Source: Heliocybe sulcata (Eukaryota > Basidiomycota > Agaricomycetes > Gloeophyllales > Gloeophyllaceae). Taken from it: a stretch of DNA of 64,000 bases. Below the pieces are notes generated by a model. The model worked only from the letters and a program-made list of their open reading frames with translations. It made no database searches and was not told the origin of the DNA. Position 1 is the stretch's first letter. Each line of letters begins with the position of its first letter. The stretch covers positions 459,327 to 523,326 of the forward strand of contig ML213511.1 in the NCBI GenBank assembly GCA_004369045.1, in the 5' to 3' direction. Positions 1 through 64,000 of the stretch are shown here, piece by piece. The position numbers and the translations under genes are program-made.

Positions 1-64
1 CCTTCCACGCGCGGCATCATAGTGTGCAATCAACGACGTCTGTGCTACCCCTGTTCGTTCCAGA

Positions 65-641
65 ATGACCGTCAGCGAGGAACCCGCGCAAGAGGACATC
101 AAACCCAAGGTCAACCTCTCGGTCATTTATGACGGACAATGTGAGTTGGAATAGGTTGGCTGCACGTTATAGCTAAAGCGACTGGGGAATGGTAGCCACC
201 ACAGTGAAGATGAAGATTAATACGCCCCTGAAGAAAATCTTTGATGCAGTAGAGGTGAGTCTAAATCTCATGTCGGACGTGTCACCTGTACTGTGCTCAA
301 TGGTCGTAACATTGCAGAAGAAATTCGCTGTGCCAGAAGGTGAGCGCTCAACGAACCTTACGGATCTGCAGAAGTGATTTTTGACTTGAGTAACCTAGGA
401 ACGCTGCGATTCTTCGCAGACGACAAGCGGTTGAGGCCGGAAGAGACGCCAGCAGATGTAAGTCCGGTGCCAGTCTCATCCTCCCGTCTTCGTACTGACC
501 AGGTCCCTCAACTGGCAGGTCGGCTTGGAGGACGGTGACCAGATTGACGCGCATCTGGAGCAGGTACAGTCAGGTTACTTTTATGCATGAATTCGTGGCT
601 GACATGGGCTTACACAGCTTGGCGGAGGCTCTTCGTGCTGA
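65..641 (+). CDS. smt3: SUMO (ubiquitin-like modifier, Smt3 family)
   Basis: Small ubiquitin-like modifier that is conjugated to lysines of nuclear proteins. Exons read by eye: 65-140, 196-254, 318-339, 399-457, 519-563 and 618-641. They join in frame to 94 codons. The protein has a short charged N-terminal tail, then the SUMO beta-grasp with landmarks TPLKKIFDAVE, LRFFADDKRLRPEETPAD and LEDGDQIDAHLEQ. It ends LGGGSSC, so a diglycine is followed by a short tail that a Ulp-type protease would remove. Length and C-terminus fit the family. The start is the only upstream ATG in frame with the fold. A second SUMO gene follows 220 bp downstream on the same strand. Identity is near certain; the first intron acceptor could shift by a few bases. 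Confidence 0.93.
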
Positions 642-861
642 CCTTTTCACTACCCTGGATGGAATATTTGGTTGCTGACTCTGCTCTCTACTTACTTCTC
701 TATTAATTTATCATCTTCCCGATTCCGTTCCCAACACTAATGCCGACTGGTGGGTCGTAATGATCCTGTGTGACGCGACGCGAAAGGGCGCCGTGACGTT
801 GGCGTCAAACAAGTTAGCCGTTGCTCGGCTATTGATAGGCCTTTCCCTCGTCTCTCGCGAA

Positions 862-1419
862 ATGACGGATACACCCTCTTCCTCTGCAGATCGAGCACAC
901 CATCGGAAACCCAGCCTCAATATCCAGCTGGTCTTTCAGGACAAGGGTTTGTCACGTATGATGGCATGCATAGCACGCATCGGAATTAACGCGCTCTAGT
1001 CATACCCATGAGACTACGACCGTACACCTCTGCGCAAAAGATCATGGACACGGCGCTGGTAAAGTCAATCCTCTGTTAAAACATTGAATGGTCATGAAAC
1101 GGTATGAAGCAAATGTGGCATCTGGAGCCAGGTGAATAGCCAGATGCTTCCCCCGCTCGACCTTGTGGACGTATTTCCGTAGGTTTAGTTCGCTTCGTCT
1201 ACGGTGGACAGCGGATTCGGGAGTACGATACGCCAGAGAAGGTAGACCAGCAACTCTCACAGGCGACCGCGTACTCATCTCACATCGGCAGTTGAACATG
1301 GAGGACGGCGACCAAGTCGACGTCATGGTCGAGCAGGTAAGTCCTCGTTGTATCGAGAGCTTGTCCTCGCTGATCGGGGCATAATCGACGGTGCCAAGTA
1401 CGGGGGTTCAAGTCCTTGA
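862..1419 (+). CDS. Second, divergent SUMO-like gene (tandem paralogue)
   Basis: Exons read by eye: 862-946, 1000-1058, 1110-1131, 1183-1241, 1292-1336 and 1399-1419, joining in frame to 96 codons. The four internal exons are 59, 22, 59 and 45 nt, exactly the sizes in the SUMO gene just upstream, so this is a tandem duplicate that kept its intron positions. The protein keeps the fold: IQLVFQDK, MRLRPYTSAQKIMDTAL, VRFVYGGQRIREYDTPE, LNMEDGDQVDVMVEQ. It ends YGGSSP, so it retains the processing diglycine. The tail and the second strand differ strongly from copy 1. The last exon rests on an AAG acceptor and is the weakest join; if it were wrong the diglycine would be lost. Whether it is conjugated like SUMO is inference. 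Confidence 0.82.
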
Positions 1420-1647
1420 TTCACGACGCATAAAAGATTCGCTTCTGTGCATGCCCGAGTGCTGTGAAGCTGTGTTGTTTCTTGCATAGCCGTCCTTTCT
1501 CTTGTATGGTTGTCTTCACAGATGAAATATGTCGTCTGTCATCCCTCCCCGGATGCTAGCAGAGGTTCCAGCTATTGGGCATGTTCAAGGGAGAGCAGGA
1601 ACCTGCAGTTGCGACAAAGATAAAACAGTTTGACACACCGCACTAAG

Positions 1648-2925
1648 TCATGACTCCGCCTCCTTGGCAGTTCGCCTTTTGGCTGCCCACTCCTTAGCCT
1701 TAGCCCGCCTCGCAGCCTTCAAAACCTCCGCGTCGTCTTTCATCGCATCCTCAGTAACAACACCTTCACCTTCCTTGGCCACCATCTCGTCAGTCACCTT
1801 CACTGTGTCATCTTTATCTTCAGCATCCTCATCTCCATCACTTTCCCCATACCCCGCCAACCCCCCAAGTGCCGCTTCTCCACTTCCTTTCTTCCCTCCC
1901 CCCTCCTTCTCCATTCTCACCCTCGCCTTGACAGTCCTCCAAGCCCTCGCCCACCTGCCCCTCAGAAATGCAAACCTCTTATCAGCACCGTGATTAGCAA
2001 GAATACGCATCTCGAGCTGCGCGGGGTTGGGCGAGTTTGATAAGTGTGCAGCGGTCCGGCGCATGAGATCCTTTTGTGGCTCGTCGGGTTCTTCGTCGCT
2101 GTCTCCCCATTCCTCCTCTTCATTGCCACCTTTAGCAGAGCCCTCGGCGTCGCCGAGAGCGCGTAGGCGCTCTTCTCGGGCAGTGTCCATCACGCGTCGG
2201 CGCTTTTGGCGGTGATAGTCGTCGAGGTCGGGACCGGTGAGGAAGAACGTGTCTTCGGCGTCAGAGGGGAGGTCGGACCAGCCGGAAGCGGAGAGTGCGG
2301 GAGAGGGAGGGGAGGGGGATGGCACAGTGGGAATGGAGGAGAGGAGGAGGCGGGCATCATATCTGCCAGTTGGGACGTTCAGCGGTGCCCAGACCGAACG
2401 ATTGAATGAGAACCCATCATGCCTCTAGAATACATGGTACTTGTGGAATAGATTCCAGCTCAGTCGCAATAACGGAATGAAAAAAGGAATAGCAATGTAT
2501 GTATTAGGGGCCCACTTAAGAACAGTACAAGACGGAATCACGAATGCCGTTCTCTTAGGGTTGCTAACGTACCTGTCGACCCAGACGTCCTTCCGTTGTC
2601 TCTCTTCGTGATCCTGATCCATATCTGCCCCACTGTCTCCCCACCGAATCAAGCCGTCCCCCGCCTTTACCTCTCCGTCTACTCGGACGACCTCCAGCGA
2701 TTCCGCGGCCGCCCATGCTCGAGGGCCTCGTACGAGGTCCGCTTCGTATGCTTGAATAAAAAGGGCAGGATCTGGGGCAACTGTCGACGCGACATGCTCT
2801 TGCTCCTCGTCGGATTGAGAATCGTAGCCACGGTCAGGATTGTCGGAATAGCGGGCCCGTCTATTCTTCTGGCGAGTCCTCCCTGAGCGGTATTTCCTCT
2901 TCGTTGGGCGTGGTATCGAAAGCAT
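1648..2925 (-). CDS. Acidic nuclear-type protein with a SURP-like segment
   Basis: Two exons on the minus strand, 2925-2573 and 2362-1648, joined across a roughly 210-nt intron with GT/AG ends; 355 residues. The N-terminus is basic (KRKYRSGRTRQKNRRARY) and then turns acidic. The middle has the stretch DVWVDRYDARLLLSS across the splice. The C-terminal half carries a segment patterned like the SURP/SWAP module (RTAAHLSNSP, then LEMRIL and KRFAFLRGRW), followed by a charged low-complexity tail rich in Glu, Lys and Ala. SURP modules occur in splicing factors, so a role in RNA processing is possible, but the match is by pattern only. I do not recognise a named orthologue. The Ser-rich plus-strand frames over the same DNA are shadows. 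Confidence 0.65.
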
Positions 2926-3395
2926 CAGGAGTCGCCGGAGACACAGCTAGCAGGCTAAGAGCAAGGGTAACTAGATAATTAATTACATTAGTTTTAGCGC
3001 TTTGTTAAACACACTACTCAATAACGTGTTAATGAGGAGGACCGGATCTAGATCTGCTGGTACATAGACCTAGTAATAACAGTTAAGACTTCTCGTACCC
3101 ATCACCAATGTAAAGGAGGCACACCTCTCCATCTGAATATCCAGTAACAGAACCAGGTGCTCTAGATTGGGATTGGTGATTGTATATATATTTTGATAGG
3201 TTTTTGGTTTTCTATTGTGATTAAATATTTTACGCACGTTAATAACATCAATATTAATAACAACGTCAAAACCGTACTCTTTAGTCGCGCAGAGCTCTCA
3301 GATCTCAGCGCTTACCGCTTGACACGACACCGACACGTATCCCTTCCGCTAGCAATTAATTCTGTGCTCAGACTGAACGAATGCCTGCTTGAATA
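2926..3395. other. Divergent promoter region, no gene seen
   Basis: Shared upstream DNA between the minus-strand acidic protein and plus-strand Ste24. It is AT-rich at 3190-3260, unlike the surrounding GC-rich coding DNA. I see no coding frame with intron signals. Confidence 0.5.
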
Positions 3396-5340
3396 ATGGA
3401 TTTCCTGCATACGCTGCTAGGGAGCATACAAAACAAGCTATCCTGGGTTCAGGTCCAGCCCATAAACTGGAAGCTCTACGTGCAATCGTTCTCCTGGGGC
3501 GTCACCCTTTTCGAATCTTACCTTCTGTAAGTCCCTGTCGCTTCTATATAATCGCAAGTAATATTGGACTGATTTATCTCAGCTTGCGCCAGTACCCTCT
3601 GTACTCCAAGACTGCACCTCCTCCGATTCTGGAGAAGTACTTCGAAAAGGATACGTTCGAGAAGTCGCAAAAATATGGCAAGGACAAGGCAAAATTCTCT
3701 CTCTTCGCCGGACTCTACAAACAGGTTGTCGATTCGGCTATGATCCAATATGGCGCATACGCCTGGTCTTGGGAAATTGCTGGACGGATTCTAAGCAGGT
3801 TTGGATACGGTGCGGGTTATGAGGTGCGTCTCCTCTTCCTATATGACCTGGTACACTCCAGAAGCAAGAAAAATCTGCGTCTGGCCATGTAGATTTCCCA
3901 GTCAATCCTGTTCTCCGCCGTACTGTTCTTCATCTCGTCCATCCCCTCCCTCCCGCTCTCGGTCTACCAAACCTTCGTCCTGGAAGAGAAACACGGCTTT
4001 AATAAGACTACCCCCGGGCTGTTCGTTGCGGACATGGTAAAGGGCTGGGCAGTCGGCTTCGCCATCGGCGCTCCCTTCCTCGCTGTGTTCTTGAAGATAT
4101 TCAAGTGGGCAGGAGACCGGTTTGTTCCTTGGTTAATGGGTTTCCTGTACGTTCCTATCCGCTCCATCTCCTTGCAGTAGAGTGTCACTAAGTGTGTGTC
4201 CGTGTAGCTTGGCCTTCCAGATGAGCATGGTCGTGCTGTACCCGACTGTCATTCAGCCGCTGTTCAACAAGCTGTCACCCCTGTCCGAGGGCGCGCTCCG
4301 CGGGAGGATTGAGTCGATGGCATCGAAGCTCAAGTTCCCACTGAAGCATCTGTATGAGATTGACGGCTCAAAGCGCAGCTCGCATAGCAATGCATACTTT
4401 TTCGGGCTTCCCTGGGTAAACGGTTAATTTGCTGTTCATACGAGCATGCCGCATTTATGCTTTCAATTGGTTTATAGAGCAAGCACATCGTCATCTTCGA
4501 CACTCTGATCAAGGAAAGCCCTCCAGAGGATATCGAGGCGGTTTTAGGTACGTCCACTCCACCCTGCGTCCTCCACTGCCGCCGAGTCATATTGGACTAG
4601 CGCACGAACTCGGCCACTGGTACTACATCCACCCAACAAAGCTCCTCCTCATCTCCCAAGCGCACATCTTTACCATCCTCTCGCTGTTCCCCGCCTTCCT
4701 GCATGCCCCGCCCCTTTTAGCGTCGTTTGACTTCCCATCCCAAGTTGCCAAGAACCCGCCGACGGTTGTTGCGTTTTTGCTCTTCCAGGTACCCACTCTT
4801 CATTTATCACCTGCATGGCGAAGACCGAGGCTGATATGATAACGTTTTACTAGATGATCTTGACACCCCTCGAAGCTGTCGTAGGCATTGGCCTGAACTT
4901 CATAAGCAGGCAGTTCGAGTGGCAGGCAGACCGATTTGCTACCGAGCTCCCCGCCAAGCTCTCTGCTGATAGTGCTTCTGGTGAGCCATATCTCACTTCC
5001 AACAACGTGATATTTACTGATAACATGCGTCTGTGCGTTCAGGTAAGTTGCAGTTGGACGAAGTGGGGAAGAAGGAGGTCGACGAAATGGCGGATATGGG
5101 TGAACGGTTGAAGAGAGCGTTGATTCAACTGCATGTGAAGAATTTGTCGACGGTTTGGGTCGATTGGCTGTGAGTTTCCCTGTCTGATTCCGCTGTGGTA
5201 TCCTCGAGGGCTAACCTGATGGCATTAGGTACTCGGCATACCATCACTCGCACCCGACGTTGATGGAAAGGCTGAAGGCTATTGAGGTGCTGCAGAAGAA
5301 TGTCCCAGTGTTCACAGTGGATGCGAAGAAGGAGTTGTAA
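3396..5340 (+). CDS. ste24: CAAX prenyl protease 1 (Ste24 family zinc metalloprotease)
   Basis: Integral ER/inner-nuclear-membrane zinc protease that removes the AAX tripeptide from farnesylated proteins and makes the second cut in lipopeptide pheromone precursors such as a-factor. Nine exons: 3396-3526, 3583-3823, 3893-4146, 4208-4415, 4478-4547, 4601-4788, 4854-4980, 5043-5169 and 5229-5340. The start gives the typical N-terminus MDFLHTLLGSI. Family landmarks include LPLSVYQTFVLEEKHGFN, YEIDGSKRSSHSNAYFFG, the zinc site HELGHWYYIHP (HExxH, with the His codon just after the intron at 4548), and the third ligand region FEWQADRFA. It ends in YHHSHPTLMERLKAIE, the conserved C-terminal motif. 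All expected membrane segments and motifs are present, so it looks intact. Mushrooms use farnesylated pheromones, so a mating role is expected from family knowledge. Confidence 0.97.
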
Positions 5341-6233
5341 TCTCGGGTTGATGATTGGTAATAAAATTCGGTTGCGTCGCTCTACATTGACTGGACAGGG
5401 CGTGATGTGGCGGAGCTGGCTGGGTGCGTTGGGTGTCAGTCACTCTTCAAGCCTTGAGGAACACCGGGTGTACCCAGCAATAATAAACTGTCCAGACGCT
5501 TCTGTTGTAGGAGAGATGCCTGAATATGGCCTGAGGTGACAGTGTATCGCTTGTAGCGCCTTCGGTGAACTGAATGCTCACTGCACATTCAGGCAGTGAC
5601 GATAGTAACGGTACGCCAGCCAGTCCTCACTCAAGTGTTATCTTCATTGAGTGTTCCCTCAGTAGCTTGCCTCCTCCGTTTTCTCGCCAGAAATTATCAA
5701 GCTGTTCACCTGCAATCCGTATCGTGTGCGGACAGTCTCATATAATGTGGACCAGCGCCTCAACGGTCCTTCGCCTGTCGGACTGGGGCAAATTTTCCAG
5801 ACATCATCGACATCAGTACAAAGTTGGCGTTTTCAGGAGACAGTTGCGGACTCGTAGGGACTCGCTGCGTCCGCAACTTCCAGTTGGATCCCGCATTCCA
5901 TGTCCTTCAATCACGTTTGCTTCCATTCCACCTCGACACCAGCTCTTCCCCGCTGTATTCCCTTCGTCGCTAAATATATCCTTGGAGATATGTGATTGGT
6001 CTGTCCAATCAATATCTCACTTTTTTGTTCTAAATGTGCGGTGCTTTACTAATAACCTACCATTGCCTTTTCTCGCTAATCGCCTCAAAGTATTGACAGC
6101 ATGCTCTGCGTTCAGCATCGGCCTTCTGAATAAAATGCTCCAGGTCGAACTGGGTGCCCCATTGCGCTCTTCTGCCAGTACCTCTACCAGTCTGTTGACA
6201 GTCGCTCCTTCCTCTGCACATTCCTTCATCAAA
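5341..6233. other. Upstream region of the hydrophobin gene
   Basis: About 0.9 kb between Ste24 and the hydrophobin. A long frame runs through it into the hydrophobin first exon, but the part before 6234 has no conserved content and the hydrophobin ATG at 6234 begins a proper signal peptide. A TATA-like run (taaatatatcc) lies near 5970. Confidence 0.45.
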
Positions 6234-6696
6234 ATGTACGCCCTCATCACCAAGCTCTTCACCGTCTCCTCCTTCATTACTCTCGCGGTTGCGAGTCCCC
6301 TCACCGCGCGCCAGACCAGCCAGTGTAACACCGGGAGCATCCAGTGTTGCAAGCAGGTGCAAACGGCTGGCTCCCCTGGCGTAGCTAGCCTCGCTGGTCT
6401 GCTGGGTATTGTGTTGGATGGGTTGGATATCCCTGTCGGGATTCAGTGCTCGCCGTTGACTGTTGGCGGGATCGGCGGAGGTGCCCAGTGGTGAGCGACT
6501 ATCAGCCATATGCGATTGAGATGCTGACTGGGCGCTTATATATGATCCTGTAGCAATGCTGCACCTGTTTGCTGCGAGAATAACGCACAAGGTAGGACCA
6601 TACGTATTGAACCCGGTGTGGCAGGTCCTGACTCTCTTCGGGCAATAAGGTGGCCTCATTTCCGTGGGATGCATCCCTATCACCATCGAACTGTGA
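6234..6696 (+). CDS. Class I hydrophobin
   Basis: Small secreted amphipathic protein that self-assembles at hyphal surfaces and air-water interfaces. Three exons: 6234-6490, 6554-6591 and 6650-6696, giving 113 residues. The N-terminus [14 protein letters not shown]... is a signal peptide ending near ASPLTARQ. The eight-cysteine hydrophobin pattern is complete: C-x6-CC (CNTGSIQCC), a lone Cys in IPVGIQC, a lone Cys split by the first intron, CC in PVCCENN, and a last Cys in VGCIPI. The hydrophobic spacer after the first CC is long, as in class I. Intron positions around Cys 5 and before the C-terminal strand are typical of basidiomycete hydrophobins. It stands alone here; no second copy is visible. 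Confidence 0.95.
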
Positions 6697-7234
6697 GGGA
6701 GATGTTCCTCAGGGTGAGTTCTACCGTCGTGTCTCTCCTCCGGTGCAGAGAATCATGGTCTGACACAGCGTGTCCTGCAGATGCTCTGGACTTCGCCCCT
6801 TCTATGGCAGTTATTAGGCATTGCCAACAATGCAATCTACTTAGACCGTGCTGGACTAGCCTTTTTATGCACCATATATATACAGTAAAACTTGTTCAGA
6901 CTTGTTTGCGACTCCGTTCGGTGAAACTGCCACAAATACTGGTATACGTGCCACAATGTAGCCACATGAGCGTAATGTGCCACGCGGACCGTGACTTCAC
7001 TTGCCACAAGTAGCTGGCACCCATCCCACTGTACACCGACGTTCTGCTCAGCGCTTTCTCCTCAGGTATCGGTCAACCTGCCTCTGCCTGACGCCTCAGG
7101 ATCAAGGTATCTCGACCTTAAAATTTGCCGAAGGGACTGGCGACGAGGCTAGAGGTCCTTTGCTTACGACGTGACGCCTCACTGCTCACGTTTCGATCTA
7201 TGCTGTTCTTGAGAAGAACTAGATTGGACCAATA
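6697..7234. other. Intergenic region with repeated GCCAC motif
   Basis: No gene seen. Between 6925 and 7015 the word GCCAC(A) occurs five times on the plus strand within about 85 bp, which could be a regulator site cluster upstream of Atg22 or chance. Confidence 0.3.
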
Positions 7235-9562
7235 ATGCTTATTGGTCTTGACGGCGAGTCTGCAAAGCAGCACAGGAACCACCTCCGGGGGTGGCTAACT
7301 TACGCATTTGCGAGGTTCGTCTATCACATCTGATAATTCATTGGCTGAATGATGGAACTGACTTCTTCGCAAGTGAAGTCTTCGTGATAGTATCATTGAC
7401 TCTCTTTCTGCCCATATGCCTTGAGCAATTTGCGCGCGATAATGGCTACATACTCCCGGATCGGATAGAACGGTGTGCTTCGAGACCCTCGAATGGTGCC
7501 GACGCAGAGGATGGGGCAAGATGTGCTGTGAAACTAGGCTGGGCATGGATAGACACAGCGAGCTTCAGGTGCGTTTGATATGCGGTCGTGGCTCGCACGT
7601 CTCTGGTAGCTAGTCCTTCCGAGAGCGGTTTGTCAGCGCGGAGAGCCTCGACAGTTGTCCGTACACGCATAAGGGCATGTGATGCGATTCCATCTCAACA
7701 CATCCCCTTATATGTGTCATATAAGGGAATTGTCGAGGCTAATCGGGCAGTGACAAGATATTCGCTGACCTGTATTGAATCGCCCTACACCATCCCCAGC
7801 GTTCAGAGTCCGGGCTCCTTACGTCAGCACTAGCGCTTACGCTTCGTACGAACAGCCTTTACGTGTACTCAATATCGGTCTTTTTGCAAGCACTGACAGT
7901 AATATCCATTGGGACCATTGCTAACCACCGTGAGTCGATACCGATCACGTTGCTGTTCTCCACGAACATTCACACATGTCCTCTACTCTCACCCGACCAG
8001 CTTCTCGTCGGAAAACTCTTCTTCTAGCCTTCGCCTTCGGTGGCTCCATCGCTGCCACTCTTTTCTTAGTCCTACCATCGACATCACCAATATGGTGGGC
8101 CTCTGCCCTACTCTCCATAATAGCAAACGTCGGCTTTGGTGCCTCCGTAGTCGCAATGAATGCCTACCTGCCCATGCTCGCAAAGGGCGAACCCGAAGTC
8201 GTCGAGTCTTTCGATACGATGCAGGGGCACCCTTCGTCGAACCTGGCAGCAGTTATGACGGACGCCGATACACTTGAAGGAACCCATTCTGAGGACGAAA
8301 CGGATCCACTACTCGGCTCCCCCGACGGCGATCTGTTAGTCGCGAAACAGCGGTACAATGCGCTCTTGTCTGCCGCGACGTCGCGCATCTCGTCGCATGG
8401 CATCGCGACGGGGTACGCAGCGGGCATCATAGTCTTGATGCTGACCCTCATACCGGTGACGAAACTGGGCGGGTCGACGTGGGCCTTGCGGCTTGCGATC
8501 GGGGCGAGCGGTATTTGGTGGTTCCTAGGATCGATGTTGGCGGGGATGTGGCTGCCCGGCGGTGAAGCCCAGCCAATGGTGGATGCGCTTGATCAGGAGG
8601 CAGGGAGACAGAATCTCGGTCCATGGGCTGAGATCGTGGATGCGTGGAAGAGACTCAAGGCGATGTTAAGGTGGAGAGAGGTGAAGAGATTGAGGAACAC
8701 GTTTCAGTATCTCGCAGCGTGGTTCTTGCTTTCAGACGGTAGGCTGTCTCCGACTCTTGACGCCCTCTTGCTGATCTCCATATTATCAGGTTTTTCTACT
8801 ATTACCTCCACAGCTATCCTCTTCGGCAAGACGACCTTGCATATGCCAGCGTCCTCGCTTATCCTCATAGGCATCATCACGCCGTTCTCGGGTATCCTCG
8901 GCTCCCTGATGGTGCCCATGCTGCAGCGTCGCTTCCACTTCACCAACCTCAACATATTGGTCACGCTGGTGATAATCGCGTCTGCGATACCTGCATATGG
9001 CTGTCTCGGATTCTTGCCCGTGTTCAATCAGGGGAGGGTGAAGTTCGGCGGGTTGACGACGCCAGGGGAGATGTTTGGACTGGCGGTGTATTTCGGTGGG
9101 TAATGCACCTGTATCAACGTACAGCGCGCGTGCTTACGTATAACTGCCGCAGGCTCGGTATATGGGTCATTCCAGAGCTATGCTCGGGCTTTCTACGCAG
9201 ATCTGATACCTCCTGGGGAAGAAGCAAGATGGTGGGTGTTCCTCTCTCCTCTGACCTGACGCTGTCTCATATTCCTCCTCCATGCAGGTACGGACTGTTC
9301 TCGATAACCGACAAAGTGAAGCACCTTTCCCATCTTAGTGTCCCAATCCCGGACTAACTCTTTCTAGTCGAGCTCCTTCGTTGGGCCTCTAGTCGTCGGC
9401 GTCATTGCAGATCTCACTGGCAACATCCGCTACGCGTTCTTCTTCCTCGTATGCATGATTTGGGTTGCGGTCCCGATACTGATGAGCGTGGATGTAGAGC
9501 GTGGAGGGATGGATGCGAAGGATTATACGTATGTCGAGCATCGTGATGCGTCTATGACGTGA
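7235..9562 (+). CDS. atg22: Autophagy-related vacuolar amino-acid permease Atg22
   Basis: MFS-type transporter of the vacuole membrane that exports amino acids released by autophagic breakdown. Eight exons: 7235-7314, 7374-7568, 7856-7929, 8001-8738, 8790-9095, 9153-9231, 9288-9315 and 9368-9562, summing to 565 codons. The start at 7235 opens MLIGLDGESAKQ and runs into RGWLTYAFASEVFVI. Conserved blocks: LPICLEQFARDNGY, LGWAWIDTASF, LQALTVISIGTIAN, RKTLLLAFAFGG, then a cytoplasmic loop with acidic ETDPLLG, and near the end GSFQSYARAFYADLIPPGE and YGLFSITDKSSSFVGPLV. All are Atg22 signatures. Intron 2 (7569-7855) is 287 nt, about five times the usual length here, and contains a perfect hairpin. 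Otherwise the gene looks complete. Confidence 0.95.
7705..7727. repeat. Perfect inverted repeat inside Atg22 intron 2
   Basis: Nine-base arms (cccttatat and atataaggg) flank a 5-base spacer. The repeat lies in the middle of the unusually long second intron of Atg22. It could fold in the pre-mRNA or be the remnant of a small insertion; no target duplication was found. Confidence 0.6.
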
Positions 9563-10273
9563 ATTCTAGTCTTGTCTTAGGAGGACCTCAGGACTAGACC
9601 TACGTCGAATATATTAGAGGGTTTTATGAGTATAGGCGGCAGCGACTGCACGAGAGTAATGATAACTGCGATACTCTGGAGACACACATCTCAATTCTAA
9701 GCGCGCATCAAGTTGAAGAGAATGATACTGTCGTTGATGCACCGCTTCGTCAGGAGAATATGACAAGTGCTCAGCGGAGGTACGTTACGGCGTTATGCCT
9801 AGACTGGTTTGGCTGAAACCAAGGTATGCATATATGAGCTCGGAGTTCTCCGATTTGACTTAACTAGTGTGGCCGGCGGAGGAAGGACAATATTTGGTGT
9901 TTGACGAGACTTCTAACTGTAGCTAGGGCCAAGAAAATCTCACAAGATGCGTTCCCATCACAGAATAATCCCGGTATATCACCCGATGTCTACACATCCA
10001 ATCCCTAGAGTCAGAATATAACAGGAAATGGAACATAGCGGAAAGCAACTTGTAGCATGAGAGACCCGACAATAAGTTACTACTAAGTGTGAGCGCGCCG
10101 TGCGTGTCTAATACTGTGGCATCAGCCTGGATCACCTACCACGTTAGAACGTGAGGATACGAATACACATACCCGTGGTCGAAAAGCAGGCTCTGGAGCT
10201 GGACTCCACTGACACGGAGGTATGAGACCATAGAGGACTGCATATAAGAAGAGAGTGATCGCTCGCATTCGCC
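9563..10273. other. Convergent 3' intergenic region
   Basis: About 0.7 kb between the 3' ends of Atg22 (plus) and the Med25-type gene (minus). Small frames here show no conserved motif or splice pattern. Nothing further seen. Confidence 0.5.
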
Positions 10274-12643
10274 TTAAACGTAGGCGCCGTAAAGGGGATT
10301 ATAATACCGGGAGTCGGCAGGCGGAGGACCTTGCTGCAAGGGTGCACCACACGGACCATATGCTGCATATCCTTGGTTGTCAGTGGCAACGACAGGCGAG
10401 ACCTGTAACGATGGCGGTCCGGACTGTGTTGGAGAGGAATGAGTAGAGACGTATAGGGGCGGCCGTGAAGCTGTTGAAGCTACTGGGGGCGCTACTGTGT
10501 AACTAGAATGTCTTCTCTGCGCCGACACGACAGGTTGGGATATGCCTGCCGCCCGAATGGTTTCCTCGTACCGAGCGCTGACCTGAGCTTCGTATTCGGC
10601 GTTGAAGATGAACGGCTGATCGCCATCCATGGCTGGAGATGTGGGCGCACTAGACGCCATAGAACTGGATGCGAAAGGCAATGAGACGCGAGTCGGAGAA
10701 GTCATGATACTAGCACTGGTAGCCAGAGGAATTCCAGAAATGGGAAGTGGGCCAAGCTCTTTCGCGTTGCCGGCAGGGGCCTGCAGCGACTGCAAGGTTT
10801 CAGGTGTAGCGAAGCTGGACTCCCAGGATTCGTCTGACATCCACTGCTGCCCTCCATAGGTATCCAGAGCGTTGAATTGGTATGGGGTCTCGGGGAATAT
10901 AGCCTGACTGCCAGAAGCGTCCTCAGGACTGGACCAAGCGGTGGAGATAGGAATGCCAGTACTACCTCCCGAGGGATCGGTAGATGCGAAGTATTCGTCC
11001 TGTTGGACCGAGAAAGATGCGGGCGCACTGCTGGCGGACATTACTGCTGACGCCGGAGTTAAAGGGGTCAACGACGACAGAGCGTTGAAATGGGCAGAAG
11101 TCGTAGGAGACGATGGCGTCGAGTCAGTCATGGGCACCTCAGGATATAAAGCCCCTTCCTCAGGGAAGTCAGGCATTTGCGCTGCCTTCGTATCGAGCGG
11201 AGCATGCGCTCGCGATTTCCTACGGGGTCCTAGAGTCGCAGGCCCTTCAGCGGGGCTCAAGTGCTGGGCACGTGGAGCTGCGCTGCGCTGGTATGGCAAC
11301 GGCCCACGAGAAGTTCCCGGACTGTTCGGACTCGCGCTTCCTGCAGACTGGCTTTGGGACAAATCGGTCCTTGTTAGTGGAGGCCGGAGGTTTGCGTTTG
11401 CGCCGTACGTGCGCCTCTTTGTCATCCCATGAATCTTCTTGATGCGGGTAACCAGACTTGGTTTCGGTGACCCTTCTTCTGATGCTTCAGGCTTAACGTC
11501 AGGAGGAGTCGTGGCGGTGGCCTCTGCTGCTTGCAACTGAGCAGCAGGGGGCGGGAACGTCTGGCTTCGGAGGAGGTGTGGTTGTGCCTGGTGCAGAGGC
11601 GGACTAGGATACACGACCTCCGGTTCAGGCATAGGAGAAGTCGGTGTAGCCGCGGACAAGCTCGCGTAATGGCCCGAGTGGGCTGCCGGGACGCCCGAGC
11701 TCATCATGAGCATGTCTGACGAAGAGTCAGTTGAGAAGGGAACGTTGTCTACGGTTTGAGGGCCGGTCGAACCTGCAGGTGATATAGGGAATTTGCGTTC
11801 CGCGGATAGGAGAAGCCTATACTTGCGCTCGTCCGTCTTGAACCATGGGGTACCTTGAGTCTTGCCTTGTGCCTGGAGCTATGGAACCGTTAGAATGCTC
11901 CGGTCGTCTGAGTTATGACACCGGCGTCGAGGTAAAGCTTACCGTCGTATAGAAGAAATCAGTCAGGATGTCCATCTTGACTTCCGCCCTCAGGATCATA
12001 TGCAGCTGCACATTGTGCTAAGCCAAAACCATGAGAAAGGTACAGAAGCACAATTTCGGTTGTCGTACTTGAACAAGCTGGTTCGACAGCACCTGCCACT
12101 CTGCGCCGGTGTGTACGGTGGACATCAGGCCTATATCCGTGCCTATCGCGGCATCGGAAGCAGCGACGACTATCAGATGGCGGGTAGATGGTACGCCTTC
12201 GAAGGTTGACGCCAGAGACTAACGGACGTCTCACACCAGGTTGAGTACGAGCAGGAAGTTGGCACTTACGTGTATGGCACGCTGTATTGTCGAGGGCATG
12301 ATGCGATTCTGGCGGTCAAAATTGAAGCCCAGTTCGAGCTGTTCATTGTATTCCATCTGTGGGGACTTGAGTTTGTCTATAGTCGTGGTGGCCGCACTCG
12401 TAGGCATTAAGAGGACTTGAATCTAAACCGTCAATAAATGCGTAAATTCTACGCCAAAGAGGACTGAAGACGGACAGGGACAACGGGATTTGCTAGCCGC
12501 ATGGTTCCAAGTAGTGTTGGAAGGTAGTGCGCTCGAAGCTCTGGCCAATATTGGGCCATTTCTCGAGAGTTTTCAATTAATAGAAGTGTTGCAACAGGCC
12601 CGCCCTGCGTGATTGGCTGGAATATAGGCGCACTTCCCGCCAT
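10274..12643 (-). CDS. Med25-type von Willebrand A domain protein with long disordered tail
   Basis: Five minus-strand exons: 12643-12476, 12422-12270, 12218-12069, 12017-11943 and 11878-10274. All joins are phase 0, giving 716 residues. The first ~180 residues form a vWA fold of the Mediator subunit 25 kind: opening strand VATLLLIENSREMAQYWPEL, then YLPTLLGTMRLANP, GFNFDRQNRIMPS and RHLIVVAASDAA. The canonical DxSxS metal site is replaced by E-N-S, as in Med25 vWA domains. After a linker (MDILTDFFYTT, KYRLLLSAERK) come more than 450 residues rich in Pro, Ser, Ala and Gln with no fold. Med25 links activators to the Mediator complex, so a transcriptional role is likely; Mediator membership is inferred from the fold. 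An in-frame upstream ATG at 12706 is possible. Confidence 0.78.
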
Positions 12644-14067
12644 TGTCGACCTAGACCGTTCTTGCACTTGCGATACGCCTAGCGTGTTCGACACGTCAAG
12701 GTGCAAGCGATACTTGTCCGCTGGTCAGTGCAAAGAGTGGTGGCTAGTTAGTAAGGGCCGCCGGGGGATGCAGGCGTGGAAGACATGACATGGGGTGAGA
12801 AATGACGAACAAGGTAGTAGTGAGTCCTTATGGGAGTTCTGATTCGGTCCTAAACCGCGGCTCGTCCTCTCAGTGAGAAGACCAAACTTGGTTGATGTTC
12901 CGGGATGAGATTAGGTGCTTGCCGGAATGGATCCGTTAGAAGCACCGTGTTAATACTTCCGACCCAGCCTAACTCGGCGTCATCTGAGACGACCGACAAC
13001 GTCAACGCTGTCAAGGCGTGTTGACCTATAGCTTATCAATGTATAGTAGCAGAAGCCAAGACCGCAGACTAGCAGCATAGGTCGCGCCCGCCACAGTAAC
13101 ATATGGACTGCGATGGATAATCCGTGGTGGTTTATTGTTCGCGATATTCGGATAAGCTAGTGGCAGATGACAGGAACAGATGGTATCGACGCATTATCAG
13201 TTTGGGAAATTCACAAGTATAACCAAACATACCCGTCGATGAGATCTTGAGAAGAGCACGAAGCACTAGGAACCTAAGCATGTGCCGCGGGTCGGCGGTA
13301 TCCGCATCCTATCATGTCTAGTTTTTTCCCCGAAATTAAGCATATAAGGACTCCAAAGCCGAGCGATGTCCTCATGTCTATGACAAAATAGTTCCTATGG
13401 GACCTGCGTTTCGTCACCGGCAGACGGATCAACGTAGACCACGAGCAGCGATGGCCAAATGTCGCATGCCACCGGAAACAGAATACAGCACCACTGAACT
13501 ATCAGGACTTCACTGCATAGGCGCTGCCACCGGCGGTGATGCCCGTTACTATCGGGAGCCTTGCAGAGCCTGAAGGCCGACTGCAGCACCAAATCGATTC
13601 AGTGGGCTTAGACGGTGCCGGAACTATGAAGTCGGCGCCTGCTCCTGTCGTTACAGGTCTTCCCAGACAATCCATCTATCGCAAGCCATTATGAAAATAC
13701 CACGCAGTCAAATAAGATTCCTCTTCCGCCAGATGCTACGGACCGCAGATACGCGTCTGCTGGTCAAAGCCATAAATATTTGAAGAGCAATGCGAACTTA
13801 GCGGATCCTTCTACGAGTTTGAATTGGTACGCGTAGACAAGCAGATATCCATTCGGTAAGGCCGCCAACGCGGTATTTGTTTGCGCAGTAGCACGTAGCA
13901 CGAGTAGCGCAAGCATTTTGAATATGGCGGTCGCGTCAAGCGCCGGACAGGTTGTGCGCGCCACAGGCATTTATTTGCTCATATGTACGCCTCAGTAACG
14001 CGCGCCACACGTTGCCTGACCGTGATCGTGCAGCGTGCTCTGCACCCCCTCTTCCTTGTCCCTCACC
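12644..14067. other. Intergenic region without a supported gene
   Basis: About 1.4 kb of shared upstream DNA between the Med25-type gene (minus) and the Whi2-like gene (plus). Only short frames without conserved content occur. I see no tRNA, repeat or element signature. Confidence 0.5.
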
Positions 14068-15293
14068 ATGGCTGCTGCATCTCTAGCATCGTCGCCGATA
14101 ACACAGGTGTCGCAGGTGCCCACGCAAACGAACCTGGGCCAGCCTAATCTCCTGACGAGACTGCATCTCGACCTGCGAGGGCGACGCTTCACAGTGGACC
14201 GCGAAACCATCATGAACCTCCCTGAATCCGTCCTTCTTTGCCTCTTTCCCAATGGTCTCGTCTTGAGCAGACAAAGCGGCATATCCGAAGGAGGGGACAA
14301 CGATGACGATGAGGAGGTCTACGGCGTTGACGTACGTGACATAGCGCCCCTGCGATTTTGCCGGACTCATGACTCTACCTAAAGTTTGATCCAGATTGCT
14401 TTTCATATGTGCTCATGTTCTTCAAGAACTCAGCTGACGCATTCTACGGGACGGAGAACTCCCCAGGTCTATTCGCCGCCCAGCAGCATCTCATAGATGG
14501 ATCTCCGTCACCTGACCTCGGCCCATCGCCATCGCAAAACCCCCTACTCACCAAGCAAGCCATCATTGTGCTCCGAGAGGAACTCGAGTACTTCTCAATA
14601 CCACCCAAAGACACTGCTGCTGCTACTGATGAGCACGGCATCGCCAATACTGCTCTCATAGACGTCAAGCGGAAATGCGGAGGCTATCTGTTGGAGAAGC
14701 GGAATATATTCACAGCACTACAGCGGAACGTCCACAAGGAGAATAATATCGCCGAGCAGCATCTCATCGACATGCTGTGTATGAGGTACGTTGTTCGGTG
14801 TCTACCGATTGTCGCATCCTGACATCACATGAACTCTAAAGTGGTTTCGACCGTGAGGACGAATGGGGCTATCGCGCTATCGAGCCAAATCGGTGCTGCA
14901 TATCGTCAATTGCTCTCGTACTCTTAAAGACCGGTATCGTGCACCATCCTGCCGGGCCCAACAATGAACCCCGTGTAGCAGTAGACTATAACCAGATGGC
15001 CACTGCACAGAAACTCTTGCTGTTCTGGCGGAAACCAGCAGTGAGCACTTTTCCCATACGCGTGTCCCATTTTCTTCACACCTCTAATTGCTCCATGCCG
15101 ATATAATAGCGGAAATGCTGGTGGGATGGCATCGAAATTGAGATCCAGGACGGCGAGGGTGCCACGCAGCAGATGAAGCTGTGGGCAAGGCGAGTATGGA
15201 CGCTCGAGCTCAGTCTGGTGCGTTGCTCTGCATACTCACGACGGCTTGCGATCACCGGCGTCTCTCTAGTTGGGCGCTGACGGTCCTATTTAA
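14068..15293 (+). CDS. Whi2-like BTB/POZ-type protein
   Basis: Five exons: 14068-14331, 14385-14785, 14842-15040, 15110-15217 and 15270-15293, giving 331 residues. The N-terminal part has the BTB-type opening LHLDLRGRRFTVDRETIM followed by LPESVLLCLFPNGL. Next come FDPDCFSYVLMFFKN and an insert of low complexity. A conserved block LREELEYFSIPP follows, then CGGYLLEKRNIFTAL, GYRAIEPNRCCISSIAL and the terminal RRVWTLELSL. This order matches fungal Whi2 homologues, which with Psr phosphatases dampen TORC1 and help stress response and mitophagy in yeast. The short last exon is a choice: reading through its donor would end the protein about 20 residues later in another sequence. An upstream in-frame ATG exists at 14035. 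Confidence 0.82.
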
Positions 15294-16329
15294 CAGGTTT
15301 AGTGACTGGCGATCCCGCCACTGTTCGCTGGTATTGCCGGCTTTCGGCCTCGGGCTTGGCTTGTGCTCTTCTTCCTTGGCACGCGGCCACTGCCGCTCTT
15401 TTGCGTTGTATCTTTCTCGATATTTCTGCCTCGTCTCCTGCAAAACATCGATACCCCCCATCTTTCGAGCTCTATATCACCCTGCATCGCCTGTCATCTA
15501 ATTCACGTTCAATATGGATTTATAGCTGGGATAATATGGACGCCGTATCCTGCGTATCTGATCAAGTGACGTTATAGGACGCCTTCGCATACATACGACC
15601 GAGCGAGGGAGACTCGGCAGCTTATGGCTCACTTGTTGTGAATCGTTGTCAAGCCATCCTCCCGTTTCAATCCCCGCGTCGGCGGTTGCCTATTCGAACG
15701 AAGCAGCATGGGATTTTATTCCTTTGCTATGCTGCAAGCATGATGCCACTTGATTCTGGACATGATTCTGGGAACAGAACTGGTGCATTACGGCAGCCGG
15801 AAGGTAACGTGCCTGCGCAGGTTTCTCATATGCACGGGAGTAACGGCTGATGCACAAGCTTGAATCCCTCACCTCCTATGGGAGAGCCGTGCCTGGAGTC
15901 GGTGAGTTGATTAATTCAGAACGCAGCTCACACGCATGGAAGGTACATACTGTTATACAGTGCGCATGTGCCGCTCATTCATCGCAAGAAATGACTGGAC
16001 CCACAGGATCTCGTCACCTCTCCCGAATGCAACTGGCGTTAGGGCGTCCGGTGACTCTTGAGTGCCGGGCTTGGACGAATTGCTTATGACCTTCCGTGCA
16101 TCCTGTCGTATCTCATATTTCATTGGAACACTGAAGTATCTAAACTACTTGCGTTCACTCCCTAAGTTAACTACGCTCAGCGTTTGAAGTACTCTGCGCG
16201 TTTTGAAGCACAGCTTCAGCCACAGCAGACATTCATCGGGAGCATGAGTCGTGGGAACCGAGCATTATTGCCCTGCGCTCCGAGTACTTGCGACTCTCCC
16301 TTCTCTCGCTTGATTCATTCCTCGCGGTC
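15294..16329. other. Intergenic region without a supported gene
   Basis: About 1 kb between the Whi2-like gene and Lto1. Overlapping small frames at 15300-16090 show no motif, codon consistency or splice support. Confidence 0.5.
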
Positions 16330-16964
16330 ATGACGGACTTTGACCTGGACTCCCTCGTTCATGTGGAGCAAACGTCTGAGCTGACTGTTCCCTCAGTCTA
16401 TGCGATGGTTCTCATGGAGGCATAGATAGGTTCTACGACAATGGCTACAAGGACGGCTTTGCGCACGGCCGGATCCACGGGCTCATCGAGGGCAGGGCTT
16501 TAGGTCGCGAGAAAGGATTCGAGATGTGGGAGGAGCTCGGTTTCTATGAGGGCGTTGCGGCGATGTGGAAAGCCATCTATGCGAGGCAAGGCCGCCAAGA
16601 CGAGTATGTCGCGCATCTGGACCGTCGATCCCAGGAGTGGTTTATACTGACTTGAATGCGTTGAAGTCGAGGCTTCCACCACGCCCTCCAGCTGCTGGAA
16701 CTGATATCGCAGTTTCCCAGAACGAATCCCTCGGCAGAGTCCTCGGATGTGGATATACCCAAGCTGTTTCGCCAGATCCGGTCTCGGTACAAGGCCCTCT
16801 GTGCGACTCTAGGCGTGAAGGCCAGTCTGCGTGCCAGTGGAACGGGTTCGCCGTCTGCCGAGGAAGACGGTACCGAGCCATCCCATGATTCAGGTAACGG
16901 AAGCAAGATTTGGGACCTCAGTAGCCCGGCGAAGTCGAAGACAGGTCAAGACTTGTCGTTCTGA
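16330..16964 (+). CDS. lto1: Lto1/ORAOV1-like adaptor for cytosolic Fe-S delivery
   Basis: Three exons, 16330-16373, 16430-16603 and 16667-16964, giving 171 residues. The N-terminus MTDFDLDSLVHVEQTFYDNG is followed by the deca-GX3 motif of the Yae1/Lto1 family: Gly every fourth residue in GYKDGFAHGRIHGLIEGRAL and on to KGFEMWEELGFYEG. The second half keeps the helix HALQLLELISQFPRTNPS and DIPKLFRQIRSRYKALCATL. In yeast and humans Lto1 pairs with Yae1 and recruits the CIA targeting complex so that the ribosome-recycling ATPase Rli1/ABCE1 receives its Fe-S clusters. The C-terminus here is an extended disordered Ser/Gly tail ending DLSF, not the terminal Trp described for Lto1. Confidence 0.88.
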
Positions 16965-17152
16965 TTCCTTCGTCGGCCGTTCCCGTTCTCATCAGTGCAT
17001 TGATGCGCAGTGTATAGATTCATGGAAGAATGTCAGTACATCATTTGAGTTCCGCGTAGTTGTAATACAAGTAGATTCCGGACCATGCTCCAGGATAATC
17101 AATAGTATGCAAATGATGGTGAGATAAATATCAAACTTCTCCTGTACTGCTC

Positions 17153-19946
17153 TTAATGGCCATTAGCACCATTGCTGCAGCACGACTCCACGCTGTAGCC
17201 AGCCAAGCCGCCATTGGCAAATGCCGAAACACTGCGAGGGTCCTTTCCACCGGGCACGTCCATGCTGGGATTGTACTTGAAGAAGCTATGGGGCTTGAAC
17301 GAAACCCGGAGGTGATCGACAGGCATCCTACAACAAGCCACCCAGTCAGTACCATCCTCAGCCACAATGCAATGAATCAAGACGTACACAGGCCAGTCTT
17401 CTGGGCGCGGAATATGATTCGTGCCAACGGTAAGGAACAGCACGACGTCCTCGTTCTCGATCTTGTCGTCGCCCTTCACCCACTTGCCGACCGACTCCTC
17501 CGGCTCCTCGCGTGTCCCGGGGACGTACTTGCCCGCGGGCCACATGCGGTTGCCCTTCGGGCCTTCGACGTCCTTCACAACCCACAGCGGCTTCTTCGCA
17601 AACGCCGCCCTCTTCGCGACCCAGCTGCCATCCCGCGCCAGCAAGGTCGTGATGCCGCCCTTCATGTTAATCGCATACGACACCTCCCTCCCGCTCGAGT
17701 AATGCTTACGCGCCGGGTTGACGATCCGCCACCGCCTGTCCTTCTCCAGGTCCATGTCCCGTACACCCTCGGACTGGACTTTCAGTACCTTTTCCTGCGT
17801 GAGGAACGCGTTGCCGGCAAAGTTGCCTGAGGAGCCCATGGGCGCGTCGGGGAGGGGCACGATGTCGGACTCGACGACAGAGTTGTGCAGGCCGTCGATC
17901 ATGGGGTCGACGCGGACGGAGAAGATGTGCTGGTGGTAGTGGGCGTTCACCTGCGGCGCGACGAGCGTGCCGTACGGGGACTCCTCGCCCGGGCCTGCGA
18001 CGTAGACTTGGAGGATCCCGGTCAGGCGGATCTCGAGCTCGATGTTGCCGTCTTGGTAAAAGTAGTAGTTAAACACGTATTCTGCAGCAGCCATGTTGAT
18101 CAGTCAATATGTTCTTATTCATGAAGAGCGCAAGGATACGCACCGTAGTTGGCGAGAGTGCAGATCATACTGACGACGAGGCGGCGACTCCGGACCGAGT
18201 GCGAGCGCCCTCCCTGGCGCCAGTCGCTGTGCTTCCATAATAGACCAGCGTCTTCTTCGTGGATGCAGATGACATTCTTGATGACGACCGCGCTGCCGTC
18301 GTTTGCGACGTATGCACCAGGCTAGTGAAGAATCTTAAGCAACGATGAAGCGTCGACCTTTCGCATGACGCACCAGATAATGGATCTGACCGAGACAGTC
18401 GCACCCGAGGGAGAGCTCATTTGCCATTGTACCCATACCGTACTCACCCCTGCAAGAGGTTGGATCAGAGCTTTAGTTACAGAAGGCTAGTCGATTGGAC
18501 GCACGTATCAAAGGCAAATTTGCGCGGATGAGGGTACTCAGGTGCACCGTAGGGCACGACCATCTCCGCGAGCGAGAGACGGTAGAAGATAGGCCGAACT
18601 TCACCGTCGTCGTTGTAGGTGATCGTTGACAGTGCGATACCTTCACGATGGCTGAAAGCTAACATCCACGCCTCCATCAGCCTCATGCCATAGTGGACAG
18701 ACAGATTCCGACTAACCAATGTGCATCTTCCACTTCTGCCACTCCAACTCGTGCCCATCCATCTTGAAGCTCACGCCCTCGGGCTGGACGACGTGCAGCG
18801 GCTTCACGTCCTCGCGGAATTTCGTCTTCTGCTCCTCGTTCTGCACCATGAGATCGGGCAAAAAGTCGAACTTCCCCTTCGGGGGCGACACACGCTCGCG
18901 GTTCGCCGCCTCCAGGGGTTCCGCATCGAGAGGCGGGAAGGCGGTGGCTTGGGATTGGGTGGAAAGGCCCGAGGTAGTGTAAGCGGGCGGGAAGTCGATG
19001 TGGATTACTTTCCGGGTGTTGGAGTCGACGATGGGAATGAAATCCTAGTAAATGCGGTGTCAGCCTGGTGTACGCAGCGAAGAGCAGGGTGCTCACAATG
19101 GGATGCGCGTAGAGGTTCTCGTGCTCGCCGAAGCGGGCGAAGAGAAGCGCCTGCTGGATGCGCTGTTTGTGCGGGAATCGGTCGTCGTAGCCGATGGCCC
19201 ACCCGTCAGCGCAGAGCTGGTGGGGCTCAACGCCTGTATTATCATGAGCTATGTTTTAGAGAGGAACGTGTAGGATAGGGTACGAACCGACAGCTTTTGC
19301 TAGCTTCTGCACGCGCTCGTCCGCTCTGATGATCTGCTCTGCCTGATTGAGTTCCTCGGGCGAGATCTGTGGCTGCGTGCCCTCGGGCAGGAGGTCCATC
19401 GTCTCCACCTCCCACTTTCCATCCTTGAACGCGACGATGGCATTGTATGCATTCCTGCTCGGTGATCGTTAGAACAACCTATGATTCTGGGATATGCTAT
19501 TACGAACCCTGACACGACGTCGATGAACTGATGGCGTTGTCGATCATCAACTTAGAGATGAATGGGAGGCTAGAGCGCTACTCACATCGACCTCTGCCTT
19601 CCTCACGACCTCAGTCTTTGGCTCCGGCTTTGCCCCGGGACTCAATGGGATCCCAAGATATGCAAGCACCACCTTCTTTGGCGGCGGCAACAGATAGCAG
19701 GTGATGAACTTGACCGCCTTGACGTCGGTCTTGGTCGCCACATGCTGGCGGATACCGTATGTCACTGCCGCGATCTAATGTCGGTCGATGAGTTAGCGCA
19801 CATCCCGCCACTGCATATCAGGCATATCGCACCTCATCAGCAGTCAGCGGGTCGAGGGGATGCTGGTACTCGGGCGCCTTTGCTTTGTCGGTGTGCAGCC
19901 CGGTCGCGGTGCCTGCAACAAAGTTGTCTGATGTGGACGGCGACAT
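17153..19946 (-). CDS. Copper/topaquinone amine oxidase
   Basis: Oxidises primary amines to aldehydes with release of ammonia and hydrogen peroxide. Eleven minus-strand exons: 19946-19833, 19774-19586, 19527-19508, 19454-19288, 19233-19097, 19044-18717, 18658-18505, 18449-18374, 18321-18144, 18081-17388 and 17327-17153. They sum to 744 codons. N-terminal domains begin MSPSTSDN and LDPLTADEIAAV. The catalytic part shows YGAPEYPHPRKFAFDTGEYG with the catalytic Asp region. NYEY, whose first Tyr becomes topaquinone, is split by the intron before 18081. HYHQHIFSVRVDP supplies two copper histidines, and MPVDHLRVSFKP the third. The protein ends in Asn-Gly-His without a peroxisomal SKL-like signal. 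It appears intact. It probably serves use of amines as nitrogen source, by family knowledge. Confidence 0.96.
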
Positions 19947-21859
19947 GGCTTCAATGCTGCGTCAATCGACTGGGAAGATGCAAGATGAATTGAGGGTTGA
20001 GCGCGTGATAGCCCATTTGCAGCCATATATAAATAATTTTCGGATAGCAGGAATAGTCGAGGATGTCGGCTAGATAATGCAGTCTTCCCGGCGTCTAGAT
20101 CGAGATAACAGTGTGCCCTCTGCCGTTGCTGCCGCGGTAGCACATTAAAGCAGTGGCTTGTGTCTACAAACTTGATGCGGTAACCAATCGCGCAGAAAGA
20201 AGAAAGAAACGAAAGAGAGCACAAAACGTGGTACGGAGGTCGCACGGAGCGAGAGTCTCAGAGCGGCAAGATAACGCACGTCGCAAAAACAACATCTCTT
20301 CACGGGCGATAACGTTACCTGTCCTGTCATCTGAATTGAAACTGCAACCGGCATCGATCCGGGACGCCACTCGTATCTCGCGAGACGAGATTGGTTTCCG
20401 ACTGCCCTCCGTCCGGTCTTCAGAACGCCTTTGCCGAAAGGATCGATCTCCCGAAATTCCATGGACAGGAGGAAGCCTCTGCGGCACCGAGCGTCGAATG
20501 AAGCACCGAGGAAAGAATCAACAACGGAGGTCCGGTGCCAGCTGAGTCGCCGCGTCCTCGGACCTCCTGGTTCGTCATATGACGGCGGCGTAACGGCATC
20601 CACAGAGGAAACGCCAGAGGCCTACGAATTCCAAATACTATTGAAGGTAAGCATAACATGGCGCCTGCACACGATCCCGGGGCAAAGTAAAAGAAGGAAG
20701 GCAGAATGGAAGCAGGCATTGAATGTGAAAGAAGAGGGCAGGCAGAGGAAACCAGCTTACCATACATCCTTACTTTCATGCCTAATCTCTAACCAGGGCA
20801 CGGAGACTCGAGCACGAGTAGTGCACGAGGTCGTCCTCTGGCAACTGCGGACCGCACCCCACCTTTCTCTTGATATATGGGGCACCATGCAGTGATCCAG
20901 CTGAAGCGAATAGCACGATCATGCTAATGGAGATGAGATCGAATTCAAGTATAGCAGGTACATTGTGTGACTTAACTGAGCCAGCAGGTACACGGTACGG
21001 AGGATTTGACCCTCTTTTGAACCGTACCTCTCCTGAGGATCGCGATATAAAGGGGCGGAGGTCGGAAATGAGCTTACTGCGGGAGCAATGCATTAGTCGT
21101 TGAAAGTTGATCCTGGATGTCGAGCGAGTGTACGCAGGGCTCAGTATAGAACCAGAGTCTAGACGTCCGCAAGAGACTCGAGTTGCTTCGCCAATGGTTC
21201 TCATTACGCGTCGCAGGTACCGTGGAGGTAAACTGAGTTGGCGAGACACAATCGAGCGCTGACTACTGTATGGATAACAAGAGACGCCTAGCAGACATAC
21301 CGGAGTCAGTCGCCCTAAGCCCGCCGCGGGACGCGCAGTACGTGGTTTACCACGATCCACAGGGCCCTAGACGTTAATCTGAGCTAAATCAGTTGCCCGG
21401 CTGGCGAGGACATTGAACCGAGCCATTTGGTAAGGTCAATAGAGATGACGAGAAGACAAGAGCGAATGAAGGTGCTCAGCGATGGGCTGGCGAGTCAAAG
21501 CATCAGATCGCTGCACGGGGCCCGTGGACGTGCGAGGGATGTAATGGCTGTATTGGGAGAGTCATGGGAAGCGGGGGACGGTGATCAGGATATGGAGGAT
21601 GGACGTACCTCCGCCGCTTGCCTGAAGGATGGCTGTGTCAGAGTTCTGCATGGGATTATGATCGTGCCTGCATAGTGCACTGAACAACGCCGAGCGTACA
21701 GCCCCAGCGAACGGGGCACAGAAAATTGGATGACATTATTGATACGGACTAAGGGATTAAAAAAAGTCGAGAGGGGATACTGGTCATGAGCACGATACAC
21801 AATCAGCTACCTTTTTCAAGTAGTTGGATAAAGTCTCACCTTGGATATGGGCTGCCGCT
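19947..21859. other. Long intergenic region without a supported gene
   Basis: About 1.9 kb between the start of the amine oxidase and the 3' end of the acyltransferase. Frames at 20145-20603 and 20782-21360 (both minus) are open, but they have no recognisable motif, lack intron structure and overlap equally open frames on the other strand. I regard the stretch as non-coding or relic DNA. Confidence 0.45.
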
Positions 21860-23485
21860 CTAATGGTCGCAACCGACATTCAGCGACTTGTTGATAGACA
21901 GTTTATAAATCATAAAGCACTCACACCGATATTTCCTCAGACTAGGATCTCTCACTGACCTCTCAAGGGCCTCCTTCTCCAGCTGCAAACTAACGTCCAC
22001 ACCATTCTCCCACCACTTCTCCTTTCCCTCCCGTCCTCTTCCCGGAGCCTCCATAACCTGCACCACCCCGTCACACAGCGGCATGATAGAGCTCACATAC
22101 AGCGGCTTCTCATTTTCCATAAACTGGACATCGTACATCCCCAGCTTTAGCCAGGAGGTAAATATCACATGCCGTTTACCGAGAAACCCGTTCCACACCC
22201 GCTGTGGTGTGTCCTCGTACGCGAAGTCGTGCAACAGCGCCCCGAGAGAGTCGTTGTCGAATGCGTCGATCGTCTTGCGTATCTTGCTTGCAATATTTCC
22301 TAGACCGTCTTCGCTCGGAGAAGATTTGACTGCCGCCAGGACGATCGGCGACCCGACATAGGTGTCGGGTACGAGGCGTCCGCGCATGCCAAGTGTGGTA
22401 ATACAGTACACCTCCCGCTCGTCGCGGTCTAGCGCGCGGGCGCGGTTGATGAGAGCCCATACGAACGCCAGCAGAGCGTCAAGATAACTAAGTCTTGCAC
22501 TATGTAGATGGTTCTCATTCTCCGCTACGGCGGCGGACCAGATGTTGTGCACCTCAGCACCAGTAAAGTGCACGACGTATTGCCCCGCCGGCTTCTGCCA
22601 CTCCCACTCGTCCCAAGGCATGGGAGTCCCGAGAGGCCGGTTGACAGTTATCGTCTGCGGGATGCGCGTCGAATCAAACATGAAGGGAGGACAGCCCTCC
22701 GCACTTGCCCAATAGTCATACCTCCTGACGGGCAGGCTCGCAGACTTATGCAGCAGTCCGTCGTCTGGATACTCCCTATCGATATCCCCGAGTGCTCCCT
22801 TATCCAGCAGCTCAGGGTTGAAAATCGGTGCTAACGAGTCTGGGAGAGCGGAGGATGGGTGGAGGTGAACGAAAGACCAGATGTGCATGAATCGGACTAG
22901 GGTGTGCGCGTCTGAAAGCCCGTGAGCAAGCTTGACGCCGATAGCAAGGGCATCGGGAAACTGCGTGACCTGAATATATGCCGAAGGTCCGTTGATTCCA
23001 GGGGGCAAGGGCTCGTCAGGGATGAATGCAGACGTGGGAAGCTGACTCGCATCCCATACGTCAGACTCAGGCGTGTCGGGAATAAGAGACGAGATTGGTC
23101 TCCGTGAGGATGCCAGGACTAGAACAACCCCAGGGTCGGAGGGTGACCCGTACTGTACTTGTAATCGACGAAACCGATAGCGATGGTCGAGCGGGTTGAT
23201 CTTCTCATCCTCGACAAACGATAGCTCTCCCGCCCAGTGCGGGTAGTGACCGAGCGCGTTCTTCAAGGAGGCAGTAAGGGGCGATGGAGATAGAGAGGAG
23301 TGAGAAGGCAGGAGCCAGAAAGCTGCTGCAGGGGCAAAGTTGGCGACTTTTGCGTCAAGAATAGAAAGTGGGGTTGTTGTGGGTTCATTGACACGGTGGT
23401 CTGGGAATATGGGTGTGCTTGAAGTGACTATAACACCCAGAGCTTGATTCACCGGCATGCTGCAGATGCGCGATTCCTGCAACAT
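21860..23485 (-). CDS. BAHD-type (HxxxD) acyltransferase
   Basis: Single-exon gene of 541 residues. It belongs to the transferase family that moves acyl groups from CoA to alcohols or amines. The active-site motif HGLSD (HxxxD) lies in VKLAHGLSDAHTLVRF near residue 195. Other family features are LSILDAKVANFAPAAAFWLL near the N-terminus, LKNALGHYPHWAGEL, and VRRYDYWASAEG before the second half. The structural DFGWG loop is replaced by LGMYDVQF, as in many fungal members. No intron is needed, unusual in this window. The last ~25 residues after RSVRDPSLRKYRCE look less conserved and the true end might differ. A second ATG nine codons downstream (MPVNQALGV) is an equally good start. The acyl acceptor is unknown. 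Confidence 0.85.
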   Translation of the reverse strand: MLQESRICSMPVNQALGVIVTSSTPIFPDHRVNEPTTTPLSILDAKVANFAPAAAFWLLPSHSSLSPSPLTASLKNALGHYPHWAGELSFVEDEKINPLDHRYRFRRLQVQYGSPSDPGVVLVLASSRRPISSLIPDTPESDVWDASQLPTSAFIPDEPLPPGINGPSAYIQVTQFPDALAIGVKLAHGLSDAHTLVRFMHIWSFVHLHPSSALPDSLAPIFNPELLDKGALGDIDREYPDDGLLHKSASLPVRRYDYWASAEGCPPFMFDSTRIPQTITVNRPLGTPMPWDEWEWQKPAGQYVVHFTGAEVHNIWSAAVAENENHLHSARLSYLDALLAFVWALINRARALDRDEREVYCITTLGMRGRLVPDTYVGSPIVLAAVKSSPSEDGLGNIASKIRKTIDAFDNDSLGALLHDFAYEDTPQRVWNGFLGKRHVIFTSWLKLGMYDVQFMENEKPLYVSSIMPLCDGVVQVMEAPGRGREGKEKWWENGVDVSLQLEKEALERSVRDPSLRKYRCECFMIYKLSINKSLNVGCDH

Positions 23486-24822
23486 GATCAGATCAGAGCG
23501 AAGGATTACTCACTTCTGTCCGCTGTAGTCAGCGCCGCACTTGTACCTTCTGTTGAGTGGCCGCCAGCATCAATGCCACTCCGTACTTGTAGTTCTCTGG
23601 AATCGCATCCGAGAGCGGTCCCGCCGCTGCGAGTCAGTCGGTTGTTATGACTCGTTCAGCCGAGCCATAAGCAGAGCATCCTGGCTCCGTGTTCAATGTC
23701 ACGGCAGAGAAGAAGCGAAATTTCTGTGGAGATTATAAGGTCATAACGCGTATACTCGCAAGAGGATAGAGATGTCATACAGCTTTTTCCAATTTGAGTC
23801 AGGCGGGCGCTGTGACATCTGCGCCCTGTAACGAGCACGTGCATAACGCGCACCCTTCTGTCACGCGATTCGCGCATTCGTGCAATGCTGACGCAACAAC
23901 GCGACAGCCCAGCTTATACTTGACGAAGTATCGTGTAACCTTGCCGAGGTAGGCCAGATAGATGATGGATCCAGGAGCGATTCCGTCGCTCGCCCTAGCT
24001 GCTCAGCATCTCCCTCAGGGCATTCCAAGCTTCAGTGCGTTCCAAGGAGGCAAGCAGAACTCCCGGAAATGGCTCCAATACCTAGAGATTGATCGGTTAA
24101 CATAATCTCGAGCTACGAATCCCAACAAAAGGATCAGAAAGCTCCGATATATCGGACGGAAACGTTACCCATGTTTCCAGCTGATCGGTGGCTGGTCTCC
24201 TAGTTTTCAACTCTGGGGTAATAGTTGGTAGGAGTGCAACTAACTGACATAACCTTTGAACGACGAAATTGATACCGCTGGCGGTACAGCAAAGTGGAGT
24301 AACTCAACCACCAGAACCGACAGTCGCGCTTCCTGGTTCCCTCCCATGCTGCTGGCCAGTCAGTGGTCAATGCCGTCAGGGTACCATATGCTAGATCGTA
24401 GTTCAGAGCATTGATCAGTTAGCGTCATGGCCCGCAACCAAAACTTACGCCTTCCAGTTTGAACCTGACAGTGCTGTTCCGATGAGACGCAGAGAGAGAA
24501 TTCCCGGTAAACAAAAAAAAAGAAACGCATGGGGTGACACTCGCGTCGCATAACAGTCACGTGTTACATGCGTTGCTCTCCGTCACGCTCAGTACACCTG
24601 ACCGCGAAGCCGTGTCATGCGACGATGACGCCACAACGCGACATCTCACCTTCGTTGAATAAGTCCTATCTTGGCTCAGAGAAGCTGACTGAGGCCGGCT
24701 ACTCTGACTAAGATAGACCGAACCGTGGATAGATATAAGAGATGTTCACGCTCACCGTTGGCGTTCAACATTTTACCCAAGGCAGCCGCAGCACCCCGGC
24801 CGGAGAATAACCTTATTTGAAG
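23486..24822. other. Intergenic region with a diverged direct repeat
   Basis: No gene seen. Two stretches, about 23825-23960 and 24545-24690, share similar words (cacgtg followed by tcacgc, then acaacgcgaca and cttgacgaag/cttcgttgaa) in the same order. They look like an old duplication of roughly 140 bp. A TATA-like gatataag lies near 24731, about 90 bp before the SDR start. Confidence 0.4.
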
Positions 24823-26063
24823 ATGAGTAACAAGCCTATCTTTGTTGTTGCAGGAATAGGTAATGCTTCGGGTGAGTACGTTCCTGTATCTTAGGCGTAT
24901 CGTCATACATATTAATATTCAATGTGAAAGGCACCGGTGCATCCGCCGCGTACGTTTCCCCATTACTATGTGCCATACAGCATGACAGTATATTAAATTC
25001 TTCATCACAGGCGCATATTCTCGAAGGCGGGTTATCGCGTTGCGCTGATCGCTCGCGACCCATCCGCGCTTGAGACTCTAGCCTCTCAGGTGAACAAGGC
25101 AGGCGGGGAAGCGCACCCTTTCGCCATCAAGGACTACACGCCTCAAACCATCCGAGACACCTTTGCGGCAATTCGGAAGCAATGGCCGAAGGGCCAGAGC
25201 AACGAGATCCGTGCGGCCTTATGGAACACTGGCGCTGCTGTGTGGAAGCCCTTCTTGGAAATCACCGACGAGGAGGTGAAGGAAGGCCTCGACATCAACG
25301 TCGCTGCCGCCTTTGCGTTCTCTAGGGAGGTAATCTTGGAATTCAAGAGCAATGAGCTCAACGATATTGGGAAGGTATACATCTCTCTGTCTTCAGCATC
25401 TTATCTCTGTCTCAGACATACTTTCACGCAGCGAGGTACCCTTATCTTTACTGGAGCCACGGCTGCCATCAGAGGCAATGTGACGACTTCATCCTTCGCT
25501 GCTGGCAAGTTTGGCCTTCGAGCATTGTCCCAGAGTCTAGCGAAAGAATTTGGCAAGCAGAACATACACGTGCGTACGCCACTTGCGCCTTCCTAACCCC
25601 GCTGCTCACAAGCACTACCGTCAATCTGACAGGTTGCCCATGTAAGTCCGAGAACCTGTGCTGCTTCTGTCCGCTGACCACGCAAATTAAATTGGTCCAA
25701 TAGGCTATCATAGATGGCGGTCAGTTATTTGCGTTTCGCATCTCGGTCAAAGGAGAGCTCAATAGCTAACGTCCTTGATCCATAGTGATCGCAACCGGCC
25801 GCCAGCTTGCCCGCCATGACGATGACTGGGCCAACAACGGAGACGTCCGCCTGGATCCCGACAGCATTGCCAAGGTACTTTCGCTTCCGCTTAACTGACA
25901 TTCGCGGTGCTCACTTGTATCCAGTCCTATCTGTATCTTGCGAACCAGGATCGCAGTGCCTTCACGTGGGAATTGGACCGTACGTGCTTCTCTTTAATAT
26001 GGGATTACTGTGCGACTAACACAGTCTGCGTCTATAGTCCGCCCTGCGCATGAGAAGTGGTAG
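24823..26063 (+). CDS. Short-chain dehydrogenase/reductase, copy A
   Basis: Nine exons: 24823-24871, 24931-24949, 25011-25374, 25432-25569, 25633-25641 (only 9 nt, coding Val-Ala-His), 25704-25719, 25786-25874, then one starting after the acceptor near 25925, and a final exon ending at the TAG at 26061. The nucleotide-binding loop is GIGNASGTGASAA, followed by YRVALIARD. NVAAAFAFSREV and LIFTGATAAIRG follow. At the catalytic position the sequence is SFAAGKFGLRALSQSLAKE, so Phe stands where SDRs have the proton-donating Tyr, while the Lys four residues on is kept. The end reads WELDLRPAHEKW. A close sister with the same exon plan lies inverted at 40.06-41.29 kb. Substrate unknown. Confidence 0.9.
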
Positions 26064-26139
26064 ATAGCTTTGCTGGAACCCGGGTGACTAAGCTGGCGGA
26101 ACGAAAATAAATAATCACCACATGTAAGATACGTTGTTC

Positions 26140-27103
26140 TTATCTCAGGTCTCTCCAATCCTGTTCGATATCGCGCTCTCCTGATTGAACCTGCAACCAT
26201 GCATCTTTCCAATCTTGTTCCTTCAACGTAGCCGCAGGCGGAAGCAATCTGAATCTCACCCTCCCCAATTCTTCATTCATGCGTATGATCAAGGCACAAT
26301 CCGGCTGTGCAGTGACGGCTGGTTCGTTTTCGCAGACCTGCACGATATACTTGACTACGCAGGGCGGCAGCAAGGGAGCGTCGGTGTCTAGCTCCTCTTC
26401 CCCTTCGAAGTCGAAGAGGGAACTGAAAAAGTCTGCGGTGTCGGGTTCCGTGAGCGTTACCCCGGATAAGCGGATGCTTATGAGGGATTCACTGCAAGGG
26501 ATTCGTAAAAGCTGGGCAAGCGAGTTATGGGTATCTGCCAACGATGACGGATGGTGCACCGCCAGATGGACATGCGTGAGCCGTGGAAACTGGGGAGGAT
26601 GATTTGCGATTATTTTTATCCGGGGTACGGCCAGCTTCAAATGTGTAAGCCGAGGGAAGTGTATCCACTTGAGGACAATTGCTATGTCGTTACCGTTGCT
26701 GACATTGTCTGTGGCAAAGACGAGGGTTTCGATGGTAGGAGCGACGGCAGACAGGAAGTCTTTCACTGCGGTGCGGGTTCGCTATTAGTAGCTGAGGGTG
26801 AGCTTGATGGCTCGACCTACGCAAGTAGCGATGTAGAACGTATCGTTCGTTCGTCCGAGCCGTGGTCAGGCATATGTGGCGCAAATTATTCCGGGACGCC
26901 TCACTTGATGCCTCGAACGCTCCCATGAAGGACCTGATCTGCTGCGGTCCTCCTGCAAGGGCCACAGAGTGGAACTTGTGAGTCTCGGTCAACACTTTCC
27001 AAGTCCTGGATACGAGTTGAAGGGAGCAGGCAGTCGGCCCACCATCACAGCAGGCGAGACGTATGATATCAAGAAGGAGCTCAGTAGGAAGGATATCGAT
27101 CAT
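26140..27103 (-). CDS. F-box-like protein, family copy 1
   Basis: Two minus-strand exons, 27103-26821 and 26765-26140, giving 302 residues. The N-terminus is F-box-like: ILPTELLLDIIRLACCDGG, then TACSLQLVSRTWKVLTE, ending in HKFHSVAL. The rest is weakly leucine-rich (FPRLTHLKLAVP, FPRLTHVHLAVHH, SLISIRLSGVTL) and closes with RVRFRLLPPA and a polar tail. Three relatives with the same block order lie at 27.7, 45.4 and 54.8 kb. F-box proteins normally bind Skp1 and present substrates to an SCF ubiquitin ligase, but the Skp1 contact is inferred. This copy and the next are divergent neighbours sharing 568 bp of upstream DNA. Confidence 0.72.
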
Positions 27104-27671
27104 TTCCGTCGGACCCTTGCCGGAGGATGTTGAAATGTCGAATGCTGAAGCTTGAAGTCTGGTTCTCTACCGAGGCAGATGTCGGACGGCAAGAGAAAAA
27201 CCTCTCCCACATCATGACTCGTCAGTCGTGATGCATTGATACTGAGTCTTGATCGCAGCAACATGCTAGCTGTATTAGAAAAACGGAAATGGGAGGTGCT
27301 TTGCTTAGAAAGGTATGGATCTTACACGCAGCTATCATTAGGTTTTAGACAATATCCTAGCGCACCCAACTTTCAGGGTACTGCCAGAAGTGCTGCTCGA
27401 ATTCCGGTTTAATCTGGGTGACATCGAGAGAAAAGCCAAACTGGAATAGTTGGACTGTCGAAGATGGTAGTTGAACGTTTGCTTGAAAGTAGGGAATGGA
27501 TTCCTGCGAGCGCGTGCTACTGACAAGAGAACAGCGATTTCCGCATTCCGACGTATTGTTTGGCGCGACCAAATAAGGCGCTCGCGCGAGCCACAGTTCG
27601 ACGCTCCGTCTTTATATCCTTTCATTCGAACTCACACTTAACGACGACTCTCTCCAAGTACCGAGCTGCCA
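27104..27671. promoter_or_regulatory. Bidirectional upstream region between two F-box-like genes
   Basis: Shared upstream DNA of copies 1 and 2. The last ~110 bp before copy 2 (from about 27560) is similar to the DNA upstream of copy 3 near 46.6 kb, including ccaaataa, gcgctcgc and gccacagttc, so the promoter was duplicated with the gene. A TATA-like tttatatcc lies at about 27610. Confidence 0.45.
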
Positions 27672-28739
27672 ATGCCTCTACCAGAAACTGCTGCGATGCA
27701 GCCGGATCCACTGCCTCTCGAATTACTCGAGTACATCGTTTGTCTGGCCTGTTGCGATGGTGGCCAGACCGCTTGTTCTCTGCAGCTTGTCTCCAAGCGC
27801 TTACAGACTGTCACGGAGAGATATAGATTTCGTACCCTGGCCCTAACGAGCCTGTTGAAGATACAGCCCTTCCTCCATGCTTTCGAGGACTCTGCCATCG
27901 CGTCCAAACGTAGCGTTCGTCATGTGTTCTTGACAATAGAGGCGGGCCTACCCATCACTGTAATGAGCCGATGGTACATTGGTTTTGGAGGTGAGTTATG
28001 CCTCAAGCTCTGAATCGCCGCTGAATTATTAATCACACATGCGTGCACTGCAGTAACCCGCTTCCTAGAAGCGATTGCTGCAAACGTCGAGACTCTGGTA
28101 CTCTCCACGGAAGGATCCGAGTATGGCAATGGCATCGTCCAAGCGCTCATGCTTGTCAAGCTTGGCTTTCCCCGTCTCACACACTTGACACTCGTCGTTC
28201 CATGGATATACCATGACATACCACATCATCCGGCCTCTGCGCCTCCCTTCATGCGCCATGAGCTGTGTCCCGGCCTAACGCACATCCATTTCGCTCTCGG
28301 CACACCCATGGACCTTCTATCTTCTTATAAGCCGCTTTCGTGTCTCTTATCACTCTCACCCAGCGCTTCCTTGCAGAGCGTTCGCCTCTCGGGCATCAGT
28401 GGTCGCGGCCTACCCATCTTTCTGCGTCATTTCCTCAGGCTGCGAGAAGGTCTTCCTCCCTCTGGTCTCTTCTTGCCCTTCCCAATGCACCCCCTGCCCC
28501 TCAGCGTCCGAAGCTGCATCATTCAATTAGGCCGTGACCAAGAGGGGATGGACGATCCGTCTACGATTCCGGAGTTGACCGACATCATTAGCATGAACAA
28601 CGAAAGAGGCAGCGTCAAGTTCAAACTGCTTCCACCCGCCCGTGCTATGAACGGACAATCACGGAAAGAGATCTGGCTGCAGGTCCAAGCGCACGAAAGG
28701 GATATCGATGAAGATTGGAAGTTGGATTCCGATCCTTAA
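27672..28739 (+). CDS. F-box-like protein, family copy 2
   Basis: Two exons, 27672-27990 and 28054-28739, giving 334 residues. It opens MPLPETAAMQPDPLPLELLE and continues YIVCLACCDGGQTACSLQLV, then RYRFRTLAL and a helical stretch ending SVRHVFLTIE. After the intron come ANVETLVLSTEG, FPRLTHLTLVVPW, LTHIHFALGTP, LQSVRLSGISGRG and the tail VKFKLLPPAR. Copy 3 at 45.4 kb (minus) is its closest relative, near identical over the first 60 residues, so the two arose by a recent inverted or dispersed duplication. The family role is probably substrate recognition for SCF ubiquitin ligases, by analogy only. Confidence 0.75.
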
Positions 28740-29070
28740 ATAAGGTACCCACAATTGCGAACATGTCTCAGCACCTATGCAGCGCACGACGCTATAGTTA
28801 CTGAGAGGACGCGAAGCTTGAGCTCCTAGAGTCGAGTGATTCAACAAGTCACATTACGGCTACAGTCCGCACAGCGCCAGCGTAGACTTACGAATTATTC
28901 CCAAACATCCTGTCTATGACGCGATAAAACTACAGTACTAATGCACGAGGAACATACCACGGAAAACAATAATGACAAGAAACCGCCTAGAAGTACAAGA
29001 CTGCATCTGAAAAGCTTCACAAGAGAATAAACCACCACCATTTTGTACATATGTACAGCTACGATACCGT
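28740..29070. other. Convergent 3' intergenic region
   Basis: About 330 bp between the 3' ends of F-box copy 2 and the Zn2Cys6 regulator. No gene or repeat seen. Confidence 0.5.
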
Positions 29071-32000
29071 CTAACCGATGGGCACGGGAGCAGCGTTCAT
29101 ATGAGGCATGCCATTGACGTAGCCATTAACTTCGACATTCTGCGTATGACCCATGATTCCGTTGAGTTCATTGACTCCATTCATTGGCGCGTTGCTTGAC
29201 CACGAAAACCTGACCAGGAGCAAATCGAAGGTAAACGTTCACATCAGCCAACCATTACAATGCGGGGGTTCAAATACCCTGGCATCATCATATTGTCCCA
29301 CCACGCGGGGTTTTTGATCGCGCGCATTGTCGCCAACATCTCTTGCTCGAATCCGCCGTTCAAGTCGCCCATGCCGTATCCAGTCGAGTCGAGGAATCCG
29401 CCCACGTCGATAGGGCCGGTGCCTTGAGCGTACGTAGTTTCAGGTTCGTAAACGGGGGTGAGAGGTCTTGCTTCCCGCCCCGATACGGTCCTGCTCTGAG
29501 TGATGTCCTGGTACCCAGGCTGTGGCGGTGCGACCGAAAAGACCTGGCTTGTCGCAGTGGAACCCGGAGGAATGGCAAATCCTGCAGAGGTGTTGACATT
29601 GCCTGATGATGGCGGCTGGTAAATCTGCAGGCGACCACTGGTAGCTCCATCTCGGCGGTGTCTTTGCAGCAGCCCGGCCAAGAAACGAGCATAAAGCTTG
29701 GGCGTGTGACGGTCATCAATAGCAATCTCAGGCGAGCTCTGAATCTGGATGAGACGAGCAATCAAGTCGAAGATTTGTGTCTCCGACTCAGGCGTCAGAA
29801 GGTTCTGGAACTCGGGACGGAGGAGCTAGCGAGAAATCTGGCATTAGCTGTGAACGTGGTGAGTGAGAAGACCTAACGCACCTTGAGAAGGAAGGCAGAG
29901 GCGAAGGCAGCGAAAACAAAGTAGCCTAGTCGAAGCGGTCAGATGTAGACCGGCCGTACGTAGTGACGATACCTACCGTCTGGAGAATACTTCATATAGC
30001 CGCTCGGTGCGAGGTCTTCGATCATGATTCTCACCACGTTTTTGGCGGACTCGAAGCACTGCAGCCGAACAACGCTAAGTTACTACGATCGTGCGCCTAG
30101 AAGGCTGGACCCACCTTGCTGAAGAATAGCTGGTCCGTCAGCTCGATGCCCCTCTCGAAAGCTTGCTGGAAACCGAAGGAGTACATGACAAGCCGAGAGT
30201 AGTTCACCAGGCTGGAACGGAAGTGAGCAGATCATATCGGCGGCTACATGTTCGCCACTTACAAAGGTGCAAGAGCAACTCGAATACTGCATCCCGGATC
30301 TGCGACACGGAGGTTAGACCTGTCGCTACATAGACGGGCATATGCGAACTGACCATTTGGATCAGAGTCCTCATGGAACCGGCGATCCCACTCTGCATGG
30401 AAGTCTTCTAGCTTTCGGTCAAACGCCAACGTAATGTCCCGGAAGTCAATATTCTAGCCACCTCGATCGTAAGCACAAGGCGAATAGAAAACTTTGTCAG
30501 TGTCTGACCTTGTTGAGACCGGTAGGGGAATCCGGATCAGAGTATATGGCCTCGTGGAACTCGGCGACTATCCGGAGCAGAGTCGAGTACGCACAAATAT
30601 GGATGTCATACTTGTGAAGGTTAAATGCAGACGTCAGCAGACGGTACAGTCCTTACTGGGAAACAATCATACCTTGTCATTGTACGGCGAAGACCTGTAC
30701 CAGTCTTTGCAATGCCGGGTGATGCTGCACCGGCGCGTTAGAACGTGACCCAAGCTAGAGTTTGGACCACCTACTAGTCCTCCTTAATCGTGGACGGTTT
30801 CCCAAACTGAGTCGCCACAGATCGGTCGAGGTTGAAGCAGATCATCCATGTCCTAGTGCGGTTCAGGACTTCCCGTGCAGCCTTCTCGGTCGCAGATTTG
30901 ACCGTTGGCAGCTGATGCAAGTTAAGATCCGTGGCAAGCCTATATCAAGTGCGGCATAGGTCAATCGATGACACTTGTATTCCACAGAGGATTTCCCATA
31001 CCTAATCGCCAGGCCCGTGTAGAGCCAGCTCCGGTCTTCTTCCCAGCGCTTAGCCGGAACCGCATAGTAGCTCATGAGTAGGTATGCCTGGCACAACTCA
31101 ACAGACTTCCATCCATTGATCAACGCGTTTGCCGCTTCACTTTTTGCAAAGTGCATGGCGATGGCATAGATTTCGGACTTCTCAGGATAGAAGCGAGAAG
31201 ATATGGCACAGACTACCCAGGGTTCGTTAGACATACACCGGCACCTTTACAGAGGCATACGTCACTCACTGACGGTGAACAAGAACGGACACCTCGCAAA
31301 TGTCGTGCTCGGAGTATGCAGCAGCGGGTTGAGGAGGGACAGGAACGGCTAAATTGCAATCCTTAGCTTCGATAAGGCCATGGACAGGCGAGATACACAC
31401 GTTGATCTTAGTATAGAAGCTAGGCAGAGCAGGTCAGCGTCGTTATTCGGTACACCATAATGCAAAGCATACATGTCAAACAGCTTTTCCACGTCCTGCG
31501 GCGTGACCAGCCCGTGGACCAATATCTCCGGAGGACTGTGCTGCTCAATGAGAGTAGCTCGAATAGTGAGGTCACTAGCCGGACCAGGCATGAAGTAGGT
31601 TTCATTGGCGACACCCTACAGAATGGTAAGGCTGAGGAATGGTCATAGTCACAGCTCCGGGGAGAATACGCACTACGTTGTCGTCGTCGAGGGCTTCTTC
31701 CCTTTCTTTTGCAGTCAGATGGGTCTTGCTCTTGCTCTTAGTCTTCTTAGTCGTGTTACTCAGACTGAGATCAGCAATAAGCCCAAGAGGTACCGCCGTA
31801 TCCGGCAGTGTGGCGGGAGCCGTAGCATCGTCATCATCCTCTTGCGGTTGCTGCAGAGACTCCTCGTGGTCGTCATCAGAGTCAGACACTTGCTCCTCGC
31901 CTTGGCGAGAGGCCAAGCTGAAAGCAGCAGGACCGCCTTTGCCACCAGCAGTGCGCACCGACTCTTGCAAACGATCCAACCAAGCGATGACATCTTGATT

Positions 32001-34661
32001 GTTCTTGTCCGACGGAGACGTAGCCATGCGGTACGACGCTATCGACAGCGGTGTTGCCAAGTATGGGTTATGGAGCTGGAAATAAACCGTCAGAACGCCG
32101 CTGGCTGTCAGAACCCATACCGGACAAAATCACCGACCTGCTTGAGCAGCGACTCAATGATAGCATCCTTCTGGCGGATCTGGGCCAACAGATACTCTCG
32201 CTTGCTATACACCAAAGCAAAAGATGATGAGTCCTCATCCGATGCACACGATAGGGACGAGATAGACGGCGTCGGTGATGGTGATCGCGGAGGTGCAGAC
32301 ATCACGCAGCGACGAGGGAACAACGACGGCACCGTATGGTCACCGAAGCGTGCTTAAATGTGCCCACCAGGAACACAGACAAGACCGGCGTTTTGAAGGA
32401 CGACACTCACTTAGGCGCCGTTCTCGGCTTCCTGCCCTCCACCACACACTGATGTCCTCCGGCCTTGCACCTCTTGCACACATTGTCGTTCCTCGGGAAG
32501 TCACATTTCATCTAACCGCATGCAACCGAAGTTGCGTTTGGCACAGGCGAAAAGAACCCGCCGGAGGCAGAAATGGCGGAGAAGTCGGAGCGAGCCAGAT
32601 TCGGCGTATATCAGCGAATAGCAGGCAAGAAGGTGAGGTCAGATGGCAGCGAACGAGGGGGACCGGAGTACCGAAAAGGAAAAGCGAGAGGACCTGTGAG
32701 TACGAGACGCTGATGGCAGTATGACGGGGTGCGCACCTTCAGCTTCTTGCAATGCGTGCAAGCGCCGGGCCTATACGTTCCATAGTCAGTAAATCCACGA
32801 TATCAGGGTGATAGCGAATCGGAAAGCAGGACTGAGAGGATCGCATCCCGGTGCCAGAGTAACACCGGCTCTAGGCGAGACGAAGCGCCCGAGGCGGTGC
32901 AACCCGCCCTCTGCATTCGGGGCAAAAGCAGTGCGTGCCATCAAGGGTAGAGCCAAGTTGAGCCCGCCCCTCATTGGAAGATGAGTCGGCTGGCAAGAAA
33001 ACGGCTCGAATGACGAGAAACGAGGAGTACAAAATGCGAAAGCGTGCCTGCAGCTTGACTCCGCAGGCAGGTCCGAATATGGACCCAGGCCACGAAACTT
33101 CCAAGCTGTCAGAATGGACTCTGATCCTGAGCCGAATATGGACATGAGGCAGGGCGTCTCGAGAATGGTGAAGGCATGAGGCAGGATGCCAAAACAGAGC
33201 CAGGACAGTCATTGGGTGACCAGAGACAGATACTCGGCTGAGAAAGCTCGGAGGATCTGTCCTCTATGTGACCTGCGGAAAATCAGTGGCGCAGCAACAT
33301 TCATAGCAGATCTGACCGATCTGCCGCGATGTCTGGACGCCTCCATTGCACCAGCATCGCGGTGTGAACGGAAGTGTGTAGATCCCTGCCTCGGAGGCAG
33401 AGGAAGGAATAACGAGAATCGAGAGCAACACAGAAATTCTGGCCCCAGTTACGCAGGATGGAATGAAAGGATGCAGGCCGGAACTTGCATGGAAAATGAG
33501 ACAAGACTCACAATCTCGTCGATCTTCCACCGCCACCGCCTCCACCCGCGGCACCCGCCTCATCATCACTCGAACTATCACTCTCATTCGCCCCTTCGCC
33601 CTCTTTGCGAGTCCGCTTCCTACCTCGTCCTGCCGCAGACGGCCGCTCACGTTTCCCTGTCGCATTCGCAGGCGCCGCTCGGATCCTCTCGCTCCGTGGC
33701 GCACCAGCAGTGGTGCTGATCTGCGGGCGGCCAGATGCCGACGGGGCGGGTCGCGAGGGCGGCACGTCCTCCGGCCAGCCCGATCCCGGGGGCGAAACGG
33801 AGGATTGGTGCAAGTCCGCGTAGCTGCTCGAGGGCGTGTAGTTGGTCGAGGCGGACATGGGGTCGGGAGTGTGCTGCGTCGAGGAGGGATAGTGGGTCTG
33901 GGGCTGGGGGTTATCGGAAGTAAAGTTGAAGTCATTATTGATCTGGAAATAAATCCCGGGCTCGTTGGGGGAGCGATTGGGCGTCTGATACTCCGGCTGA
34001 TAGGGGATAGCCCCATCGAGAGGGTTCGTCGTCGGCATCCCCGAGACGACGTTTGGGCCTCGGATCGTCCCTCGCCTCTGGTACTGAGCCTGGTCGAAGC
34101 CATGGGACGGCGCCGGCGCGTAGTGCTGGCTCTGCACGTAATGGTACTGGTTCTGCATCTGCGGGGCAGGGTGGTGGATGGGCGGATGCATGTCGGCGCC
34201 CGTGGGGTAGGCAGACGCCGGCAGTTGGCTGGGCACGTTCGTTCCGTACTGCATCTGCCCCTGGGCGTAGGCGTCGAGCCACCGCTGGTAGTCTTGGCCC
34301 TCGTGCTGGACGGCCTGGTCAGGGTCGTAGAAGGAAGCTGTCGGGGGAATCATCGTGCCTGCTGAGCGAGCTTTATGTTTCGTCAATAGGCGCTGGGGTT
34401 AAGCGGAGTAAGAAGCACTATACTATCGAACTTACCTGAAGTATCTGGCGCAGACGAGGATGACGGCTGTGTCCAGGCTGGAGTGGTATATGGCGCTGCG
34501 TCGGCTGAACGGCCTCTGGAGTGGGGTGGGTCTGCTAGAGCGAGTTCTAAGGGTGCATCTGCAGGATTGCTGCGTGAGAGGTAGAGACTCGCTGGTCTTT
34601 GAATAGTGGTTTCGCCTTCTGCCGGAGTTCGAGCGGTGCGGTTCGACGTTGAATCGGCCAT
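29071..34661 (-). CDS. Zn2Cys6 transcription factor with fungal_trans domain
   Basis: Large multi-exon regulator on the minus strand. Exon 1 starts at 34661 (MADSTSNRTARTP) and splices to GTMIPPTASFYDPDQ, a Gln/Pro/Tyr-rich stretch ending in a Gly run at 33512. After a ~740-nt intron the cluster begins in 32770-32737 (PGACTHCKKLK) and continues in 32511-32411 (MKCDFPRNDNVCKRCKAGG), with six Cys in the C-x2-C-x6-C...C-x2-C-x6-C order. A coiled coil follows (32204-32138, REYLLAQIRQKDAIIESLL), then an acidic linker (32075-31674). The fungal_trans middle domain shows CPFLFTVICAISSRFY, WKSVELCQAYLLMSYYAV and RSWLYTGLAIR, then ATDLNLHQLPTV. The tail is disordered and ends at 29071. The layout resembles PriB-type mushroom regulators, a family-level comparison only. 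Targets unknown. Confidence 0.88.
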
Positions 34662-35770
34662 CACGAAACCCCCCACACGCACTGCTCACCCCGCCCGAAT
34701 AAGACACTCCGGGAATTGCGTCTCTCCGGAAGTACTTGCAGAAAGCTGTGCTATTGCTCGATATATGAATGCTCCGCAAGCCTGTAGCGGCAGATTACCA
34801 GGTAGAACGACAGTGTGGTCAGAGTGCGGTGTGGCAGGAGGAGAAGAGGCTTCCCCATATTTAAATGTTGTAAATGTAGTTGTAGGAGCACTGGTTCTAA
34901 ATTCAGCACTCACGTGGGCCTCGCGTGGCCGCAGATCTCATCGGGCTTCCCCGTGGTTATGCCACATTGAGGGCTTCCAGACGACGGGCTTGTGAACTTA
35001 CAGACATCATCGCTTGCCAAGAATAATGCTACGTGGCATTAGAGATCTTAGCACTCTGCTTCGACAGGACTGCGGTGAGCCTATTTTACCTCTGAAATTA
35101 GCAGCGCCTTCTTACGCCTTCCATCTAGCTGATCATGATACAAGAATTCCCGCTCGTACAGGAACCCGCGTCATCTGTATTGAACGTTTCAAGAATAGCA
35201 TGATGTCGACGGTTCGCAGTTTGCCTTGGAGGTACGATCATAAAGATCTCTCACTATTTTTTAACACTGCATGTTCTGCTACATGTTGACTTTGTTCTTG
35301 AATGGAGCGCCATATGCACCTGTGTCCTGTACCAGTGGAAGCTCGGACGCTTGCAGTTCTAGATATCCTATGCAGCCACGCTTCCCCATTCCTTAACAGC
35401 AAGAAAGGCAAGTATGGATAGCTCATCAGTCTACCGGATAACCCCATTGATATCTCTGAGTAGAATGACAGAAACACTGCGAACAACAGTGCATTCGGGA
35501 CTCAGTCGTAGTTACCGAAAATTGAATAACCGGTCAGAAGCAATTCAGGAACTGTTTGCTTACGGTGAACATAAGACGTCCATTCTGCAAACATTGGGTT
35601 CAAGAGCGCTGTGTTGAGCTGGCCGCTTGGTGCATCCAGATATGGGCGCTGACGGCCCTACCATACATACTTCTTCAGGGTGGAACCTGCGAGCCAATCG
35701 AGGACGCTATCCGAGGCGCTCCTCGGAGACCGTCACTCAAGCAGTGTCTGGTATTCCCTTCTTCCCCAAA
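34662..35770. other. Intergenic region without a supported gene
   Basis: About 1.1 kb upstream of the Zn2Cys6 regulator. Short frames only; nothing recognised. Confidence 0.45.
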
Positions 35771-36175
35771 ATGTCTTATCACCCCGTTTCACCAGTCACC
35801 GCTGCACTTCAAAAATCCCACTACGATCCCGTTGTCCTAGCCTACCAACAGCCTCTACCGATTCTCTGCCTCCACTCGCTCTATCCTGGGCCTCCCAACC
35901 ACCGACATTACATCTTCTTCATCTTGTCCCGCGCTCCTTCCGCGCTCCTCCAGGCACATCCACGCCCACGTGCTGATCTCCTCCCCCGGCCTTCTTTGAG
36001 TGTGAGTGGCGGTGCAGGAACCGTGCTCCACACCTATCATTTCGCAGCGAACGAAGAGTCTATCATTACATACATAGTAAGTATCGCGGCCAGGAATTAG
36101 CAGGAGATGTGACTGACTCCCAATGCCTATCAGCTCGCACCAAACGAGGCTCAAACGTGGATAGCTCGGACGTAA
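35771..36175 (+). CDS. Doubtful small hypothetical protein
   Basis: Two possible exons, 35771-36076 and 36134-36175, join in phase 0 to 115 residues through a 57-nt intron with GTAAGT and CAG ends. The start context ccaaaATGtc is good. The protein reads MSYHPVSPVTAALQKSHYDP, then LYPGPPNHRHYIFFILSRAP, and ends LAPNEAQTWIART. I recognise no family. It sits alone in a gene-poor stretch. The splice fit is the only real support; the frame could be chance. Confidence 0.35.
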
Positions 36176-36439
36176 CAAAGCCCCAGGTCGCAGAGCCGCA
36201 CATTCTTCTGAGTCTTCTCCCGCTAGTTATTGCTCACCCGACGGTGCATCAGCATCAATGTAGATCACCGCCCGGTCACCCGTGCGACGGAGACGGCGTT
36301 TGCTGCCGATGTGTTCGTTTGTCTCTAGGATGTTCATGGCCCAGAATGTCCAAGTCTCCAGCTGTAATTCCAACAGGAGTATTGAAATTTGCTGCTTGTA
36401 TTGACACGAGTCGGCCTGCTGGTTGCTCTGGACTCTAGT

Positions 36440-37020
36440 TCGAAATACGTACGCAGGGAAGGTCTGTCCGAGACGCACTGGTTCTTTTACTTTCCTGACA
36501 TCTAATCTGTTTCGTGTTAATCTATAGGTTGCGAGCGGCTGTTGTGCACCGTGAAACTGATTCCATGGAGGCATCAAACTTGGCGACACGCATCCCTGCG
36601 CCCTATTCATCTCTCATTCAAAATGCTAATAGCCAGACTGTTTCAGGTAGCAGAGAAGTTACACTGGCGACGCAGTTTGATTTCTTTAGATCTCTCGAAG
36701 TTACCGTGCCCGCAGATTCCAGGTACGACGTAAACTTTTGAATATGATGCAACCCGTCACCTCGCATTCGAAATACCTAATTCCATGTCCGTAGCCGCTC
36801 CGCAGGTAGGCAGAGAATTTTCCTTGGCGACGAAGTTCCCTTGCTAGGATGTCTCAAACTTACCCGTGGCCGCATGTTCGACGTACGAGACGAACCTGGA
36901 ACTATGATGCAACCAATTGACTTGGAGCTAGAGAATGGATGTAATTCAGCGGCACTGGCAACCTATACCTCAAACTGACCGCGGCCGTGGGTTGAAGATA
37001 TGCAACAATTCCAGATGTAT
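36440..37020. repeat. Diverged tandem repeat units, about 160 bp
   Basis: Two units start near 36646 and 36805 with caggtagcagagaag and caggtaggcagagaa, and stay alignable by eye for about 120 bp (cttggcgacgaag, ctcaaacttaccc, tatgatgcaacc). A third, more eroded unit follows near 36930 with ctcaaactgaccgcggccg. Short translated pieces look leucine-rich (LISLDLSKLPC, LLGCLKLTRG), so the array may be relic exons of a leucine-rich F-box gene; that is a guess. Confidence 0.45.
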
Positions 37021-38549
37021 GATGGACATTTCAGCCGACCTGGGAAGGTATGTATCCCGTGTCTACGGAAGCTCATTGTATCTCCTACGTCTGATTGGAT
37101 GATGACATCAACCAGGGCTCGCGACGATTGCAGTGACCGCGCTTTCAAGTTACGGGTACGCTCTGTAGGATACCCACTCGTGGTGTGGGTAACCTCACTG
37201 CCCGACTGATGGCAAGGTACGTCAAGATCTAAGCATCTGCCGGGCCCGTTACCCCGTCGATGCCATACTCTTGAGCTTCAGATACGCAGAGAAGCAGTGT
37301 AAAGAGAGCGAGGGCTTCTATAGACTCTCGTCGGGCACTACGAATTGACACTGCTATATCCAGGACCGACACTCTTGCATCCCGCTTGTCAGTCTAATTA
37401 GACTATACCGTCGCACTAATGGATCTGCGAATGAGAGGTACTTGCTCGCAGTTATGTCATTCGCGTCCACTATCAACTTACGTCTGTATAACTTGATGGT
37501 CCAGAACCATCTAGGAGGGCACGACCTATTACTCTTCGTCATTTCCGTCCTCGGATCCAAGTCACCGCTAACTTTTGGTATTCCGGCGTTCACTCATAAT
37601 CACAGGTGCCCGAGGACGCTGAAATCAGGTGCATATCCCAGGGACGACAGATGATTCAGGTATTTCTTTCACTCTTTTATGCCTTCCCTCGACCTACTCA
37701 CATTCTTGGTCAAGGATCGTCGCCAGGGCATGATGCTTGAGACCTTGCAATGACGCTCCGGCGAATAATCTTTACAATCCCCCGGTTCCGAGACGAGAAT
37801 CTCGTTCGCTCATCATCCACCACCGACGCTCGTCGAGTCTTCAAGCTCCTTTCTTTACTTGCGGCAGATATACCGAGGACCGCCGGCGGAACCTACGGGA
37901 GCGAGTCGGAGTTCCGAGGGCCCCTCGCGGACACACTTGGACACTCTGTATGGTGATCCCGCCTCCGTAGGTCGTAGGACCTTTTCCTGCATTGCGATTA
38001 TCAGGGGTTACTCTCATTTGTACGTCTGCATTCTATCCTCTTCCGATGCATACCATCCATCGCAAGATGCCACTCCGTCATATGGTGCCTGTCCTCTGCA
38101 GGAAAGTGCCGGCACCGTATCCTCGCGCCTGCTGTCGAAATACCGCTGATGACCCGGAAAAGCCACGCGGTCTTGACATTCTTGGGCGGCAATGCTATAT
38201 CAGTGCGCAACGGGTGATGCTGAACCGGTTCGAACGTGGGCGGCTATCGGCATTCTATTATCTTACGGGCGCTTGGATCTGCATCTGGCGATTTCACATT
38301 GAGATTCACTTCAGCGAGCAGCACGTCTCGAAGCGAGATATCCAGATCGCTGTCGACATCTGGGTTGACGTATTTGTCACCTCCTTCTAGTGGCGAATGA
38401 ACGCGCGTGGCGGACGTTTCAGTTGAAGACCAACATATGACAGGCAAGAATGCCGAGATGACAATGTGGCCACGGTCAGTTGGTATCATCATTCCTGCAC
38501 GAACTGCTTCACAGTCTTCTCATGCGATTGGGGGCCCGGCTATGCCTCG
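37021..38549. other. Gene-poor stretch, possible relic coding pieces
   Basis: No gene can be supported. Isolated open pieces such as the plus-strand one at 37442-37654 have a Leu-rich look but no splice-consistent continuation. Confidence 0.4.
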
Positions 38550-39420
38550 CTATTTCACGTGAGTCTGGAGCAGAAAAAAATTGAGCTAGGAATGTGACCT
38601 ATGTCAATCAGAGAAATAGACTCGCCGTCGGGCTCCCAACTGAGTACTGAATCTTGATTGCCAAGTTAGAGGATGCCTAGACCGCTCGTCTATCTCGGAA
38701 AATACAACCTTGTTAGCTGGTTAGCTGGGATGGTGGAAGATCCAGAACCTATCTTGGCTGTGATGTCGGGATCAAGGGGGCCGATGTTATGGCCATTGTG
38801 CCGACTAACGTCATGGCGATGAGCTAGGGGAAGTAGTAAACGCCGTGGATATCGTAAATATTCCCGCATCATAGTAGATATAGACCATTGCTTACGCCCG
38901 TTTACGTTGGATAGATCGGAGCTCAAACGAATGTATTGTAAGGCCTGGAGTGTAGGGAATGAAGTGGCTACCCGCGTCACCTGCCATGTACAATGCGGAA
39001 ACATCAGTAAGAGTTTAACTGAGTGCAGGTCTAATCTGTAGATGGATATCACCTGCTTCGGCTTGTTTTGCAGGACTCCCCGAAAATGCCCGCCAGCCGA
39101 CCTCGCCCGGCTGTGAAGGGTCTATGCCTCAGGTCAAGCTGTTGGAAAGGGAGAAGGAAGAGCTCAGCCCGATACTGCGGGAGCTGATGCATTGGAGATG
39201 CATCATCCATTACGCAGTACCTGCCCCATAATCCAGTTCCTTGCTCATGGGATGCTTGATTAAACTTCTGGAGATATCCGCAGAGGCGCCTGCCGCGCTC
39301 GCTACCTGGCTATCCAATTTGATTTCTCCGGCCTGGCAAAGCTGAGCTGCAAGAGCCTGCAGGCTATCTGCATTACGAGGGATCAGTGCAACTCGGTAGT
39401 CTGCCTCGGAGAATAATCGA
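38550..39420 (-). pseudogene. Degenerate SDR paralogue (relic of copies A/B)
   Basis: Minus-strand remains of the SDR family found intact at 24.8 and 40.1 kb. The third-exon equivalent (39420-39300) reads RLFSEADYRVALIPRNADSL then QALAAQLCQAGE, close to the intact copies, and then runs into unrelated sequence and a stop. The equivalent of the later exon with LDPDSIAK survives at about 38825-38751 as HNIGPLDPDITAK. Further traces of the last two exons lie at 38683-38550. The central exon carrying the FxxxK active-site stretch is missing. With the intact copy 0.6 kb further on in the same orientation, this is a tandem duplicate that decayed. Confidence 0.8.
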
Positions 39421-40061
39421 CTGCACAGGCGTGAGCCCCCGTTTCATGGACCGAAAAGCTGGGTCTACGCACGCCGTGGTATCTCCAGTACCTCGCGTAC
39501 CTTAGGTCAATATACTAGAATTCTTTAAGAATATCGGGGACTCTTACCTGAGAGAGTTCACGTTATGCCGTCAGTTGCGGCATTTGCAAAGGGGTAGTCA
39601 GTCCGATCCCCTTCCCGACCGTGTCTCGAATGGAACCTCAATACGGTCAGCGATTTTACTGCACCAGAGTTACTTGTGATACTCTTATACTAGTGGAAGT
39701 ATCGAGCTTTATGAGCCTCGTCCAGTGCAAGCAGCTGCACTGCCACCCAGTGATCCTTGTCATGCATCACGTGCTTCATCTGCGCGTCTGTCACACGACC
39801 GTCGGGGCTTATGCATATGTGCGGACGGTGCCACGCCGCCTCTTTGAGACTGATTTCCCTTCACTTTTCTTAAAGCTCATATTTTTTGTGCACTTAACAG
39901 TAATACAGAGTCTGGTGCAATTCCCAATGGAAGACTTTCAAGACTTTGGTTCCGCGTCGTGCGTCACCTCATAGTTCACAACGTGATAGGTCGCCGAGAG
40001 ACAAAAGACATATCGTACAACAAGACATTTAAATTCTGCATGATTCCTTATCCTTGCTCCC
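39421..40061. other. Spacer between SDR relic and intact SDR copy B
   Basis: Part of it near 39550-39600 (gccgtcagttgcggcatttgc) resembles DNA upstream of copy B near 41395-41420 (gccgtcagtactcag, ggtatttgc), as expected if the duplication carried its promoter. A plus-strand frame at 39621-39974 has no recognised content. Confidence 0.4.
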
Positions 40062-41287
40062 TCACCATTTCACGTGAGCAGGTCGGACTGACGGATTGAC
40101 TCAATCAGTTCGAAATGCAGGATTTGAAGCAAGACACTCACGGTCAAGCTCCCAAGTGAACGCGCTTCGGTCTTGGTTCGCGAGGTAGACGTATGCCTGA
40201 AGTAATCGTTAATATTGGCGACTAAAACAAAACGCGTGGAAGGATGGAAATTATTTCCGGAGCGCACCTTGGCGATACTCTCGGGATCAAGCCGGACGTT
40301 TTGGTCATTCTGCCATTCTGTATCATGGCGGGAGCGCTGGCGGTCAGTTAGGATAGCTAGTAGAACACCGTGGGCATTTTAAGTACGCCCCTCTCACAAT
40401 AGAAACGATAACTCACGCCCATCTATAATGGCCTGAACAAATAGAGGTTATCTGCGTTAGCAAGCGACGTCCTCAGTAGTGAACTGCTTACATGTGCGAC
40501 CTGTACATCCAAGTGAGACGTCAGAAGGATATTAACTAAGTAGTAGTCCAGTACGAACATGGATGTTGTCTTTTCCAAACTCCTTGGCGAGACTCTGTGA
40601 CAGAGCCCGCTCTCCAAACTTGCCGGCAGCAAAAGCGGAAGTCGTCACATTGCCCCGAATACCGGCGGTAGCGCCCGTGAAGAGGAGGGTACCGCGCTGC
40701 ACGTAGTTCAGATATATGGAGATGAAATTTAGCAACCCATTACGCACTTTACCGAGCTCGTTTAACTCGTTACTCTTGAACTCCTTGATCACCTCTCTCG
40801 AAAATGCAAATGCAGCAGCAACGTTCACTTCCAGTCCTTCTTTGACTTCTTCATCCGTAATCTCGAGGAATGGCTTCCATACAGCCGCAGCGGTGTTCCA
40901 AAGGGCCACGCGAATGTCGTTACCCTGCTCCTTCGGCCATTGCTTGCGAATGGCTGTGAAGGCACCGCGGACATCTTGAGGAGCATAGGACGGAATGGCG
41001 AACGGATGTGCCTCTCCACCATCTTCAGAGAGCTTAGACGCGAGAGTCTGTAGGCTCTTCTGGTCACGAGCGATCAAGGCAACTCTGTATCCCGCCTTTG
41101 AGAACAAACGACTGCACATACGTTAAGTGAGATTGAGGTCAATGATTGAGCTGAATGCACTCACGCAGCTGCAGCCCCGGTACCTGAGAACGTGTTGAAT
41201 TATTTCAGTATGAATTGACTCTGATAAAACCCACTTACCAGAGGCATTTCCGACACCCGCAACGACAAAGATTGGTCGGATGCTCAT
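40062..41287 (-). CDS. Short-chain dehydrogenase/reductase, copy B
   Basis: Minus-strand sister of the SDR at 24.8 kb with the same exon plan. It starts MSIRPIFVVAGVGNASG at 41287. The second small exon completes the GTGAAAA binding loop. The long exon runs RLFSKAGYRVALIARDQKSL to NELNELGK. The next has RGTLLFTGATAGIRG and then SAFAAGKFGERALSQSLAKE. The 9-nt microexon Val-Ala-His sits near 40500, then AIIDG, LDPESIAK, YVYLANQDRSAFTWELD and the final LRPAHVKW with TGA at 40062. As in copy A, the SDR catalytic Tyr is Phe, with the Lys retained. It looks intact. A decayed duplicate lies just downstream. Substrate unknown; nucleotide binding is clear. Confidence 0.9.
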
Positions 41288-43180
41288 ATCTGCGGCACAA
41301 TTCTGAGAGTTAGGGTGAGGCGGTCTGGAAGTACATTATTGGACCAACCGCTTCCGCTTTATACAGACTAGCTTCCTGAGTAGATTGCAGTATAAGCCGT
41401 CAGTACTCAGTTCCGGTATTTGCGAGCGACTGTTAGTCAGACAAGTCCCCATTTTGCGGGGTGCTGACTGACCCCCATCTCGGAAAGGATAGAAAATGAA
41501 GTGCTTATACTTACTCAGAGTCTCAGACTGTTCGAGCGCACTCAGATTCTTCGGAATCTGGTGTTGATATTTCTACGTATTGCGCGAGCTTGCGCGTTGC
41601 GAACGTAGTCTTAGGTCAGTCATGATTACGACTCGTCATCGACGCGTGACAACGTGATGGGGTCACAATTGTTACCGTACACGTGATAAGCTTACGCGTC
41701 CGTCACATCTCAGTGACTTTTCCACTGGCAGTCGCTCCTCTTTCTTCTTCTCCATCATCGAGGCGATCTCAAGTACTTCCTGCCTTTCGACTCGACCTTA
41801 TGCAGCTCCGTGAAGCCTGCTATCCGAGGTCTGAAGTAGCCTGAATCGCAAGAGACTTCAGTGTAACGTGTTGCTTGGACCCATCAGTGCTCGATGCGTT
41901 CTCAAAGCACGCGGCTACGAAGGCAAACACTGCGATGAGGCATAGAATAATGCCTGAGGAATATACTGGAATTCGAACTCAGTGTCTGCGCAGTTGGTCT
42001 ATGCCAAACGCGCTGCTGCGCATCCGCACTCCAAACGGTCCTTTCTACGGCGAAAACCTCGAACCCCTACACTGATCGGTACCACCCACCTCCAGCATTC
42101 AGCTTGACATCGGAAGACAGCTATACATTGCTCTACGTATCCTCTTCATCCACAGTCACTTGGTCTTCTGCTGCGCCTATGCCGCATTATGAAGCCGGGC
42201 TTCAGTTCTGCATCTCTACTTGACTGGATGACCAGCAATATCGGCTGCGCTTGGTGTCTTCCCAGGGAACTATGCTGCACTAATTTGAAGGATGGTGCAC
42301 TGCATGAGTGCTAAATTCTGCACCGGAGCTCGGCCCGAGACATAAAATCCCTGGACCTTGTGACTGCTTCTGTTTGCGTGCTGCCGGGACGATCAGCGAC
42401 GCTTCGAGGACGTTCACATTCTGAGGCGGTACACTTGACTAATTCTGCCCACTGAATTATGGAGTAGGTTGAAGGACAGCTTGTCTCTGGCGGTGAAGAC
42501 TCGGGCTAAAATTCGACCATAGGCACCCCGAGGTTTCGCCTTCACAGCCTAAGGCGGGAGCAGTCTCGTGATGTTCTGCAGTACACTGGCTCTGATAGCA
42601 TTTCGATTCCTGCAAACCCGAAGACGTCCTGCCTTCTCTGCACAGCATCTTCCGTACGTGGCTGTTACAGCAAGATAATGAGAGCCGGTTTCGTTCTGGC
42701 AGATAGGAACGAGCCTCAGCCACAGCGGAGTTAGGTGCTTCCTTCAAGGCACCCGTCTAATGCCATACAAGTCGTCGATAAAGTCCACCTCCTGAAACTG
42801 TCTTCTTGCCGCCTACATGCACCATAAACCCGCTCTATACTCGGTGGATAGAACTCCGCAACAGCTCTTGTGACCTGTGCATCGGCGCCCCTTCTACACA
42901 CGTGAGCTCAATTAGCATCGTCAACTAGTGTGAAGTGTGGGGTTTACGATACAAGCTCATGTTTTCTAGAGAATGCACGCTGGAACGGAGACGGAGACGG
43001 GGCATGCGCGCCCTGCTTGACGACTTCCCATCGCACGTCTCTTTATAAACAGGCTCGCATACACACGCGTCGTCAGACTTCCTTCTCTGGAATGATCTGC
43101 TGTTCAGCTCGCTCTGCTATCAACCCCGTCGCGTAGTACTTCCCATCTCCCCGTCATTGGATCCGGCAACTCGACAAGCC
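41288..43180. other. Long intergenic region, no supported gene
   Basis: About 1.9 kb between SDR copy B and the sugar transporter. Short frames such as the minus-strand one at 42457-42747 lack any motif. A TATA box (tttataaac) near 43043, about 140 bp before the transporter ATG, is the only regulatory element I can point to. Confidence 0.5.
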
Positions 43181-45145
43181 ATGGCCAGCCCTACGGACGA
43201 CAAGCAGAGTTCTCTACAGCAGCTCGAATATGTCGCTCCCGCTATCCTCCCCGCGGACAGCGACTCTCCCTTGACGCCTACAAGCATAGAGAAGTCGAGC
43301 TCTTTCGACAACTCTCCTCGTCTTGATGGCCAGGCGGCGGAAGTACTCAAGGGCTCGCGGTTAGCTTCAGCACTGCTAGAGGAACGCCCTTCTCCGTACT
43401 CCTTCCGGATGTTAAGGCTATGGGCCTGCTTGTTCGTTGCGTACATGTGCTCCGCGCAAAATGGCTTTGATGCCAACACCTTCGGGGGCGTGAGCGCAAT
43501 GCCGAATTTCAAGAAGCAGTTCGGCGTCGATCAGGGCACAACACAAGGCTTTCTGGCTGCTATCTATGTCTTGGGTAGGGGAGCATGTTCATGGCATATC
43601 AAGAAAACAGCTATTGATTGTCTCTCTCGTAGGTAACGTCGTAGGGTCATTTGTCGCTGGCCCGAACGCCGATCGCTATGGTCGCCGATTCGGCATGTTC
43701 ACGGGCTCCATCATCTCGCTGATTGGTGCTATTTTGCAAACGGCGGCTCAGAGAGAGGTGCATATCATTGCTGGTCGCGTGATACTTGGCGTCGGAGCCG
43801 TCCTCCTGGGGCCCGCCGGACAATCATACGTTATCGAAATGTCCCATCCAGCATACAGAGGTATCATGGGCGGGATGTACCAAGTGTGCTTCTTCCTCGG
43901 TAATTTGGCCGTCCACACATGACAGATAAAGGCATCTTGACCTTACCTGTTCATGCAGGGACTATAATCTCGACATGGCTGGAATACGGCCTCTCCTACT
44001 ACGGAGGCCAGTCGACGATTAATTGGCGGCTGCCTATGGCTATCCAGGCTATTCCGGCGCTTATTCTCCTAACGTTCGTCTTCTTCCTCCCGGAGTCTCC
44101 GCGGTGGCACATGAGTCGTGGTCAAGACGAGAAGGCACGGGAGATCCTTGTGAAGTACCACGGGAACGGCAATCCGGACAGTGAAATTGTGAAACTCGAG
44201 ATGGAAGAGATGAAACAAGTTATCACGACTGGTGGAAGTGATAAACGCTGGTGGGACTACAGGGACTTGTTCAACTCGAGAGAGGCGAGGTATCGTTCTT
44301 TCCTGGTGGGGTGTATTGCGTTCTTTGGGCAGCTCGACCTGCCACCGACCAGTATGTGGTCCAGCAAACGCTACGAAGCTTGTGGACGCTCAATGTCTCC
44401 ACCGTAGGCTACTATTTCCCGCTCATGGTCCAAACAGCCGGCATCACATCTGAACAAACCCAGCTTCTGCTGAACGCCATTCAGACGCCTGTCATGATGG
44501 TCAGGTGAGCGCGATGGCGATATTACTCTGCTCTGATGTTAAATGCCCGGATCCAGCTCCCTGCTGGGAATTCAGGTCATCGACCGCTTTGGCCGCCGTA
44601 AACTGCTCATGTGGTCCTCCCTCTGGATGTCCATCGCCGTCGCAGTCATTATCGGTGCCACCGCCACGCAGCAGGGCCATCCCGGCATAGGCATCCTAGG
44701 CATCGCCTTCATATATGTATTCCTAGTTGCTTTCGCCTTCGCTTGGACACCATGCCAGGCCTTGTACCCCACCGAGGTGCTTGCGTACAACGCGCGCGCT
44801 AAAGGTCTTGGGATGTACGGACTATTCCAGAATATCGTAACTTTCATCAATACGTATGCGGCGCCAGTGGGGATTGATAACGATAGTTGGAGGTGAGCGA
44901 GATGTCCGGCATGTCGACCCACATGTTTATCATCTCCTTATAGATTTTACTTTCTTTATCTCGCGGTAGACGCCGTCGGCATAGCGGTCATCTACATATT
45001 CTTTGTGGAGACCAAGGGGCGCAACATTGAAGAGATGGATGCCATCTTTAACGACAAGCATCCCGTCCGAGCATCTCTCGCGAGACAGAAGGTGGTGGTT
45101 GCGGAAGATGGCCGTGCCCATGACGTCCACGGTAATGCTGCCTGA
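43181..45145 (+). CDS. MFS sugar transporter (lactose/hexose permease type)
   Basis: Twelve-helix sugar porter of the major facilitator superfamily, expected in the plasma membrane. Six exons: 43181-43574, 43631-43899, 43959-44351, 44408-44504, 44557-44892 and 44944-45145. The first ~65 residues are a polar cytoplasmic N-terminus. Signature motifs: ADRYGRRFGMF after helix 2, PESPRWHMSRGQ at the start of the central loop, GQLDLPPTSYYFPLM spanning the intron at 44352, DRFGRRKLLMW, AWTPCQALYPTEVLAYNARA and FFVETKGRNIEEM near the end. The block order matches fungal lactose permease/hexose transporter-like proteins. The actual sugar cannot be told. An upstream in-frame ATG lies at 43157. Intact. 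Confidence 0.93.
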
Positions 45146-45423
45146 CGGCGCTGTTCTGCCCAGATGTAATATTGTGTGTACATATATCAATTTGTCTATA
45201 ATCAGGCGAATGTGAGGGAGCCGTAAGAAGACGGATAAATCGTCCATGAGCAAGAGGTCAATGAGTTATCCTGTTTGGGAATTCTTCTCTTGCATTGATG
45301 GGTTATCTTAGCACAGGTGATTGGACTTCCCGTATTACAAGAATGGCCACGGAGTGAAGCTGGCGAAGGCAGTGTCGAGTAAGAAATCCTGGAGCACGGA
45401 TGTATACAGGGGATGACCCTTGC

Positions 45424-46482
45424 TTAAGAATCAGAATCCAACTTCCAATTTTCCTCGGAATCTAACTTCCAGTCTTCCTCGGGATCCCGTTCACATGCCT
45501 GGACCTGCAGCCAGATCTCTTTCAGTGATGGTCGTTTCGTAACAGGGGAGCGTGAAAGTAGTCTGAACTTGACGCGGCCTTTCTCGTTGTTCATGCCAAC
45601 AATGTTGGTCAACTCTGGAATCATAGACCGTGACATACTGCCAATGCTGCTTCGGCTGCTAGCTAATTCGATTATGCAGTTTTGGATGCTGAGGGGCAGA
45701 GACGGCATGATGGACTCTGTAGAGGCAGGAGAATCCTTTCCTAGCCCGAGGAGATAAACCAAATAAGTCGATAGGTTGCGACTAGAGACGCCTGAGATGC
45801 GGAGATTTCGCAAATGAACGCTCGATGGGAGCGATATCACCCGTGAAAGCAGGTTGTAAGATGATAGAAGGTTGAGGGGCATGCGGAGGACAAGATGAAG
45901 GTGCGTTATACTGGGGAACAGTTCATGGCGTACAAAGGGAGGCGCAGAGGCTGGACCATGTGGTACATCAGAGAACATCATCGGCATGGCGAGAGTCAAG
46001 TGTGTAAGACGGGGGAAAACAAGCTGGGGGTTCGCGAGCGCCTGGACGACGCTTCGGTAATGCTCGGCTTGTCCAGTAGAAAGCACCAGTGTCTCGACAG
46101 TTGCAGCCATCGCTTCCAGGAAGCGGGGCACTGCAGTGAGCGCATTTGGTAAGTGATGCTTAGCGTCAAGTCATAGAATGGAACACCACTTACCCGCAGC
46201 ATGAAACGGCCATCTCAAGGCGATGATGGATCCCGTGTCTATGGTCAAGAGCACATGACGGACGCTCCGTTTGGACGCGGGAGCAGAATCCTCAAAGGCA
46301 CGAAGGAAGGGTTGTATCTTCCACGGGTCCGTTAGTGCCAAGGTGCGAAATCTGTATCTCTCCGTCATAGTCCGTAGCCACTTGGAGGCCAGCTGCAGAG
46401 AACAAGCGGTCTGCCCACCATCACAGCAGGCCAGACAAACGATGTACTCGAGTAATTCGAGAGGCAGTAGATCCGGCTGCAT
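45424..46482 (-). CDS. F-box-like protein, family copy 3
   Basis: Two minus-strand exons, 46482-46194 and 46130-45424, giving 331 residues. It starts MQPDLLPLELLEYIVCLACC. Copy 2 begins eight codons earlier at an ATG; here that codon is GTG, so I use the next ATG, which copy 2 also has. It then follows copy 2 closely: GGQTACSLQLASKWLRTM, RYRFRTLAL, and after the intron ATVETLVLSTG, FPRLTHLTLAMP, ITHLHLVLRMP and VKFRLLSRSP. The C-terminus carries a short imperfect repeat around EENWKLDS. Promoter DNA is also similar to copy 2. Role inferred as F-box adaptor. Confidence 0.74.
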
Positions 46483-46630
46483 CACAGCAGTTTCTGATAG
46501 AGGCACTGGATGCTGAGAAGTCTTGGACGGTTGTCGTGTAGTGGTTTGGAGACAGACTGAACTGTGGCACGGGCGAGCGCGTTATTTGGGGAAGCCAAAT
46601 AAATCATTATACGGGGCCACAGCGCGCCAC

Positions 46631-46673
46631 GTTGAAGCTGAAGCTGCTTGAAGCTTGAAGCTTTGAAGCTCGA
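46631..46673. repeat. Short imperfect GAAGCT repeat
   Basis: The word gaagct recurs five times in about 43 bp upstream of F-box copy 3 and SPC1 (which diverge here). A simple-sequence tract between two promoters; length is likely variable between strains. Confidence 0.7.
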
Positions 46674-46823
46674 ACGCTATCTTCGGTGCTGCTCTCGAGT
46701 CGCACTGTTTGGTGGGACTGCAAGCTTTACTGGAGTTTCACCCATTGACCGAGTCTTACCCTTGAACTCTGCTGTGGGTTTCGTTGATCTTAGCTCTGGT
46801 TACCCCCGCAAGTGACGCCAACG

Positions 46824-47267
46824 ATGAGTGCGAATCTGAATCAACTGCTTGAAGGCAAAATCGTTCGTATTCTACAGGAGTCTGAAGTCGGTTCTGTATC
46901 TGAATTGCTGATGCTAGGACTTCGAAGGGCAGAAAGTCGTGGAGAACATAATGCGGATTGCCCTCGTCGCGTTATCCGTCAGTACCCAAGTTTTGTCTTC
47001 CCTGTTCCGTCAACTTATCCGCTCTTCAGATCATCTCTTTCATTGCTGGGTTTGCTCTGCAATCTTTGCAAATCACGTTCGGGGTGTTCTCTGTCGGGTC
47101 GGTGGTATTAGCCCTGGTGCGTCGTTCGTGTCTCTGGCAACGCCCTGTAACTCAGACCAATCGACGGACATCAACAGTTGCTCATTCCACCTTGGCCCCA
47201 GTACAACTCTCATCCAGTTACGTGGCTATCTGCGCTCCCGGGCTCCTCTCCAAATGCAAAAAGCTAG
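46824..47267 (+). CDS. spc1: Signal peptidase complex subunit 1 (SPC1/SPC12)
   Basis: Small two-helix subunit of the ER signal peptidase complex, which cleaves signal peptides and in which Spc1 helps protect membrane helices from being cut. Four exons, all joined in phase 0: 46824-46862, 46918-46977, 47030-47116 and 47178-47267, giving 91 residues. The protein reads MSANLNQLLEGKI, DFEGQKVVENIMRIALVALS, the first helix IISFIAGFALQSLQITFGV, the second helix FSVGSVVLALLLIPPWP, then YNSHPVTWLS. The FEGQK and PPWPxYNxHPVxWL motifs are diagnostic. It is easily missed because no exon exceeds 90 nt. Confidence 0.93.
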
Positions 47268-47529
47268 GTCTTCCGACAGGCTTATCTCGGACTCATACAT
47301 GTACATCATATAGTGTATCGTCTATGCCACTTGATTCATTCGGAACTCTCACAAGCACCGCTTCATGAACTGAGCTGACGGCCAGTGCAAGTCAGTCTGC
47401 ATTCCAATGGCTGACGGAATGTCAGCCTCCTGAGACAGCAGCCGCCCAGGTTAAGTACCAGTCCTGTTCGAAAACCATCCTTTGCCCTTCCCCGCAGCAG
47501 CCCTCCCTTTGGACCGAGCCGGACCGCTC

Positions 47530-49680
47530 ATGGCGAGGCGCAGGTTGCTCCCTTTGTTGGCCTTGGGGTCTACCGTGCTCCTTTCCGCGTCAGCGCAACC
47601 GCGAACTGGACCTGCCGACATCTCGGGTGTATACAATATCTCTGCCAACGCAGGCGCTAGGATCGTCCAACAATCAGGCAATGTCATACGGCAGGTCGAC
47701 CCACAGGCTCAGACATCCTCGAGTTATGACTATTGGTGGCCTTATCCCGCCGGAGGTGTGACAACAACTCCGACTACAACTATCGCACCGTTCACGGACC
47801 CTGCTCTTGCAACTACTACCGCCCTTGATCCTGCTATAACCATCGCTCTTCCGTCACTGTCTTCCTCTATCTCATCCAACCAATCTGCTGCGCTCGTCTC
47901 ATCTTCTACCTCTCTGGCCTCCTCCTCCTCATCAGCGTCAGCATCTTCCAACATAACTACCATAACAGCGCTTCCTCCATCTTCGACGCCTACCAGCCAT
48001 GCACGGCAAGGCCTCCAGATCAACCCGCTCTACCTGGTACCAGTTTTCGCCTTTGTCGGTATCTGCATGGGCGCGCTCTGCGCATGGTGTTGTTGCGGGA
48101 GGCGCAAGAAGGGTCCGCGGGAGGAAGAATGTGTGCCGGGGCCGCGATACGTGCCAGCCCAGGGTGATGAGAGTCAGGCGCAGGAAGCAGAAAAGGTGGC
48201 GTGGTCGGAGATGTCGAGAGAGCAGACGAGGAGCAGCGAGCCTAGGACGCCGTTCTCGTGGCCGACTCCGAGGGACTACGAGTACCATCGAGGTCTGACA
48301 TTTGACCACGAGGAAGCGGAGGATATGCAGCGACACGAACACACCGAGAAGAGTATCCGCGAAGAGCCTCCCCAGCTCCCTGCAATCCAGCCTACGACGC
48401 CCTACTCGCTCTCACTCCTGAGTCCTTACGCAGACGGCACGCCTGACGAGTCGACGCGGCAAAAGTCCGTCCGGCGCTCCCTGCTCTCGCGCATCATCAG
48501 CATTCGCCGCACGCCCTCCGGGAAGAGCGTCCGCCGCACGACGATCAAGGAAGTCAAGACCGGTCGCGGGCGCGTACCGAATACGCCTGAGCTGGAGGAG
48601 GGGTGGTCGCTCGTGCGCAGCCCTTTGTCGCCAGATTATGGGTGCAGCGAGGCGGAGACGGAGGTAGACAGTCCGCTGAAGCGCGCTAGGACGGAGATGG
48701 TGAAGACAAGGGCGAGGAAGAATTCCAAGAGCGGCAGGAGCTTGAGTATGCGGCAGGCGCACAGACGGGTGGATTCGGACTTTTCGGTGGATATGGTGCG
48801 TACGCCGACGAAGATGACGAGGGCCAGTCGGGCTACTACGATGGAGGCTACCTCCAGCCAGGAGAGGGATCCGACGGTGTGGCGTCCCGGTGGCGGGTTT
48901 AGGATTGTCCAGGAGGACCCGGAAGATTGGGAGGATGTGCCTTTGCGAGCTGCCCGCGTCTCGCCCGAGACAAATGGCGAGGAGAAGGGGTCGTGGATAC
49001 GCAACATTGCCCTGGATATCTCAAAGTCCCTAGCGCTCTCTGCTGCTCCCACGCGCATGACGTCGGTATTTTCACAGGAGGAAGAGGAGGACAAGTATTC
49101 GCCTATCCCTGTACGCACGAAGAGGGAGAGTAGGTCGCCGAGGTCGGGTTCGCCGCCTGCTCTGTCGCGGAGGACGACGCCTCAGAGGACGCCGACGAGG
49201 TCTGGCAAGAAGAGGGTGGCGAGACTGGACTCGGTGCTTCCTCCTACGCCTGCGCTTCTGATGTCTCCGCCCCTGGAATCTCAGCTCTTCTTCAGCAGCC
49301 CGTCTTCGAGGAACGTCGACACGCCTCGTCGCGCGACGACGCGGAAACTCCAGATCAACAAGACTGGATCGTCTTTGCCGTTCCCTTCAGGTTCTACCGA
49401 GGACGGCTCTCCGTACCGCGGCCGGCTCACTCAGGCGCCTACTAGACCTGCCAAGGCGCTCAGTCTCAGCCCAACAGGCCACTCCCGCCCGACGTCGCCG
49501 AAGGAGAGGTACAAGGCTCGGCATGGCGCGCTGACGAAGGTCGATGAGATTTTGAGCAGGAGCTGGAGCGATAGGGAGATGCTGGGAGGGGTGCCGCAGA
49601 GCCCGACTATGTTTGGGGCCATTCATTCCGCGGCGGAGGGGGAGGAAGGGGGCGGGATTGAGCAGAGGTTGTTTGGATAA
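47530..49680 (+). CDS. Single-pass membrane protein with Ser/Thr-rich ectodomain and long cytoplasmic tail
   Basis: Intronless gene; from the ATG at 47530 it encodes 716 residues. That start gives a signal peptide (MARRRLLPLLALGSTVLLSA), whereas an upstream ATG at 47482 would bury it. The ectodomain of about 160 residues is rich in Ser and Thr and likely O-glycosylated. One membrane helix follows (YLVPVFAFVGICMGALCAW), then CCCGRRKK, a Cys cluster that could be palmitoylated, and a basic stop-transfer. The remaining ~500 residues are disordered, with Ser-Pro, Thr-Pro and Arg-Ser sites suited to phosphorylation. No enzyme domain is seen. The architecture resembles fungal cell-surface sensors, but there is no WSC or Cys-rich head. 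Function unknown. Confidence 0.8.
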   Translation: MARRRLLPLLALGSTVLLSASAQPRTGPADISGVYNISANAGARIVQQSGNVIRQVDPQAQTSSSYDYWWPYPAGGVTTTPTTTIAPFTDPALATTTALDPAITIALPSLSSSISSNQSAALVSSSTSLASSSSSASASSNITTITALPPSSTPTSHARQGLQINPLYLVPVFAFVGICMGALCAWCCCGRRKKGPREEECVPGPRYVPAQGDESQAQEAEKVAWSEMSREQTRSSEPRTPFSWPTPRDYEYHRGLTFDHEEAEDMQRHEHTEKSIREEPPQLPAIQPTTPYSLSLLSPYADGTPDESTRQKSVRRSLLSRIISIRRTPSGKSVRRTTIKEVKTGRGRVPNTPELEEGWSLVRSPLSPDYGCSEAETEVDSPLKRARTEMVKTRARKNSKSGRSLSMRQAHRRVDSDFSVDMVRTPTKMTRASRATTMEATSSQERDPTVWRPGGGFRIVQEDPEDWEDVPLRAARVSPETNGEEKGSWIRNIALDISKSLALSAAPTRMTSVFSQEEEEDKYSPIPVRTKRESRSPRSGSPPALSRRTTPQRTPTRSGKKRVARLDSVLPPTPALLMSPPLESQLFFSSPSSRNVDTPRRATTRKLQINKTGSSLPFPSGSTEDGSPYRGRLTQAPTRPAKALSLSPTGHSRPTSPKERYKARHGALTKVDEILSRSWSDREMLGGVPQSPTMFGAIHSAAEGEEGGGIEQRLFG

Positions 49681-50039
49681 GTGATGCCTTCGTACTTAGG
49701 ACTGCGGATTGTCTATACCCTGAATGGATTTGTTCTTGAGTGGAAAGAGTTCGTTTGGCCGTGAAGCTCAAGGTCACCGGGCATCAAAACTAACAGATGA
49801 TCATGGCATTGATAGTATGCAGGACGTGATGAGGTGTGATGAGTATGGATACATGATGCAAGGAATTAGAGATGCTCGTGTACGGAGTGTCTAGAATGCT
49901 ATGAGAAAGCAAAACGAAATCGAATAGCGAGGAGCTGGTGGATTGGAAGCAAGATATCAATACGAAGGAATAAAATGACGTTATCATGAGATACGGCCCT
50001 CCCCTATACCGTAACCAACAATCGTAGTACAGGGCACTG
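49681..50039. other. Convergent 3' intergenic region
   Basis: About 360 bp between two 3' ends. AT-rich; no gene seen. Confidence 0.5.
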
Positions 50040-51087
50040 TTAATTGTTGTGCTTTTCTTGTGCTTTTGCTTTCTCTGACGACGCGAGGAACACCCAGCCA
50101 AACGTCCGGACCTCCTCTGCGTTCTGCCCGAAATACCACTCCGTCTCGAAGGCCCAGTGGATAGAGCCGACGGTCCAGTCGCGCAGGCCGCGCACGTACA
50201 GGCGCACGTCCTCATCGATACGGGGGTCGCCCCAGCTTGGCAGCTCGGACTCGTTCTCGATGAAGGTCTCGATGTAGGACTTGACGAGGGTCCCGGCGTA
50301 GTTCACCGCGCCTTGCAGGGTGAGGCGGCGCTCGGACATGAGGATGGAGACGAGGTTGTGCGAGGAGTTGTGCGACTGGTCGGTGCTGTAGGAGAAAATG
50401 TCCTGGTATCATCCAGTGAATGAGAAACATGGTAGGGCAGGGAGGGCAGGGAGATGGGGACGTACCGTTGACCAGGAAACGATGTCGATCGCGTTCTGTC
50501 TCAGCTCTTGGACGACAGGGTCGTCGAACACGAACTCGGGCAGCTTGAGGCCCTCGGCGTACTCGATCAGGTCGAACGCCATCTCGAGGCCGGAGGAGTA
50601 CCGCCGGAGGTCGATGTAGGACTCCAGATCAGGAACGGCGTTGTACTCTCTGTCGCGAGCGATTTGGGCGTGGGCCTCGTGAAAGCCGTGCAGGTGCTCT
50701 TGGAAGCGTGCGTGCCAGTATGGATTCCGGAAATGCAGGACCCTCTGCCACAATCTAAGTAGGCCATCAGGGCGCGATAGAGAAAGTATTCATCGGAAAC
50801 ACTCACTGTGACGAGAGCTGCATCGACTTCGTCTCGAACATCAACAGAGTCATGAAATCGGTGATAAATCGTAGCTGGCCCAGGTCGCACGTAGGATAGC
50901 ACACAGCAGCGAGCAAGCCAGGCTTGGCCGCGCGAAGCCGTGGCCTCTGGCTCCGTTGCACAAAGCCACTGTCCATTATCCAACGCTCGGACAAGGTCGT
51001 TGCATTCCTGCAGCGAGGGTTGACTCGCAGTTCAAAGTACGGCTGGCAGAACGAGCGCAGGTCAGGAAGTTGAAAGCTGTTGGCCAT
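50040..51087 (-). CDS. Terpene-synthase-like protein with degenerate metal-binding motifs
   Basis: Three minus-strand exons, 51087-50807, 50754-50466 and 50402-50040, giving 310 residues. The all-helical sesquiterpene synthase framework of Agaricomycetes is clear: MANSFQLPDLRSFCQPYFEL, GLLAAVCYPTCDLGQLRFIT, HARFQEHLHGFHEAHAQIA, PDLESYIDLRRYSSG, LPEFVFDDPVVQEL and WTVGSIHWAFETEWYF. The catalytic motifs are abnormal. The Asp-rich motif expected after LRFITDFMTLL is replaced by MFETKSMQ. The NSE motif NDxxSxxxE reads TDIFSYSTD. The RY pair of ETERYF reads ETEWYF. Spacing after the first motif is also shorter than usual. Canonical cyclases ionise a diphosphate with bound magnesium, so this copy may be inactive or do something else. 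Another in-frame ATG lies at 51096. Confidence 0.85.
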
Positions 51088-51476
51088 GGGTGGCATGTCG
51101 AATATATGAGAAATGCGTAGTCTTGAGAGTCGTTTCAGAGAGGCGTAAGCAAGCAAAGGAGGTCTATTGTAATCAGAGGCCCGTGGACATATTAAAAGGC
51201 AGCTCTATTGTTAAGAAGAAATGGAGGGAGGAGAAGGGCGGCACTGCCGGGACTCGGGCGCGCGTTTATGAGTGTCGGGGTCAGCGGACGTAAATTGTCT
51301 TTTGTTCTGCGCGTGGCATCCTCTCTAACGTAAACGCCAGTCCCAAACGCGGCCTTCGAGTCATCCACACAACAAAAGCAGCAGCATCCAATCAAATTCT
51401 ATAATTACCCGAGATCGCAGTTTACAATAGTTTTGATTCTTCTCATCTTCGCACCACAAGGCCCAATCCAAATGGA
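51088..51476. other. Upstream region of the terpene-synthase-like gene
   Basis: About 390 bp between the 3' end of GPI13 and the terpene-synthase-like start. No gene seen. Confidence 0.5.
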
Positions 51477-54400
51477 TCAACTCATCCCTCGGAAGACATC
51501 CGACACACGCCGCACAATCCTGACAACACCAACACCATATCCGACAAGCACCGCAAGATCCACAGCGACCAGTTGCGCCGCAGCGCTCATGAACCTGGGC
51601 GCAAATATCTTCCATACCATTAAATGACGGCGCAACCACGCCGCGCTGACAGCGCTGCCCAAAAGCAGCGTCCCAAAGCACACCATAGCCGCCAGACACG
51701 TCCGGACGCTGTTGCTCACAGCGATCCGGCTCGCATCTGGCTGGGGCAACGGGGGCAAATTCCACAACGCCAGCAGCGGCGCCGCAAGCGCCAACAGAAA
51801 TTGCGGTCCGAACGTATTCAAGGCAACCGCTCCCGGAGAAAAGGGGTACGTCACACTCGAACTGAGCACAAACGCCGTCTTCCATTGGATGGATGGTATA
51901 GTTGACTGATGGCCGGTCGCGTGGAAGGTGTGCACGGCGAGCAGATACAGAGGCACCATGTCAGAAAACTGCAGCGGCGCGCTGACCTTCTCCAAATCGA
52001 GAACAATGCTCGGCTTCGCGGATGCAAACGCTGCTGTAAGCCCCTTCGCGTCCCGGACGCTGTCAACGACTTCCAGGTATGCCAGCAGAGCCAACGTGGC
52101 GAGTGACAGCACGACCTGGCCTGTAAGCTGGGTAACCACAAATAGGAGACCAAGGAAGACCATCCAGAATACGAAATACGGCGACCCAAACGCGTTCGCA
52201 AAACCCAAGACGGTGACTTGCTTCTTCTTGGCGTCGGGCTTACCTTCGGATCGCGCATCCGTATTAACTCGGATACACAGCGGAATTAACCACCATAATG
52301 ACAGGCCTCCCACCAAGGCGCCGCCCATAGCACTCCGGGCCAATAACGTCCTGACACCGCGCAGGAGTGGCGCCCACTTAGCGCCCAGAATATCAGCCGA
52401 GTCCATCCACTCCAGTATCCAATACCCGTTCCCGGCCAGCAATACTGCCTGGAGCATCCACGGCAACAAAAGCGCCGCAACTCCATTGTCCGACTTCGAA
52501 ATTGCAAGGAACCTTTTGCACATCCAGGGTAATGCAAGCGATACCGGGACAACCAATGCCAGTACAAGGGTGGGCGGGGAGGGCAGCGAGGCGGATGAGA
52601 AGAACGTGACATGGCAATACGGGTGCTGTTCCTCTCGGCATACGGTACTTATCCCCATGAGCCGAACGCACACCGTGAAAAGTGCCGAGAACCCAAGGAT
52701 CCGGCGGCGCAGCCGCGAGGTCGGGGCTCTTACTCCCGCCACGACGAGCGGGACCAATGAGGAGATCAAGAGGTACAGCACGATGCGGTCTTCCCATATC
52801 GTGAACGAGTTCGAGAAGAACGCGAGCGTGTGCAGGATCAGCGGGAGGGGAATCGCCTTGAGCGTGGAGAATACGGAGGAGAGAGAGGGCCGCGTGTATG
52901 CTATGACGGCTATGGAAGACATGAGCGGTGCGTCGAAAAGAGTCCAATCAAGAGCGTCGATTTCGGGGACGATTCTGTTCAGGCCTAGGTAACCAACGCA
53001 GCCTAAGATGGCGCCTGTCGCAAGACCTCGCATACAAACCATCAGAAGGCTGTTCACAGATTCTTCGTAGCTGTCCTGTACCCTCCCCAGCCAAGAGTAC
53101 AGCGCCCACGGAGCAACAACGCCCACTACAAGCAAGGCAAGACCCAGACCCATGAACGGCTTGTTGAACTGCGCCCACAAGGAGCGGCAAGTGCTTAGCG
53201 CGAGACGCGTATACTCTTTCAGCGCCGCTACGCGCCCTTCTTGATCGGCTGACTTTGCAAGATACCATTTGTCACGCAGGTCGGGCCAGACGGAGTCCAG
53301 CTCGCCTCCGGACGAGCTTGAGCGGTAGGTGTCCAGATAGGTTTCAATTTGCGCTGCGTTGAGCTCTAACGCTTGATTGTAGAGGCTGCCTTCCGTATCG
53401 CGCCAAAATAGCTCAGGGATGACGGTCCCCAAGTTGTTGAAGGGGACCGGTAGCCCAAGGAGTAGCGATAGCGAAGGAACCAGATCAATTTGCTGTATAC
53501 CACGATGTTGATAAGCCATGCCAGGGAAAGACCCTGCTTCGAGCAGATGCTCTGGCAGCGATGCAGCGGGATCCGAGAGCGCTGCACCTTTGCTGTAGAT
53601 CCAAACACCGCAGGACGTTTCGAGACCGCCATCTCCTCCGTGGTCTCCTCTGCGGTCCATACCGTGGTCGCCGAGGAGCACCAGAAGAGTCTCTTCGTCT
53701 AGCTGTTCCACAACACGAGAGAGGACCTCGTTCATCTGTGCCAACTTGGCCTTCATGGTAGGATGATCTGGTCCAACCCTGTGACCCGCATGGTCCACTC
53801 CAAGGAAATGGGCGATGATAAAATCCCAAGAATGCGGTTTCTCGAGCAGTGGAAACAGATGCCGGATGACACCTTCGTCTACACTATGTAGATCTTCAAC
53901 ATTGAACGAGTCATAAGGGAACGTCATGTTGGGCTCGAACGAGTCGGGAAAGACCGTGGTCCAAGTATCGTCCCCCATGAACGCGATCTGGCCTTCCACG
54001 TTCGTAAATCGTCCGTCGCCATGCGGTAGCTAAACACTCGCCTTCTTCCCCGCCGCCCGCAATTGCTGGATGATGGAGTCCTCCTCGATAGAAGATGCAC
54101 CGAAGTTCGATCCCATGTCGACGAAGGTCGGTAAGGAGCCGGTGGTCAGACCCTTGATACGTTGCAGAGTGGTAGTCGGCGGGTCGGAGTAGGCGTTGAA
54201 CAGGAATGATCTGCCCGGGCTGGCGGCAGTGAGTTCGCGCGGGAGGGTAAGCACGTCATGATGGAATGGAGAGGGGGGATTTGGAGGTTCGGGAGCTATG
54301 AAGTCGTAACGCAGTGCATCGATTATGAGGACTATAGCTCTTTTATGTGTTGCAGGAATGGTGCATGAGGCGTCGAGGCACTGTGTAACGTCGGACAGGG

Positions 54401-54497
54401 AGAGACGAGAGAGCAGAAAGCCTTGGATAAATAGGTATATTCCGGCCAGATGAATGAAGGATATCCAGCCCAAAAGCCCCAGGCCTTTCAGCAGCAT
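51477..54497 (-). CDS. gpi13: GPI ethanolamine phosphate transferase 3 (GPI13/PIG-O)
   Basis: ER membrane enzyme that adds phosphoethanolamine to the third mannose of the GPI anchor, the group through which proteins are attached. Two exons, 54497-54038 and 53992-51477, joined over a 45-nt intron; 991 residues. An N-terminal helix (GLLGWISFIHLAGIYLFIQG) is followed by the alkaline-phosphatase-like lumenal domain: LIIDALRYDF with the metal/nucleophile region, then TTTLQRIKGLTTGSLPTF, MGDDTWTTVFP, FLGVDHAGHRVGP and LLGDHGMDRRGDHGGDG. The C-terminal half has a dozen or more membrane helices. It looks intact and is essential in yeast. Confidence 0.95.
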
Positions 54498-54812
54498 GGT
54501 CGGCAGTAGTAGACAACCACTCTACCGTCAGCGTTTCCCTTGCACCGGATGCGTAGCAAAGCCAAAGAAAAGGAAGATAGATGTCAGAAGTGACCTGGCG
54601 CATTAAGGACGGTTTATTTGATGTAATTTGTGGCTTAACCGGTGGCCCTTCAGCCACATTCTTGGCACACGCTCCGTGGAATGTCTTCTTCACTCTACCA
54701 TACTGTGATCTGCCAACTATACCTTCTATGCGAAAGCCCTACCTTGCGGCAGTCTTCCTGGCCACCAGTCACCTGGGCAGTGGCAGCAGGTCCTACTTAC
54801 TGAAGCAACGTC
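54498..54812. promoter_or_regulatory. Divergent upstream region of GPI13 and F-box copy 4
   Basis: 315 bp shared by two genes that diverge. No specific element recognised. Confidence 0.4.
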
Positions 54813-55789
54813 ATGATGCATGCCGCAGTTAGACTGCCGGTGGAATTGCTCGACGTTATAGTATCCTATGCCTGCACCGATGGCGGGCGCGCCGCCTGTG
54901 CTCTACGCCTAACGTCCAAGACGATGAGAGACATTGTGGATCCGCACAAATTCCATACGGTGGCGATTCCAGATGCTTTTCGGATGAAACCATTCCTCGA
55001 GACCTGGGAGGATTCTACAGAGAAATCCAAGGCCAACCTGCGTCACGTCTTCCTCTCGACCAGTGGAGTGTGCACAGGGTTACCTCGTCTCTGTCAGTGC
55101 ACCAGCCGAGCACCGATGCTCCCCCTCCATTGACTTTGATATTCGCAGTAGGAGACTTCCTCATCGCGATCTCCCCGGTGGCGTCAACGCTTACGCTGAT
55201 AACATCCAACAATGAAAGCAAACATCCCAGCTTGGATATCTTTGCAGATGGAGAGGTGTTCGCACAATCTTTGACGTTTCCTCGCCTCACGCATTTCACA
55301 CTGGCTGTTCCCGACATCTTAAGACGCACGCACCTTCGCTACCCGCCTTCCCCGCCCATTCCCCGTTTTCCAGCCCTCACACATGCTCATTTTGCCATGA
55401 GCACTTGTGGTCACCTCTAGAATGCGCACTGGGCCTTTGCACGGGTGCTTGCGCTGGAATCCGCGCATAACCTTACAAGTATCCGCATCTCTGGCACGTC
55501 GGCGGGTGCCATATACTTCTTGACCCAGCTCCTCGGTCTGCGTGAGCCCCTTCATGGGGACAACAAGCGCTTTGTCCCGCTCAACCTGCAGAAGTATATG
55601 ATCGACCTTGCACCTGGTCAGCGGGCGCGTGAAGAGGACCAGTACAGGCAGGAAATGATGCGACAGAATCAACAGATGGGGAAGACCGAGTTGAAAGTGT
55701 TTCCCGCCAAACCTGCTAGGAACCAGCGAGAATGGAGGGAGGTCTGGGGAGATGTGCAGGCGGGTAGACGGGACGCTGACGAGAATTGA
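54813..55789 (+). pseudogene. F-box-like protein, family copy 4, with in-frame stop
   Basis: The start MMHAAVRLPVELLDVIVSYA, then CTDGGRAACALRLTSKTM, matches the F-box-like N-terminus of the other three copies. After a probable intron (donor near 55088, acceptor at 55141) come FLIAISPVASTLTLIT, FPRLTHFTLAVP and FPALTHAHFAMST. A TAG at 55418-55420 then stops the frame. The same frame resumes at once with NAHWAFARVLALESAHNL and TSIRISGTSAGA, and continues to the family-type tail KVFPAKPARNQREWREVW, ending at 55789. Either the gene is broken by one nonsense change or the codon is a sequencing error. It is the most diverged of the four copies. Confidence 0.68.
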
Positions 55790-56629
55790 GGTTGGCAGCC
55801 GCACCTTTGAAGTCAGCTGTCGAAAGGGAATTTATCAATGTTCTCCTAGCTACTCGTGCCTTATGTATGCCTGCTAGGGTCTTCGCCTGGAGAGCCACTA
55901 TAGTCCAGCTGTTTGTCAATGAGCCACGGAAGATACGAAAGATTCCTTGACTCACCACCAGAAAGGTAAGTTCGATGATTTTAAGGTGCTAGTTCTTTCA
56001 CTTTGCCATGCATCGCAATTGCTCCCACACCTGCCTCCCCCGAGAGTCTCAGGCTAGGCCTTGATACTCGCACAGCGCACAGCGCTCAGCTTTCATACAT
56101 GCTTCCCTAGAACTCGAAGTTCAACATGGGAAGAGTTCTCCGGATTTCCGCGAGGACAGAATCTAAGCCCGCGGGTCTTGGTCATGCATTCTGGAGTCAC
56201 TGTAGAGTTGCTTTAACACCGTTACTACGGCCAGTATCTGGTTGGTAGAAGCTCCTTTGGTATATCCTGCCGAGCCTCGAGTTCTGCATGCGTGAATCAG
56301 GATTCGCGTGTCTTCGTACCCTTCTGAGAAGCACATCTTGACCGCACAATTCCACTTGCTCGGTCCATTAGAATTCGACCATCGAGGCGAAATACAGAGC
56401 CCTTCAGCTGTACATGATGTTCGAGAGTATAAGAAGCGCACAAACAAGATCCGGGTTGGAGGGAGATGCCGACGGAAGCGGGGGGATGTGGCTCTGTACC
56501 TCTCTGTACCCTACTGCGCTCACACACAGCACACATAGCCTCGTTCGTCATCTACCAGGTATTTTACCAGCGATACTCAAGCTATATACCGTACTGACTT
56601 CTCAATTGCAGGGCGAAGCGGCAGAAACC
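55790..56629. other. Upstream region of the PIN-like gene
   Basis: About 0.84 kb without a supported gene. Near the end, GT at about 56559 and CAG at 56610 could bound a leader intron just before the PIN-like ATG. Confidence 0.4.
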
Positions 56630-57758
56630 ATGAACAACAACAAACTAGCCATGTCTCGCGCCCTCGGCGCCGCCTTCTTGAATCACCAGGTCGAGCAGCT
56701 CGAGAAGACCGTCACCTCTGGCCCTGGGACCAATTCTAACAACTGGAGGGACCGGAAGCGCTCTCCGAACGGGCAAGTCGATCGGAGTGTTACCCCCACA
56801 GGACGAGGGAAGCGTGCACCGGTGGCGGGTGCGGGGAAGGCTGAGCGGCCGAGAACGAGGGACGGGGAGAGGCGGGACAAGGACGCGGACGTTGTAGTGA
56901 TTGACGCCAGCGTCCTCATACACTGCATCGGCCAGTTCAAGCGGTGGTGCAGGGACGAGCGGCAGGAGATCGTCATCGTCCCCCTCGAAGGCTCGTTCTC
57001 ATCTCCCTATCCCCCTGCTCTGCATCCTTACACCCGCAGCAGCCCTGAACACCCTCGACCTGCTCAAGAAGGGCACATCGCCCCTCGCACAGCGCGCGCG
57101 CGCGGCCTCGCGTATCCTCGAGGCCCAGGTCGGCGTGAACCCGCGGATCCGCGTCCAGCGGGACGACGCCTTCGTTCTCTGGGACGCCATCACCTTTACT
57201 GAGGACGAGGACAAGGCCGCTGCTGCCAGCATGGGCTCGCCCGAGTGGGTGCGCCGCACGATCTGCTGTGCGCGCTGGGAGGTCGAGCATTCCAAGGACA
57301 CCGTGGGCGCCACCGACAAAGCTCCGGCGGACCCTAAAGTTATCCTCGCCGTCGCCTCTTCCCCTCCCCAACCCGGCGCCGCTCCCGCCCCGCAAACAGA
57401 CTCCTCTCCTGTCCCCCTACCCGCCCCGCAGAAGCACGAGCCGCGCTCTGCCGGATCTGTCGTCGCGCACTGGGCCAAGAAGGCCGGTATCAAGGTTATG
57501 GAGGTCAAACCCGGCACCGAGGAAGAGGAAGGGCCGAGAAAGCGTAATACGACGGCGCCCGCTCATCACCACAGTGGACCGCCGGCCTCCCGCGGTGGTA
57601 GGGGGCGAAGGAACTCCCACGAGCGCGGGCAGGGAGGTGGCGGCGGACTCGTCGAGCGCCCTGCCGCGGTCATGGCGATGATGGAGAAGGTCGGCCAGCC
57701 GGGCAAGGGCATCCGGGTGCTGACCAGGGGAGAGAAGTTGGAGCCTGACACGCCATGA
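56630..57758 (+). CDS. PIN-domain-like protein
   Basis: Start MNNNKLAMSRALGAAFLNHQ at 56630; two exons, 56630-56990 and 57043-57758, giving 358 residues. The PIN-type core begins ADVVVIDASVLIHCIGQFKRW, with the first acidic residue in VIDAS. It continues EIVIVPLEALNTLDLLKKG, RARAASRILEAQVG and VQRDDAFVLWDAI. This order fits PIN-like proteins, whose canonical members are metal-dependent RNA endonucleases. Only some of the acidic residues are obvious, so activity is uncertain. The only join that keeps VPLEALNTLDLL in frame uses a GC donor (gaag/gctcgt) instead of GT. The C-terminus is disordered and Gly/Arg rich, consistent with RNA binding. Confidence 0.65.
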
Positions 57759-58432
57759 TCTACATTGTATGTCATTCTCTCATAATCGCATATTGGACTG
57801 TGCTAATGGCGGAGGATGCAGGATGAAATCCAGCAGCACGCTCTGGTGACGCACATTTCTAGACGGACTCGGACGGTCCACATGCCTACAATGGAGGACG
57901 GAGGTAAGTATCCGGATATGGCAGCACAGCACGAACGCACGAGATCGCCGACGCCATATGTATTGGACCAGCAGGATCAGGTATTCACGACTCCAGTCAT
58001 GCCAGCTCACGTCGCGTATGCGACAGGCCGTACAGGAACGGTATTCTTCGCGGAGCCTCTTGAGGTCCTCGTCTCGGACATATGTGGTGATGCATGTGAT
58101 GACGATCGGGAGGGTGTAGGTATCCTACATCTGGTCTTGTTCATCTGCCATGCGCTCCTTCTTTCGCCTCGTTCGTTCCTCGACGATTATTCTCAAATAC
58201 TATGCACTTTGTCTATCTTCTTGTCTCTAGTCTCTTGGTTGTGGATCTGTTACATGTATCCGTAAATTGGTCATTTAGACTTTTCGACCGCCAACACCAG
58301 TGTCAGAGCAAAGAGTGTGAATTACAAAGATGATCTGTACCACATCACCGACAGAGGTATAAATAACGAGACATTGATATAGTGACATAATAAATCATTT
58401 CAACACCAGTGTCCCAGCCCACCATGAATCCC
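57759..58432. other. Convergent 3' intergenic region
   Basis: About 0.67 kb. A plus-strand frame at 57816-58265 is open, but it has no known motif and ends in a hydrophobic run that looks like AT-rich 3' DNA, so I do not call it a gene. Confidence 0.45.
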
Positions 58433-59274
58433 TTAAAGTAAAACAGCCAATCCGCCGAGAACAGCACCCGCAAATGCAGGGATTGCAGGAACTCCGATCT
58501 TTCCGCTGCCGCTCTGTGCAAAGGGATTGACCTCGCTGCTTGTTGTCTGTGAACCGAGGACGGTCCCAGCGTTCGTACCGGCAGCGGGGCTGGTGAGGGT
58601 ACCAGTCGAAGCGCCCGACGAGGGCGTGCTCGTACCGACAAAGGTGACCTGTGGGGACGAAGCGGACGTAACGGAAGAGCCGGATCGTGTTACTGAGGGC
58701 GCGTTCACGGTGGACGCGGAGCCGGAGAGGTACGAGGGCGTAGCCGTGAGTGTGGCGACGGGGGCGCCGCCTTCCGCGCATGACTCCTCGTATTCTAGGG
58801 GGGTTGGCAATGTGTGAGCAGAGTACGGATGATACTGGGGAAGGCTAACGCACGGTCTAGGACCTGCTGGGCCTGCGAGATGAGGCTAGCGGAGGGAGTT
58901 GTGCCGTCCGAGCCGAGGATGCAGTCAACGCAGGCGGCGAGGTCTTGGTTGATCGAGTCCGTGCACATGCATGCGACGTCAGTGCATGACTGCAGGCGGA
59001 CGTTAACAAATGGCAGGTAGAATTCTGAATTCGGAGGATATACGCACTTGGATGGTGCCCAGAGAGCTGCTACATGTGGGCTGGCACTGGGCAGGGTATG
59101 AGGAGGGGTCCAGTTGGCGCAGGAAGAGTCCTGGTGTCCGGGCGCTGATGGAGGTGGCTGGAGAGTTATGGTTAGGATACCGTCGCCACACTGGTATTCA
59201 GGGGAAGGATGTGGCGTACCTGCACTCGAAGAGGCTGCAGCCAGAGTGACGAATGCTACAGCAACGGCGTACAT
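58433..59274 (-). CDS. Secreted Cys-rich, probably GPI-anchored surface protein
   Basis: Four minus-strand exons: 59274-59220, 59190-59048, 58989-58854 and 58794-58433, giving 231 residues. Signal peptide MYAVAVAFVTLAAASSSA. The Cys-rich core reads YPAQCQPTCSSSLGTIQ, then SCTDVACMCTDSINQDLAAC and VDCILG, and a later Cys in QYEESCAEGG. A Ser/Thr-rich stalk follows. The C-terminus has a small-residue site (QSGSGKIG) and a hydrophobic end (FAGAVLGGLAVLL), the pattern of a GPI-attachment signal. The Cys pattern recalls small secreted surface proteins of mushrooms and is only loosely CFEM-like. The stretch between the signal peptide and LDPSSYPAQC is poorly conserved in look, so the second exon start is less sure. 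Confidence 0.75.
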
Positions 59275-60207
59275 CGTCTCTTACTGGGAACCTTAACGAC
59301 TTGACAAGGAGAGGAATGGAGGGGATTGGCGGCCTGTGGGGAAAGGACTGACATGGCAACTTGCAACTTACATGGTTTTTATTCGAATAGCGCCCCTCGC
59401 CAAGCCATCACTGTCAACGAATAGCGCTCGTACAGGGGATTACAACGGATCATTCACGAATGAGTCTAGTACACGTCGGTGCCAGGCACGGCTAGCATGA
59501 TCTTCCTTGTTCATGCGGTGCAGGTGAGTCAATACTCCGCTTGGGCAAGTCTGCAGCGACGTTTCCTCTGCTATGGCCGCTAAGACGACTCATTGCTGGG
59601 CGGAGTGTTGCCAGAGGACATATGCAGACGGTCTGTTTATTATACGGCCTCAACGGATCTTCCAACAGTCAAAAGCAGCGCTAGCGATGTTATTGCTTTC
59701 GGGACGGGGCGGCAATCACTTTCACACCGGTAAATAAGCGTCCAGTCTGTGCCTTGTGGCGTCGGGCGAGGTTATACGTTTGCAGCTACCAAGTCAACTC
59801 TCTGCATCTTCAAGAATTCTGCTCATTCTCAAAACTGTATGGACGAGGATAATGCGGTATTCTATCGAAATTCAGAATCATCCTCCTCGCGGTTGCGGCG
59901 TGTACGCCGGAGCATAAGACGGCGGCAGCTGTCAAGCACCGCCTTTAAGGTGCAACAATCCATCGAACTTTGTTACCGAGACTTTCACATTGATCTCAAG
60001 GCGTGCCAATAGACAAGAGAGCTGTGCGCGGTCATCGATGGCCTTAGCATTCAAGAGGTATGTCCCCCTAGGTGGGACATGTGAGTGTCTGCGCGCTCTG
60101 AGAAGCCCCGGAGGACATCGCCTGACATCTGCATTATGATTTACAATCCTCGTTAGGAGCCATAGCTACCTCCACTGTAGCTTCAAGCTGCACCTCCGTC
60201 AGGAGCT
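59275..60207. other. Intergenic region without a supported gene
   Basis: About 0.93 kb between the GPI-anchored protein start and the zinc-knuckle gene's 3' end. Small frames only. Confidence 0.45.
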
Positions 60208-61249
60208 TCAGGGCAAAGCTTCAGGGCAATCGCGTGTCGAGTGGCCAACCTCGCCGCACCGGTAGCACTGTGGTTCAGTGGAAGTACCGCCAGCGGCTTG
60301 GGGGCAATCGCGTGCAAAGTGGCCACTCTGGCCNNNNNNNNNNNNNNNNNNNNNNNNNNNNNNNNNNNNNNNNNNNNNNNNNNNNNNNNNNNNNNNNNNN
60401 NNNNNNNNNNNNNNNNNNNNNNNNNNNNNNNNNNNNNNNNNNNNNNNNNNNNNNNNNNNNNNNNNNNNGGGGCAATCGCGTGCAAAGTGGCCACTCTGGC
60501 CGCACCGGTAGCACAGTGCTTCTTGTGGGCAATCCCGGGGCTAGGGTCGAAAAGCACGAGGTCAGTGTCGAGTCCTTCAAGTCCCCATAAGCACTAACAG
60601 AATGACCCTCTTCACCGCACTTATAGCAGGGCTTTTTTACAGTGCAATCACGCGCAAAGTGACCCTCCCCGCGGCCTACAACCCCAATCAGATCACTGTT
60701 GTAAGTGCAAGGGTGGAAGATGCTCACAGTTGAAGCTAACAGTAGCAGAGCACGGTGTCAAAAAAACCTCGAGCATGGTCAGGAGGAAATTCCTTACCAG
60801 ATAAGGCCCTTAGTGCAGTCAGAAGCAAAGTGTCCGACTGCATATCAACAAGATGGCAGGGTGTTGGCGGCAGTTCCATGCCCGAAGGGACAACATAGGC
60901 ATGGATTAAAATCGCGTATTGACCGCCATTGGTATGTCGTATTCGTATCAAATTTGCGGTACATAAAAGAAGGACCATAAAGCCCGTCAGCACAAGTCTC
61001 CGCACGCAAGAAATAGGAAAAAGCCTCCCCAAGAATTGTAGTCTAATGCGCCACACCTCCGTAGCACCGACAGCGCAAAAACACCCACGCACCTTCACCA
61101 CAGGTAAAGCAGGCACGTTCGCCGTCTATTTTGCGTACAGCAGAAATATGAAAGTGCTGCGTTAGACTTTTAATTGCCCTTGAGCTTCGCGTGCTTGTTC
61201 TCGACGCCGTCGATAGCAGCCGAGACCAGGAGACTGACATAAAGTTCAT
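60208..61249 (-). CDS. CCHC zinc-knuckle protein (Gis2/CNBP-like), contains assembly gap
   Basis: Single-stranded nucleic-acid-binding protein built of CCHC knuckles (C-x2-C-x4-H-x4-C). Four minus-strand exons: 61249-61093, 60837-60798, 60695-60599 and 60540-60208. Knuckles seen: [14 protein letters not shown] (across an intron), a degenerate [11 protein letters not shown] lacking its first Cys pair, [14 protein letters not shown] (across an intron), [14 protein letters not shown], then 135 N, the end of another identical knuckle, and [14 protein letters not shown] before the stop. The last exon including the gap is 333 nt, so the frame is preserved across it. The first exon and start are uncertain. 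Gis2/CNBP proteins act in mRNA translation and decay. No reverse transcriptase or capsid reading frame is nearby, so I do not read this as a retroelement. Confidence 0.78.
60334..60468. other. Run of 135 unknown bases (assembly gap)
   Basis: Both edges carry the same 33-bp sequence (beginning ggggcaatcgcgtgc), coding for one zinc knuckle. The gap therefore lies inside a tandem repeat that the assembly could not resolve; true length is unknown. Confidence 0.98.
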
Positions 61250-61817
61250 CGCGAGACAGTCGCAGGAGTAGTCCTCGAGGATTGCTGGCCTGAGCAGAGA
61301 GGGGAATGAAGAGGATTTTGATGAAATGCAAAAAAGGTCGGGCTGCAGCGCATTACATAATATGTAAACTGAAGGCCACGTGGGCATTTGGCCTTTATTC
61401 CGAAAGCTTAAAGCTTAAGTAGTAAGTGTACTGGTTCCTGGCGGTGTATCCCGTCATATCTTGCTATGTTTACCTGTACCAATCTTCAGCGTTCAACATT
61501 TGGACGAGGGTTCCGTTGCTTCATGGTTACCTTGCGAATGGACCGTGCGTACTGAGCGTCCTGATATATACCGACGTCAATAGTCCGACAATATCGCTAT
61601 GTTTGCACTGTGGCGAACGAGGACATTCGGACTTTGCTCGCAAGGTGCGTTTCCTTCTCACCATTCTGATCACTCTGCAGAGATGAACGAGACTCTGTCG
61701 TCAGACGTCTGCGTCAAGCATCAGCGAGAGTATAAAGACCCAGCAGAATCAGGAGCTCCAGACATTCACCTCAGGACTCGACGATACCGCAGCTACTCCT
61801 GACCCCGTTAACAGACC
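61250..61817. other. Divergent upstream region, no gene seen
   Basis: About 0.57 kb between the zinc-knuckle gene (minus) and the aldo-keto reductase (plus). Near 61600 the plus strand encodes a knuckle-like LCLHCGERGHSDFAR, which lacks its final Cys and may be a relic fragment. Confidence 0.4.
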
Positions 61818-62832
61818 ATGTCTACCTCATCCTTCTCATTAAACGATGGCACCAGCATCCCAGCGCTCGGTTTCGGCACTGGCACGGCTCTCATGAAGCA
61901 GGATGCAGTGGACCCCACGAAAACTGCCCTTCGTACTGGCTTCACGCACTTCGACACCGCGCAGATGTACCGCACCGAAGATCAGCTCGCCGCCGCCCTT
62001 GCCGACTGTGGTGTCCCTCGTGAGAAGCTGTACGTCACGACGAAAGTGGCAGAGTTGAAGGAGGGTGAGACGGTGAAGGACGCTTTGCAGGAGTCTCTCA
62101 GCAAGCTGAAGCTGGATTATGTGGATTTGTACCTTGTACATGCGCCGATGCATTTTTCTGGCAGGATGAAGGAGGTGTGGAAGGAGATGGAGGCTGTGAA
62201 GAGAGAAGGTCTTACGCGTTCGATTGGGGTGTCGAATTTTGAGATTCAGGACTTCGAAGAGTTCTTGTCTGAAGCTACCATCAAGCCTGCTGTCAATCAG
62301 GTAAGAGCTTACAATAGGAATGTTTTCCTCAGTCGAGCTGACCATCGATTAGATTGAATTCCACCCATACGTCTTGGGCGCATTCGAGTCTCTGTTGGAG
62401 TATTCCAACAAGCATGGCATCCGCCTCGAATCTTACGGAGTGCTCGCGCCGATTACTCGCGAGCCTGGTGGGCCTCTGGATCCCGTGTTAAGCAGCGTTC
62501 GTACAAGACTCGAGCAGACTTGGGGAAAGCCTGTCACGGAAGGCCAAGTCCTGTTCAAGTGGTGTCTTCAGAAGGGTGTCGTCGTCGTAACGTATGTGGT
62601 CACCACATCTCAAGGGATGCAGCATTTTGATACTCGAAATAGTACCTCCTCGAAAGAGGACCGCATGAAAGAGTACCTCGCGGTCCTTGACATGCCTGAC
62701 CTCACTCCTGAAGAGATGGCAGAGATAGATGCGGCGGGAAGGAAGAAAGACCGAGGGGATCCGGAGTTATTTGGGAGGTATAAGCAGTACGTTCAGCTCG
62801 TCAGATCTAGGGAAACGAATGCCCAAGGTTGA
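61818..62832 (+). CDS. Aldo-keto reductase
   Basis: NADPH-dependent carbonyl reductase of the (beta/alpha)8 barrel family. Three exons, 61818-62300, 62353-62591 and 62643-62832, giving 303 residues. The catalytic tetrad is complete: Asp and Tyr in HFDTAQMYRTE, Lys in YVTTKVAEL and His in YLVHAP. Other landmarks are IPALGFGTGTA near the start, RSIGVSNFEIQDFEE, NQIEFHPYV spanning the first intron, and TSSKEDRMKEYLAVLDM, which holds the cofactor phosphate-binding Ser-Lys region after the second intron. Length is usual for the family. A typical fungal AKR with unknown physiological substrate. Confidence 0.94.
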
Positions 62833-62962
62833 GGTGATCTTTTGTGCAACGATTACGAATGGATGAATACTATGCTTGAGAGAGACCCGTGCTTCCCATC
62901 GCTAGTTTATAACTTTGAATTTATAATTGGTAATTATAAGTATTACGGCTTTTATGAGTCAA

Positions 62963-63033
62963 GCTTGAGTGGTGTAGTGGTAACATGGAGTCTTCCCATG
63001 GCTCCGCCTCGGGTTCGATTCCCGGCTCAAGCA
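62963..63033 (+). tRNA. tRNA-Gly (anticodon CCC)
   Basis: Folds as a complete cloverleaf of 70 nt plus discriminator A. The acceptor gcttgag pairs with ctcaagc over 7 bp. The D stem is gtgt/acat. The anticodon stem gagtc/ggctc closes the 7-nt loop ttcccat with CCC at 34-36. The variable loop is cgcc. The T arm is tcggg/cccgg around ttcgatt. There is no intron. The A and B box words tggtgtagtggtaac and ggttcgattcc serve as internal RNA polymerase III promoters. The first T run downstream is TTTT at 63053 and a stronger one lies at 63073-63078. Confidence 0.95.
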
Positions 63034-63342
63034 TGTATCTTGTTCCTGCACGATTTTAGCATTGATGTCCAATTTTTTCATTTTCTTGGCGAATACTTTC
63101 TTAGAGCCATGGAAAGCTTTCTACAGCGTAGAATTTGTCGAAGCGGGTGCCCTCATGAATGACCTGTTTGTTGCTGAACGGTGAATGATGTGACGGTCAC
63201 CATCACGTGCGCGGTGGTTATGGCGCGTGCCCTTGCTCTCTTCCAATTGAAAGAGCACCGGCCACAGCCCAAGCGTCCAAACTGCCCGGCCGCCTGTCAC
63301 AAGCGACACTGCATATTTTGGCGAGCATACAATCCACTTCCT
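63034..63342. other. Spacer between tRNA-Gly and the SNF2 gene
   Basis: Contains the likely polymerase III terminators (T4 at 63053, T6 at 63073). No protein gene seen. Confidence 0.5.
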
Positions 63343-64000
63343 ATGTCTGAACCCTCGTCGCCGTGTCTGGGCACCAGCCTACCCCCGACGTCCTCGGCGG
63401 CTACGCCAATTTCCAGCACGCCCGCGACGTCGCCTCCTCCAGAAGATGAAGAGAACCTGAAGGCAGAGGAAGATGCTGAAGTGAGCATACTGAGCGTTAT
63501 AATAGCCGGCGTCGCTGACACGACCTATTGCTTAGGAATCGAACGTTTTGGCCGAAGAGGCTATGGCGCGTATTCAGGACATGGTCAGTGTTCTCCGGGA
63601 CTAACGTCGAGACCTCGTACTCAGATAGAGTATCCGTGGTTTTTAGCCTTTAGATGAGCGCTACACGCGCCTAGAAAACCTGTTAGAGAAGTCGGCGATG
63701 TACGCCACGCTGCTGAAGCAGAGGATGGACTTGGCAAAGGCGCATGCGTCGCACGACTCCGCATCTGCATCGCCTGCGCCTCCCTCTACGGCAACGAAGA
63801 AGACAAAGAGGAAGAAGGGGAAGGCAAACACTAGGAAACGCCGTCTTCCGGTGGACTCTGACTCCGAATCTGAATTTACGACGTCTAAACGCGCTAGGCT
63901 GTCTGAAGACCGTCGAAAGAATGAGGAGGAGCAGGCTGTCGTCGATGATGGGGCGCTTACGAAGTTTACTCAGCCTGCTCTCGTCACAGGCGCAAAATTG
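63343..64000 (+). CDS. SNF2-family ATPase, Irc5/HELLS-like, N-terminal part (cut by window edge)
   Basis: Start ATG at 63343; exons 63343-63480, 63536-63583 and 63647 to the window end. The N-terminus is Ser/Pro-rich (MSEPSSPCLGTSLPPTSS). A predicted coiled coil follows (RYTRLENLLEKSAMYATLLK), then basic nuclear-localisation-like runs (KKTKRKKGKANTRKRR) and an acidic/basic stretch. The last visible residues are LTKFTQPALVTGAKL, the sequence that in Irc5/HELLS (Lsh) remodellers immediately precedes the SNF2 helicase domain. The ATPase motifs themselves lie beyond the window, so the assignment rests on that junction and the coiled coil. This family remodels nucleosomes and affects cohesin loading and DNA methylation in other organisms. 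Confidence 0.75.

Follow-up and report, generated by a model that had tools for sequence, protein, structure and literature searches.

This locus raises the question of what two SUMO-type genes that lie next to one another, and that both differ greatly from the canonical SUMO of the same genome, would do in a fungus. The window, by which we mean the whole 64-kb stretch of DNA analyzed here (C9:459327-523326), belongs to a genome of 31.6 Mb in 51 contigs, and the genome was searched together with it. Only one SUMO is present in yeast, the principal model among fungi (excerpts of PMC5319795 and PMC10778024), and vertebrates have several (excerpt of PMC10778024). The first-pass annotation generalized that fungi usually have one SUMO gene; this view is weakened by the mushroom Coprinopsis cinerea, for which two SUMOs, CcSumo1 and CcSumo2, were published, the tagged forms of both being located in the interphase nucleus (excerpt of PMC10287680). 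We regard the pair in the window as probably representing tandem, accelerated and specialized SUMO modifiers beside a canonical SUMO, which is the most likely of the readings considered below. Tandem, diverged SUMO duplicates and a mushroom with two SUMOs are already known, and the pair adds a further case to them.

Gene models of the tandem pair

The two genes are arranged head to tail on the same strand, and the stop codon of copy 1 (641) is separated from the ATG of copy 2 (862) by 220 bp. Both were rebuilt as six-exon models (Table 1), and these bear out what the first-pass annotation had claimed, namely two SUMO-type genes 220 bp apart on one strand. With the stop codons included, the exon lengths are 76/59/22/59/45/24 nt in copy 1 and 85/59/22/59/45/21 nt in copy 2; the internal exons of 59, 22, 59 and 45 nt reported earlier for both copies were reproduced exactly. 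The reading frames are open, all ten introns (50-63 nt) possess GT-AG ends, and the positions and phases of the introns are common to the two copies (5/5).

The predicted proteins are MTVSEEPAQEDIKPKVNLSVIYDGQSTTVKMKINTPLKKIFDAVEKKFAVPEGTLRFFADDKRLRPEETPADVGLEDGDQIDAHLEQLGGGSSC for copy 1 and MTDTPSSSADRAHHRKPSLNIQLVFQDKVIPMRLRPYTSAQKIMDTALQMWHLEPGLVRFVYGGQRIREYDTPEKLNMEDGDQVDVMVEQYGGSSP for copy 2. The fold is preceded by approximately 15 residues in the former and approximately 18 residues in the latter, an extension of a kind that ubiquitin lacks. The last exons encode LGG followed by GSSC in copy 1 and YGG followed by SSP in copy 2, in other words Gly-Gly plus a short tail that is predicted to be removable, and the C-termini LGGGSSC and YGGSSP are as the earlier annotation gave them. 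A di-SUMO polyprotein generated by splicing copy 1 to copy 2 was rejected, as the acceptors inspected by reading were out of frame with the phase-0 donor of copy 1. The last exon of copy 2 also contains the tRNA-like letters GGTTCAAGTCC, which we treat as a coincidence because ARAGORN found no tRNA in positions 1-6000.

Table 1. Coordinates of the SUMO-type genes and associated features (window positions unless a contig is given)
Feature	Position	Strand	Description
Copy 1, SUMO-type gene	65-641	+	six exons, 94 aa, C-terminus ...EQLGGGSSC
Copy 1 exons	65-140, 196-254, 318-339, 399-457, 519-563, 618-641	+	
Copy 1 microexon, 22 nt	318-339	+	gene model, chain scan
Intergenic stretch, 220 bp	642-861	+	copy 1 3' end and predicted copy 2 promoter region; contains GACGCGACGCGAAAG
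Copy 2, SUMO-type gene	862-1419	+	six exons, 96 aa, C-terminus ...EQYGGSSP
Copy 2 exons	862-946, 1000-1058, 1110-1131, 1183-1241, 1292-1336, 1399-1419	+	
Copy 2 microexon, 22 nt	1110-1131	+	gene model, chain scan
Canonical SUMO gene	C9 ~266.3-266.9 kb (locus L023)		~193 kb upstream of the window; five-exon model, 100 aa

We scanned both strands of the 64-kb window for open chains with exons of exactly 59/22/59/45 nt, sizes that were derived from the models of copies 1 and 2 themselves, joined by GT-AG introns of 45-80 nt. Two chains were recovered, and they were copies 1 and 2. Widening the introns to 40-120 nt added one minus-strand chain, the alignment score of which was -47 against either copy, and under the same wider range no such chain was present on either strand of ten other loci (65,583 bases). 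Ten order-1 Markov windows, scanned with introns of 45-80 nt, contained one chain in total. When copy 1 and copy 2 were aligned without gaps over 62 residues, the score was 95 (z of 9.3), a value that 0/20,000 shuffles reached. Thus, on the basis of the chain scans and the shuffle test, we regard the matching exon sizes as reflecting homology.

The canonical SUMO and the divergence of the pair

Both predicted proteins scored over the cut-off of 23.8 bits for the Pfam family Rad60-SLD (40.2 for copy 1 and 35.5 for copy 2; 85.4 for the canonical SUMO) and likewise over the cut-off of 25.4 for the Pfam ubiquitin family (31.5 and 30.5 for copies 1 and 2, respectively). The best PDB matches of copy 1 were SUMO2 and Smt3, and those of copy 2 were SUMO2, fly SUMO and SUMO3, with SUMO1 and Smt3 matching as well. 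Judged from these profile and structure-database matches, copies 1 and 2 carry one SUMO-type beta-grasp domain each.

The canonical SUMO protein starts with MSDQEDQATQ, contains FFKIKRNT and ends with ...EQVGGSA. Within the fold (Smt3 23-98), 45/75 of its positions are identical to human SUMO2 and 41/75 to Smt3, and its length equals that of CcSumo1 (CC1G_04810; 100 aa; excerpt of PMC5200907). None of its four introns is exactly at an intron site of the pair, the last one being 2 nt off the last one of the pair. The Rad60-SLD search of the whole genome returned 19 matches, of which 11 sit in two repeat-like runs on contigs C1 and C4, taken to be ubiquitin genes, and two are exons of the canonical SUMO gene. 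Since copies 1 and 2 themselves were absent from the 19 matches, the search gives a minimum count where genes with short exons are concerned. Altogether, there are at least three predicted SUMO genes in the genome, namely the canonical gene and the pair in the window, against the two SUMOs published for C. cinerea (excerpt of PMC10287680).

The identities with the canonical SUMO are 28/75 for copy 1 and 29/74 for copy 2, and the two copies are identical to each other at 23/74 positions. In the domain tree of eight rows, the branches of the copies (3.15 and 3.52) were much longer than that of the canonical SUMO (0.15); no branch was starred, and the placement of the three SUMOs was unsettled. 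The first-pass annotation had presented copy 1 as ordinary and copy 2 as the odd one. This contrast fails, because there is a canonical SUMO elsewhere on the contig, from which both copies have diverged to a similar extent, and because both are long-branched.

Residues at the functional faces

The functional positions were taken from Table 1 of PMC5319795 as excerpted (Smt3 numbering; N85 in that table is D in the Smt3 sequence compared), and similarity was scored by a lenient rule in which alanine is grouped with hydrophobic residues. Over Smt3 positions 23-98, copy 1 is identical to Smt3 at 30/75 positions and copy 2 at 24/74. Identities with Smt3 at the E1-contact positions amount to 6/9 in copy 1, 5/9 in copy 2 and 5/9 in the canonical SUMO, compared with 3/9 in human SUMO2. 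On the Ubc9 face they are 8/15, 5/15 and 9/15, and at the Ulp contacts 8/18, 8/18 and 10/18, in copy 1, copy 2 and the canonical SUMO, respectively. Among the 11 positions of the SIM groove, copy 1 has 4 identical and 9 similar, copy 2 has 2 identical and 8 similar, and the canonical SUMO has 8 identical and 11 similar. The altered groove that the first-pass annotation ascribed to copy 2 is confirmed by its 2/11 identities, yet 8/11 positions are similar under the lenient rule. The core is similar at 14/16 positions in copy 1 and 16/16 in copy 2, with 8 and 5 identities, respectively.

Both copies keep R71, T43, F65, the EQ pair and GG (Smt3 numbering). The substitutions relative to Smt3 are A at Y67, T at I35 and Y at S29 in copy 1, and P at F36, M at R55, G at D68 and A at both L45 and F52 in copy 2. 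In yeast, the Smt3 mutation Y67E is lethal, and L45A and F52S are conditional mutants (excerpt of PMC5319795). Residue counts of this kind cannot prove activation, since human SUMO2 is not charged by yeast E1 (excerpt of PMC5319795). No site of the strict psi-K-x-E pattern was found in copy 1, copy 2 or the canonical SUMO, and chain-building therefore does not separate the pair from the canonical protein. Like Smt3 and human SUMO2, which end with EQ or QQ-x-GG, the copies have a SUMO-type domain and keep EQ-x-GG, but they differ from both in the altered SIM groove and Ubc9/Ulp face.

The changed SIM, Ubc9 and Ulp faces might also be explained if one or both copies were free, non-conjugated SUMO-like regulators, acting as competitive decoys for SIM proteins or for the back face of Ubc9, an alternative that deserves weighing and that we find unlikely. 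A precedent is human SUMO4, which has diverged and may function without being conjugated; a proline near its C-terminus blocks efficient maturation (excerpt of PMC10778024). However, both copies retain EQ, the R71 equivalent and GG with a tail, and a cleavable tail would be dispensable in a decoy. At the position that we take as the equivalent of the SUMO4 proline, both copies possess Q and thus differ from SUMO4. Of the two options that the first-pass annotation left for copy 2, a specialized modifier and a decoy, the former is the likelier, and the latter is not needed given the retained GG, EQ and R71 equivalent and the lack of a SUMO4-type proline.

SUMO enzymes and the proposed role of the pair

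The searches for SUMO enzymes matched single exons and may overlook genes, so that the counts given here are lower bounds. One locus in the genome matched the E1 UbL domain (PF14732), and one matched the Ulp family (PF02902), the latter with two exon matches. A human UBC9 sequence was used as the query for Ubc9 and gave four exon matches of 57-82% identity to a gene on contig C3. The best E-value for this query belonged to a different E2 on contig C36 (44% identical), and the other E2s were weaker. We infer from the percent identity that the gene on C3 is Ubc9. As one E1 UbL locus, one Ulp-type locus and one Ubc9-like gene were detected, no enzyme dedicated to the pair was seen among the E1, Ulp and Ubc9-like matches of the exon-by-exon genome search.

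If the copies are specialized modifiers, as we think probable, both would be transcribed, a Ulp-type protease would cleave off the residues beyond GG, loading would depend on the SUMO E1 and Ubc9 that serve the canonical protein too, and the range of their targets would be narrower. Since the SIM groove and the Ubc9/Ulp face are changed, readers should see the pair as unlike the canonical SUMO. The pair would then serve as auxiliary, specialized SUMOs beside a housekeeping SUMO, comparable to SUMO3 and SUMO5 beside SUMO1/2 in Arabidopsis. The division of labor among SUMO paralogs has been studied in vertebrates and plants; a fungus with one conserved and two fast-evolving SUMOs would allow it to be tested in a simpler organism, where a single E1, a single Ubc9-like gene and a single Ulp-type locus, as far as detected here, would serve all of the SUMOs.

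Flanking genes and upstream motifs

The upstream neighbors of the pair encode a WD40 protein and a mitochondrial carrier. Downstream, there are two open frames on the minus strand, for which Pfam gave no match at E 0.01, and a gene for a CAAX prenyl protease. The stretch 641-861 found only itself in the genome search. There are four ACGCG boxes, two of them as GACGCG, in the 250 bp leading up to copy 1 (window 1-64 plus the end of locus L022), and two ACGCG boxes, both as GACGCG, in window 642-861 upstream of copy 2. The canonical SUMO gene has neither ACGCG nor GACGCG boxes within the 250 bp that precede it. The four GACGCG boxes in the ~470 bp upstream of the copies compare with ~0.3 expected, where the rate is that of the whole window and not of promoters, and the motif was picked post hoc after the sequence had been seen. 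GACGCG boxes are, we presume, linked to G1/S. The pair might constitute a separate, second SUMO channel in the fungus: two modifiers whose SIM groove has been reshaped would be charged by the common E1 and E2, be recognized by partners of their own and be co-induced around G1/S, although we see only a small chance that this extended version holds.

Origin and persistence of the pair

Duplication followed by fast change is the simplest origin of the pair, because the copies lie head to tail only 220 bp apart and share five introns to the base; an old tandem duplication would have given rise to two SUMO paralogs evolving much faster than the canonical SUMO. The same arrangement argues against the copies being anciently separate SUMO lineages, in which the ancestral introns persisted and were changed in the canonical gene. 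This scenario, which is compatible with the functional reading, appears improbable to us, even though the copies are less alike than each is to the canonical SUMO, the tree does not settle all three SUMOs, and the canonical gene has its last intron just 2 nt from that of the pair.

Copies 1 and 2 differ at 35, 23 and 41 of 65 sites at codon positions 1, 2 and 3, respectively. Their dN is 0.63-0.66 and dS is saturated, and thus dN/dS gives no gauge of purifying selection on the pair. We simulated neutrality with substitutions only and no constraint on 96 codons and five GT-AG pairs. At 0.5 substitutions per site, 0/20,000 runs kept the open frame together with the five GT-AG pairs; at 0.3, the frequency of such survival was 0.0002. 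The force of the simulation comes from the splice sites, since the open frame alone survived in 9.0%, 4.1% and 2.0% of the runs at 0.3, 0.5 and 0.95 substitutions per site, respectively. Intact frames and splice sites in the predicted genes speak against long neutrality and not for any particular function.

Part of copy 1 has a counterpart on the same contig: positions 4040-4139 of locus L024 (minus strand; C9 ~1087 kb, ~628 kb away) match its exon 1 and 5' flank at 77/100 nt. We rejected this locus as a third tandem-type copy, as a lax tblastn gave no convincing further exon, and regard it as a relic of the first exon of copy 1 because the match is confined to exon 1 and its surroundings. The relic, the long branches of the copies compared with the canonical SUMO, several substitutions in the core and on the surface, and the tandem SUMO pseudogenes of Arabidopsis (excerpt of PMC6680281) would all suit a decaying pair of relaxed copies en route to pseudogenes, but this is very unlikely, given that the frames and the GT-AG ends of 10/10 introns are intact despite saturated divergence and that the core stays similar under the lenient rule.

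Parallels to the pair are also known from plants. Tandem duplication and divergence of SUMO are known in Brassicaceae; in Arabidopsis, SUMO3 was born in tandem, SUMO5 has diverged, and SUMO4/6 and SUMO7/8 are tandem pseudogenes (excerpt of PMC6680281). The likeness to the pair lies in the tandem SUMO duplication, SUMO3 and SUMO5 being 48% and 35% identical to SUMO1, respectively (excerpt of PMC6680281). In contrast, Arabidopsis is a plant with genome duplications, and the pair described here stands at 28/75 and 29/74 to its archetype and has an intron pattern of its own. Among the matches listed by a literature search, with subscription journals largely outside its scope, none dealt with fungal SUMO genes in tandem. 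Searches for relatives of the pair in collections without fungal genomes gave pattern matches, none of them confirmed, in viral contigs and, for copy 2 only, in genome contigs.

Other SUMO- and ubiquitin-like loci

Three further loci with domains of this kind were observed in the genome. At locus L026, two neighboring frames (3543-4076 and 5733-6242; C5 ~1253.5 and ~1255.7 kb) contain a ubiquitin/SUMO-like domain and then KPVIYLFSP..., and score barely over the cut-off for the ubiquitin family and under that for Rad60-SLD. The first frame reads ...VELVGG followed by KPVIYLFSP, with Gly-Gly at the junction, and the second lacks Gly-Gly there; the two possibly encode a fused ubiquitin-like protein. 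At locus L029 (3063-3521, minus strand; C1 ~821 kb), a Rad60-SLD domain of 40.4 bits is apparently split by a long insert, and the domain end in the open frame is without Gly-Gly. Locus L028 (3042-3548, minus strand; C7 ~268 kb) carries a C-terminal SUMO-like domain of 31.4 bits, which ends with ...DGDQVEVVGL and is presumably of the Rad60/Esc2 type.
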